NCBI GenBank assembly: GCA_015485695.1
Contig: WFTB01000012.1
Coordinates: forward strand, 1 to 43,226
DNA length: 43,226 nucleotides
Reading direction: 5' to 3'
DNA from: Patescibacteria group bacterium
GTDB lineage: Bacteria; Patescibacteriota; Patescibacteriia; WFTA01; S139-112
In this document: piece by piece, positions 1 through 43,226 of the stretch
Layout of the letters: every line of letters starts with the position of its first letter
Numbering within the stretch: the first letter of the stretch is position 1
The notes under the pieces: model-generated
Databases searched by the model: none
What the model was told of the DNA's origin: nothing
What the model saw: the letters and a program-made list of their open reading frames with translations, nothing else
Translations under genes and position numbers: made by a program

Positions 1-639
1 AAGCCTCCCTGTGAATCCTATTGGCAAACCGTTTGCGTCCAGTATCGGGAACATGATTCTTTTTCGGAATCTGTCATAGTATCCCGATGAGTTGTCTTTT
101 TGCACTACAAGACCGCTTTTGATTATTTCTTCGTCACTGAATCCGAGTTTTGCAAGATAGGGTCCGATTACGTCCCATCCGTCCGGAGCGAATCCGATTT
201 GGAATTCGCGCACTATATCAATCTCAAGCCGTCTGTTTTTAAGCAAATATTTGCGAGCCGGCGTCCCGGCGTCCGTGTTGATTTGTTTTCGGTAGAATTC
301 AACCGCGCGCTCCATAAGTGTTTTTAGTCGGCTCTTTTCGTTTTCATGCTTTGCGTCGTATGTTTTGAGCCGGACTCCGGCTTTGTTAGCAAGTATTTTA
401 AGAGCCTCCGGAAAATCAACATTTTCTCGTTTCTGTATAAATGTGAACACATCGCCACCCTCCCCGCATCCAAAGCAATGAAATATTTGCTTTCCCCTGT
501 GCACCATAAAGGAAGGCGTCTTCTCATCATGAAACGGGCACTGCGCTTTCATATTGGCTCCGGCCGGCTTGAGAGAAACATATTCACCGATGATATCGAC
601 GATATCAATACGGGATTTTATAAGTTCGACATCGGTCAT
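1..639 (-). CDS. dnaG: DNA primase DnaG, N-terminal part (runs off the window edge)
   Basis: Translating the minus strand from the ATG at 639 gives 213 codons open to the window edge. DnaG makes the RNA primers for replication. The protein begins MTDVELIKSRIDIVDIIGEY. Next comes the zinc-binding domain: CPFHDEKTPSF at about residues 40-50, then CFGCGEGGDVFTF at about 60-72, giving the Cys-His-Cys-Cys ligand set of bacterial primases. From about residue 120 it continues into the RNA-polymerase core (a YLLKNR segment, then FQIGFAPDGWDVI, and near the edge RFRKRIMFPILDANG). The TOPRIM residues lie outside the window. The gene is divergent from the secreted-protein gene at 880. Confidence 0.95.
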   Translation of the reverse strand, partial: MTDVELIKSRIDIVDIIGEYVSLKPAGANMKAQCPFHDEKTPSFMVHRGKQIFHCFGCGEGGDVFTFIQKRENVDFPEALKILANKAGVRLKTYDAKHENEKSRLKTLMERAVEFYRKQINTDAGTPARKYLLKNRRLEIDIVREFQIGFAPDGWDVIGPYLAKLGFSDEEIIKSGLVVQKDNSSGYYDRFRKRIMFPILDANGLPIGFTGRL

Positions 640-879
640 AGCGCTAGATTATAGCAAGATTATTGGGGAAGGCGAGGAGTGTGTTATGTGCGATTTACGC
701 TCCCTACATACCGTCACTCTAATTGTTTTTGAGCGTAAAATCAACAAGCGACGGCGTTTGTACATCGCGTATAAGCGGTAATTGTGATATTGTACTTATA
801 CGAAAGCATTTATTCGATATTCATACCTTCTCGCGAAGTTGTCGTGAATTGTATATTAAATCGCTTATTGCGTATTGAT

Positions 880-1749
880 ATGAGACGTAAAGTAGGAGAA
901 TTATTTCTTGCCGGTTTGCTCGCATTGCAAAATCCGAGCGAAGCGGAAGCCGGACCCGGGAATCAAAGCGAGTCGCCCCGCGAAGCGCAAAGCAGTGTTC
1001 GGAAGGAGCGGAATGAGAGTTCGATTCGTGATTTTATGGATGGCAAACTTGACAGCATAACGGTGCCATCAGAGGACGACATGCGCTATATAATTGAGCG
1101 TTCGTCTCGGGAATATGATTTGAAAGAAAAGCGATTTAAATATGTCGTCGAAACCATAGCGAACGAAGGTGGCTATCGAATTATTAATGTCTCCGAACCC
1201 GGCACAAAGTTTACATATGACCCTCGCAACGAATACCGGTATACGGTGAGCGAGCCAATGCTCAAAGGGGGGATTGTCGGCGGAGATAAACTGAAGAATA
1301 TCATAATGCCGGAAGGTTCGGATAAAGAGGAGAAAAAGAAGAATTTGAATTGGTTTTATGATACGTATTCGCCGATTCCGGTTAATCCGTCGATTCTATC
1401 AAACATAGAAAAATTTAATGAACTTTTCGAATCCATTACGGTGGAAAGTCCGGGTGCTTCGTATGTGATTACTTTCGATAATTTGAAAAACACATATAGC
1501 GATGAATTCAAGAAAGCGGTGAGTGATTGGAATAAGTTATTGATGGAATACATAATAAAAGCGTCAGAACATTTCACAAATGAAATGTCGGAAAAACTGA
1601 AATCATCCGAAAAGCACGAACAACAATATCGATTAACCGTGGGAGCTTTACAGATGTCTGTAATTCTGATAGAAGATTCCGATATATTAATCGAATTGTT
1701 TAATAAAACGTTTAAAGAATACAGAATTCGGTTGAGTGTGAATCAGTGA
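880..1749 (+). CDS. Secreted or lipid-anchored protein of unknown function
   Basis: I do not recognise the family. I place the start at ATG 880 because it gives a basic start (MRRK) followed by a short hydrophobic stretch and an alanine-rich cleavage-like site (NPSEAEAG), i.e. a signal peptide. An upstream in-frame start at 784 would put 32 poorly placed residues ahead of it. The mature protein (about 265 residues) is hydrophilic and rich in Lys, Glu and Ser. It has no repeats or catalytic motif that I can identify and has a helical-looking second half. It stands alone between dnaG and the epimerase gene. The call as a real gene rests on length, signal peptide and codon use. Confidence 0.6.
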   Translation: MRRKVGELFLAGLLALQNPSEAEAGPGNQSESPREAQSSVRKERNESSIRDFMDGKLDSITVPSEDDMRYIIERSSREYDLKEKRFKYVVETIANEGGYRIINVSEPGTKFTYDPRNEYRYTVSEPMLKGGIVGGDKLKNIIMPEGSDKEEKKKNLNWFYDTYSPIPVNPSILSNIEKFNELFESITVESPGASYVITFDNLKNTYSDEFKKAVSDWNKLLMEYIIKASEHFTNEMSEKLKSSEKHEQQYRLTVGALQMSVILIEDSDILIELFNKTFKEYRIRLSVNQ

Positions 1750-1801
1750 GTTGTGAGAATGGATTACAGCCGTGCGCGTACTGTGCTTGCTTGCTTTTGT
1801 A

Positions 1802-1807
1802 TATAAT
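1802..1807 (+). promoter_or_regulatory. -10 box upstream of the epimerase gene
   Basis: A perfect TATAAT lies 51 bases before the ATG at 1859. No good -35 match is seen 16-18 bases upstream, so this is a moderate call. Confidence 0.45.
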
Positions 1808-1858
1808 ACTTAGTATGATTGGAACCGAGAGCAGTTATTTGTACACTAGCTTATCAGT

Positions 1859-2785
1859 ATGGCAGACGTGCTTGTAACCGGTGGAGCGGGGTTTATAGGG
1901 TCTCATTTGGTAGACATTCTTGTAAAAAATGGATGTCGCGTGACTGTAGTTGATAATTTAAATGCAGGCATAAAGGACCACATACACCCCAGTGCAACAT
2001 TTTATAAACTTGATATTTGCAATCAAGAGATTTCTGGTATATTCGAGCGTGAGAAATTCAATTTTGTTTTCCACCTGGCTTCACGGATTGGTGTTCAAAG
2101 GTCAGTAAAGGATATCGTGCTTGACAATAAAGCGGATGTATTAGGTAGTTTGAATATTCTGATTAATTGCTGGAAACATAAAGTTGAGAAAATAATTTTT
2201 TCCTCATCTGGAGGTGCTATATACGGTGACGTAAATCAGATACCAACAAACGAAAATACTATTCCGCTACCTGTTTCTCCGTACGGTATTCACAAATTAA
2301 TTTTTGAAAAATACTTAAACTATTATCATCAAGTGTTTGGACAGCGTTATATCGCTATTCGACAGTCAAATATATATGGTCCACGACAGTTTAATGGAGG
2401 AACAATGGGAATCATCCATGTGTTAATAGATAATGGAATAAACGGAAAAAAAAGTTTCATAACGAGAAAAGGTACACAGACACGAGATTTTTTATATGTG
2501 GATGACCTGATTGATGCTTATATTTCGGCTATGGACACTGATTACAATGGAGTGCTAAATGTTGGCTCTGGGGCAGAGACTAGCATTTTGCAAATAATCG
2601 AGTTAATCAAATGTGAGTTAGGGTGTAACATTGAATTTGAGTTTATTCCGTCAAGACCGGGTGAACAGGCGAGAAGTTGCCTTGATGTAAGTAAGGCCAA
2701 AGAGGTTCTTGGTTGGCAAGCCAAAACAAGCTTGAAGGAAGGGATAGCAAAAACGGTTGTTTGGCATAAATCATTGAAACATTAA
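1859..2785 (+). CDS. NAD-dependent epimerase/dehydratase (extended SDR, UDP-sugar type)
   Basis: Short-chain dehydrogenase of the extended, sugar-nucleotide-modifying type, 308 residues, normal for the family. The NAD-binding Rossmann glycines are in TGGAGFIGSHL (residues 7-17). The catalytic set is a Ser cluster FSSSGG (about 114-119) and Tyr142/Lys146 in YGIHK. RQSNIYGPRQ and a TRDFLYVDDL segment are typical of UDP-glucose 4-epimerase-like and dTDP-glucose dehydratase-like enzymes. The substrate cannot be told from sequence alone; UDP-glucose/galactose or UDP-glucuronate are the usual ones. Such enzymes supply sugars for surface glycans. No glycosyltransferase is adjacent. Confidence 0.88.
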   Translation: MADVLVTGGAGFIGSHLVDILVKNGCRVTVVDNLNAGIKDHIHPSATFYKLDICNQEISGIFEREKFNFVFHLASRIGVQRSVKDIVLDNKADVLGSLNILINCWKHKVEKIIFSSSGGAIYGDVNQIPTNENTIPLPVSPYGIHKLIFEKYLNYYHQVFGQRYIAIRQSNIYGPRQFNGGTMGIIHVLIDNGINGKKSFITRKGTQTRDFLYVDDLIDAYISAMDTDYNGVLNVGSGAETSILQIIELIKCELGCNIEFEFIPSRPGEQARSCLDVSKAKEVLGWQAKTSLKEGIAKTVVWHKSLKH

Positions 2786-2825
2786 TTTCGTATCCAAATT
2801 CAACCTTTTGTTTCGTTTAGATTAT

Positions 2826-3413
2826 ATGAAACGAACTATCATTATACATTGTTGGGAGGGATATCCTGAGTATTGTTGGTATCCTTCGGTTGCACGGGAG
2901 CTGGAAAGCCGAGGGTTTATAGTTACAGTTCCTGAAATGCCGGAAACTGAGCGGCCACAGCTTGCGTCGTGGCTTTCGAAACTTGCAGAAGCTGTCGGTC
3001 AGCCTGACGAGGAGCTGTATCTCATCGGTCACAGCGTTGGGTGTATTACTATTCTCAGGTACTTAGAGTCGCTGCCGGCTGATCAAAAAGTTGGCGGTGT
3101 TATTCTCGTGGCGGGATTTGTGGATGATTTGAGTTATATGGATAGTATTGAGGACAAAACAGTACTTCCAAATTTTTTTCAAACGTCACTTGATCTTGAA
3201 CACATAAAATCAAGAGCAAAGAAATTCGTTGCCATTCATTCAGACAATGACCCATACGTTGAGCTCAAACACGCAGATATTTTTAAAGAGAAGCTCAATG
3301 CTAAGATAATCGTTAAACATGGCATGAAGCATTTTTCCGGAGAGGTTGATGACGAAAAAAGCTGTACCGAATTGCCGGATGTTGTCGAAGTAATAGAAAA
3401 AATGTATGAGTAG
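2826..3413 (+). CDS. RBBP9/YdeN-type serine alpha/beta hydrolase
   Basis: Small single-domain alpha/beta hydrolase, about 195 residues, of the RBBP9/YdeN group. The start at 2826 gives the typical opening MKRTIIIHCWEG; the frame is open from an earlier start at 2808 but those six residues look spurious. The nucleophile is Ser70 in GHSVG, the acid is the Asp in HSDNDPYV, and the catalytic His is in GMKHFSG near the C-terminus, so the triad is complete. The natural substrate of these proteins is generally unknown. Its last codons overlap the start of the next gene, so the two are probably translated together. Confidence 0.85.
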   Translation: MKRTIIIHCWEGYPEYCWYPSVARELESRGFIVTVPEMPETERPQLASWLSKLAEAVGQPDEELYLIGHSVGCITILRYLESLPADQKVGGVILVAGFVDDLSYMDSIEDKTVLPNFFQTSLDLEHIKSRAKKFVAIHSDNDPYVELKHADIFKEKLNAKIIVKHGMKHFSGEVDDEKSCTELPDVVEVIEKMYE

Positions 3414-4488
3414 TATGAACAAGAAAAATAATTCAATTGAACACAAGTTCAGTAAACGAGAGCGTGAATCGGGAGAGTACGGTAAGAATGTTGTAATTAA
3501 CTTTTACTATTTCAGGCATGGACAAAAAATGTACGCCAAAGTTGGCAGAGACACCATTTCAGATTCATTGTTGTCAGAAAAAGGAATTACAGATTCGACA
3601 GAACTGGGCTCTGAAATGAAACAAGAAGGGATTGATTTGGTAAATATTGGTACTACTTCAATTGATAGACAGTGGACAAAGGGAGTAGGCAAGAATAGAA
3701 CCCAGCAGACTGCCGAAAGGGTGCTTAGTGGAAATGAGGCAATAGACAGAAAAGTAAGAAGATATTTCAATTTAGGTTTTTATACTGAACCATATAAAGG
3801 ATCTGATTATTTTTTCTCAGAGTACAAAAGAATAACAGATGAAAAAAGAGATGAGGTTCTGCAAGAGGTATATTCTGGTAAAAAACTTGAGGACTTGAGC
3901 CCCGACGAACAAGAAAAAGTGATGTATATAGCCGAAGAGCCAGCAATTGAGTGGTATTTGCAACACCAAGGCGAATCCCTAGAAAAAACAGACGAGGCTA
4001 AGAAATGGTATGCTGAGCAAGGGTTAAAACCCAATAAAACAACAATAACACCTAGAGAGTCAGCAGCCTTGGCAGCGTATCAAGTCAACAGATTGTTGAA
4101 TTTACCACAATTCATGAAAAACGATGTTGTAAAAAATTACTTCACAGTTGGTAATCAATTGGCTTCAGAACCCTTTTTGACTTATGTGGTTCTGGGAAAA
4201 TATGCAGGAGCTGAACATGGAGGTAAAACAGAAGATGGCTTAGAATTTAATGCAGTTGAAAGACTTCGAGAGATAGGAGGCTCTCTTAAAATAACGGAAG
4301 GTTGGCATTTGAAAATTATCACAAATGACAAAGGAAAGTTAATAGCTAATTTGAAGTTTAGAGATAAAGAATATGATTTAGATTTAGATAAAATAAGAGA
4401 ATTGGCTGAAGTGGGCAGAGAACTATATGAAAAAGAAGCTAAAAAAATTGATACGAAGCATATTGCAGTGGTAGAAAATAATGATTAA
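3406..4488 (+). CDS. Histidine phosphatase superfamily protein
   Basis: 360-residue protein with the branch-1 histidine phosphatase signature RHG (Arg37-His38-Gly39 in YYFRHGQK), followed by a TISDSLLSEKG segment matching the 'T..G..Q' region of phosphoglycerate-mutase-like phosphatases. A second His occurs in GAEHGGKTEDG. It is much longer than a minimal family member (about 200 residues); the middle is a charged, helical insertion. The ATG at 3406 overlaps the upstream stop, and a second start three codons on (3415) is equally possible. The substrate is unknown. It lies in a compact run with a hydrolase and a nucleoside-kinase-like gene. Confidence 0.75.
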   Translation: MSSMNKKNNSIEHKFSKRERESGEYGKNVVINFYYFRHGQKMYAKVGRDTISDSLLSEKGITDSTELGSEMKQEGIDLVNIGTTSIDRQWTKGVGKNRTQQTAERVLSGNEAIDRKVRRYFNLGFYTEPYKGSDYFFSEYKRITDEKRDEVLQEVYSGKKLEDLSPDEQEKVMYIAEEPAIEWYLQHQGESLEKTDEAKKWYAEQGLKPNKTTITPRESAALAAYQVNRLLNLPQFMKNDVVKNYFTVGNQLASEPFLTYVVLGKYAGAEHGGKTEDGLEFNAVERLREIGGSLKITEGWHLKIITNDKGKLIANLKFRDKEYDLDLDKIRELAEVGRELYEKEAKKIDTKHIAVVENND

Positions 4489-4493
4489 ATTGT

Positions 4494-5066
4494 ATGTCAA
4501 TTATCTCAATCATTGGCACCTCCGGTGTTGGGAAATCTTTTCTTGTTAAGCAGTTAGCTATACTTGATGGTAGTCCGGCATTTTTCGAGTGTGAAGAAGG
4601 TGCAATTCCTGATGAAATAATGGAATCGGTCTTTTCCGGGGGAAGTCCCATAAAAAGATGGGAATGGTTTCGTAACCACTATCACACGCAGCTTGAGCGT
4701 GCAATGGAAATATCCCAACTCGGAATGACGTGCTACACTGATGGAAGCCCAATGAGTTTTGAGGCGATATTATTCTACGAAGAAAGGCAGTATCATAACG
4801 AGCTCCGCTCAATTATAGATACAATGTCTCACATTATGCCTGATAAGACTTTATTGCTAACGGCAACAAAAGAAAAATTGGCAGAACTCATAGAATTAAG
4901 AGGGAGAGTCACAGAAAATTTGGACGAAACTTTAAAGCGAGCGATCGATATCCAGGATAATTATATTGCGCTTGTAAAAGAAAAAGAAAACGTGATAACC
5001 GTTGATCGGTCGAATTTTGACTTTACCAAGTCCAAGGATTTGAATTATATTAGGGGACTATTATGA
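4494..5066 (+). CDS. Deoxynucleoside-kinase-like P-loop ATPase
   Basis: 190-residue P-loop protein with Walker A GTSGVGKS at residues 8-15. The layout resembles deoxynucleoside/deoxyadenosine kinases: a P-loop at the extreme N-terminus, an acidic segment, a central YTDGSPMSFEAILFYEER segment, then RGR (about residue 137) as a possible lid arginine motif. These enzymes phosphorylate salvaged deoxynucleosides. The classic ERS/DRS motif is not clear, so another small-molecule kinase is possible. Its stop overlaps the gatC start by four bases (ATGA at 5063), which implies translational coupling. Confidence 0.65.
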   Translation: MSIISIIGTSGVGKSFLVKQLAILDGSPAFFECEEGAIPDEIMESVFSGGSPIKRWEWFRNHYHTQLERAMEISQLGMTCYTDGSPMSFEAILFYEERQYHNELRSIIDTMSHIMPDKTLLLTATKEKLAELIELRGRVTENLDETLKRAIDIQDNYIALVKEKENVITVDRSNFDFTKSKDLNYIRGLL

Positions 5067-5371
5067 GTATCACCAAAGAAGAAGTACGGCGTATTGCACA
5101 TTTGGCAAGACTTGAATTGTCGGATGAACAGCTCGCAAAAGCGCAACATGATTTTAACGAAATTCTAGGTTATGTCGATCAGCTCACTGAAGTCAACGTC
5201 GACGGTATTGAGCCGATGCGCGGAGCGACTGACTTGGTGAATCAACTGCGTAACGATACAGTTACGCGAGAGTCTGGAGAAGATGTCCGAAATAAATATA
5301 TCTCGCTCGCGCCGGAACACACTGAAGAACATATAGAGACTATAAGCCCATTTAGGGACGCAAGAACATAA
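5063..5371 (+). CDS. gatC: Asp-tRNA(Asn)/Glu-tRNA(Gln) amidotransferase subunit C
   Basis: 102 residues, full length for GatC. It opens with the family pattern SITKEEVRRIAHLARLELSD and has the conserved VDGIEPM loop and a C-terminal ISPFRDA segment. GatC stabilises the GatA-GatB complex that converts misacylated Glu-tRNA(Gln) and/or Asp-tRNA(Asn) to the correct amide. It overlaps the upstream kinase by four bases and is followed after 68 bases by gatA. gatB is not in the window. Confidence 0.95.
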   Translation: MSITKEEVRRIAHLARLELSDEQLAKAQHDFNEILGYVDQLTEVNVDGIEPMRGATDLVNQLRNDTVTRESGEDVRNKYISLAPEHTEEHIETISPFRDART

Positions 5372-5439
5372 AAACACTAGAGCGCCAGAACAATTAGATT
5401 TAACTACGTTCTAATGTTTTTATGTTTTAATCATATCTC

Positions 5440-6867
5440 ATGAGTATAAGTGATTTAACAATTAAAGAACTGCGTGACAAATTGGAGAGCAAAGCGTTGT
5501 CCGCAAAAGAAGTGGCTGATTTTTATATAGATCGCATTACGAAATACGATAAAGAATTGAATTCATTCTTAACGGTGGTTGATAATCTAAAAGTTTCCGG
5601 AAAAGGACCTCTTGCCGGGATTCCGATTGCAATAAAGGACGTCATCGTGACGAAAGGAATTCGCTCCACCGGCGGATCGAAAATACTGGAAAACTATATC
5701 CCACCGTACAGTGCCACAGTGATAAAAAAGATGGACAAAGCCGGGTACACTCTCTTGGGAAAGACCAATTGCGATGAATTCGCCCAAGGGTCGTCTAATG
5801 AAAACTCCGCATTTGGACCTGTGAAAAACCCGTGGGAAATGTCGCGCGTCGCCGGCGGTTCGTCCGGAGGTTCGGCTGTAGCGGTCGCGGCCGATTTGTG
5901 CCATGTGGCGCTCGGCACGGACACGGGAGGTTCTATTCGCATGCCGGCAGGTTGGTGCGGGGTTGTCGGTATAAAGCCGACGTACGGTCGCGTATCTCGA
6001 TACGGCGTTATGGCAATGGCTTCGTCTCTTGATCAGGTCGGCGTATTCGCCCGACGAGTCGATGACACGCGAGAAGTATTATCCGTTATAGAGGGAAAAG
6101 ATAGTCTAGACTGCACGTCATCAACGCGCGCGACGGGCGATATGAGGGTTGACTCTCTTGAAGGAGTGAGGGTGGGAGTTCCCGAGGAATACTTTGCCGA
6201 AGGGCTTGATTTGGAAGTCGAAGGGGTTATTCGCGACGGCATAAACACGATGAAGGAACTCGGAGCGGAAGTAAAAGAGATTAGTCTTCCGTATTCTAAA
6301 TACGCGCTTGCGACATATTACATCATCATGCCCGCCGAGGTGTCGTCGAACATGGGCCGATACGATGGAATCAGATATGGGGAGTCGGAAATTCAAAATT
6401 CAAAATTCAAAATTCAAAATTTAGAAGAGATTTATAAGATTAACCGTTCTGAATTTTTGGGCGAGGAAGTCAAGCGGAGAATCATGCTCGGGACATACGT
6501 ACTTTCCGCCGGGTACTATGACCAGTACTACGCGCGCGCGCAAAAGGTGCGTCGCTTGATTCGTCAAGATTTCGAAAAAGCCTTCAAGCAAGTTGATGTT
6601 ATAGCGGGACCGGTCGCGCCCACGCCGGCGTTTAGGCTTGGTGAAAAGACCGACGATCCTTTGCAAATGTATTTGTCGGATATTTATACGGTTCCGGTCA
6701 ATCTCGCCGGTCTTCCGGCGCTTTCGGTCCCTGCCGGTTTCACAAAAGACAATTTACCGGTCGGCATGCACTTGATAGGAAAATGGTGGGAGGACAACAA
6801 ACTACTGGATATAGCGGAACATTTTGAAATTGCAACAGAACACTATAAGAAAAAGCCCACGCTGTGA
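5440..6867 (+). CDS. gatA: Asp-tRNA(Asn)/Glu-tRNA(Gln) amidotransferase subunit A
   Basis: 475-residue amidase, full length. The Ser-cis-Ser-Lys machinery is visible: Lys in PIAIKDVI (about residue 67), the Gly/Ser-rich AGGSSGGSAVAVAAD segment, and the catalytic serine in GTDTGGSIRMPAGWCG. GatA releases ammonia from glutamine for the GatB reaction. An oddity sits between RYDGIRYGES and LEEIYKINRSEFLGEEVKRR, where a heptanucleotide tandem repeat at 6391-6418 encodes IQNSKFKIQN (about residues 318-327). In relatives this is a variable surface loop, so the enzyme should still work. The terminator that follows overlaps the stop codon. Confidence 0.97.
   Translation: MSISDLTIKELRDKLESKALSAKEVADFYIDRITKYDKELNSFLTVVDNLKVSGKGPLAGIPIAIKDVIVTKGIRSTGGSKILENYIPPYSATVIKKMDKAGYTLLGKTNCDEFAQGSSNENSAFGPVKNPWEMSRVAGGSSGGSAVAVAADLCHVALGTDTGGSIRMPAGWCGVVGIKPTYGRVSRYGVMAMASSLDQVGVFARRVDDTREVLSVIEGKDSLDCTSSTRATGDMRVDSLEGVRVGVPEEYFAEGLDLEVEGVIRDGINTMKELGAEVKEISLPYSKYALATYYIIMPAEVSSNMGRYDGIRYGESEIQNSKFKIQNLEEIYKINRSEFLGEEVKRRIMLGTYVLSAGYYDQYYARAQKVRRLIRQDFEKAFKQVDVIAGPVAPTPAFRLGEKTDDPLQMYLSDIYTVPVNLAGLPALSVPAGFTKDNLPVGMHLIGKWWEDNKLLDIAEHFEIATEHYKKKPTL
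6391..6418 (+). repeat. ATTCAAA tandem repeat (four copies) inside gatA
   Basis: Four perfect copies of ATTCAAA plus a partial fifth. The unit is not a multiple of three, so any change of one copy would shift the gatA frame; the present number keeps the gene open. Confidence 0.9.
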
Positions 6868-6883
6868 TTGTGGGCTTTTTTCA
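6852..6883 (+). terminator. Rho-independent terminator of the gat operon
   Basis: The stem AAAGCCCAC / GTGGGCTTT (6852-6860 with 6870-6878) is followed by a T tract. It begins inside the last codons of gatA. Confidence 0.9.
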
Positions 6884-6887
6884 TAGG

Positions 6888-6896
6888 TGATATACT
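6888..6896 (+). promoter_or_regulatory. Extended -10 promoter before the AI-2E-type gene
   Basis: Extended -10 TGATATACT, with no clear -35. The same string recurs before the transketolase gene at 12117-12125. Confidence 0.5.
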
Positions 6897-6967
6897 GTTC
6901 TAGGGATTAGGGAATATGGAACAGGGAGCGTTTTGCATGCTTCGTATTTTGTACTTCATACCCATTT

Positions 6968-7990
6968 ATGACTTCTCAACGATTTGATGTATCATATACT
7001 TCGATATTTCGCATACTTTTGGTTGTTGCGGTGCTTTTTTTCGCGTATTTGATTCGAGACGTTATCGGACTGGTGTTTGTAGCCATATTTCTGTCCGCCG
7101 CCATCACTCCATGGGTGAACTGGTTTCACCGTCATAGAATACCTAGAGCGCTCGCTGTTTTGATTATTTATCTGATTGCTTTTGCGATATTGAGCATAGT
7201 AGTTATTTCCATTGTGCCGGTTGTTGTGGAGCAGGTGAATCAGTTGTCCGTGAATTTCCCGGAATACTACGAACGTGTGGTTGCAAGCCTAATGCAAGTC
7301 AGAGATAACTCGGACGGTGTTTCGGGGGCGTCTTTGCAAAATGCTTTTGACACGGCTACATCCGGGGTGGTCGGTACCGTCACGTCCGTGTTCGGGGGGC
7401 TGGTGTCATTTGCCGCGCTGTTGGTGCTTATGTTTTACATGGTAATCAACGAAAAACTTTTGGTCAAATTTATCAGATTGTTGACGCCGACGGAATACAG
7501 GGATTATGCCGTTGATTTTATGCGTCGCGCTCAAGTTCAATTGGGAAGATGGTTGCGCGGTCAGCTTTTTCTCATGTTGTTCATAACGGTTTTGACATAC
7601 GTCGGTTTGACCATTTTGGGAATAAAATACGCCCTGGTCCTCGCTCTTATAGCCGGTTTGTTGGAACTTATACCGTATGCCGGACCGATTCTCTCGGCCA
7701 TTCCCGCCATCATAATCGCTCTCACGATTTCACCTCTTATGGGTGTGTTTGTCGTTGTGCTTTATTTTGTGATACAGCAAATAGAAAACAATTTCCTGGT
7801 TCCCAAAGTAATGCAACACGCCTTGGGATTGAACCCTTTGGTCACGATTATAGCCATTTTGATAGGCGCCAAATTGGGCGGGATTGTCGGTGTTATAATA
7901 GCGGTTCCGGTTGCGACCATGGCAAGTTTGTTAATAACGGATTTTTACGATCAGCGTCATAAAAAATTTAACGTTTCACAAAATATATGA
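6968..7990 (+). CDS. AI-2E family transporter-like membrane protein
   Basis: 340 residues of the PF01594 (AI-2E/PerM) type. There are two membrane segments at the N-terminus (about 11-55), a third near 65-85, a soluble linker (about 90-135), and a C-terminal half with four or five further helices. It includes the family's PYAGPILSAIPAIIIAL and QQIENNFLVPKVMQ-like segments and a final GGIVGVIIAVPVA helix. Members are passive or proton/sodium-coupled exporters; transport of autoinducer-2 has been proposed only for some, so substrate is left open. It overlaps the receiver gene by four bases. Confidence 0.9.
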   Translation: MTSQRFDVSYTSIFRILLVVAVLFFAYLIRDVIGLVFVAIFLSAAITPWVNWFHRHRIPRALAVLIIYLIAFAILSIVVISIVPVVVEQVNQLSVNFPEYYERVVASLMQVRDNSDGVSGASLQNAFDTATSGVVGTVTSVFGGLVSFAALLVLMFYMVINEKLLVKFIRLLTPTEYRDYAVDFMRRAQVQLGRWLRGQLFLMLFITVLTYVGLTILGIKYALVLALIAGLLELIPYAGPILSAIPAIIIALTISPLMGVFVVVLYFVIQQIENNFLVPKVMQHALGLNPLVTIIAILIGAKLGGIVGVIIAVPVATMASLLITDFYDQRHKKFNVSQNI

Positions 7991-8364
7991 CAAACAAAAA
8001 ACGCTCCATAACAATAGTCGATGATGACGAATTTTTGCTTGATATGTATGCGATAAAATTCAGAAAAGAGGGATACTCAGTTACCACTTATTCCGATGGT
8101 TCGAGCGCGATTGACGGTATATCGGAATCAAATCCGGACATAGTGTTGCTTGACGTGGTTATGCCGGGAATGGACGGTATTGAGGTATTGCAAAAACTGA
8201 AAAGCGAAAAAAACACGAAGGACATACCTGTTGTTCTTATGACAAATCTTGACGGAGAAGACGTTAGGAAACGAGGAGCGCAAAGCGGAGCTCTTTATTT
8301 CATAAACAAAGCGGCCTACCTTCCGAAAGCCGTTGTCCGAATGGTTGACGAAATATTGGAGTGA
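7987..8364 (+). CDS. Stand-alone response regulator receiver domain
   Basis: 125 residues, a single CheY-like receiver with no output domain. The acidic pocket is in VDDDEF (about residues 11-16), the phospho-acceptor is Asp56 in LLDVVMPGMDG, the switch Thr is in LMTN, and the conserved Lys is in FINKAAYLP. All key residues are present, so it should be phosphorylatable. No histidine kinase lies in the window. The four-base ATGA overlap with the upstream membrane protein suggests coupled translation. Confidence 0.93.
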   Translation: MTNKKRSITIVDDDEFLLDMYAIKFRKEGYSVTTYSDGSSAIDGISESNPDIVLLDVVMPGMDGIEVLQKLKSEKNTKDIPVVLMTNLDGEDVRKRGAQSGALYFINKAAYLPKAVVRMVDEILE

Positions 8365-8415
8365 TTTTTGGGTGGTATTTAAGATGAATCGGAAAATCCG
8401 CGCGGGAGTTTTAAT

Positions 8416-9933
8416 ATGATTTCCAAAACATATTCAGCTGCTATAGTCGGGCTTGAATGCTCGCCGGTGGAGGTTGAGGCGGACATTTCGTCCTCTTTGT
8501 CCAGTTTTGTTATTGTCGGGCTTCCCGATAAAGCGGTTGACGAAGCGAAAGAGCGAGTTCGTTCCGCCATTAAGAATTCCGGTTTTCCTTTTCCTCGCAC
8601 CAAGGTCACCGTAAACCTGGCGCCTGCGGATATTCGAAAAATCGGTCCGTCATACGATTTGCCAATGGCGCTCGGGATTATGAGAGCGAATAAAACTCTA
8701 AAATGCGACCTGTCGGGCAAAATGTTCGTCGGAGAGCTTTCCCTTGACGGCAAATTGAGACATACGAGCGGAGTGCTTCCCGTCGCGATTTTCGCTCGAG
8801 ACAAGGGTTTTGAGTCATTGTTCGTTCCGGAGAGCAATGCGGAAGAAGCTTCGCTCGTTGAAGGAATTGACATAATACCGGTCAAGAGTCTTTCTCACGC
8901 CGTATCTCATCTTGATGGGTCGAATACCATTAAACCGTATACATCAAAAAGAGTATCCGAATTCGAACCTAAATTCGACGTTGATTTCGCTTATATAATC
9001 GGTCAAGAGACCGCAAAACACGCTCTTGAGGTCGCGGCCGCCGGAGCTCATAATATCCTTTTGTCGGGTCCTCCGGGAGCGGGGAAGACATTGCTCGCAA
9101 GAGCCGTGCCGTCAATATTGCCTGCAATGACTGATGATGAGATTCTTGAAGTTTCAAAAATATATTCAATTGCCGGAATGTTGCCACGAAATCGTCCTCT
9201 TGTTTCAGAGCGTCCGTTCAGGACACCGCACCACACATCGTCGGGAGTGGCTTTGGTCGGCGGTGGTACATATCCGAAGCCCGGAGAAATATCTTTGGCT
9301 CACAGAGGTGTTTTGTTTTTGGATGAATTTCCGGAGTTTCCTCGGTCGGTGCTTGAGAATCTAAGGCAACCGCTCGAAGACGGGCTTGTTACCGTTTCCC
9401 GGGCGCAAGGGACGGTTCAGTTTCCGGCCAGGTTTACGATGGTTGCGTCTCAAAACCCGTGTCCGTGCGGATATTACACCGACCCCAACAGAGAATGCAC
9501 GTGCAGTCCGGCTCAAGTGCAAAAATACGCTAGGAAAGTCTCCGGACCGTTGCTTGATAGAATAGATATTCAGATAAACGTTCCTCCGGTCGAAATAGAC
9601 GCTCTTGCAAGCGACCCTTGCGGCGAGTCTTCCGAAATCGTGCGCGCTCGAGTGGAAGAAGCGAGAGAACGTCAGAGATTGCGTTTTGAAGACGAGTCGT
9701 TCAGCACGAATGCTGAGATGAGAGCTCGCGATATACGCAAGTACTGCTCGCTTGATGCCGATACTATGGAATTATTGAAAAGAGCCATTGAAAAAATGCA
9801 TTTATCCGCGCGTTCGTTTCACCGAATATTGAAGCTCTCAAGAACAATAGCCGATCTTGACGGATCTGATAAAATCAAAGAGAGCCACATAATGTCAGGA
9901 ATAGGATACAGGCCAAGGCAAGTCGAATTGTGA
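8416..9933 (+). CDS. comM: YifB/ComM family Mg-chelatase-like AAA+ ATPase
   Basis: 505 residues, full length. The N-terminal YifB domain (about 1-180) contains the VGLPDKAVDEAKERVRSA pattern. The AAA+ core has Walker A GPPGAGKT at about 217-224, Walker B LFLDEF near 300, and the Cys-rich NPCPCGYYTD...CTCS segment near 350. The C-terminal Mg_chelatase domain carries SARSFHRILKLSRTIADL. ComM is a hexameric helicase that promotes branch migration during natural transformation. Its stop codon lies inside a perfect palindrome that may control the next operon. Confidence 0.95.
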   Translation: MISKTYSAAIVGLECSPVEVEADISSSLSSFVIVGLPDKAVDEAKERVRSAIKNSGFPFPRTKVTVNLAPADIRKIGPSYDLPMALGIMRANKTLKCDLSGKMFVGELSLDGKLRHTSGVLPVAIFARDKGFESLFVPESNAEEASLVEGIDIIPVKSLSHAVSHLDGSNTIKPYTSKRVSEFEPKFDVDFAYIIGQETAKHALEVAAAGAHNILLSGPPGAGKTLLARAVPSILPAMTDDEILEVSKIYSIAGMLPRNRPLVSERPFRTPHHTSSGVALVGGGTYPKPGEISLAHRGVLFLDEFPEFPRSVLENLRQPLEDGLVTVSRAQGTVQFPARFTMVASQNPCPCGYYTDPNRECTCSPAQVQKYARKVSGPLLDRIDIQINVPPVEIDALASDPCGESSEIVRARVEEARERQRLRFEDESFSTNAEMRARDIRKYCSLDADTMELLKRAIEKMHLSARSFHRILKLSRTIADLDGSDKIKESHIMSGIGYRPRQVEL

Positions 9934-9947
9934 CATATGTCACAATT
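9926..9947. promoter_or_regulatory. 22-bp perfect palindrome of the CRP type, upstream of doxX-ndh
   Basis: The core TGTGACATATGTCACA matches the CRP-family layout TGTGA-N6-TCACA, extended by AAT/ATT on both sides so that all 22 bases are symmetric. It overlaps the comM stop codon and lies about 28 bases before a plausible -10 (TATAGT at 9975). No T tract follows, which argues against a terminator. That a Crp/Fnr-like protein binds here is inference. Confidence 0.6.
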
Positions 9948-9974
9948 TGAGTTTATCTTTTGCTTTAAATATTG

Positions 9975-9980
9975 TATAGT
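9975..9980 (+). promoter_or_regulatory. -10 box of the doxX-ndh operon
   Basis: TATAGT directly preceded by TG, with a weak TTTATC 17 bases upstream. The palindrome at 9926-9947 would sit just upstream of, or at, the -35 region. Confidence 0.45.
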
Positions 9981-10008
9981 TATATTGTAATAATTAAATC
10001 AAACGTTT

Positions 10009-10491
10009 ATGTCGGGAACATTACTATGCGCGTCCGGAACATGTGATCACGGATGTTGCAAAAAACACTACGATTGGGGCCTTCTGGTCTTGCGTATCGG
10101 AATGGGAATCATATTCATATTCATGGGATACGGTAAACTTTTCGGTGATGCACCGGGCATCGAGGGATTTACGGGAATGCTTACGAACATAGGCATACCG
10201 GCTCCCGTGTTTTCAGCTTATCTTGTCGGGATAATTGAATTCTTTGGCGGTATCGCGATTATATTGGGTCTGTTTACGAGAGTGGTCGCTCCTTTGCTGG
10301 CGATAATAATGGTTGTGGCTTTTGTTACGGTCAAAAAGACTCTTCCGGGCGGAAATATAGATTTGGCTCTTTTCGCTATTTCCGTAGCTTTGACTCTTAC
10401 GGGCCCCGGAGCGTATTCATTGCTTAGAAAAAATTCTAACGATAACGCTTCCGCCAACGCGCAATCCGACTCTTCAGAATCGGTTCAATAG
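10009..10491 (+). CDS. DoxX family membrane protein
   Basis: 160 residues with four membrane helices and the DoxX pattern: LRIGMGIIFIFMGYGKLFG (helix 1), SAYLVGIIEFFGGIAIILGLFTR (helix 2), then AIIMVVAFVTVK and a last hydrophobic stretch. The N-terminus is unusual: a Cys-rich cap (residues 7-18, with Cys, Cys, CC and nearby His), which could bind metal or form disulfides. DoxX relatives take part in quinone-linked or thiol redox reactions. The next gene is a type II NADH dehydrogenase, which supports a redox role. Confidence 0.88.
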   Translation: MSGTLLCASGTCDHGCCKKHYDWGLLVLRIGMGIIFIFMGYGKLFGDAPGIEGFTGMLTNIGIPAPVFSAYLVGIIEFFGGIAIILGLFTRVVAPLLAIIMVVAFVTVKKTLPGGNIDLALFAISVALTLTGPGAYSLLRKNSNDNASANAQSDSSESVQ

Positions 10492-10578
10492 CATAATGCG
10501 CATCGCGCATGATTAACGCCTCTCTTTCACTCAAGTCCGAATTGTCCGGGCATGTGTGCCGGAGAGGTGTTTTGAAGT

Positions 10579-11871
10579 ATGGAAAGAACAAAGCACATAG
10601 TTATTTTGGGGGCCGGGTTCGCGGGTTTGTATTCGTATTTGGAATTGCACGCGATTTTTCACAAAAGTCGAAAAGTGAACATAACATTGGTGAATAAAAA
10701 CGATTACTTCTTATTCGCTCCCATGATTCACGAGGTTGCGACCGGGAATTTGGCTCCATCAAGCATAATACAATCCATACGGACAATACCTCAATGTTGT
10801 CTGAACGAATTTATTCAAGGTGAAGTTGTGAAGGTCGATCTCGATAATCGTTCGGTCGGAATAAGGCGACTAAAGGATTCGTTGTCTTCGACATGTGACG
10901 CGAAGGACGAGTGTGTTGTAAATTATGATTATTTGATAATGGGACTTGGGTCTCAAGCTCACTGTTTTGGTGTTCCCGGGGCGCGTGAATTCGGTCTTAC
11001 ATTAAAGACTTTGCGTGACGCCAAACTCATAAAAAACAGGATTATACAAAATTTTGAGCGAGCTCAACACGAAACAGGCGAATCCAGGGAATCTTCTCTT
11101 ACGTTTGTCATTGTGGGTGGAGGTCCCACGGGCGTCGAACTTGCGGGAGAGATTTCGGATTTGATAAATAATGAATTGGCAAAAGCCTTTCCGGATATCG
11201 CTCATTTCGCGAAAGTCATAATTATACATGGCAAAGACGCTCTCGTTGAACAAGTCGATTCGTGGTTTGCGAATAAGGCAAAAGAAATATTAAACAAAAA
11301 AAATGTCACAATAAGATATTCCGCCAGAGTTACGAGAGTGGACGAGGGGGGTGTGTATATCGGTGACGAATTCATTCCGACTCGCGCTCCCATATGGACT
11401 GCGGGTGTTAAGGCTTGTGACATTGATATCGTTTCGGGTGGACTTAAGGTCGAAACCGAACCGATTACCGGTCGAATCAAAGTGAATTCGTATTTGCAAA
11501 TCCCAGGCCATGAAGAGTGTTTTGTGATAGGCGATCAAGCGTGTGTGGTCGACAAAGAGAGCGGTCAACCATATCCAATGCGCGCTCAGTTCGCTGTTCG
11601 CGAAGGGAAAGTTGTCGCTCGCAACATATCCTCCTTAATCGCAAAAAAGCCTCTAAGAGAATTTGAATGGCGCGACAAAGGATTTATCGTATCGCTTGGC
11701 AAGGGAGGCGCTCTTGCGGATTCATTCGGTGTTAAGTTTTCCGGACCGTTTGCCTGGTGGTTGTACAGAACGGTATATTTGTTCAAGCTCATTGGTGTTC
11801 GCATGAAACTTCGCACGGCTCTCGAGTGGACTATAAACCTGTTTACTCCCAGGGACATCTCCAAACTGTAA
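10579..11871 (+). CDS. ndh: Type II NADH dehydrogenase (NDH-2), FAD flavoprotein
   Basis: 430-residue two-dinucleotide-binding flavoprotein. The FAD Rossmann motif is ILGAGFAGLYSYLEL (residues 8-22), the NAD(P)H motif is FVIVGGGPTGVELAGEISDL (about 175-194), and the second FAD contact is FVIGDQACV (near 315). The C-terminal part has aromatic and basic residues (WWLYRTVYLFKLIGVRMKLR), as expected for membrane attachment. NDH-2 oxidises NADH and reduces quinone without pumping protons. Its start is 87 bases after doxX, which fits one operon. No other respiratory gene is seen. Confidence 0.92.
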   Translation: MERTKHIVILGAGFAGLYSYLELHAIFHKSRKVNITLVNKNDYFLFAPMIHEVATGNLAPSSIIQSIRTIPQCCLNEFIQGEVVKVDLDNRSVGIRRLKDSLSSTCDAKDECVVNYDYLIMGLGSQAHCFGVPGAREFGLTLKTLRDAKLIKNRIIQNFERAQHETGESRESSLTFVIVGGGPTGVELAGEISDLINNELAKAFPDIAHFAKVIIIHGKDALVEQVDSWFANKAKEILNKKNVTIRYSARVTRVDEGGVYIGDEFIPTRAPIWTAGVKACDIDIVSGGLKVETEPITGRIKVNSYLQIPGHEECFVIGDQACVVDKESGQPYPMRAQFAVREGKVVARNISSLIAKKPLREFEWRDKGFIVSLGKGGALADSFGVKFSGPFAWWLYRTVYLFKLIGVRMKLRTALEWTINLFTPRDISKL

Positions 11872-11881
11872 ATGTCAAATA

Positions 11882-11910
11882 TTGACCAAACCGGAAAAAA
11901 CATGTATAAC
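11882..11910 (+). promoter_or_regulatory. Promoter of the tRNA(CAU) gene
   Basis: TTGACC and TATAAC are separated by 17 bases, with TG directly before the -10. The predicted start is about 70 bases before the tRNA. Confidence 0.75.
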
Positions 11911-11986
11911 ACTATGGATAATGGATGTTTTCAAGCAACGGCGCGCCAATTTCTTGGCAACCGAGCGGGGAAAGGATAAATTTCAA

Positions 11987-12059
11987 GGCTGGGTAGCTCA
12001 GTGGTTAGAGCGATGCCTTCATAAGGCAGAGGTCGGGAGTTCAACTCTCCCCCCAGCTA
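11987..12059 (+). tRNA. tRNA with CAU anticodon (Met or Ile2)
   Basis: Cloverleaf folded by eye: acceptor 11987-11993 with 12052-12058 (first pair G-U), D stem GCTC/GAGC, anticodon loop TTCATAA with CAT at 12020-12022, T stem GGGAG/CTCCC with loop TTCAACT. CCA is not encoded. It lacks the three consecutive G-C pairs expected at the base of the anticodon stem of an initiator tRNA, so elongator Met or lysidine-modified Ile2 is likelier. Confidence 0.93.
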
Positions 12060-12074
12060 CAAGACCAGACAACG

Positions 12075-12100
12075 AAAATCGGGACATGCTCCCGATTTTT
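12075..12100 (+). terminator. Terminator after tRNA(CAU)
   Basis: The stem AAAATCGGGA / TCCCGATTTT (12075-12084 with 12090-12099) has a five-base loop and a T-rich tail. Confidence 0.88.
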
Positions 12101-12116
12101 GTTTGCTCATTGTTTG

Positions 12117-12125
12117 TGATATACT
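12117..12125 (+). promoter_or_regulatory. Extended -10 promoter of the transketolase genes
   Basis: TGATATACT, identical to the box at 6888-6896; no clear -35. The ATG follows 28 bases later. Confidence 0.55.
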
Positions 12126-12152
12126 GAACACATGGTTGGATAATTTCACATC

Positions 12153-13016
12153 ATGGCTCGTCAACAAAAAAAATACACGGAGAAACAATTGATAAAAATC
12201 GCAAACGATATACGCAAAGATGTCATTAAGATGCTTGTAAAGGCCGGCTCCGGACATTCGGCGGGTTCGCTTGGCATGGCGGATGTTTTTGCGACGCTTT
12301 ATTTTTCGGTTCTGAATCACGATCCGAAAAATCCGGAATGGAAGGACAGAGACAGGTTCGTATTGTCCGCCGGGCATATAAATCCGGTTTGGTATGCCAC
12401 TTTGGCAAAATCCGGATATTTCCCAAGAAAAGAGCTTTGGTCGTTGAGGAAATTCGGCTCATTGCTACAGGGTCACCCGCACAATGAATCCACCCCGGGC
12501 GTTGACACCTCGTCAGGACCGCTCGGTCACGGATTCGCGCAAGCCGCGGGAATGGCTTACGCGGGAATAATGGACAACAAAAAATGGAGGGTGTATTCGG
12601 TAATGGGAGACGGAGAGTTGAACGAAGGAAATATATGGGAAACGGCGATGTTTGCGGGTAAAAACAAACTTCGAAATCTTACCGGCATTATTGATCGCAA
12701 TAACATTCAGATAGACGGGTTCACAGAAGACGTGATGCCTCTTGAATCGTTGAAAGGCAAATTTGAATCGTTCAATTGGCACGTCCTGGATGTTGACGGG
12801 CACAATATCGAAGCGATAATAGACGCCTGCAATCAAGCCAAGGCCGTGTTCGAAAAGCCGACAATGATTATCGCTCATACTATTCCGGGAAAGGGTGTCC
12901 ACTTTATGGAACGTGATTTCAAATGGCACGGTATCCCGCCGAATCCGGAAGAAGCAGAGCATGCACTTCGTCATCTTAGAAGTCTTGGCGGAAAAATTGA
13001 GTGTGGAGACCATTGA
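12153..13016 (+). CDS. Transketolase, N-terminal (TPP-binding) subunit
   Basis: 287 residues, the length of the separate N-terminal transketolase subunit. HSAGSLGMADVFATLYF and TSSGPLGHGFAQAAGMAY are classic transketolase segments. The thiamine-diphosphate/Mg motif runs from GDGELNEGNIWE (about 151-162) to NNIQIDG. With the C-terminal subunit encoded next, it moves two-carbon units between sugar phosphates in the non-oxidative pentose phosphate pathway. The neighbouring aldolase and PfkB kinase point to a central-carbon cluster. Confidence 0.95.
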   Translation: MARQQKKYTEKQLIKIANDIRKDVIKMLVKAGSGHSAGSLGMADVFATLYFSVLNHDPKNPEWKDRDRFVLSAGHINPVWYATLAKSGYFPRKELWSLRKFGSLLQGHPHNESTPGVDTSSGPLGHGFAQAAGMAYAGIMDNKKWRVYSVMGDGELNEGNIWETAMFAGKNKLRNLTGIIDRNNIQIDGFTEDVMPLESLKGKFESFNWHVLDVDGHNIEAIIDACNQAKAVFEKPTMIIAHTIPGKGVHFMERDFKWHGIPPNPEEAEHALRHLRSLGGKIECGDH

Positions 13017-13094
13017 AACATTAAAACGGCGCAACACGAGAGCATAAGAGCAATTCGTTTCCGATCTTCAGCGCTTCCATGACTACATTAAATT

Positions 13095-14087
13095 ATGTTG
13101 AACAAAAAATTCAATCTGTCCAAAGAAATATTCCGAAAGAACATTAAACGTGTTCCGATTCGAGTCGGTTACGGAGAGGGGCTTTTAGAGGCCGGAAAAA
13201 AAGACAAAAACATTGTCGCTCTTTGTTGCGACCTTACGGAATCCACAAAAACAAGTTTTTTCAAGAATACGTTCCCCGATAGGTTTGTCGAGGTTGGGGT
13301 AGCGGAGCAAAATATGGCGGGTCTTGCCGCGGGAATGGCTTTGGGAGCGGGAAAAATACCGTTTATATCTTCATATGCCGTGTTTTCGCCCGGACTTAAC
13401 TGGTCTCAGATTAGAGTTAGTATTTGTTATTCGAATGCGAATGTTAAGATAATAGGCGCGCATGCCGGAATATCCGTAGGTCCCGACGGAGCCACTCATC
13501 AAGCCCTTGAAGATTTGGCGATTACCAGAGTTTTACCAAGAATGGTGGTTGTGGTTCCGTGCGACAGTATAGAGGCCAGAAAGGCCACAATGGCGGTTGC
13601 CAAACATAAAGGACCTTGTTATGTGCGTTTGGCGAGAGAAGCGACGCCGGTCATAACGAGCGAGAAAACACCGTTCAAAATCGGCAAGGCTCATGTTTAT
13701 CGCGAAGGGAAGGACATTACCGTGATTGCGTGCGGTCCTTTGGTTTATGAGGCGCTCGTCGCGTCCGAAAAAATAAAGAAAAACATCAGTTGCGAAGTTA
13801 TAAATTGTTCGACGATAAAACCTTTGGACAAAAAAACGATATTGAAATCCGTCAAAAAAACGGGACGAGTGGTGACGGTCGAGGAGCACCAAATCACGGG
13901 TGGTTTGTTCGGAGCGGTTGCGGAAATGCTAGCATCTGAATATCCGGTTCCCGTCACAGGAGTCGGAATGCCCGATTGTTTCGGAGAATCCGGACGACCG
14001 GAAGAGCTTCTGGAAAAATGGGGAATGAACTGCAAAGGAATTATAAAGACAATCGAAAAAGCGATGAATTTCAAAACGCGAGATTGA
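13095..14087 (+). CDS. Transketolase, C-terminal subunit
   Basis: 330 residues, matching the separate C-terminal subunit (pyrimidine-binding plus C-terminal domains). Recognisable parts are ALCCDLTESTKTSFF, the catalytic Glu in FVEVGVAEQNMAGLAAGMA (about 60-78), the GPDGATHQALEDLAI segment, and the C-terminal VTVEEHQITGGLFGAVAEML. It forms the active transketolase with the upstream subunit. A 78-base gap separates them, so they are probably co-transcribed. Confidence 0.95.
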   Translation: MLNKKFNLSKEIFRKNIKRVPIRVGYGEGLLEAGKKDKNIVALCCDLTESTKTSFFKNTFPDRFVEVGVAEQNMAGLAAGMALGAGKIPFISSYAVFSPGLNWSQIRVSICYSNANVKIIGAHAGISVGPDGATHQALEDLAITRVLPRMVVVVPCDSIEARKATMAVAKHKGPCYVRLAREATPVITSEKTPFKIGKAHVYREGKDITVIACGPLVYEALVASEKIKKNISCEVINCSTIKPLDKKTILKSVKKTGRVVTVEEHQITGGLFGAVAEMLASEYPVPVTGVGMPDCFGESGRPEELLEKWGMNCKGIIKTIEKAMNFKTRD

Positions 14088-14127
14088 ATTTTCGATTAAA
14101 TCTTAAATAAAAGTGGTATTTATTGTA

Positions 14128-14133
14128 TATAAT
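14128..14133 (+). promoter_or_regulatory. -10 box before the PfkB kinase gene
   Basis: TATAAT 26 bases before the ATG at 14159; the -35 is weak. It may give the kinase and aldolase an internal promoter. Confidence 0.4.
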
Positions 14134-14158
14134 TAAGAGAACGTTCGAATATAATTTT

Positions 14159-15136
14159 ATGTCAAAAAGATTTGATGTCATATCCATAGGAGACTCGACT
14201 CATGATACATTTGTCGAAATAAGCGAAGCGGTTATCAGAAACAATAAGGGATTAAAAGGAGCGGAAATATGTTTTTCATGGGCTGATAAAATACCGGTAG
14301 ATAGAGTTACGCAAGTGCCAGGAGTAGGGAATTCCGCAAACGCCGCGGTTGGCGCGTCTCGCCAGGGCCTTAAAACCGCGATACGCACACATGTCGGCGA
14401 CGATATAGTGGCTTTGAGCATAAAAGAAAATTTCAAGAAAGAAGGCGTGGATATAAGCATGATAAAAGAGTACAATCGCCGTCCTTCGAATTATTCCGTC
14501 GTTATAAACCACGGAGCGGAGAGAACAATTCTTGTTCACCATGAGTTTTGGAAATATAATTTGCCGAGGGACCTTGACGCTAGATGGTTTTATTATTCGT
14601 CGCTTGGACCTAGTCACGAAAAATTGCACATGCAAATAGCAAGATACGCCAAAAAAGGGATAAAAGTGGCGTTTCAGCCGGGAACGTATCAGCTCCGCGA
14701 AAGCATAAAAACGCTAAAACCGGTTCTCGAATCTTCCGAAGTTATACTCTTGAACGTTGAAGAAGCCCAACAATTAACGGGCGTAAAACAAAGAAATCCG
14801 AAAAAGATTATGCGAGCGCTAAACAATCTCGGACCGAAAACCGTTGTCATGACCGATGGTCCGGACGGAGCATACGCTTATGACGGTGAAACGAATTATT
14901 TCGTCAAAGCGTATCCTCCGGAAGCGAAAGAGAGAACGGGAGCTGGAGACGGATTTTCCATAGGATTCGTGGGAGCTATCATTAAGGGAAAGGTCATAAA
15001 CGAAGCGTTGCTTTGGGGTAATGCCAACGCGACATCTGTTGTGCAACACATCGGAGCGCAAAAGGGGCTTCTATCAGAATTCGGAATCAAGAAAATGATA
15101 AGGAAATATAAAAACATAAAACCCGAGGTAATATAA
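14159..15136 (+). CDS. PfkB family carbohydrate kinase
   Basis: 325 residues counted from MSKRFDVISIGD at 14159; an upstream in-frame start at 14123 would add 12 residues that look non-coding. The fold markers are the N-terminal GVGNSANAAVGASRQGLKT (substrate Gly-Gly-like region), VVMTDGPDGAYAY, and the C-terminal ATP/anion-hole motif ERTGAGDGFSIGFVGAI with the catalytic Asp. PfkB enzymes phosphorylate sugars or nucleosides, and sequence does not fix the substrate. The position between transketolase and fructose-bisphosphate aldolase suggests a sugar phosphate such as fructose-6-phosphate; that is inference. Confidence 0.85.
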   Translation: MSKRFDVISIGDSTHDTFVEISEAVIRNNKGLKGAEICFSWADKIPVDRVTQVPGVGNSANAAVGASRQGLKTAIRTHVGDDIVALSIKENFKKEGVDISMIKEYNRRPSNYSVVINHGAERTILVHHEFWKYNLPRDLDARWFYYSSLGPSHEKLHMQIARYAKKGIKVAFQPGTYQLRESIKTLKPVLESSEVILLNVEEAQQLTGVKQRNPKKIMRALNNLGPKTVVMTDGPDGAYAYDGETNYFVKAYPPEAKERTGAGDGFSIGFVGAIIKGKVINEALLWGNANATSVVQHIGAQKGLLSEFGIKKMIRKYKNIKPEVI

Positions 15137-15230
15137 TTTATAAATTTCAATTTACGATTTTCATCGAACAAACGATAATCAAAATCTTTAAAAGATTACG
15201 CCGTTTCACGGTGATTATTCCATTAAATGT

Positions 15231-16160
15231 ATGCTGATAAGCCCCAAGTCAATGCTAGAAAAAGCCAATAAAGAAGGCTATGCCGTTCCGGCGTTTAATA
15301 TAAACAACCTTGAAATTTTGCAAGCGGTAATCGAAGCCGCGTTGGAGGAAAATTCACCCGTTATAATCCAAACATCCGAAGGCGCCATTGAATACGCGGG
15401 CATGGAATACTTGGGCGCGATAGTTCGCGTGGCGGGTGAGTTGAATGATATTCCGATTGCTTTACACCTTGATCATGGAAGGGATTATAACCTTGTGAAA
15501 AAAGCCATTGATTCCGGTTTTTATACTTCCGTTATGTTCGACGGCTCATCTCTTCCGTTTGAAGATAATGTCCTAAAAACAAAAGACGTGGTTGTAATGG
15601 CGCGCAAAAAAAGACCGGCAATACAGGTTGAGGCCGAGCTTGGGGCTATACCCGGAAAAGAGGATTTGATACACGTTTCACGGAGAGACGCTTTTTACAC
15701 GAATCCGGAACAAGCGGAAGAATTTGTCGAAAAAACAGGATGTGATTCATTGGCGATATCCATAGGAACCGCGCACGGTGCGTTCAAATTCACGGATGAT
15801 CCGAGCCTTGATTTTGAAAGACTCAAAGAAATAAAAAAGCGAGTAAAAGTTCCGCTCGTCCTTCACGGGGCGTCGGAAGTCAATCAAGAAATCGTAAAGA
15901 TTGCCAACTCTTTCGGAGCCAAACTGGGCGGTGTCAAAGGGGTTTCCAACAGGCTCTTGTCACATGCGGTCAAACTTGGCATAAACAAGGTAAACATAGA
16001 CACTGATTTGAGAATAGCTTTTGACGCTGGCGTGCGCAAATTCCTAAAAACTTATCCGAAAGTGTTCGACCCCCGCAAGATTCTCGGTCCGGCGAAAGAT
16101 TTGATAAGACAAGAGGCGAGAGACAAGATGCGACTTCTCGGCTCGTCCGGAAAGGCTTGA
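15231..16160 (+). CDS. fba: Class II fructose-bisphosphate aldolase
   Basis: 309-residue zinc aldolase. Metal and substrate positions visible are ALHLDHG (about 82-88), VEAELGAIPGKED (about 135-147), SIGTAHGAFKF (about 182-192), LHGASEV (about 215-221) and NIDTDLRIAF (about 257-266). These are the histidines, Glu and the phosphate-binding segment of the family. It cleaves fructose-1,6-bisphosphate to triose phosphates, or acts on the closely related tagatose isomer. The start ATG is at 15231, 94 bases after the kinase gene. Confidence 0.93.
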   Translation: MLISPKSMLEKANKEGYAVPAFNINNLEILQAVIEAALEENSPVIIQTSEGAIEYAGMEYLGAIVRVAGELNDIPIALHLDHGRDYNLVKKAIDSGFYTSVMFDGSSLPFEDNVLKTKDVVVMARKKRPAIQVEAELGAIPGKEDLIHVSRRDAFYTNPEQAEEFVEKTGCDSLAISIGTAHGAFKFTDDPSLDFERLKEIKKRVKVPLVLHGASEVNQEIVKIANSFGAKLGGVKGVSNRLLSHAVKLGINKVNIDTDLRIAFDAGVRKFLKTYPKVFDPRKILGPAKDLIRQEARDKMRLLGSSGKA

Positions 16161-16238
16161 CCTTTTCGATTGATGTTAGTATTCTTGGGTTGGTGGTTTG
16201 AAAATTTTTTATTCTAGGCGGTTTTTTCCGTTCATGCG

Positions 16239-16390
16239 TCGAGGGGATTGGCTCCCTTGATTGGGTTTAAAATCGCAATAATTAAGGTGCTCCGACGAAA
16301 TGTCGGAGAAACTAGATGGAACCGCGGGTATTCAAAGCTCGTTCTAGTAAGTCAATTATGTTAATATTGGTTTACCGGAACGAGTTTTTT
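16239..16390 (+). promoter_or_regulatory. Glycine T-box riboswitch controlling glyS
   Basis: Parts seen, in order: hairpin 16239-16260 with GGC in its loop; stem-III-like hairpin CTCCGAC/GTCGGAG (16290-16308); antiterminator, with helix ACTAGA (16311-16316)/TCTAGT (16343-16348), the exact T-box bulge TGGAACC (16317-16323), then helix 16324-16329 with 16337-16342. The competing terminator pairs 16338-16351 with 16371-16384 and ends in TTTTTT at 16385-16390. In T-boxes the bulge base-pairs with the tRNA 3' end; TGGA fits 5'-UCCA, i.e. discriminator U as in bacterial tRNA-Gly, matching the downstream gene. A canonical long stem I is not resolved. Confidence 0.9.
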
Positions 16391-16440
16391 AATTTCATAT
16401 GGCTCGTACGTATTACGTGTCACTTATTACTTCAGTTACT

Positions 16441-17829
16441 ATGTCAAAAGAACACAACAATAAAATGAACAAAATCGTATCACTTGCAAAGCGTCGGGGG
16501 TTTATATTTCAATCATCGGAAATTTACGGAGGCCTCGGGTCGGTATACGACTATGGACCACTCGGGATTTTGTTGAAAAATAACATCAAACAAGCGTGGT
16601 GGAAATCGATGGTTCAGGATAATTTGGATATTGTCGGACTTGACGCGGGTATTCTCATGCATCAGAAGGTGTGGGAAGCGTCCGGGCATGTTGCTAGTTT
16701 CTCGGATCCTCTGGTTGACTGTAAACGGTGTAAACTGAGGCATCGCGCCGACAAACTTCTAATAGCCGCCGGAGTTGAAGCGGATGACAAGATGACTATA
16801 GACGAAATAAACGACTTGCTTGATAAACATAATACGGTATGTCCCGATTGTGGTGGCGAGCTTACCTCGGCGCGCAGTTTCAACCTCATGCTCAAGACAC
16901 ATCTTGGACCGGTTGAGAGCGACGAGTCAACCGTCTATCTGCGTCCCGAGACTGCGCAAGGAATTTACGTTAATTTCAAAAACGTACAGCAAAGCATGCG
17001 AAAGAAATTGCCGTTCGGAATCGCGCAAGTGGGAAAAGCGTTTCGCAATGAAATAACAACCAAGCAATTCATCTTCCGTACCAGAGAATTCACGCAAATG
17101 GAGATGCAATATTTTGTGCACCCGAAGTACGCGGACAAATATTACGATATTTGGAAACAAAAACGAATGAAATGGTTTCTGGACTACGGTATAAGCGAGA
17201 GTAACGTGCGTTATCACAAGCACGACAAGCTAGCTCACTACGCGAAATCGGCGTTCGATATCGAGTACAACTTCCCGGGCGGATGGGATGAGCTTGAGGG
17301 TCTTCACAATCGCGGTGATTTTGATTTATCTCAACATGAGAAATACAGTGGAGAAGATTTGCAATACACAGACTCTGGTACCAAAGAAAAATACACGCCG
17401 TATATTATCGAAACTTCCGTGGGTTTGGATCGTGCCGTGTTCGCATTTTTATCAGACGCGTATTCTACAATCGAGGGAGGCAGAGGCGAAGGAGCAAAGA
17501 GCGATGAAGAAGTCGTATTGCGTTTGCACAAGACTATCGCGCCGATTAAGGTGGCGATACTCCCGCTTTCTAAAAAGCCCGAATTGCAAAATCTTGCGCA
17601 TGAAATAGCAGACATTCTTAAAAGGCGCTGGATGATTCAATACGATGAAACCGGTTCAATAGGCAAACGCTACCGCCGGCAAGATGAAATCGGAACGCCA
17701 TATTGCGTAACCGTCGACTTTGATTCGTTGGAGGATAAGGCAGTCACTATACGAGATCGAGACACCATGAAGCAGGAGAGAATCGCCATTGATGAGCTGG
17801 TTCATTATTTACAAGATAATATTTGTTAA
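16441..17829 (+). CDS. glyS: Glycyl-tRNA synthetase (class II, dimeric type)
   Basis: 462 residues from the ATG at 16441; an in-frame ATG at 16399 would add 14 residues but starts only eight bases after the T-box terminator. Motif 1 region: [27 protein letters not shown] zinc-ribbon-like insertion has CKRCKLR and CPDCGG. Motif 2 is [23 protein letters not shown]. Motif 3 is [14 protein letters not shown]. The anticodon-binding domain is C-terminal, with an [13 protein letters not shown] segment. It charges tRNA-Gly, and the T-box leader lets uncharged tRNA-Gly raise its expression. Confidence 0.96.
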
Positions 17830-17838
17830 ATTGATTAC

Positions 17839-18320
17839 ATGGGAGTTTCTCAACCGCAAAATATTCAACAAACAAACGAACGTCAAACTGAAAGTTTTTC
17901 CGTAGTAGATGTGCTACATGCGATAGGGTTTCTTTTGAGTGTCACCGTGGGGGTATTTTTATTTCCGTCAATCTGATTATAAGCTTCGCCATAGGTATAG
18001 TCGTTACGCTTGCGTATAGTCAATCAGGTTTTTTATTGTTTGTGTCCAATCGAGGCACGGCACGTTTTTTCGTTTCCCTTTTTGGTATCATGCTGACGCC
18101 CGTTATATACAGATTCTTTGGTTTACAATACTCCCAATTATGGATAGTTTCGGGTTCACTGTTGTTAATACTAGCGACGGCATTATTTGCGCGGTTAAAA
18201 CATGGCAGATGTGGGCGTGATGTATGGTATTCTTTTTTTCTGGCGATAGGTTTTGTTTTGGGTATTATTGGTGTTTTCCTTGGAGGGCTGGTTGTAAAAT
18301 CATTTATTGAATGGAAATAA
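17839..18320 (+). pseudogene. Frameshifted small membrane protein gene
   Basis: Two overlapping frames look like halves of one protein. The first, from ATG 17839, encodes a polar start and one hydrophobic helix (VLHAIGFLLSVTVGVFLFPS), then stops at 17976. The second continues in a different frame through LIISFAIGIVVTLAYSQSG and three more hydrophobic stretches, ending at 18320 with VVKSFIEWK; its only own starts are weak (TTG at 18036). The switch falls near the runs GGGGG and TTTTT around 17949-17960. A sequencing error or a true frameshift would both explain it. The family is not recognised. Confidence 0.5.
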
Positions 18321-18380
18321 AATCGCAAAATTGGATAAGGAACTCGTAAAGGGACTTTATTATGGATTGCGAATAATTAT

Positions 18381-18650
18381 ATGTCAGATTTATTTACAAT
18401 AATCAGAGAATGGGTTAAAGAAAGTTTTGGTGAGGATAAAATGCCTCACTTTGACCGTACGGTATATTGGGTCGAGCAACTCAAACCTGGCGCTGACGAA
18501 GCGTTCAGGATAGCAGCTATTGCTCACGATATTGAACGAGCGTTTAGAATTGGAAATTACGAAGAAAGATTTAAGAACTCAGAAAAAGGATTTGCTGATG
18601 ATGAACGCTTAAGACATCACCAAGAAGAAAGGTGCGAGAAAATCATTTGA
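18381..18650 (+). pseudogene. Truncated HD-domain (DUF4202-like) protein
   Basis: 89 residues resembling the N-terminal half of small HD-type metal-dependent phosphohydrolases: HFDRTVYWVEQLKPGADEAFRIAAIAHDIERAF (the His-Asp pair is AHDIE) and a following RHHQEERCEKII. Family members normally continue for about 80-100 more residues, with further metal ligands; here a stop follows and about 20 codons remain open in another frame. It is most likely a broken remnant. The function of the intact family is not established. Confidence 0.6.
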
Positions 18651-18690
18651 AAAAACCGGTAAAGGAAGATGTGAAAAATAAAATACTCAA

Positions 18691-19236
18691 TTAATCCGGA
18701 AGGTTCTCAAGTATCTTTTCAACCACTTTTTCCGCGCTGATGTGGGTTGTGTCAATGACAAGGTCGTAATTGTCGGTATTTCCCGGGTCTGCGTTATAGT
18801 ACTCCAGATACCTCTTGTTTTCGGACGACTCCCGAAGTTCGTTCGCGCGCGCGGCTTCTGCTATGTCTTCGTGTTTTTTCTCGCTGTTCCTGCCTTCTTC
18901 TCGAGCATGGGAGAACACTCGTCGCGCGCCTTCTTCCGCGTCAACCGTCAGGCGCACTTTGAAAGAATGCGGTATAAAATGCCATGCGAGGCGAGAGTCG
19001 ATTACGAAATTATCCTCTCTCTTTCCAAGCCCCGCGGAGTATTCATCGATTTCTTTGTCGATTGAAGTTTCGGTTTCTGCGAGTTTGTTCAATTCATACA
19101 CATCAAGACCTCGTTGTCGCGCCAATTCGCGCCAAAAATCGCCGGTACTGTAGTGTTTGAATCCGAGCTTTTTTGCGAGCATTTTGCCGACCGTTGATTT
19201 TCCCGAGCCCAGGTTTCCCGATATGCTTATTATCAT
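18691..19236 (-). CDS. cmk: Cytidylate kinase-like P-loop kinase
   Basis: 181 residues with the archaeal-type CMP/dCMP kinase pattern: MIISISGNLGSGKSTVGKMLAKKLG (P-loop GNLGSGKS at 7-14), YSTGDFWRELARQRG (nucleotide-binding region), DSRLAWHFIP, and a lid with several arginines (ARRVFSHAREEGR). It converts CMP and dCMP to the diphosphates. It is shorter than the E. coli enzyme, as usual for this subtype. It is transcribed toward the truncated HD gene and is divergent from rpiB. Confidence 0.85.
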   Translation of the reverse strand: MIISISGNLGSGKSTVGKMLAKKLGFKHYSTGDFWRELARQRGLDVYELNKLAETETSIDKEIDEYSAGLGKREDNFVIDSRLAWHFIPHSFKVRLTVDAEEGARRVFSHAREEGRNSEKKHEDIAEAARANELRESSENKRYLEYYNADPGNTDNYDLVIDTTHISAEKVVEKILENLPD

Positions 19237-19294
19237 AATGGTGTGCGTAAAACAATGGTATTAAACATGGAAATAGTGTATTATAAAATCACAG

Positions 19295-19300
19295 TATAAT
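19295..19300 (+). promoter_or_regulatory. -10 box upstream of rpiB
   Basis: TATAAT in the divergent gap between cmk and rpiB, 50 bases before the rpiB start; no strong -35. Confidence 0.4.
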
Positions 19301-19349
19301 CAATTTTCCGGCGCTCGCTACGTTTGCGGGTGGTCCGAATCGTTTCTAT

Positions 19350-19784
19350 ATGATTTACATAGGAGCCGATCATGGCGGATTCGAATACAAAGCGCGTCTT
19401 AAAGAATTTTTCGACAAAGAGAACATTCATTACGAAGATGTTGGGAATTTGATTCTCGACCCTGATGATGATTATCCGGATTTTGCGTCAATGGTCTCAA
19501 AAAGCGTCGCAAACAATCCTGATAGCAAGGGAATTTTGCTTTGTCGCTCGGGTGTCGGTATGGCTATCGCCGCCGATAAGCATTCAGGCATTCGCGCTGT
19601 ACTTGGGTTTGATGTTGAACAAGTTAAACGAGCTCGCGAAGATGAGGACGCGAATATTCTGAGCATAGCGTCGGATTATATGGAGTTTGACACTGTGGTA
19701 AATATTGTTCGCGCGTTTATCGAAACTCAGTTTAGCGGGGAAGAGCGTCACAAGCGTCGCATGGAAAAATTGGAGAAAATATAA
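19350..19784 (+). CDS. rpiB: Ribose-5-phosphate isomerase B (RpiB/LacAB family)
   Basis: 144 residues, full length. It opens with MIYIGADHGGFEYKARLKEF (Asp-His-Gly substrate pocket). The catalytic Cys is in LLCRSGVGMAIAADKHSGIRA (about 65-85), although the usual GTG is RSG here. An NILSIASDYM segment follows. It interconverts ribulose-5-phosphate and ribose-5-phosphate, completing the non-oxidative pentose phosphate set with the transketolase pair. Galactose-6-phosphate isomerase is the alternative in this family; the pathway context favours RpiB. Confidence 0.88.
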   Translation: MIYIGADHGGFEYKARLKEFFDKENIHYEDVGNLILDPDDDYPDFASMVSKSVANNPDSKGILLCRSGVGMAIAADKHSGIRAVLGFDVEQVKRAREDEDANILSIASDYMEFDTVVNIVRAFIETQFSGEERHKRRMEKLEKI

Positions 19785-19793
19785 CGAAGCGAT

Positions 19794-20033
19794 ATGATTG
19801 GTTTTACCCGACACGCGAAGGAAAAATTCGATATTCTCGGAAAATACGGAATAAACATACCGGAACGCCTGGTAATAGACACGATTAATGCGCCGGATAA
19901 GCGTGATTCTTGTTCGCGAAAACCGTTGATTGCGGTACAATCAAATCTTGACGAACATCGCGCATTAAAGGTAATATATAAACAGGAGGACGGCGTGCGT
20001 TATGTTATAACGTTCTATCCGATTAAGAAATAA
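19794..20033 (+). CDS. DUF4258-like small protein (possible toxin)
   Basis: 79 residues, starting ten bases after rpiB. It resembles DUF4258: an N-terminal FTRHAKEKFDILGKYGI, a central RKPLIAVQSNLDEHRALKVIYKQ, and a terminal strand VRYVITFYPIKK. This family has a RelE/BrnT-like toxin-type fold and is often encoded beside DUF2283 proteins, as here. A toxin role is inference; no catalytic residues are confirmed. Confidence 0.6.
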   Translation: MIGFTRHAKEKFDILGKYGINIPERLVIDTINAPDKRDSCSRKPLIAVQSNLDEHRALKVIYKQEDGVRYVITFYPIKK

Positions 20034-20040
20034 CACGACA

Positions 20041-20265
20041 ATGAAGAATAATTCGAAAATATCATACGAACCGGAAGCGGATGTGTTGCGTTTCGAAGTT
20101 ACGGACAAGCCAATTGATTACGCAAAGGAAATGGGTAATTTGGTTATTCACTTTTCCAAGGAAGGGCTCCCTGTGTATGTTGAAGTGCTGGAAGCGACAA
20201 AATTTCGAAAAGCTACTGACAAGGCTTTTTCAAAACCGGCATTTGCCGTGCCCATAGGAGCGTAG
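20041..20265 (+). CDS. DUF2283 family small protein (possible antitoxin)
   Basis: 74 residues starting seven bases after the DUF4258-like gene. The pattern ISYEPEADVLRFEVTDKPIDYAKEMGNLVIHFSKEGLPVYVEVLEA matches DUF2283: YDxxxDxLxI-like opening, then a D/E...N-based strand and a valine-rich strand with VEVLEAT. The partner arrangement suggests a two-gene module. The last ten residues (KPAFAVPIGA) are non-polar. The function is not proven. Confidence 0.7.
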   Translation: MKNNSKISYEPEADVLRFEVTDKPIDYAKEMGNLVIHFSKEGLPVYVEVLEATKFRKATDKAFSKPAFAVPIGA

Positions 20266-20348
20266 TGTTTTTGTGCAATCTATAAAATTATTACAAGTCG
20301 TAATTTATATGTTTATGTACGATTCATTCACACACACACACTTACAGT

Positions 20349-20480
20349 GTGTATAACCAAGAGAAATTTCCTGAAGAAACAGAAGATGATAGTGAAAAAT
20401 TTGACGGAGACCCGGATGACTTGGAGACTATTACAATAGTTGAACCTGACGATTGGAACGAGGTTTCGGAGCGGAATTAG
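20349..20480 (+). other. Small acidic open frame behind a CA dinucleotide repeat
   Basis: From GTG 20349 the frame encodes 43 residues, about a third Asp/Glu (FPEETEDDSEKFDGDPDD and similar). An ATG at 20309 lies in a different frame and runs into (CA)6 at 20329-20340; one more CA unit would join the two frames. No family is recognised. A short palindrome GAACGAAGTTCGTTC (20488-20502) lies just after the stop. Whether it is expressed is unknown. Confidence 0.3.
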
Positions 20481-20526
20481 GGCTAGTGAACGAAGTTCGT
20501 TCGAGTTTAATAGTTTTATTATTTAC

Positions 20527-20553
20527 GAAGCCGTTGACGATACGGCTTCTTTC
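20527..20553 (+). terminator. Hairpin with weak T tail before sufC
   Basis: The stem GAAGCCGT/ACGGCTTC (20527-20534 with 20542-20549) is followed by TTTCT. It may end upstream transcripts or attenuate sufC. Confidence 0.5.
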
Positions 20554-20571
20554 TATTACAATCATCAATAC

Positions 20572-21348
20572 ATGAATACACTTCTTAAGATACAAAACTT
20601 GCGCGCATCGGCGGATGGCGCGCAAATATTAAACGACGTCAACATTGCCATTGATTGCGGAGAAACTCACGCGATTATGGGTCCTAACGGGTCCGGAAAA
20701 TCCACTCTGGCTCATGTGATAGCGGGTAATCCGAACTATGAAATCACGGACGGCTCCATGATATACGGGCAACGGTCCGCTGATTGCGATTTGATGGAAT
20801 TATCGCCCGATGAGAGAGCTTGCGCCGGTATATTTTTGGCGTTTCAATATCCGATTGCGATACCTGGAGTTCCGGTAATATCTTTGATACGCGCCGCGTA
20901 TAACGCTCAAAATCCGGATGATAAGCTCACCATAGCAAAGATTCGCAAACTCCTAGAAGCAGAAGCGGACAAACTTCATATAGACAAAAGCTTCATCGAC
21001 CGTTCGGTAAATGAAGGGTTTTCTGGAGGAGAGAAGAAAAAACTCGAAATGCTTCAGATGATCACGCTAAAGCCGAAACTGATAATCCTCGACGAGACAG
21101 ACTCGGGACTAGATGTTGACTCGCTCCAAATCGTCTCCGAAGCCATTAACAGATACAAAAAAGATAATACAGATGTCGGCATTCTTATTATCACCCACTA
21201 CCAACGCATACTTCGTTACATCAAGCCCGACCACGTGCACGTCATGAAAGACGGAAGAATCGTCCGTTCAGGAGATGCAACACTTGCCGAAGAGTTGGAA
21301 AAGACGGGGTATCGGGACATTGTTAAAGTGAAAAACCAAAACGCGTAA
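20572..21348 (+). CDS. sufC: Fe-S assembly ATPase SufC
   Basis: 258-residue ABC ATPase. The start is ATG 20572 (MNTLLKIQNLRAS); the frame is open further upstream from TTG 20440, but the hairpin and spacing argue against that start. Walker A is GPNGSGKS (37-44), the Q-loop is FLAFQYPIAIPGVP, the signature is FSGGEKKKLEML, Walker B is LIILDETDSGLD, and the switch His is in ITHYQR. The QYP..IPGV and SGGEKK(K/R) wording is specific to SufC. It powers the SufBCD scaffold that builds iron-sulfur clusters. Confidence 0.96.
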   Translation: MNTLLKIQNLRASADGAQILNDVNIAIDCGETHAIMGPNGSGKSTLAHVIAGNPNYEITDGSMIYGQRSADCDLMELSPDERACAGIFLAFQYPIAIPGVPVISLIRAAYNAQNPDDKLTIAKIRKLLEAEADKLHIDKSFIDRSVNEGFSGGEKKKLEMLQMITLKPKLIILDETDSGLDVDSLQIVSEAINRYKKDNTDVGILIITHYQRILRYIKPDHVHVMKDGRIVRSGDATLAEELEKTGYRDIVKVKNQNA

Positions 21349-21447
21349 CGCAAGACCGCAATGAGAGAATTGAAAAGTATTTTAAGATGTGTTTTTTGAG
21401 TTTTTGTTTTTCCGTTTTTTTATCGCCGTGCATTGCTAAATTAAATT

Positions 21448-22851
21448 ATGACAGATAATGCAAAAACACAATACAAAGACGATTACAAATACGGGTTCTC
21501 GATGCCGGAGAATTATGAGTTTAAGTCTAAGAAAGGATTGAATGAAGAAGTTATACGGAGCATATCGGCGCATAAAGGCGAGCCTGACTGGATGCTTGAG
21601 TTTCGGTTAAAGTCGTATGAATTTTTTAAAGCTCGTCCGATGCCGACATGGGGCGCTGATTTATCTAACATTGATTTTGACGATATTTACTATTACATAA
21701 AGCCGACCAAAGACAAGAAACAATCATGGAACGAACTTCCGGACGAGATTAAAGAAACATACGACAAGATAGGAATGCCGGAGGCGGAGAAAAAATATCT
21801 CGCGGGAGTCAGCGCGCAATACGAGTCGGAAGTTGTGTACAAAAGTCTCAATGAAAAACTGGACAAACTTGGAGTGGTATTTACCGACATGGACACGGCT
21901 GTTCGTGAATATCCGGATATTGTAAGAGAGTATATCGGAACCATAATTCCGCAAAATGACAACAAATTCGCCGCACTCAATTCCGCCGTGTGGTCCGGTG
22001 GTTCGTTTCTATATATTCCGCCCGGAGTGAAAGTCGACATGCCTCTTCAAGCCTACTTCCGCATCAATGCCGCGAACATGGGACAATTCGAGCGAACACT
22101 CATCATTGCCGATGAAGGTTCATACGCCCATTATACGGAGGGCTGTACTGCTCCTGTCTATTCAACCGATTCACTGCATGCCGCCGTTGTTGAAATCGTC
22201 GTGAAACCGAGCGCTCGCCTTCGTTACACCACGGTTCAGAACTGGAGCAACAATGTGTACAACCTTGTGACGAAACGAATGAAAGTGGAAAGGCAAGCAA
22301 TCGGCGAATGGGTAGATTGCAACTTGGGTTCAAAGGTGACAATGAAATATCCGGCATGCTGGCTTGCCGGAGAAGGCGCCCACGGAGAGGTCTTGTCAAT
22401 AGCTCATGCGGGTCGCGGTCAAATACAAGACGCGGGAGCCAAAATGATACACATGGCACCAAATACGACCAGCACCGTTGTGTCCAAGTCAATAAGTCAA
22501 GACGGAGGCAGAACATCATATCGGGGTTTGGTGCGAGCCACAAGCAAAGCCAAAAACGCTCGTTCAAAGGTTGTGTGTGACGCTCTTTTGATTGACGATA
22601 TATCGGAAAGCGACACATATCCCGAGATGAATATACACCAGGACAACATAACTATAGAACACGAAGCATCCGTATCAAAAATAGGCGAAACCCAACTCTT
22701 TTATTTGCAGTCTCGAGGCATATCGGAAGAAGACGCGGAAAGCATGATTGTAAACGGATTTATAGAGCCGGTCGCCAAAGAACTTCCTCTGGAGTACGCG
22801 GTTGAACTTAACAGGTTGATACAACTTCGCATGGAAGGCAGTATAGGATAA
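21448..22851 (+). CDS. sufB: Fe-S assembly scaffold protein SufB
   Basis: 467 residues, full length. Family landmarks are [13 protein letters not shown] near the start, an [30 protein letters not shown] segment, [11 protein letters not shown] (Cys region), [38 protein letters not shown], and the C-terminal [20 protein letters not shown]. SufB receives sulfur and, with SufC and SufD, assembles the nascent cluster. The gene follows sufC by 99 bases. Confidence 0.97.
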
Positions 22852-22858
22852 GTCGCGT

Positions 22859-23803
22859 ATGAATCAAGAAACAACAATCAATGCAAACAAAGCTGAATAC
22901 AATGGATTTAATGAAAAGGAAAAATTTTTATCTTGGTGTAAAGAAGATGTGTTAAATCAAATAGAGAATCTCGATTTGCCGTTTCATAACAGAGAACATA
23001 CGATTAAAGTTATGAATCGAGTGGAAAATATTATGCAAATATTTGCCAAATACGATTTGGTCACTCAGGAAGATATTGTAATAGCCAAAATAGCCGCGCT
23101 TTTTCATGATTATGCGCAATGTTATTCGGAGGAAACCGTAGAATTGAATCAAAAAGATGAAAACTCGCAAGACAACCAAACCGTTCTCATGAGAGTTCGG
23201 GGTCAAATCGGAAAAAGCGAAGAAGAAAGCGCATTATCGATTGATGATTTTTTGAAAAGATTCATAAATTCCGACAAGAGCGAATCAAAAGAAGTGTTGT
23301 CATATCATGACAAGAAAATGATCATTGATATGATTGAGGGAACGATTCCGAGATTCGAAGACGGAACGGTAAAACATAAATTTGACGAAAAAACGCCTTT
23401 ACAAGTTCGAGCCTTGATGCTTGCTGACCTTGGAACAGCCGGGATGAGTGACGATGGACGCGAATTTCTGAAAGACACTCGCAACAACTTCTTTGAGATT
23501 TTTGTCGGATTAAAGGAGAAAATCGGCGATAAACATTGCAAATTGTCGGAATACCAAAAAGATTTTTATATGGAAAAGTACAAAGCAATGATACTCAATC
23601 AGCCCAAATTCATAGAAGGGTTGAAAAAGCAATATGAAGAACAAGTCAAAGCCCTGCCCGAAAAAGTAAGAAACGAAATGAACGAATATTTGTTCAAATA
23701 TTTTGATGTCAATTATCAAAAGACAATCGAAGACGCGGAATCCGTGAAAGAAGCGAATACGTGGGATGAAGTCACAGAGCACATGAAATTATACATAACA
23801 TGA
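22859..23803 (+). CDS. HD-domain metal-dependent phosphohydrolase-like protein
   Basis: 314 residues. The HD motif is visible: FHNREHTIKVMNRV (first His, about 41-54), ALFHDYAQCY (the His-Asp pair, about 81-90), then an EGTIPRF segment and LADLGTAG (distal Asp). This resembles the HD/PDEase-type hydrolases that act on nucleotides or cyclic dinucleotides. The C-terminal 100 residues are charged and helical. It sits between sufB (seven bases upstream) and sufD (four-base overlap), so it is co-expressed with them, although it is not a known SUF component. Confidence 0.7.
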   Translation: MNQETTINANKAEYNGFNEKEKFLSWCKEDVLNQIENLDLPFHNREHTIKVMNRVENIMQIFAKYDLVTQEDIVIAKIAALFHDYAQCYSEETVELNQKDENSQDNQTVLMRVRGQIGKSEEESALSIDDFLKRFINSDKSESKEVLSYHDKKMIIDMIEGTIPRFEDGTVKHKFDEKTPLQVRALMLADLGTAGMSDDGREFLKDTRNNFFEIFVGLKEKIGDKHCKLSEYQKDFYMEKYKAMILNQPKFIEGLKKQYEEQVKALPEKVRNEMNEYLFKYFDVNYQKTIEDAESVKEANTWDEVTEHMKLYIT

Positions 23804-24399
23804 ATATCGAATTGCAAAACATACAACAAAATTCAGACGATGTTTCTATCGTTATCAATGTCCCGGGAATATATTGGCATGTGTTTTACGGATTCGGCGA
23901 CATTGAGAAGAGAATTGAAGTTCACATAGAGTCAGAAGGTGTTGAGGCCAATATACTGGGTGTTATTATGGGAGATACGGGAACTTGCAAAATCAATACG
24001 ACGCAACATCACAAATCGCCAAATAGCGTGAGCGATTTGCACATAAAGTCGGTCCTCTCTGGAGATGCGTCATTGGCGTATACCGGGATGATTAGAATAG
24101 ACAAAATGGCGCAACAATCAAACGCATATCAACAGCATGACACTCTTATGCTCTCTTCCGACGCTCATGTCGATACGAGACCGGAACTTGAAATCATCGC
24201 AAACGATGTTTCATGCTCTCATGGAGCGACTATCGGGAATATACAAGAAGACTTATTGTTCTACATGCAAGCTAGGGGAATTGATGAGCTTGCGTCGCGT
24301 CAGCTGGCATTGCGAGGTTTTTTGCGTGATATTATAATGCGCGTACCGAGCGAGAACGTGCAAAGCGAACTTAATCATTATATGAAGAATTGCCTGTAA
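23800..24399 (+). CDS. sufD: Short SufD-like Fe-S scaffold protein
   Basis: 199 residues matching the C-terminal core of SufB/SufD proteins: beta-helix-type strands (SVSDLHIKSVLSGDASLAYTGMIRI), the AHVDTRPELEIIANDVSCSHGATIG segment typical of SufD, and the ending QARGIDELASRQLALRGFLRDI. Normal SufD is about 400 residues; the N-terminal half is absent. As it starts with a tidy ATGA overlap, it looks like a genuine short form rather than a broken gene. It would pair with SufB in the SufBC2D complex. Confidence 0.85.
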   Translation: MNIELQNIQQNSDDVSIVINVPGIYWHVFYGFGDIEKRIEVHIESEGVEANILGVIMGDTGTCKINTTQHHKSPNSVSDLHIKSVLSGDASLAYTGMIRIDKMAQQSNAYQQHDTLMLSSDAHVDTRPELEIIANDVSCSHGATIGNIQEDLLFYMQARGIDELASRQLALRGFLRDIIMRVPSENVQSELNHYMKNCL

Positions 24400-24403
24400 A
24401 AAC

Positions 24404-25402
24404 ATGAGTAAAAGACGATCGTACAACGAAACATCACCCTCCAACAAATATGAAATCGGTGGCCATGGCATGACGAGACGAGAAGCGTTGCAAGCGTTAT
24501 GTAAGTATGCCTTTGTAGCGTTAACGTTGGGCAAAGTAAGTCTTGGAAACGAAGAAAAATCTCCGGAACCTAGATTGGACTTGAACGCTTTGCCCACACA
24601 TGAGGATATGGAGGAAGCTCGACAAATGTCTGGCGAAGAGCAAAAAAGGGAATTTGAAAAGACGCGAGAACTTCTTTCATCCGATGTGCTGATTCCAAAA
24701 ATTCAAGATTATGTTTCCGAGTCTTTGTTTTTTAATGATAATCCGAATTATTTCGAAGATATTGTTGAAAAGGGGGAGTATTCCGACATTGCGATTCTGG
24801 CGCGCATGATGATGTCGGAAGACGATATAGCGCCTATATCGATATCTCCGTTCATGGGACATGTCGCGCTTAATCGAGTTAAGCAGTCGCGTGTGAACAA
24901 AATGCCGTGGACACTCCGACAGGTTATTCTGGGATATGACAATGACGGCGCGTTTGGCGAGCAAAAAAGTGGCGTGCCCTTTTCGACGGCACGCGGAGTG
25001 TTGGAAGATGTTAAAGAACTAATCGCGCCACTGAGCGGTATAAACGACATTGGGCACAAGATAAACGCTCTTCAGATTGAGTTGGCAAAAAGCAGACCGC
25101 TTCAAACGCTCATTATAGCCGATATGTTGATTCGTGGTAGGTTGGACGAGTATAATTTCGGTCAAAATCTGTTCATGCACCCGCAAGCTCAAGAGTATCT
25201 CAATAGCGACGGTTCAAAATGGCACAAACATCCGCACGAGCAGGAGAAAAAATGGGTGGAAAGTTTGGAGGCGATAAGACTGAAACTTCCATTGCCGGAC
25301 GAAATTCCGGAAGACCATATATGGTTTTACGCAATCATGAATCCTAGGGATCCTTTCGCATATAAGATTGATGACTTGCGAGCAATACATGATCCCGCAT
25401 AA
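24404..25402 (+). CDS. Exported protein with a possible SleB-like cell-wall hydrolase domain
   Basis: 332 residues, starting five bases after sufD. An N-terminal region contains an Arg-Arg pair followed by a hydrophobic stretch (TRREALQALCKYAFVALTLGK, about 24-43), resembling a Tat or long Sec signal. The mature part has IAILARMMMSED...GHVALNRVKQSRVNKMPWTLRQVILG (about 130-185), which recalls cell-wall hydrolase 2 (SleB) proteins: an A-R-x-x-x-x-E segment, then ALNRV and a tRxVI element. That assignment is tentative. A terminator follows. Confidence 0.5.
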   Translation: MSKRRSYNETSPSNKYEIGGHGMTRREALQALCKYAFVALTLGKVSLGNEEKSPEPRLDLNALPTHEDMEEARQMSGEEQKREFEKTRELLSSDVLIPKIQDYVSESLFFNDNPNYFEDIVEKGEYSDIAILARMMMSEDDIAPISISPFMGHVALNRVKQSRVNKMPWTLRQVILGYDNDGAFGEQKSGVPFSTARGVLEDVKELIAPLSGINDIGHKINALQIELAKSRPLQTLIIADMLIRGRLDEYNFGQNLFMHPQAQEYLNSDGSKWHKHPHEQEKKWVESLEAIRLKLPLPDEIPEDHIWFYAIMNPRDPFAYKIDDLRAIHDPA

Positions 25403-25440
25403 ATCGGTTTTACTCAAGGGGTTTACGAAACGCCAAAACC

Positions 25441-25475
25441 AAAACACCGCGCGATGCAAATCACTCGGTGTTTTT
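25441..25475. terminator. Bidirectional terminator between convergent genes
   Basis: The stem AAAACACCG/CGGTGTTTT (25441-25449 with 25466-25474) has T runs on both strands. It serves the exported-hydrolase gene (plus) and the small membrane protein gene (minus). Confidence 0.85.
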
Positions 25476-25495
25476 GTTGCTTGAGAGAATGCTGG

Positions 25496-25690
25496 TTATT
25501 GTTTGCGCAATCTGAACGCCCAATACGCGAGATACCAAGTGATTGCGAATGCGGTCCAGCTTACCCATACCGGAATCGTATAAGACGTGGCTACTTCAAG
25601 CTCCCATCCGGCTATCGCTCTTATCGCATGCAACGCCCCGACGATTGAGAATACGATTCCCGATACATTGAAAAAAGATTGACTAGACAT
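25496..25690 (-). CDS. Small two-helix membrane protein
   Basis: 64 residues with two hydrophobic helices: FNVSGIVFSIVGALHAIRAIAG (about 7-28) and VWVSWTAFAITWYLAYWAFRL (about 41-61), and a basic tail. No named family is recognised. The start is eight bases after the stop of the Nramp-like gene, so the two form an operon and it may be an accessory to the transporter; that link is positional only. Confidence 0.65.
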   Translation of the reverse strand: MSSQSFFNVSGIVFSIVGALHAIRAIAGWELEVATSYTIPVWVSWTAFAITWYLAYWAFRLRKQ

Positions 25691-25698
25691 GTAACGCT

Positions 25699-27117
25699 TT
25701 AGAAAAATTGATTAATGATAACTCGTACGGCAAAATATATAAAAAACATCGAAATCAGAGCCATCATAACATTCGTAAACATGCTCGGTCTTAACGGTTT
25801 CGGGAGCTTTATATTATTTAGGTAAATGAGAAACGGCGTATATATCGCCATTGTAAGTCCGCCCAGCACGGCGGATATGGTCAGAAGCGTCAAGGGTTGT
25901 TTGAACGGCAACAATATCGCGCCAAATATCACGATGGTGGATATTGATATGTAATACAATCTGTGCAGAGAAATATTTTTCAGAGGTTTCAAAGCTTTGC
26001 TGAACGGGCCCGTCTGACAATTTGTGTACAAAATATCGCTTACCATGCGAGTTAACGCGTCTATAACGGTCCACATAACCGAAAAAAGCATGAGGCCCGC
26101 CATGGCAAGGAACAATTTATATCCGAACTCTCCCCAATAATTTCCAAATATATGCGCTTGCACAACGGCGATATCAAGACCCTCCGGGACAAGTCCGAGA
26201 GGAGTCAAAACAGCGTACGCGTTCACGCTCAATAACAATAATGTGATAAATCCGAGCAGTAAGAATATAAGACCCTGGTCAATTCGTACGAATTTCATCC
26301 ACCCTTTCCAGAGTTTGAGGTTTTCTTCATTAACCTTAACCGCGTATCCGGTCGGGCTTACGGTCACTTCTTTTCCGGTTATCGGATTTGTGATTCGTTC
26401 AACATACGCCCCCATGCCGACTTGTTTGTCTCGATACCATAGTGATATGCACAAATTGAGCATGCCTCCCGCTCCGGCGAAAACGACCGCCCCGAGCAAA
26501 ACGTTTATATCAACGTCCGACGGAATATATCCGAAATTGACCACGCCCATAAACGCTTGCCTTAGGGTTTCGGCGTCAAGATTGAAAAAGCTGATAACAA
26601 CAAGCAAAACAAAAAACGTCGGAACGATTATTTTTAGAGATTTTTCCAACATGTTGTAAGCTATTTTACCGCTGAACGTCAAAACCAAGACCAATGCGAG
26701 CGTCGCCCACGACCAACCGAGGTGAGTACCAAATCCGAACAGCTCGGTGAGAGTGGTCCCTATGGCGCTTGCCCATCCCGGCCATATATACAAAACAATC
26801 GCGGAAAAAAACCAAAACACGGCGGAGTGTTTGATGACTCGAGCGGACGATGTAAAAAACCCTTCTCCGGTCGCGACGGCATGTCGCGCGACCTCTTGAT
26901 TGATGAAGTATTGAGCGATTATTCCGAGAAGAGCCAGCCACAACAATCCGAGACCGTATTTGACTATAAGGTGCGGCCACAAGATTAACTCGCCGGTTCC
27001 TATGGCAAGACCCATTACCACAACTCCGACACCGAGAGCTTTGGACCAATGAGGGGGTTTGGGAAGCATTTTCTCCGCAAGAGGCGGATACGCGCTTTTG
27101 TTTGACATAATTGACAA
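25699..27117 (-). CDS. Nramp-family-related divalent metal transporter
   Basis: 472 residues with about eleven membrane helices. It aligns by eye with Nramp proteins: helix 1 region GVVVMGLAIGTGELILWPHL, then YFINQEVARHAVATGEGF, and the KIAYNMLEKSLKIIV segment. The metal-binding DPGN of helix 1 in true Mn/Fe Nramp transporters is replaced here by a GTGE-type sequence, so the ion may differ (Mg2+-type Nramp relatives also lack it). A hydrophilic loop of about 40 residues follows the middle helices. Confidence 0.72.
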   Translation of the reverse strand: MSIMSNKSAYPPLAEKMLPKPPHWSKALGVGVVVMGLAIGTGELILWPHLIVKYGLGLLWLALLGIIAQYFINQEVARHAVATGEGFFTSSARVIKHSAVFWFFSAIVLYIWPGWASAIGTTLTELFGFGTHLGWSWATLALVLVLTFSGKIAYNMLEKSLKIIVPTFFVLLVVISFFNLDAETLRQAFMGVVNFGYIPSDVDINVLLGAVVFAGAGGMLNLCISLWYRDKQVGMGAYVERITNPITGKEVTVSPTGYAVKVNEENLKLWKGWMKFVRIDQGLIFLLLGFITLLLLSVNAYAVLTPLGLVPEGLDIAVVQAHIFGNYWGEFGYKLFLAMAGLMLFSVMWTVIDALTRMVSDILYTNCQTGPFSKALKPLKNISLHRLYYISISTIVIFGAILLPFKQPLTLLTISAVLGGLTMAIYTPFLIYLNNIKLPKPLRPSMFTNVMMALISMFFIYFAVRVIINQFF

Positions 27118-27138
27118 AAATAAGTGATATTGAGTTTG

Positions 27139-27144
27139 ATTATA
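27139..27144 (-). promoter_or_regulatory. -10 box of the Nramp-like gene
   Basis: TATAAT on the minus strand about 20 bases before the ATG at 27117; -35 not clear. Confidence 0.4.
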
Positions 27145-27160
27145 TCATCTTAAATGCCTG

Positions 27161-27190
27161 TTGACTATATATCGATAATCATGATATAGT
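27161..27190 (+). promoter_or_regulatory. Promoter of tRNA-Asn
   Basis: TTGACT and TATAGT with an 18-base spacer, about 115 bases upstream of the tRNA. Confidence 0.7.
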
Positions 27191-27305
27191 GGCACATGAA
27201 AACCGAACGAATGAATCTTTAATATTGGATTTTTCCGTGTCGGTGCTGAATTAAATATCAAGAAGTGACATGAGCCGAAACTCATCCGTCATATTGTAAA
27301 CATAA

Positions 27306-27380
27306 TCAGGGGTAGCTCAGTGGCAGAGCAGTTGGCTGTTAACCAATTGGTCGTGGGTTCGAATCCCACCCCCTGAGCCA
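27306..27380 (+). tRNA. tRNA-Asn (anticodon GUU)
   Basis: Cloverleaf: acceptor TCAGGGG (27306-27312) with CCCCTGA (27370-27376), D arm GCTC...GAGC, anticodon loop CTGTTAA with GTT, T arm GTGGG-TTCGAAT-CCCAC, discriminator G and encoded CCA. It differs from the tRNA(CAU) gene, where CCA is not encoded. It lies at the left boundary of the mobile element; the recombinase gene overlaps its 3' half on the other strand. Confidence 0.96.
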
Positions 27381-29045
27381 TCGTGGATTAAGGGAGCCGA
27401 CAGGCTCCTTTTTCCTTTTACCTTCGCCAAAAATAGTAGGTTCGAACATGGCTTTTGCTTCTGGTACTTGTTGTAAACCCTGTTCAATAATCATGAACGG
27501 TTCTGACGCTTGAATATTGAGTTTCTTGTCTTTCAAGGTTAGGTTCGAACCAAGAGTCGCCAGTATCTCTCTTTTTGTCCGCGGGTCGCCTTTGGCAAAC
27601 CAATAACGGGCGTAACAGCAGAAGTTGAACGTCTTCTCTGTCAGCTCCAGCCATTTGTTCTGTCGTTCATTGGTATCGTTCAAAAGCTCGTGGTATTTCT
27701 GTTTCTCTTGCATGAGCTTTGCTTTTTGGGTTTTGTATTCTTCTTCGGTTATTTCGTTATTCATGCGCAGCTCCAGCAGTCTATCAAGCTTGGCTGACAA
27801 ATTAGTGTATTCTTTTTGCTGGGAGTTGAGTATTTTCTTGCGCGTGACTGTTTCTATTTGATGAGCTTTCTTTAAGTGTTTGATTGCCCATTGCAGATAT
27901 TTTTCATTGATTTGTATGCGAGCAAGATACGCGTCAATCTGCTTTTCCAGCTCTTCGGCTCGGATATGCTGTTTGCAGTTTTGGCAGTTAGGATTCTTTC
28001 GTTTGGTGCCGTGATAGTAGGTGTAGTTGAGTAGTTTGGGTTCTTTCATTTTATCAATAGCGGTGTTGCACTTTGGACACTCTTTCTTTGAAATGGTAGA
28101 AAACTTGCATTTGCAGTTTGAGCAGATGCACTGCTGCTTGACCTCGGCGGTAACTTGGGCGCCGCAGTCAGCGCAGAATATTTGGCCTGTAAAAGGAAAT
28201 TCTCTCGATTGAGACGCTGGTCTGCCTTTCCTGCCTAGAAGTATTTGCACTCTGTCAAATTCTTCTTTGGTGATCATGGGCTTATGTAGGCCTTGATGCA
28301 ATTCGCCGTTGTGTTCAAAGTAGCCGTAGTAAAAGGGGTTTGTAAAAATTTTGTAAATAGTACTGCGAGCCAAGGGTTTGCCGCCTTCTTTCTTGCGCTT
28401 GACTGTTTTGAATCCCCATTGTTCATTGACAATTTTGAGTATTTGCGGCGGTGTGTAATTGCCTGTTAGCATCAAATCCCACATCTTACGCACGAGGTCA
28501 AAACGCTCTGGGTCTGGTATGACAGTACGGTAGCATTTTTGCGCATCTGGAGTATTCAAGTATCCTGTGGGAGCCACGCCAGGCAGCCAGCCTTGTTTTA
28601 TCTTTAGCTTGAGTCCGCGCTTTACGTCCCTGCTCTTTTTGGCGCTGTCATACTGTGATTGGGAGAGCGCCATCTGTATCATCCAGATGCCTTCTGGAGT
28701 GTTTTCAAAATTGTATGACGCAAACTTCAAATCTTCAATCACGCCTGTGCGGATCAAGTAAGTAATTGTGCCCGCGTCCACTTCGTTTCTTGATAGCCTG
28801 TCTGGATGCCAGGCAATTAAGCCTGTACGCTCGCCTTTGTGTATCCGTTCTATCATCTGCGAAAAAACTGGGCGGTTGTGAGGGTTAAAAGCGCTTCTGC
28901 TTTCTTCCAGAAATTCAATATCAAGCTCTTTGAAAATCTCTGATATTCTGTCTTTTTGCGCGGGGATAGAGAGCGCCTGCCGTTCTTGTCCTTCTGAAGA
29001 CTTGCGCACATAAGCAAAATATTTGATTGTTTTTTGAGCTCTCAT
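27339..29045 (-). CDS. Large serine recombinase (integrase of the mobile element)
   Basis: 568 residues, serine recombinase layout. The resolvase domain (about 5-150) has the catalytic Ser in YVRKSSEGQERQALS (Ser16 or Ser17) and the active-site Arg region AWHPDRLSRNEVDAG. A recombinase domain (about 160-275) includes PTGYLN and TIYKIFTNPFYYGYF. A Cys-rich zinc ribbon (about 290-355) has several CxxC pairs, then comes a coiled coil (about 360-450). These enzymes integrate and excise DNA circles. The last residues RGWDSNPRPIG are antisense to tRNA-Asn and the stop lies inside the tRNA, so the frame was probably completed by integration there. Confidence 0.93.
   Translation of the reverse strand: MRAQKTIKYFAYVRKSSEGQERQALSIPAQKDRISEIFKELDIEFLEESRSAFNPHNRPVFSQMIERIHKGERTGLIAWHPDRLSRNEVDAGTITYLIRTGVIEDLKFASYNFENTPEGIWMIQMALSQSQYDSAKKSRDVKRGLKLKIKQGWLPGVAPTGYLNTPDAQKCYRTVIPDPERFDLVRKMWDLMLTGNYTPPQILKIVNEQWGFKTVKRKKEGGKPLARSTIYKIFTNPFYYGYFEHNGELHQGLHKPMITKEEFDRVQILLGRKGRPASQSREFPFTGQIFCADCGAQVTAEVKQQCICSNCKCKFSTISKKECPKCNTAIDKMKEPKLLNYTYYHGTKRKNPNCQNCKQHIRAEELEKQIDAYLARIQINEKYLQWAIKHLKKAHQIETVTRKKILNSQQKEYTNLSAKLDRLLELRMNNEITEEEYKTQKAKLMQEKQKYHELLNDTNERQNKWLELTEKTFNFCCYARYWFAKGDPRTKREILATLGSNLTLKDKKLNIQASEPFMIIEQGLQQVPEAKAMFEPTIFGEGKRKKEPVGSLNPRWLRGWDSNPRPIG
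27390..27413 (+). terminator. Terminator of tRNA-Asn
   Basis: The stem GGAGCC/GGCTCC with a GACA loop and a TTTTT tail. It lies inside the apparent 3' end of the antisense recombinase gene. Confidence 0.85.
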
Positions 29046-29101
29046 AGCATTGTCTTTCTTAATATCACTATATCGCTTTTTGTGATTTTATCCAGTTGTG
29101 A

Positions 29102-29470
29102 TTATTGTTTGGCAAGTTTTAACGCTTCAGCTTCAACCATTCCCTTGTATCTTTGTTTCGCGTAATCTAGCCCTAAGCATCCTCGACAGCAGATCTTGCT
29201 TGTTATTAGCTGTTCGTAAATCACCCCTACCCGTTTCTGGCAGATCGGGCATTTGAACCAAAAACGGATTCCGCCGTGCCAAAGCGTGGAAGTGGTCAGC
29301 TCTATTGATGCTCCCATGGCTTCAATCTCCGCTTCCAAGAGAACGCGTTTAAGTATTGCTCTGCACTGCTTGAGAAGGTGGGAGATGCGGATAATGCGGC
29401 ATTCTTCAACCGTGCAAGTTTTTCCGAAATCATTACGAGGTAAGGTTTTGTGGGTCTGTGTGTTTGCCAT
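29102..29470 (-). CDS. Small zinc-finger-like protein of the mobile element
   Basis: 122 residues. The C-terminal part reads LTTSTLWHGGIRFWFKCPIC, then about 20 residues on, CCRGCLGLDYAKQRYKG. Two CxxC pairs with the surrounding aromatic residues match a widespread phage/plasmid-associated zinc-finger type (W-gG-R-w-FxCP.C...C..C..L.Y.SQ). The N-terminal 60 residues are helical. Its start lies 38 bases inside the end of the upstream gene (29433-30056). The role is unknown; DNA binding or assistance to the recombinase is a guess. Confidence 0.65.
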   Translation of the reverse strand: MANTQTHKTLPRNDFGKTCTVEECRIIRISHLLKQCRAILKRVLLEAEIEAMGASIELTTSTLWHGGIRFWFKCPICQKRVGVIYEQLITSKICCRGCLGLDYAKQRYKGMVEAEALKLAKQ

Positions 29471-30056
29471 GTTTATTGGCGTTTATCTGCTGGTTTTGAG
29501 CGACAAAGGCAGTGTTGGTCTTGATATTGACACTAAGCTCTGGCGCTTTCATTTGCTTGAGCAGCGTCATAGCTGATACAAACTGTCTGTAAGCGCGATC
29601 TACTTCTTTGCTCAAGATGGCCGTATAAGCATTGAGTGCTTTGTCATGCCAGTTAATACCTATCTGACCATTGAGCTTGTCTCCGTATTCAAGGCTTCTG
29701 ACATACGCGCTGGCCGCCATTTGCGCCAGAGCCTTTTGGCTGGCCGTGGCGCAGGAGTATTCTTCTGTAATTTGTCTGCACATCTCTAACAGAAATCCTT
29801 TGTAGCGCTCTCCCACGGTTTGCAGAAGAAGATGATGGTTGTCCAGATTGAGCAAACTCAAAGCTCGATCAACTTTTATGTGAACGCTGGCGTCTATGCC
29901 TTCATCTGGAATCTCTTGTTTGTCTTTAAGGTACTCTGACAGGACTTCACTGGCTTGTTTCATTACTATGCGAGGATCATGGCTGGTGCCGAGACGATTA
30001 AGCAATACATGCTCGGTTTCTTTGATAGTGTAGTTTTGTTTGGTGGGAAAATGCAT
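29433..30056 (-). CDS. Mobile-element protein of unknown function
   Basis: 207 residues, unrecognised. Largely alpha-helical and polar: HDPRIVMKQASEVLSEYLKDKQEIPD, then a long helical segment SQKALAQMAASAYVRSLEYGDKLNGQIG, and a Gln/Asn-rich tail ending KHTDPQNLTS. It lacks a signal peptide or metal motif. It lies between the ribbon-helix-helix gene (six bases upstream) and the zinc-finger gene (overlap), so the three form one minus-strand operon. Packaging, regulation or mobilisation cannot be told apart. Confidence 0.55.
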   Translation of the reverse strand: MHFPTKQNYTIKETEHVLLNRLGTSHDPRIVMKQASEVLSEYLKDKQEIPDEGIDASVHIKVDRALSLLNLDNHHLLLQTVGERYKGFLLEMCRQITEEYSCATASQKALAQMAASAYVRSLEYGDKLNGQIGINWHDKALNAYTAILSKEVDRAYRQFVSAMTLLKQMKAPELSVNIKTNTAFVAQNQQINANKHGKHTDPQNLTS

Positions 30057-30062
30057 AGGTCT

Positions 30063-30245
30063 TTAATAATCATCTTCGTCGCAGATTGGCTCTCTTTCTT
30101 CAAAGTAAGCTTTACACAAGTCGTCCAGCAGGTGGGAGATGGTGCATTCCTGGTGCGCGGCTTCTATCTTGAGCCGCTTGTGCCAGTAGGCGCTAATGCG
30201 GACTTGCTTGGTGATTCGTTTGTCTGTTTGTTGATTTGTCGACAT
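30063..30245 (-). CDS. Ribbon-helix-helix (CopG/Arc type) small DNA-binding protein
   Basis: 60 residues. KRITKQVRISAYWHKRLKIEAAHQECTISHLLDDLCKAYFEE fits the ribbon-helix-helix pattern: a short basic strand (ITKQVRIS) followed by two helices with a Ser/Thr-initiated second helix (TISHLLDDL). Such proteins are dimeric repressors or copy-number regulators on plasmids and integrative elements. The ATG is preceded by a purine-rich tract with GGAGTC about 17 bases upstream. It probably controls its own operon. Confidence 0.65.
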   Translation of the reverse strand: MSTNQQTDKRITKQVRISAYWHKRLKIEAAHQECTISHLLDDLCKAYFEEREPICDEDDY

Positions 30246-30262
30246 AAGTTCTCATCTGACTC

Positions 30263-30475
30263 CTACACCTTCCCTCCCTCTAGCTCCCTCAACCCGAATG
30301 TCCTCTTTTTTATCTCTTTATCTCTCTCTTTTCTTAATAGAGATTTGAGTTTTTTTAATTTGAGGTGCCCAGCCGCGCGAATCTCGTCGCGCTCAAAGGC
30401 TGTTTTGACATTCGGTATATCGGTCGCCGTCGGTCGGTCGCCCGTAATCCCTGCTAAGTTTTGTTTATTGTCGCC
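30263..30475 (-). other. Open frame with coding character but no start codon
   Basis: Between a TAA (30476-30478) and a TAG (30263-30265) the minus strand holds 70 sense codons. The sequence looks like a protein: GDNKQNLAGITGDRPTATDI, later AGHLKLKKLKSLLRKE. No ATG, GTG or good TTG lies near its beginning. It ends 17 bases before the ribbon-helix-helix start. It could be a frameshifted or non-canonically started gene of the same operon. The DNA also contains repeated CGGTCG units (about 30420-30445). Confidence 0.3.
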
Positions 30476-30535
30476 TTAGCGAGCGCTACGGGTACGCCCC
30501 TCTACGACTTGGTGGACAAATCCACGGCTCTATTG

Positions 30536-30721
30536 CTAGTTTTGCAGCAAAGCCTTGTATTCGTCTTCGTCTTCGGTTGGAATGGGCTTGAAAACGGCTT
30601 TAACGGTACACAAAATCCTTTCTGCTTCGTTTATCAGCGCTTGCCTATCAATCTCCTTATTCGGGTGATCTTTGCGCCACAGCGCCTCATATTCGGTTAA
30701 TGCCTCTCTAGTTAGTTGCAT
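30536..30721 (-). CDS. Small mobile-element protein of unknown function
   Basis: 61 residues: MQLTREALTEYEALWRKDHP then IDRQALINEAERILCTVKAVFKPIP and an acidic tail (EDEDEYKALL). It resembles the short helical proteins found next to replication or mobilisation genes of plasmids, but no family is certain. It lies downstream of the 149-residue gene, separated by two terminators. Confidence 0.45.
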   Translation of the reverse strand: MQLTREALTEYEALWRKDHPNKEIDRQALINEAERILCTVKAVFKPIPTEDEDEYKALLQN

Positions 30722-30803
30722 ATCCTTCTTAAATCTACATTTTGTATTTTTATTATCAGCCGTTTGTCTTTTTCTTGGTATTTACTTCAATTCTCTTCAA
30801 CGC

Positions 30804-30829
30804 AAAAAAGAGCCCTTAAAACAAGGCTC
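30804..30829 (-). terminator. Minus-strand terminator
   Basis: The stem GAGCC/GGCTC (30825-30829 with 30810-30814) with a T run (AAAAAA on plus, 30804-30809) is read on the minus strand, so it follows the 149-residue gene. Confidence 0.7.
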
Positions 30830-30879
30830 AAAACAGTGAGTCTTCCTTTATCCACAAGAAAATTGCAGAAATTGAAAAT

Positions 30880-30897
30880 ACCCTCCAGATGGAGGGT
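30880..30897 (-). terminator. Hairpin ACCCTCC/GGAGGGT, minus-strand terminator
   Basis: Near-perfect stem with a four-base loop, followed on the minus strand by TATTTTC, 33 bases after the stop of the 149-residue gene. Confidence 0.6.
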
Positions 30898-30929
30898 GCT
30901 GGTTGATATCTATGTCTTATTGCTAAACG

Positions 30930-31379
30930 CTACATTTCTGGATTATGGAAGACGAGACCGTTGCCCCTGTCTTTGCTAATCACGGGCTGTCCGTCAGGCG
31001 CGGTTTTAGGAAAGGGTATTTTTTGGCCATGCCGTTTTCTGTACAGTCCTGCCAGAGCGTTATCGACAGTTCTTTTGGTAACTGGCTTTTTCCTTTTTGT
31101 TGTTGGCCTTTTTTCTGCGATGTATTGCCTTATCGTCTCGTAGCCGCAGAAGCCGTTTTTATCAGAACGAAAATACAAAGCTTCAAGTAGTTTGACATAA
31201 TCCGCTTGGCTGTCTCTGAAATCAATGAGCTTGCCCTGACAGTAAAATTTGCCGCCGTGGAATTCAATAAACCTCTTACGCAGTTTGCTGTATTCCTCAC
31301 GTGCCGCATGTTGAGCTAGCTCGTAGAAAGATTCGGCAACTTCTCTGAACGGATGTTTTTTTGAATCTTTTATGCTCAT
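30930..31379 (-). CDS. Mobile-element protein, possible DNA-binding or replication accessory
   Basis: 149 residues, unrecognised. The N-terminal half is charged and helical. The centre reads RQYIAEKRPTTKRKKPVTKR, followed by TVDNALAGLYRKR, which looks like a winged-helix recognition region with a basic linker. The C-terminus (GNGLVFHNPEM) is beta-like. It is divergent from the excisionase-like HTH gene at 31471, with both promoters in the 90-base gap. A role in replication or transfer regulation is only a guess. Confidence 0.55.
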   Translation of the reverse strand: MSIKDSKKHPFREVAESFYELAQHAAREEYSKLRKRFIEFHGGKFYCQGKLIDFRDSQADYVKLLEALYFRSDKNGFCGYETIRQYIAEKRPTTKRKKPVTKRTVDNALAGLYRKRHGQKIPFPKTAPDGQPVISKDRGNGLVFHNPEM

Positions 31380-31410
31380 AATTCAGTCCAATTAACTACA
31401 AGGTGAGGCC

Positions 31411-31438
31411 TTTACTTTCCTCGCAGCTATTGTATAAT
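31411..31438 (+). promoter_or_regulatory. Promoter of the excisionase-like gene
   Basis: TTTACT, a 16-base spacer, and TATAAT at 31433-31438 directly preceded by TG. The ATG follows 32 bases later. Confidence 0.65.
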
Positions 31439-31470
31439 ATTGTTGAGGTTTAGTAAATATCAGATATTGC

Positions 31471-31665
31471 ATGAAAACGCCCCTGAAAACCAAGAAAGAA
31501 TTGCTGACCATCAATGAAGTAGCCGAGCTTCTGGGAGTTCATGTTGAAACCTTGAGACGGTGGGATAATGCTGGTAAGCTCAAAGCAGTCCGTATGGGCA
31601 AATACGGGCACCGCCGTTATCGCAAAGCAGATATTCAAAAACTGCTTAACAAAAAACAATTATGA
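31471..31665 (+). CDS. Excisionase/MerR-type helix-turn-helix protein
   Basis: 64 residues of the HTH_17 (excisionase) type: LLTINEVAELLGVHVETLRRWDNAGKLKAVRMGKYGHRRYRKADIQKLL. The helix-turn-helix (about 12-32) and the wing with GHRRYRKADI are complete. In integrative elements such proteins direct the recombinase to excision or regulate promoters. It is the only plus-strand regulator close to the divergent early genes of this element, which fits that role. Confidence 0.85.
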   Translation: MKTPLKTKKELLTINEVAELLGVHVETLRRWDNAGKLKAVRMGKYGHRRYRKADIQKLLNKKQL

Positions 31666-31731
31666 GATAAAGGTTATTATTACAATCCGCCTAACCCTTA
31701 AGAATTCTTTCTCAAGGTATGGCAACAAAAT

Positions 31732-31870
31732 CCTCCGCAACATAGATGGTCGCCTGACCATACTTCGTTGCGGAGGTCTATGCGGGAAACCGTATAGGAC
31801 GTTCCTGAAAGGGAGCGTCGTGGCGGGCGGCCTTTTATGTTTGGCCGTGCCACTTAAAAACCTCCGCAAC
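31732..31870 (+). ncRNA. Candidate structured leader RNA of the nuclease gene
   Basis: Four consecutive hairpins. H1: CCTCCGCAAC (31732-31741)/GTTGCGGAGG (31767-31776), enclosing ATGGTC/GACCAT. H2: 31779-31785 with 31790-31796, capped by GAAA. H3: 31798-31806 with 31811-31819, capped by GAAA. H4: 31820-31832 with 31843-31853, with a small bulge. A second copy of CCTCCGCAAC (31861-31870) ends four bases before the nuclease ATG and can compete for GTTGCGGAGG. The structure is seen; regulation is inference. Confidence 0.6.
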
Positions 31871-31874
31871 GCTT

Positions 31875-32846
31875 ATGAAAAAACTACTCAAAATCATTCT
31901 TTTTGTCTTTATTGCTTTATTTGTTCTTATTCTGATAATCCCGACTGATGATAACTCTAATGAAACACAACCAACTCCCAAGCAAGAGCAAACAGAGCCA
32001 AGCAATAAAACTCAATCTGTCTCTCAAGAGCAGGAAATGGTTAATGAGCAGGAGCCAGAACAAGAGCTAGTTCAAGATCAATCAGCCACATCAGAATCTC
32101 CAGAAACAGCCAGCCCTGCCGCTCAAACTCAACCTCAAAAAGAAGAGTATGCAACCAATGAAAATGAAACAGATAAATCAGCGGAGCTGTATCTGGTGAC
32201 CCGCGTCATAGACGGCGATACGATTGAGGTAGAGATAAACGGGAGCAAAGAAAAACTCCGTCTCATAGGCATAGACACTCCTGAAACTGTTGACCCGCGG
32301 AAACCTGTTGAATGCTTTGGCAAAGAAGCGTCAAGCAAAATGAAGTCTTTAGTTGAAGGTAAACAAGTCCGTCTTGAAGCTGACACTAGTCAAGGCGATC
32401 GCGGCAAGTACGGACGCCTCTTGCGCTATGTCTTTCTCCCTGATGGCACGTTTGTCAATGATCTGATGATACGGCAGGGGTATGCGTATGAGTATACTTA
32501 TCGAATCCCATATCAGTATCAGAGCCAATTCAAACAAGCTGAACAAGAAGCCAGAGCTAAGAAGCGCGGTCTCTGGGATGATGGAGTGTGTGAGGATACC
32601 AACTCATCGTCTCAAACCGAAACGATCCAGGAACCAATGACTCTTACTACACAACCGCAATCCCAAGTAGAGCAAACTCCTACCACCACATCCTGCGACT
32701 GCTCTGGTAATCTTTACAACTGCAGCGATTTCAAAACTCATCAAGAAGCACAAGCCGTTTTTGACTGCTGTATGGCGCAGATAGGCAAGGACATCCATAA
32801 GCTAGATGGGAATAATGATGGCATGGCGTGTGAGAGCTTGCCGTGA
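31875..32846 (+). CDS. Membrane-anchored or secreted thermonuclease (SNase) with excalibur motif
   Basis: 323 residues. One hydrophobic helix (about 3-22), then a Gln/Glu/Ser/Thr-rich spacer of about 85 residues. The staphylococcal-nuclease domain (about 104-240) has RVIDGDTIEVEI, LRLIGIDTPE (metal Asp, catalytic Arg), and YGRLLRYVF...MIRQGYAY. After a second spacer comes a Cys-containing C-terminal excalibur motif ending LDGNNDGMACESLP (calcium-binding DxDxDG-type). It should cut DNA/RNA outside the membrane, possibly to gain nucleotides or act on competitors. Translation starts just after the repeat of the leader RNA. Confidence 0.92.
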   Translation: MKKLLKIILFVFIALFVLILIIPTDDNSNETQPTPKQEQTEPSNKTQSVSQEQEMVNEQEPEQELVQDQSATSESPETASPAAQTQPQKEEYATNENETDKSAELYLVTRVIDGDTIEVEINGSKEKLRLIGIDTPETVDPRKPVECFGKEASSKMKSLVEGKQVRLEADTSQGDRGKYGRLLRYVFLPDGTFVNDLMIRQGYAYEYTYRIPYQYQSQFKQAEQEARAKKRGLWDDGVCEDTNSSSQTETIQEPMTLTTQPQSQVEQTPTTTSCDCSGNLYNCSDFKTHQEAQAVFDCCMAQIGKDIHKLDGNNDGMACESLP

Positions 32847-32907
32847 TTATTCTGTGTTGTTTGAACTACACTCAAAGCAAAAATTGGTTAGGCAACTACG
32901 CTAAGCT

Positions 32908-32936
32908 TGACATTTTTTGACAAATAATCTATAATG
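32908..32936 (+). promoter_or_regulatory. Consensus sigma-70 promoter of the small membrane protein gene
   Basis: Perfect TTGACA and TATAAT separated by 17 bases. It is the only fully consensus promoter I found in the window. The predicted start is near 32943. Confidence 0.93.
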
Positions 32937-32942
32937 TGGTGT

Positions 32943-33060
32943 TACAAACAAGTCCCCTTGGTGGCTCATTCAGAAGGTGCACCTTCTGTTTGTTGCTTCA
33001 CCCCGCCAAGGGGACGTTCATTAAAAATCCCTGTGGGTGCAGGGGATAAAAATGGAGGTG
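32943..33060 (+). ncRNA. Folded 5' leader of the small membrane protein gene
   Basis: A 13-bp outer stem (32952-32964 with 33003-33015, one G-U pair) encloses the perfect palindrome CAGAAGGTGCACCTTCTG (32971-32988). CAAACA (945-950) can instead pair with TGTTTG (987-992 of the 32,000s). A smaller hairpin CCCTG/CAGGG (33029-33044) precedes the strong ribosome-binding site GGAGGTG (33054-33060). The leader may control translation; no known riboswitch class is recognised. Confidence 0.5.
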
Positions 33061-33065
33061 TTCAG

Positions 33066-33506
33066 ATGAACACATTACTCAATCACGGTTTTGGCAGGAT
33101 GATGGTTGCCATCATGACGTTTGTGAGCTGTTACTTGGGTTTTATGGCTTTCAAGATTGGCGGGCATTACATTTACACTTACCCGCTCCATATTGAGAAC
33201 CTAAGCTTGGGTCTGAGTGGGCTATTATCTTTCCTGCTCGCGGCATATTATGTCGTGAAGGTGGTTTGGGGATCAAAATACTTGAACTTCGACCCCGATT
33301 CACCAAAATGGAAGTTGATTGCTCTTTCAATCATGTTTACGAGCGCCGTTGCTTCAATCGGCTTGTTTCAAACTATGAGCAGGTTGGAACTGTCTGAAAC
33401 GGACCCTAAGGCTACTGCCCTTGGTATGCTTTTCATGTACATGGTTATAACCGCCATTGTTACGTTAGCTTTTGTTAGTGACGTCGCCGATTCTGAAAAA
33501 AAATAA
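33066..33506 (+). CDS. Four-helix membrane protein of unknown function
   Basis: 146 residues from ATG 33066, five bases after GGAGGTG, the best Shine-Dalgarno sequence of the window. Four membrane helices: about 11-30, 44-68, 81-101 and 118-140. The family is not recognised. Its strong promoter and ribosome-binding site suggest high expression within an otherwise weakly expressed element. A terminator follows (33536-33568). Confidence 0.7.
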   Translation: MNTLLNHGFGRMMVAIMTFVSCYLGFMAFKIGGHYIYTYPLHIENLSLGLSGLLSFLLAAYYVVKVVWGSKYLNFDPDSPKWKLIALSIMFTSAVASIGLFQTMSRLELSETDPKATALGMLFMYMVITAIVTLAFVSDVADSEKK

Positions 33507-33535
33507 TTGGTCAATCGAAAACGAAATCGCGTCGA

Positions 33536-33568
33536 AAAAGAGAGTCTGACCAACTCTCTTTTATTTTT
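33536..33568 (+). terminator. Rho-independent terminator
   Basis: The stem AAAAGAGAGT/ACTCTCTTTT (33536-33545 with 33553-33562) is followed by a T-rich tail. Confidence 0.85.
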
Positions 33569-33599
33569 CTTTTGTTTTCGGTTATGACATAATGAAACT

Positions 33600-35000
33600 A
33601 TGGACATACAAAAAGACGAACTCACAAAAGAAGAAGATAGAGGCAAAAAGTATCGTCTAGCTTTTCTCAATCACCCAGTAGAGGATGACGATGTAGATTA
33701 CAAATCTGCTAACCTTTTCGTTGGGAAAGGGGATGACTTTTCCGTATCTCTTGTAAAAGATATTCTGGGCATGGCAAACTCTGGCGGCGGTTTTATTGTC
33801 ATCGGTTTTAAGGAGGACACAGCAAAACGAATCGTGCCGCAAAAACCTATTGATGAGATGGTTCTGGCTTCTTACGAAACCACTAAACTTTCACAGTTTG
33901 TTAATCATTATACTGCTGGTGCTGATCGCGTACGTCTAACTGTCCATAAAGACGAACTGGACGGACAGCACTATCCTGTCATAGAGATTTTTGGTTTTGA
34001 GAAAAGGCCTTTTTTCTGCCGCAGTACAGTATTAAGTCAAAATAGCAAGAAGACTTTATTGAAAGAGGGTGTGTTGTATATTCGTGTCCCAGGGGCGCAA
34101 ATAGTTGAAGTAGCTAGTCCTGATGACTGGGAGAGGTTGATAGACATTTGTGTTGAAAGGCGTAGAGGCGAGTTTCTCAAAAGCTTTAACTCCCTTTTAC
34201 AGGAAACTGGTTTATCTTCCAAGCAACTTGCGTCAGAATCTGTCAGTGACTCTCAAAAAAAAGAAATCGAGCAATGGGAGAAAAAAAATAGAGATGAGGT
34301 AAAAAAAAATCTGAAAGTAAATGGTTTTAAGGACGATGCTTTTTTTGAATCTACCCACTATTTAGTAGAGTCAAAGAAAAACTGGTCTTCTCCAGACCTG
34401 CTAGAAGTTGCTCGAAAAAGCGAACTGCGTAATACTGGCTGGCCGATAGGTATTGTTCCTCGTGGGGATGAAAGCGCAAAACCAATGGAGGACGGCGTTA
34501 AGGCGATAATGGCCAGCTCGGATACTTTTGACTATTGGTATTTGAGAAAAAATGGTAGCTACTATTTTGCTAGAGTGTATCGTGAGGATACAATGCAGAA
34601 AAGACAAAGTGATGATGGCAGGCGAGTTGATAATAAACCAATTTTGTATTTTGAAGTCCGCATCTGGCGTATCGCCGAGATTATTCTGCACTGTACAACA
34701 CTATACCGTCAACTTGGAGTTGCTTCAACTGAAAAAGTACATATCAAAATCACTCATAACGGCATTGCTGGCAGGACATTGACAGCGCGCGATCCTGATA
34801 GAAGCCTCATCGGGACTTATACTGCTGGCGCAAAAAAGTCTGTGTGGGAGACTGAAGCGTCTTTGGATAAGCTCAACGCGTTTTATGGTGACTTTGTTAT
34901 GGAGGCTTCTGCCAAGCTTTTTGAGATGTTTGACTTCCTAAAACTTGAAGAAAGTGTTTACAAGGGAATTATCAGCGAATTCTTGAATTCTAGGTTATGA
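33600..35000 (+). CDS. AlbA_2/Schlafen-domain putative nucleic-acid-binding protein
   Basis: 466 residues. The N-terminal AlbA_2 (divergent AAA-4, PF04326) domain covers about 30-165: VKDILGMANSGGGFIVIGFKED (the conserved A-N-s-x-G-G-x-i-x-i-G core), then VHKDELDGQHYPVIEIFG, and LYIRVPGAQ. The C-terminal 290 residues are unrecognised and mixed alpha/beta. Schlafen-like AlbA_2 proteins bind or cut tRNA and are found in transcription regulators and in anti-phage systems. In an integrated element such a gene is a candidate defence or abortive-infection factor; that is inference. Confidence 0.75.
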   Translation: MDIQKDELTKEEDRGKKYRLAFLNHPVEDDDVDYKSANLFVGKGDDFSVSLVKDILGMANSGGGFIVIGFKEDTAKRIVPQKPIDEMVLASYETTKLSQFVNHYTAGADRVRLTVHKDELDGQHYPVIEIFGFEKRPFFCRSTVLSQNSKKTLLKEGVLYIRVPGAQIVEVASPDDWERLIDICVERRRGEFLKSFNSLLQETGLSSKQLASESVSDSQKKEIEQWEKKNRDEVKKNLKVNGFKDDAFFESTHYLVESKKNWSSPDLLEVARKSELRNTGWPIGIVPRGDESAKPMEDGVKAIMASSDTFDYWYLRKNGSYYFARVYREDTMQKRQSDDGRRVDNKPILYFEVRIWRIAEIILHCTTLYRQLGVASTEKVHIKITHNGIAGRTLTARDPDRSLIGTYTAGAKKSVWETEASLDKLNAFYGDFVMEASAKLFEMFDFLKLEESVYKGIISEFLNSRL

Positions 35001-35002
35001 GC

Positions 35003-35137
35003 TCAAATCGGAACTGAAGCAACAAAAACCAGCTCTTTCTTCCTGTTATACCACGTTCGAATACTGTCTACGGTTTGGAGCCAACTTAGTGCACGTTTTG
35101 AGAGACCGACTTGCGTCAGGAATTCTCTAAAATGCAT
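35003..35137 (-). CDS. Tiny helix-turn-helix-like protein
   Basis: 44 residues from ATG 35137: MHFREFLTQVGLSKRALSWL...DSIRTWYNRKKELV. The spacing resembles a helix-turn-helix (FL...GLS+raLs.L....ti..W), as in small phage or transposon regulators. It is tail-to-tail with the AlbA_2 gene, two bases apart. The frame is open further upstream, so it may be the end of a longer gene. Confidence is limited by its size. Confidence 0.4.
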   Translation of the reverse strand: MHFREFLTQVGLSKRALSWLQTVDSIRTWYNRKKELVFVASVPI

Positions 35138-35165
35138 AGTAAATTTGGCGTAGTCAAATACAAAA

Positions 35166-35188
35166 ATACTCAATTGAGTACTTTTTTT
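35166..35188. terminator. Palindrome TACTCAATTGAGTA with T7 tail
   Basis: Perfect short palindrome followed by CTTTTTTT on the plus strand. It could be the terminator of the AlbA_2 gene or an operator for the tiny HTH gene read leftward. Confidence 0.5.
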
Positions 35189-35248
35189 GTAGTTTTTCCT
35201 TACTTTTTAGCTAAAATGCGGGAAGATAAAGATTGTTACTTTATATTA

Positions 35249-35381
35249 ATGCTAAAAAAGAGATTGTAAAAACTGGGTAAAAACGACTTAATCAAAGAGA
35301 TTGGGCAACTTCGCAAGCGTAAAATATGGGCTTGTTTAGGAAAATAAACCTGAAAATGTTGTTGAACAATGCAAAACTGAA
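35249..35381 (+). pseudogene. Decayed 5' end of a DNA methyltransferase (Mod-type)
   Basis: Across two frames and two stops the sequence reads MLKKRL*KLGKNDLIKEIGQLRKRK, then, one base shifted, YGLV*ENKPENVVEQCKTE. This closely resembles the N-terminus of type III / N4-N6 DNA methyltransferases (K.RKKYGLVWE.KPE.VVEQCK.ELP), with the Trp codon TGG changed to TAG. Nothing of the catalytic DPPY part remains. It is a dead fragment, probably left from a lost restriction-modification system. Confidence 0.6.
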
Positions 35382-35488
35382 TATTTTAAATTCTATAACA
35401 AGAAGAGAAAGTACACATCTCTCGACAAAAAAGTTCAAGCCCAGATATTTTTTAAAAAATTTAAAAGTCGATTATTGATTTTTAAACT

Positions 35489-37006
35489 ATGAACAAAAAA
35501 GTTAGAACTCTACTGATTGGTGTTGGCTATCATTCTAAACGCATTTATTTACCTTATTTAAAAAAAGAAAGTATGTGTAAATTGGTTGCTTGTTTGGATT
35601 TAGAAACACACCAAGAAAGGGTTAGTAGATTAATAAAGTCACATTTCGGCTCATCTGTATCATGTTACTTTACTAAAGAAAATCGTATTTCCGATAAACT
35701 TAAAAGATCTGAACTAAAGCAATTAAACCAGATTATTGAAAAGCACAAAATTGAAGCTGTTATAATATCAACCGAACCATTGTCTCATTTTAAATATACT
35801 TATTGGGCAATTAAAAATTTTTTACATATTTTGCTTGATAAACCGATAACAACAGAAGTGGATGTTTCTACCAATACATCAAAGGCATTAAAGCTCTACA
35901 AAGACTATGAAAAAATAGAACGTCTTTATGAGCACAATTGTAAAAAAAAGAATATAATATTCAATTTACAAGCACAACGTCGCTACCATAAGGGTTTTCA
36001 AAAAGTTAGAGAAAAAATAAAAGAGATAACCAGGCTGACTCATTGCCCTGTAAATTTTATCCAAACTTTTCATTCAGACGGACAATGGACATTTCCAAAC
36101 GAATTTGTGTCACAAACCTACCATCCATATAACCAGGGTTATGGGAAAATGTCTCATTCAGGATATCATAGTATGGATATAGCCTTGTGGCTAGCGTTAT
36201 CTTCTTTGGAAGAAAGTAAATATTGGAATAAATATAGTGTCTTCGCACAATTTGTGAGACCCAAAGATGTACTTGCCCAATTCAATGGCAACGACTTTCA
36301 TCGTGTATTTCCTGAGATAAAAAAGAACAATTGGGATCTTAATATAAAAGGTGTCAGGGAAAATATGGGTGAAGTTGATGCTTTTATAAATTTATCCTTG
36401 TATAAGGATAATCGAATTATTACTAGCATGAATTGTAACGCACTCCATCATAGTTTTAGTGGTAGAGGGTGGTATGATTCTACAGGCAGAGACTTATACA
36501 AGGGTAATGGAAGAATTAGACAAGAATCGTATATAATAGAACAAGGGGCTTTTCAGTCCATTATAATAAATTCATTTCAATCGGCAGAAATCCAAAAAAG
36601 TAAAATATCCCCTTATAATGTTGGCGGGGAGTATCATTATGAAATACACATATTTCGAAATAATAAGATACTAAAAAAACAACGTCCATATGAAAACATA
36701 AACATTAAAGACCTCACAAGGATAAAGAATTTAGGTTATTCTCGTGGGCACCAAGAAGACGCTAGACGCGCGTGTATTTCAGATTTTTACCAGGCAATTA
36801 TAAAAAACAAAAGACCCTCTGAACAAGTATCCAATATTATTTACCACAGTTTATCTACACAGATTTTAAGTTCAATTTATTTGTCTGCTGCTAGAAAATA
36901 CAAAGGACAAAAAAATTTAATAATAAAGAATAATATTAAACATTTAAACAAAATTTATGGAAAAAAAACTACCAATAATCATACAGACAATAATATACAA
37001 AATTAG
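35489..37006 (+). CDS. Gfo/Idh/MocA-family oxidoreductase-like protein
   Basis: 505 residues. The N-terminal Rossmann part resembles Gfo/Idh/MocA dehydrogenases: VRTLLIGVGYHSKRIYLPYL (dinucleotide glycines), VACLD, EAVIISTEPLSHFKYTYWAIKNFLHILLDKPIT (the EKP-like catalytic position is DKP). An inserted helical part (about 55-85, 120-170) makes it longer than the usual 330-400 residues. It probably oxidises or reduces a sugar-like substrate. It heads a six-gene, AT-rich operon and ends 50 bases inside the Nudix gene. Confidence 0.7.
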   Translation: MNKKVRTLLIGVGYHSKRIYLPYLKKESMCKLVACLDLETHQERVSRLIKSHFGSSVSCYFTKENRISDKLKRSELKQLNQIIEKHKIEAVIISTEPLSHFKYTYWAIKNFLHILLDKPITTEVDVSTNTSKALKLYKDYEKIERLYEHNCKKKNIIFNLQAQRRYHKGFQKVREKIKEITRLTHCPVNFIQTFHSDGQWTFPNEFVSQTYHPYNQGYGKMSHSGYHSMDIALWLALSSLEESKYWNKYSVFAQFVRPKDVLAQFNGNDFHRVFPEIKKNNWDLNIKGVRENMGEVDAFINLSLYKDNRIITSMNCNALHHSFSGRGWYDSTGRDLYKGNGRIRQESYIIEQGAFQSIIINSFQSAEIQKSKISPYNVGGEYHYEIHIFRNNKILKKQRPYENINIKDLTRIKNLGYSRGHQEDARRACISDFYQAIIKNKRPSEQVSNIIYHSLSTQILSSIYLSAARKYKGQKNLIIKNNIKHLNKIYGKKTTNNHTDNNIQN

Positions 37007-37382
37007 AGATGCCGAACCTGAATTTTTGCTATTAAAAAGAAGTGAAGACAGGGGAGATTTTTGGAATACTGTTAATGGGACAATGGAAATGGACGAAAAC
37101 GTTAGCCAATGCAGAGAAAGAGAAATTGCAGAAGAAACGGGTATTAAAAAACTGTCAAATTGGAGCCAAGAGCTGTACAGATTCAACTTCAATTATAAAG
37201 GAAACACAATGACAGTAATAGTTTTTTCAGCACAAGTCGATTTATCTCAAGAAGTAACGATAAATGACGAGCACACAGAGTATGGGTGGTTTAAATTTGA
37301 TAAAGCAATTGAAACTTTAAAATTTGATTATGATAAAAAAGCTTTAGAAGTTTGCAATAATATGATTAAAGCTAACCAATAA
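36957..37382 (+). CDS. Nudix hydrolase
   Basis: 141 residues with a full Nudix box GTMEMDENVSQCREREIAEETGI (G-x5-E-x7-REU-x-EE-x-G-U; about 42-64). The core resembles dihydroneopterin triphosphate or dNTP pyrophosphatases (NudB-like), with an EFLLLKR strand before the box and YGWFKFDKAI after it. It hydrolyses a nucleoside diphosphate linked to another moiety, substrate unknown. It overlaps the oxidoreductase gene by 50 bases and abuts the kinase gene by one base. Confidence 0.9.
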   Translation: MEKKLPIIIQTIIYKIRDAEPEFLLLKRSEDRGDFWNTVNGTMEMDENVSQCREREIAEETGIKKLSNWSQELYRFNFNYKGNTMTVIVFSAQVDLSQEVTINDEHTEYGWFKFDKAIETLKFDYDKKALEVCNNMIKANQ

Positions 37383-37383
37383 C

Positions 37384-38133
37384 ATGAAAAACGAAAAAAA
37401 AATATTTACCATAGCCTTTGAAGGTGAAAGTCGTGTAGGCAAAGGAACTCAAATTGAGATGATTAAAAATAAATTGCGAAAAATGGGAATTCCTTGTATA
37501 TCCATTCGTGGTGAAGGCTATAGAAATGGTGAAGGAAATTCAGAAGACGATCCCGCATCAGATTATTGGAAAAAAATTAGTGAAATGCTTAAAAATGGTA
37601 TTGATAAATATGAATCGTGGAATGAGGCAAGTTATAGGTTAGCCCGTGAACTTCTTGTTTGGCGTGACAGGATTCTTTCTAGAGAAATAGACAAATCTAT
37701 CAAACCTTTTGGTGTGTTGTTGATAGACCGTTCATTAATATCAAATTCTATTTTAAAGACATTGCAAAAGAAGCCCCAGCCCGGGTATACTTTTAGATCA
37801 GATGAGTTGTACCCCAAACATCTTCAAAATCGCAAAAAAATTACAACAGAAATGGTTTCTCCGGATATAATTTTTGAACTTATCGCTCCAAAAGAAGTTT
37901 TATTATCCAGGCTTGATAAAAATCATCCTGAATATGAATTCAAAAAAAATAATATTGAAAACAAATACAATCTATATCTTGAAGCAAAGAAACATCTGCC
38001 TAAAGAAATTCAAGACATTATTGTGCCTATAGATTCATCTGGTGCTCCCGAGGAAGTTTTTTCTAAAATACTAAGGGAAATCAGTATAAGATTTCCTGAG
38101 CTTGAAGTAAGTCAAAACAACAGATTATGTTAA
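37384..38133 (+). CDS. Thymidylate-kinase-like P-loop kinase
   Basis: 249 residues. P-loop FEGESRVGKGTQIEMI (GESRVGKGT, about 13-21), followed by IRGEGY at the position of the dTMP kinase TREPGG segment. LLIDRSLISNSI matches the DR(Y/S)xxSS motif, and SPDIIFELIAPKEVLLSRL matches PDl.i.L..p...a..R. Longer than dTMP kinase (about 210) by a charged insertion. It would phosphorylate a nucleoside monophosphate. It overlaps the deaminase gene by seven bases. Confidence 0.75.
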   Translation: MKNEKKIFTIAFEGESRVGKGTQIEMIKNKLRKMGIPCISIRGEGYRNGEGNSEDDPASDYWKKISEMLKNGIDKYESWNEASYRLARELLVWRDRILSREIDKSIKPFGVLLIDRSLISNSILKTLQKKPQPGYTFRSDELYPKHLQNRKKITTEMVSPDIIFELIAPKEVLLSRLDKNHPEYEFKKNNIENKYNLYLEAKKHLPKEIQDIIVPIDSSGAPEEVFSKILREISIRFPELEVSQNNRLC

Positions 38134-38600
38134 ATGCTAACGATAAATTCATGCTTGCCGCTATAGCAGAAGCACAACTAGCCAGACAAAATAACAATTA
38201 TGCGATTGGTGCCGTCATTGTAATAGATGGTCAAATTATTGCTCGTTCACCAAATATAACCAGAACCGTGAATGATCCAACTTATCATGCTGAAATTGAA
38301 GTAATAAGAAAAGCAATAAAAAAAACAGGCGATAAATTTCTTGAAGGGGCAATTTTATACACTACCCATGAACCTTGTCCGATGTGTGCAACTGCCTGTG
38401 TGTGGGCTCGTCTTAAAGGAGTGATTTATGGAGCAGATATGAAAGATATGGTTGATTATTCGAAAAAGCATGGAAACAAAAAATGGTGTTGGAGGACGGT
38501 TCAAATAAATGCAAAAGAAGTTTTTTCTAAAGGATACCCGAAAGTTGAGATCATAGAAGGGTTTATGAGAAATGAATGTCTTAAATTGTTTCATTCTTAA
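38127..38600 (+). CDS. Nucleoside/nucleotide deaminase (CDA-like zinc fold)
   Basis: 157 residues. Zinc and catalytic motifs are complete: HAEIEVIR (His-Ala-Glu, about 53-60) and EPCPMCATAC (about 82-91). The wording is that of guanine/cytosine/tRNA-adenosine-type deaminases (YAIGAVIVIDGQIIARSPN, TTHEPCPMCATACVWA, VIYGADMKDM). The substrate could be guanine, cytosine or a modified base. The position after a nucleoside-kinase-like gene suggests a nucleotide pathway. Confidence 0.9.
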   Translation: MLNANDKFMLAAIAEAQLARQNNNYAIGAVIVIDGQIIARSPNITRTVNDPTYHAEIEVIRKAIKKTGDKFLEGAILYTTHEPCPMCATACVWARLKGVIYGADMKDMVDYSKKHGNKKWCWRTVQINAKEVFSKGYPKVEIIEGFMRNECLKLFHS

Positions 38601-38613
38601 TAAGTTTATCTTT

Positions 38614-39447
38614 ATGACAAAAATTAAAATAAATTCAATTAAATGTATAGAAAGTTTGTCTTATCCAGATTTTATAGGGTTGATTAATCAATGGAATACG
38701 CCTCCGGGTTCATATTCAACTATATCTAAACTGGCAATATTTTCACATTTAAACAAAAATTCAAATCTTTTAGAAGTTGGTTGTTCCACAGGATTTTCTT
38801 TGCGTGAATTTTCCAGTATCACGGGTTGTAGTGGTGTAGGAATTGATATTTCGCGAAATTCAATCAAAATGGCGAATTACAACAAACAAAAATACGCGCC
38901 AAACAGCCAAATAGTATATAAGGCTGCTGATGGCTATAGTTACAATCCCAGTAACCCTTTTTCGCATATAATGGTGGGGGGGAATTTAAAATTTTTTGGT
39001 AGCCCGGAAAAAATGATGTCTAGGTGTATAGAAATGATAAAAGACGGAGGCTTTATTCTCGCAACTCCGTATTATGAAGTCAAAAGGACACCTGAAAAAA
39101 TAGCAAAAAATATACACAAAATGCTTGGTATACCCATGTCAGCTTTTTCAAACTTTACCTATAAAAAAGTTATGGACCTGTACAATAAACTGGAGATAAT
39201 CTTTGAAGAACGAAAAACTCTAACACAAGAAACAAACCAAGAAATAGAGTATTATGCTCAATCAGTAATTTCAAGGGCATGTAAAATTCATTCAATTACC
39301 AATCAAGACATATATGATGCCATGTATAAAAGACTTGTTAAAATAAGAAAATTGATAAATTCAACAAGACCTTATCAGGAATACGTAATTCTTGTTCTTA
39401 GGTACAGAAAATCCGTTTATCCCAATCGCTATACAGCTTTATTTTAA
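38614..39447 (+). CDS. SAM-dependent methyltransferase (class I)
   Basis: 277 residues from MTKIKINSIKCIESLSYPDF; an in-frame ATG at 38572 overlaps the deaminase gene and is less likely. Motif I is LLEVGCSTGFSLREF (about 52-66), motif II is GVGIDIS, and motif III is in the YKAADGYSYNPSNPFSHIMVGG region, then motif IV-like MIKDGGFILATPYY. The C-terminal third is helical and may bind substrate. Substrate unknown. Confidence 0.82.
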   Translation: MTKIKINSIKCIESLSYPDFIGLINQWNTPPGSYSTISKLAIFSHLNKNSNLLEVGCSTGFSLREFSSITGCSGVGIDISRNSIKMANYNKQKYAPNSQIVYKAADGYSYNPSNPFSHIMVGGNLKFFGSPEKMMSRCIEMIKDGGFILATPYYEVKRTPEKIAKNIHKMLGIPMSAFSNFTYKKVMDLYNKLEIIFEERKTLTQETNQEIEYYAQSVISRACKIHSITNQDIYDAMYKRLVKIRKLINSTRPYQEYVILVLRYRKSVYPNRYTALF

Positions 39448-39451
39448 TCTC

Positions 39452-40585
39452 ATGCAAGATAAACATAGAACTTGGGTAGAAATTTCCCGTAATCGCATCC
39501 AAAAAAACATTACCAACATTAGACAATGTATTGGCAAGGATGTTTTATTAATGGCAGTTGTAAAAGCAAATGCTTATGGTGCGGGCATACAAGAAATAGT
39601 AAGTATGACAAAATCTGCAGTAGATTGGTACGGAGTAAATTCACTTAGAGAAGCCAATGTTGTAAGAAAAAATTGTAATAAACCGATTCTTATTTTAGGT
39701 TATGTTGCAGATGGTAATATACAAGAAGTAGTGAAAAAGAATTATAGTATTCTAGTTTATAATTATGAAACAGTTAACTTATTGTCAAAGTATTCAACTT
39801 TTTCTCAAAAAGCTAAAATTCATATAAAAATTGATACAGGCTTGACTAGGCTGGGTTTGTTTGTTGAAGATTTGCCAAATTTTATAAAACATGTACAAAA
39901 AACACCTAACATTAAAATTGAAGGTTTATGTACCCACTATGCCAGATTGATGGATGATAAAGATAATGATATTTATCAACATCAACTTGATAAATTTAAA
40001 CGAGCAGAAAATATTCTGCAAAAAATTGGAATATCCGTTGATATAAAGCATACAGCATCATCCATGGCTGCTATTCTGTATAAAAAAACTCGTTTCGATA
40101 TGGTAAGAATAGGAATTTTAATTTATGGTTTATGGGGCGGGAAAGACATGATTCCTTTGGTAAAAAGAAAAGGAAAAAAGATAAACATTTATCCCATTTT
40201 ATCTTGGAAGACCCGGGTGATTAGTATTAAAACAATAGATAAAGGAACTAGCGTGGGATATATGAATTCATGGACAGCCAGTAAAAAAATAAAAATAGCT
40301 ATCATCGGTACTGGTTATTATGATGGGTTAGACAGGCGTTATGCTAAAAAAGGAAAGGTATTGATTGGTGGACAATTTGCAAAAATAATAGGCAAAATCA
40401 CCATGAATATGTGCATAGTTGATATTTCAAAAATAAAAGATGTTAAGATTGGTGATATAGTTGTTATTATAGGAAAATCAAAAGGAAAAGAAATTACCGC
40501 TTATGATGTCGCTGAGGCAATTAATACAAGTACGTATGAGATTATAGCTCGTATTGACCCCCTCATTCCGAGGATTTTAGTTTAA
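39452..40585 (+). CDS. alr: Alanine racemase
   Basis: 377 residues from MQDKHRTWVEIS; the in-frame start at 39392 lies inside the upstream gene. The PLP Lys is in AVVKANAYGAG (about 35-45). HIKIDTGLTRLGLF, GLCTHYARLMD and the C-terminal ITMNMCIVDIS are classic Alr segments. The second catalytic Tyr region is SVGYMNSWTASKK. It makes D-alanine for peptidoglycan. As the last gene of an operon with nucleotide-type enzymes it may serve a dedicated pathway or simply cell-wall supply. Confidence 0.92.
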   Translation: MQDKHRTWVEISRNRIQKNITNIRQCIGKDVLLMAVVKANAYGAGIQEIVSMTKSAVDWYGVNSLREANVVRKNCNKPILILGYVADGNIQEVVKKNYSILVYNYETVNLLSKYSTFSQKAKIHIKIDTGLTRLGLFVEDLPNFIKHVQKTPNIKIEGLCTHYARLMDDKDNDIYQHQLDKFKRAENILQKIGISVDIKHTASSMAAILYKKTRFDMVRIGILIYGLWGGKDMIPLVKRKGKKINIYPILSWKTRVISIKTIDKGTSVGYMNSWTASKKIKIAIIGTGYYDGLDRRYAKKGKVLIGGQFAKIIGKITMNMCIVDISKIKDVKIGDIVVIIGKSKGKEITAYDVAEAINTSTYEIIARIDPLIPRILV

Positions 40586-40615
40586 ATAAAAATCTAAACT
40601 TTGGCACTTTTCAAA

Positions 40616-41446
40616 TTAAACACCAGCCAGTAATGGTGAGTTGAGTTTAAGTGCTTTAATGATTTCATCTGGATTCTTGTTATCTTGAAATTGCCGATAG
40701 GCAAAATGAACTATCATCTCGGTTATCTGATCCTTGTAGTATGGGCACATTTGTCCAGCCGTTTTAAGTTGATGTGACAGTTTCCTCAATAGAGAACTTT
40801 CTAACTTCATTTTTTGCAGGAACACATAAGTTAAGGAAACTAAGCACCAATGACGCTTGATACCGGTAAGTTTTCTCATCTGATATGATCCAAGGCTCAA
40901 ATGTTGTTTTGAACCTCTAAAGAAGACTTCAATAGACCATCTAAGCAGATAACTTTTAATGATTTTATCCGAACGCCAGGCAACATGATTGGTGGCTGAA
41001 ACTATTACTTTCGTCCACGCTTTCTTTTTCAGATCATATTCTTGAACAAAAACCAATCTAACTTTTCTGTTCAAAGATTTGACCTGAAAGCATTTACTGT
41101 GAAGTCTGAACTTTCTATCTCTAATTATAGATTCAGTAAAGTCTTTCTCGGTCAAAGAGTCCCGATAATCACTCACTGAAATGTTTTCCACTTTTACTTT
41201 GATAAGCCGGTTAGACTTCATTCTAGAAACCCATGTTTTATGATTTTGCTCAATAAAATCAACTAAATCATTATTTAAATACCAACCATCAAAAAGTACG
41301 CCTTGAAAATTCAATCCTTTGTCAATCGCCCATTTGACGAGCTCCTTAGCAATGACGTGTTTGGTCTTGAATTGTTCTGTATTATCTATTAAATCTCGTT
41401 TTACATACATTTCCATTGTCAGTGGGTAGCCAATTCCCCGAGCCAA
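40616..41446 (-). pseudogene. 5'-truncated DDE transposase (IS4/IS701-like)
   Basis: About 276 residues of the C-terminal part of a DDE transposase: GVLFDGWYLNNDLVDFIEQN with WVSRMKSNR, then the region with YLLRWSIEVFFRGSKQHLSLGSYQMRKLTGIKRHW. The last carries the catalytic Glu and is typical of the group. About 130 N-terminal residues, with the first catalytic Asp, are missing, and the only start is a TTG at 41446. The copy is therefore not autonomous. Confidence 0.8.
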
Positions 41447-41500
41447 CCTAGTACGCAGTTCGAGTGACCGGTTCCCGTTCAGAAGTGCGTAGTAATCATC

Positions 41501-41532
41501 AAAAAAACATTCCTTTCGCGGGAGTGTTTTTT
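41501..41532. terminator. Strong hairpin with A and T runs on either side
   Basis: AAAAAACATTCC pairs with GGAGTGTTTTTT (one T-G pair) around a short loop, with T7 on one side and A7 on the other, so it can stop transcription in both directions. It lies between the truncated transposase and the gene at 41580. Confidence 0.8.
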
Positions 41533-41579
41533 GATTGATTATTCTTTACTTCTATCTCAAAAAAATAGAAAATATAAAT

Positions 41580-41963
41580 ATGCAAGAAAATATAAAAAAC
41601 ACTATTAAGATAATACAACCAAAGCCTTATGAAGAAGTTGGCGCAAGTTTTGTGGTTGAAGGTTGGGTTCCGAAGTCATGGTTAGATACTGGCTATAGTA
41701 TTGATAACAGGGTATTTTTAGATTTTATCGACATAAATGGTCAAACGTTTATATGCAGTGATGCAGATGTTTACAAAGGTTGGATGTCAAGGTTTAGAAA
41801 TAGGTTACGATTTTATGCTGAAGTTCAATTTAACCAATTCAACGCTGATTTTATAATGAATTCTCAGGGTAGAATCACCATTAAATTAAGCGGTCATAAA
41901 GATGGATGCCAGTTATTTATTTCGATTATTGATTCCTTTCAAGAATCTAATGCAACACTATGA
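41580..41963 (+). pseudogene. Protein of unknown function, 3' end replaced by IS30
   Basis: 127 residues from MQENIKNTIKII at 41580; an earlier start at 41535 adds a poor, AT-rich leader. The sequence IKIIQPKPYEEVGASFVVEGWVPKSW is beta-rich and could be an immunoglobulin-like extracytoplasmic domain, but no signal peptide is seen and the family is not certain. Its last nine codons come from the left inverted repeat of the IS30 element (41937-41956), so the natural C-terminus is lost. A possible remainder lies at 43021-43113. Confidence 0.55.
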
Positions 41964-43021
41964 TAAAATAATTGAATTATCATAGCTAAGCATAAGATTT
42001 CTATGAAAACTAAAGAATTTACCTTAACAGAACGAGAAGAACTGTCTCGTCTATTGTCCCAAGGTCGAACTTTAACGGCCATAGCTGGCCAGTTAAGCAA
42101 GAATAAAGGCACTATTTCAAGAGAAACACGTCGTGCTGGCATGAACAGGCATACGTATCGTGCGCATAAAGCCCATTGTCACGCTCAGAGACAGAAACGA
42201 CTACAAGGTAGAAAGCGTAAAATGGAGTATAACAGAGAGCTTAGAAGCTTTGTCCTGGCTAAGCTTAAAAAGCGCTGGTCGCCTGATCAGATTGCCCAAG
42301 AGCTTACGAAAGTGTATCCTGATGATATGTCTATGCGCATATCACACGAATCCATATACAGTTACATATATGTCCTACCCAGAGGGTCTCTCAAGAAAGA
42401 ACTGCTCTCATATCTGCGTCAACAAAAGAAATACCGGCGCCGTAAAGGTAAAAACCAGCCAAGGACAGATGAAAAGCTGGGTTCTATCCCAGAAATGATC
42501 AGTATTGAAGAAAGACCAAAAGAAGTAGAAGACAGGACAATACCAGGTCACTGGGAAGGAGACCTCATTTTGGGTAAATACAAGCGTTCTGCCTTAGGCA
42601 CAATAGTGGAAAGAACTACGAGGACTGTAATTTTAGTTCCTCTCGTGAACAAAGACGCGGAATCTGTCAGAAAAGCCTTTTCTCGCGAGATGAAAAAATT
42701 ACCTAAACAGATGAAACTATCATTAACCTATGATCAAGGGAAAGAAATGTCACGACACAAGTTATTTACCAAGGAAACCAAGATTAAGGTATACTTTGCC
42801 CATCCTGGAATTCCGTGGGAAAGAGGCACTAATGAGAATACCAATGGCTTAATTAGACAATTCTTCCCTAAAGGTACTGATTTTACTCAAGTATCCGGAA
42901 AAGAAATTAAGCATGTACAGGACTTACTGAACGGAAGACCAAGACGAGCCCTTAATTACCGGAAACCTTATGAGGTTTTTAATGAACTTATTACTAAACA
43001 AGTTGCTTTAGAATCTTGAAA
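41937..43021 (+). mobile_element. IS30-family insertion sequence
   Basis: An element of about 1,085 bases bounded by 20-base imperfect inverted repeats: TTTCAAGAATCTAATGCAAC (41937-41956) and its near complement at 43002-43021 (18 of 20 matches). It encloses one transposase gene. The direct repeat of the target is unclear (CC/CT at the edges). It interrupts the gene that starts at 41580. Confidence 0.85.
42003..43019 (+). CDS. IS30-family transposase
   Basis: 338 residues. The N-terminal helix-turn-helix reads LTEREELSRLLSQGRTLTAIAGQLSKNKGTISRETRR (about 7-43). The DDE catalytic core is full: GHWEGDLILG (first Asp), LTYDQGKEMSRH (second Asp), ERGTNENTNGLIRQFFPKG (Glu). It ends in the right inverted repeat. 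The enzyme looks intact, so the element may be active. Confidence 0.95.
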   Translation: MKTKEFTLTEREELSRLLSQGRTLTAIAGQLSKNKGTISRETRRAGMNRHTYRAHKAHCHAQRQKRLQGRKRKMEYNRELRSFVLAKLKKRWSPDQIAQELTKVYPDDMSMRISHESIYSYIYVLPRGSLKKELLSYLRQQKKYRRRKGKNQPRTDEKLGSIPEMISIEERPKEVEDRTIPGHWEGDLILGKYKRSALGTIVERTTRTVILVPLVNKDAESVRKAFSREMKKLPKQMKLSLTYDQGKEMSRHKLFTKETKIKVYFAHPGIPWERGTNENTNGLIRQFFPKGTDFTQVSGKEIKHVQDLLNGRPRRALNYRKPYEVFNELITKQVALES

Positions 43022-43113
43022 CTAAGAATGATTTAATTGACGCGCGTAATCAAGGTTTGTATGTTCATGATATTAAAGATTTAAATGTGCATGATTATTT
43101 GTTATATGATTAG
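43021..43113 (+). pseudogene. Possible 3' remnant of the gene cut by IS30
   Basis: An open frame of about 30 codons without a start follows the right repeat (LIDARNQGLYVHDIKDLNVHD...) and ends with TAG. It is consistent with the displaced 3' end of the gene at 41580, but I cannot confirm frame continuity because the target duplication is unclear. Confidence 0.35.
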
Positions 43114-43119
43114 TTGTAT

Positions 43120-43226
43120 ATGAATGGTAAAAGAAATACAATCTATGCGGCGTCTTACGTATTGGTAAAAAGAAACAAAGACATATTGTTATTGCGTCGA
43201 CACAATACCAATTATCAAGACGGGAA
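43120..43226 (+). CDS. Nudix hydrolase-like protein, start only (runs off the window edge)
   Basis: 35 codons from ATG 43120: MNGKRNTIYAASYVLVKRNK then DILLLRRHNTNYQDG. The strand pattern (SYVLVKRNKDILLLRR) is that of the first beta strands of Nudix proteins, with the box still to come. It would be the second Nudix gene of this accessory region. Confidence 0.65.
   Translation, partial: MNGKRNTIYAASYVLVKRNKDILLLRRHNTNYQDG

Follow-up and report, generated by a model that had tools for sequence, protein, structure and literature searches.

The nuclease locus and its LOOT RNA

The window, which is the whole stretch of 43,226 nucleotides that was analysed, carries on its forward strand a gene for a nuclease with SNase and Excalibur domains. 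A small HTH_17/MerR-like DNA-binding gene lies upstream of it, and the region between the two genes is highly structured, with an RNA fold of -81 kcal/mol (z -7.0 against dinucleotide shuffles). The region is a full-length match to LOOT RNA, Rfam RF03000 (cmscan; 74 bits against a gathering score of 46.4, model positions 1-121 of 121). The first-pass annotation, which recognized no known class here and proposed a new one, is therefore wrong on this point. The hallmarks of the LOOT model are all present in the Rfam alignment and the fold, namely P1 with its CCUAA(A)C and AUGG loop, an A-rich linker, P3, and the P4 and P5 hairpins with GAAA loops (Table 1).

The four hairpins described in that annotation, two of them with GAAA loops, correspond to P3, P4, P5 and P6, to which the P1 hairpin can be added. 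The exact repeat that it placed before the nuclease start is also found: the two copies, D1 and D2, lie 129 nt apart, and GCTT separates the second copy from the ATG. As claimed, the 3′ strand of P3 (I) is able to pair with either copy, over 10 nt with D1 and over 12 nt with D2, which makes the second copy the better partner (31766-31777 with 31860-31871). The GGAGG and the five-codon ORF at 31780 are likewise present in the window. However, their role is unsupported, and we rejected them as a regulatory element because they occur in 1 of 238 LOOT loci.

Table 1. Features of the LOOT leader and its flanking genes in the window.
Feature	Position	Strand	Basis or remark
Small HTH_17/MerR-like DNA-binding gene, directly upstream of the leader	31471-31665	+	Pfam HTH_17, 2e-15
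ACAA motif upstream of P1	31682-31685	+	Candidate partner of UUGU-like bases after A2; possible closing helix of the whole RNA
LOOT RNA (P1, A-rich linker, P3, P4, P5)	31688-31819	+	cmscan, RF03000
P1 hairpin, conserved CCUAAC ... AUGGC internal loop	31689-31723	+	Rfam alignment; CCUAA kept across loci
D1, P3 5′ strand, first copy of CCTCCGCAAC	31732-31741	+	Sequence, fold
Strand A (GGUCGCCU), P3 apical loop, pseudoknot partner of A2	31748-31755	+	Loop:A2 pairing across loci; window strands by sequence reading
I, P3 3′ strand (GTTGCGGAGG), partner of D1 or D2	31767-31776	+	Sequence, fold
P4 hairpin, GAAA loop; contains the five-codon ORF	31778-31797	+	Fold
P5 hairpin, GAAA loop	31798-31819	+	Fold
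P6 hairpin, alternative pairing of the A2 region; subset of LOOT RNAs only	31820-31853	+	Fold
Strand A2 (GGGCGGCC), pseudoknot partner of A, not covered by the Rfam model; U-rich run follows	31825-31832	+	Loop:A2 comparison
D2, second copy of CCTCCGCAAC, 4 nt 5′ of ATG; 12-nt complement of I at 31860-31871	31861-31870	+	Sequence, locus comparison
Nuclease gene (ATG at 31875), SNase and Excalibur domains, N-terminal hydrophobic segment by inspection	31875-32846	+	Pfam SNase 1.2e-26, Excalibur 2e-5

LOOT is a published yet uncharacterised RNA family. It was brought into Rfam 14 from the Zasha Weinberg Database, as an RNA derived from metagenomes (PMC7779021), was singled out for 28 cross-covariations in a structure-prediction paper (PMC7657543), and is listed with two additional covarying pairs in Rfam 15 (PMC11701678). 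We found no functional study, proposed function or mechanism for it in the literature.

The source genome (0.98 Mb) contains a single LOOT copy. In two partly overlapping samples of 380 genomes, LOOT is found in 85 genomes (same class) and 83 genomes (same phylum) at 1-7 copies per genome, so that roughly one in five of the sampled Patescibacteria genomes carries it. The spread is patchy; 75 of 147 genomes of one family carry LOOT, and none of the 14 control genomes does. Pattern hits outside Patescibacteria were discounted, since the 17-base pattern is loose and only 43 of 116 genome stretches were parsed as LOOT; one of these (L188) bears an archaeal label that is possibly a binning error. 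Wide viral occurrence was not seen, as only one of the 66 viral contigs with a match to the P1 pattern was parsed as LOOT. One contig from a viral collection (L358:2929-3070) contains a LOOT RNA with P3 and the pseudoknot described below, located 5′ of a zinc-ribbon protein gene. Two contigs of one genome begin with a LOOT copy at base 1 (G471:C25:1-121 and G471:C88:1-121), as if the assembly broke at repeated LOOT sequence. At another locus (L088; G486:C3:17612-18107), two LOOT RNAs lie 376 nt apart, each before a small related protein (MPKFKIDFWFDQ...), in an arrangement that resembles an array of leader-gene units.

Leader position and pseudoknot of LOOT RNAs

LOOT RNAs were compared in a set of 154 loci and a second, independent one of 88 loci, all from a single other family (>240 copies), with the helices of the extended RNA assigned by our own script. 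The dominant downstream ORF lies on the LOOT strand at 146 of the 151 loci with enough sequence. Because the next gene is so regularly on the same strand, LOOT, which Rfam types as an sRNA, looks from its genomic position like a cis-acting mRNA leader and not a free sRNA. At 127 of 150 loci, the stretch 40-160 nt after P3 contains the ATG of an ORF with 60 codons or more, compared with about 20% at random positions.

The genes behind the leader are diverse. Pfam assigns the 133 downstream proteins to zinc-ribbon membrane proteins, SNase, DNA methylases, DUF4352 and other DUFs, and many are without a match. No common pathway, metabolite or signal was seen among these proteins, which are too varied to suggest one signal.

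Pairing of the P3 apical loop (strand A) with a strand farther downstream (A2) is seen in 91% of 150 loci, with a mean of 10.5 bp, compared with 16.5% when the strands are swapped between loci. A2 is located about 30-75 nt after P3. The complementarity of A and A2 is kept while their sequences differ between loci, and together with P3 the pairing forms a pseudoknot. By this comparison, A:A2 is a structural element outside the Rfam model, whose 121 positions end at P5. Unlike the sRNA that Rfam describes, the structure reaches A2 and, in part of the LOOT RNAs, also D2 at the start codon. In most loci A2 is followed by a U-rich run, which is often short. The A2 region can also pair with downstream sequence to form a hairpin in 28% of loci, against 10% with swapped strands, and P6 of the window is of this kind. 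At only these frequencies, P6 was rejected as a universal third strand.

Further bases flank the extended RNA. ACAA is present at most 22 nt upstream of P1 at 176 of 238 loci (40 in the control stretch), and UUGU-like bases follow A2 at 207 of 238 loci (against 43). Judged from these motifs, the two could form a closing helix of the whole LOOT RNA.

The repeated strand at the start codon

To score D2 across loci, D1 (the 5′ arm of P3) and the sequence complementary to I (its 3′ arm) were used to find the best ungapped match in the 110 nt that contain the start codon, and a score of at least 9 was taken as D2. D2 is present in 29 of 154 loci against 0.27 expected, and in 22 of 88 loci of the independent set against 0.5 expected, where the expected counts come from swapping arms between loci, which keeps composition and position but not phylogeny. 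The repeat is all-or-none, with scores of 3-7 at or below chance among the 154 loci. A decayed insertion duplication was rejected on the absence of these intermediate scores. The sequence of D1 varies from locus to locus in the same 154 loci, and the 51 D2 loci contain 41 distinct arms; some arms are common to several loci, so that the 51 cases are not all independent. The distinct-arm count and the independent set reduce the concern about phylogeny without removing it.

D2 is positioned relative to the start codon. In 48 of 49 measured loci, the position of the AUG relative to the D2 end is within -8 to +9 nt. D2 is located within the first codons in two genomes (G251 and G714), and overlaps the AUG in two loci. 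In one genome (G707), several LOOT RNAs differ in their arms, and each of them has a D2 of its own. Where genomes have an arm in common, their D2 copies are 94% identical, whereas the upstream spacer and the following coding sequence are each 32% identical, which is near random. The same arm and D2 also occur with different downstream genes.

The G-U positions of P3 separate the two possible templates of D2. At seven such positions, one of them beside a mismatch, D2 equals the complement of I in five, D1 in one and neither in one. Because D2 follows the complement of I and not D1 in five of the seven cases, this comparison argues for a selected I:D2 pairing. In two near-complete genomes (G391 and G002), the 10-mer is confined to D1/I/D2 triples, which places the pairing in cis. 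The earlier proposal of a regulatory RNA with a repeated switching strand at the start codon thus stands in its main part: the repeat recurs with unrelated sequences in ~20-25% of LOOT RNAs, lies by the AUG and tracks I, while the new class and a role of the GGAGG and five-codon ORF fall away. It also survives the comparison with homologues that had been suggested as a check, in which lost stems or a recombination site were looked for and which did not refute it.

An HTH_17 homologue lies directly upstream of LOOT at 10 of 154 loci, and 8 of the 10, the window included, have D2 (Fisher p 5e-5). Several of these loci lead into restriction-modification genes. HTH_17, LOOT and D2 are followed by a Type III-like methylase and a ResIII-domain restriction subunit at three loci (L117:5227-9077, L124:5235-9184 and L081:9813-14783) and by a D12 methylase and a PDDEXK nuclease gene at a fourth (L058:3246-4697), and from their gene content all four are likely to be complete restriction-modification operons under a LOOT leader. 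At L049, a DNA methylase lies downstream of HTH_17-LOOT. The window leader and those of four of these methylase loci can be aligned across the end of the HTH gene and LOOT. Some LOOT copies are thus tied to restriction-modification operons, where the timing of expression matters.

A proposed strand-exchange switch and its alternatives

The D1:I and I:D2 arrangements of the window are isoenergetic, at -87.0 and -87.4 kcal/mol when the pseudoknot is ignored. With the same simplification, the two states of the 51 D2 loci differ by a median of 0.5 kcal/mol (range -9 to +12). Family identity, position in cis, pseudoknot pairing and the D2 copies that track I are established at the level of sequence comparison. 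We consider it fairly probable that the window region is a LOOT leader of the downstream mRNA, in which the D2 subset would act as a strand-exchange translational switch in Patescibacteria. The core of the leader would be a pseudoknot composed of P3 (D1:I) and A:A2. Pairing of I with D1 would leave the start codon open and translation on, while pairing of I with D2 would cover the start-codon region and presumably turn translation off. In cells, I would swap D1 for D2; A:A2 should be compatible with either partner of I, and both arrangements would be pseudoknots. Because the two states are close in energy, a small input could set the outcome, which may be a ligand or protein on the pseudoknot, the ribosome itself, or the folding order during transcription.

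Such a switch resembles translational riboswitch platforms, in which one strand has two mutually exclusive partners and one pairing covers the ribosome-binding region. As in riboswitches, LOOT occupies the 5′ leader of the gene that it would control, and a conserved core with exclusive pairing that alters access to the start codon is found, by sequence and energy, in the D2 subset only. Unlike these platforms, LOOT has no known ligand, its two partner strands are exact copies, most members are without a second copy, and the 133 downstream proteins share neither a pathway nor one metabolite or signal. Erm-type translational attenuators have segments 1 and 3 as competing partners of segment 2 near the start codon. 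LOOT would likewise have two segments competing for one near a start codon, but it lacks a conserved leader peptide and has a pseudoknotted core.

The leader may instead control transcription, if the A:A2 helix and the U-run, or extra terminators in some loci, stop RNA polymerase, with D2 added secondarily. Of the alternatives, attenuation has the most in its favour, and it could also operate alongside the switch, given that U-runs follow the A2 helix in most loci and a hairpin-plus-T-run lies between LOOT and the gene in some loci that have no D2; the alternative partners of A2, A and P6, are also consistent with it. However, the shortness of many U-runs speaks against it, and it leaves unexplained why D2 is an exact copy placed at the AUG and why it tracks I. 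We regard it as possible but doubtful.

It is unlikely that LOOT is a stand-alone sRNA of the Rfam type, which would end at the U-run after A2 and act in trans, D2 being one target site next door. The U-rich run and a weak terminator-like match at 31817-31831 would suit such an RNA, as would an 11-nt copy of the P3 arm in the first codons of an opposite-strand gene ~625 nt upstream of one locus (L373; G102:C49), a single case of a possible target. Nevertheless, most other copies in G102 look like coding sequence, the run is merely UUUGUGUU in many loci and makes a poor terminator, and the next gene is regularly on the same strand with its start at a fixed distance. Trans targets were rejected on the absence of other sites in G391 and G002, where the 10-mer is restricted to LOOT triples, and on one near-miss in the window's own genome.

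An ermC-type attenuator, in which ribosomes on a leader peptide from the conserved P1 AUG cover D1 and free I for D2, is very unlikely. The window does contain an 8-codon ORF from this AUG (MATKSSAT) with its stop 4 nt after D1, but in the D2 loci the P1-AUG frame does not stay open through D1 more often than the other two do, and the P1 AUG is sometimes ACG. A conserved leader peptide was rejected by these frame controls. The least probable reading, which we disfavour, is a DNA feature, i.e., a recombination or insertion site with direct repeats flanking a mobile piece: the window's excisionase-like HTH gene and its serine recombinase next to a tRNA, the patchy, 1-7-copy distribution and the same arm and D2 before different genes would fit it, but D2 follows the complement of I over D1 by five to one, is fixed relative to the AUG even inside codons, and shows no tail of decayed copies, with conserved stems on both sides of the repeats.

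Strand exchange cannot be the whole function of LOOT, because ~75-80% of LOOT RNAs have no D2 in the same leader position; the common function must then lie in the core, which possibly serves sensing or transcription control, with D2 as one type of output. Only tentatively do we view LOOT as an orphan sensor-RNA class of Patescibacteria, whose pseudoknotted core would respond to a common signal, govern scattered accessory genes including complete restriction-modification operons, and use duplicate-strand exchange at the start codon. The comparison thus gives LOOT an mRNA-leader position, the missing pseudoknot strand and, for a subset, a concrete candidate switching mechanism, which could serve as a natural model for building a balanced RNA switch.

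Three further features lie near the LOOT-nuclease locus in the window. Upstream, the end of a serine recombinase gene (27306-29045) overlaps a tRNA gene, which suggests an integrated element, and no duplicate of the tRNA end (att) was found within the window. Downstream, positions 33600-34997 encode a Schlafen AlbA_2 domain protein. Between the nuclease and this gene, positions 32907-33020 contain a perfect sigma-70-like promoter (TTGACA, 17 nt, TATAAT) and nested inverted repeats (AAGTCCCCTTGG...CCAAGGGGAC and CAGAAGGTGCACCTTCTG), followed by a small membrane-protein gene, and constitute another possible structured leader.
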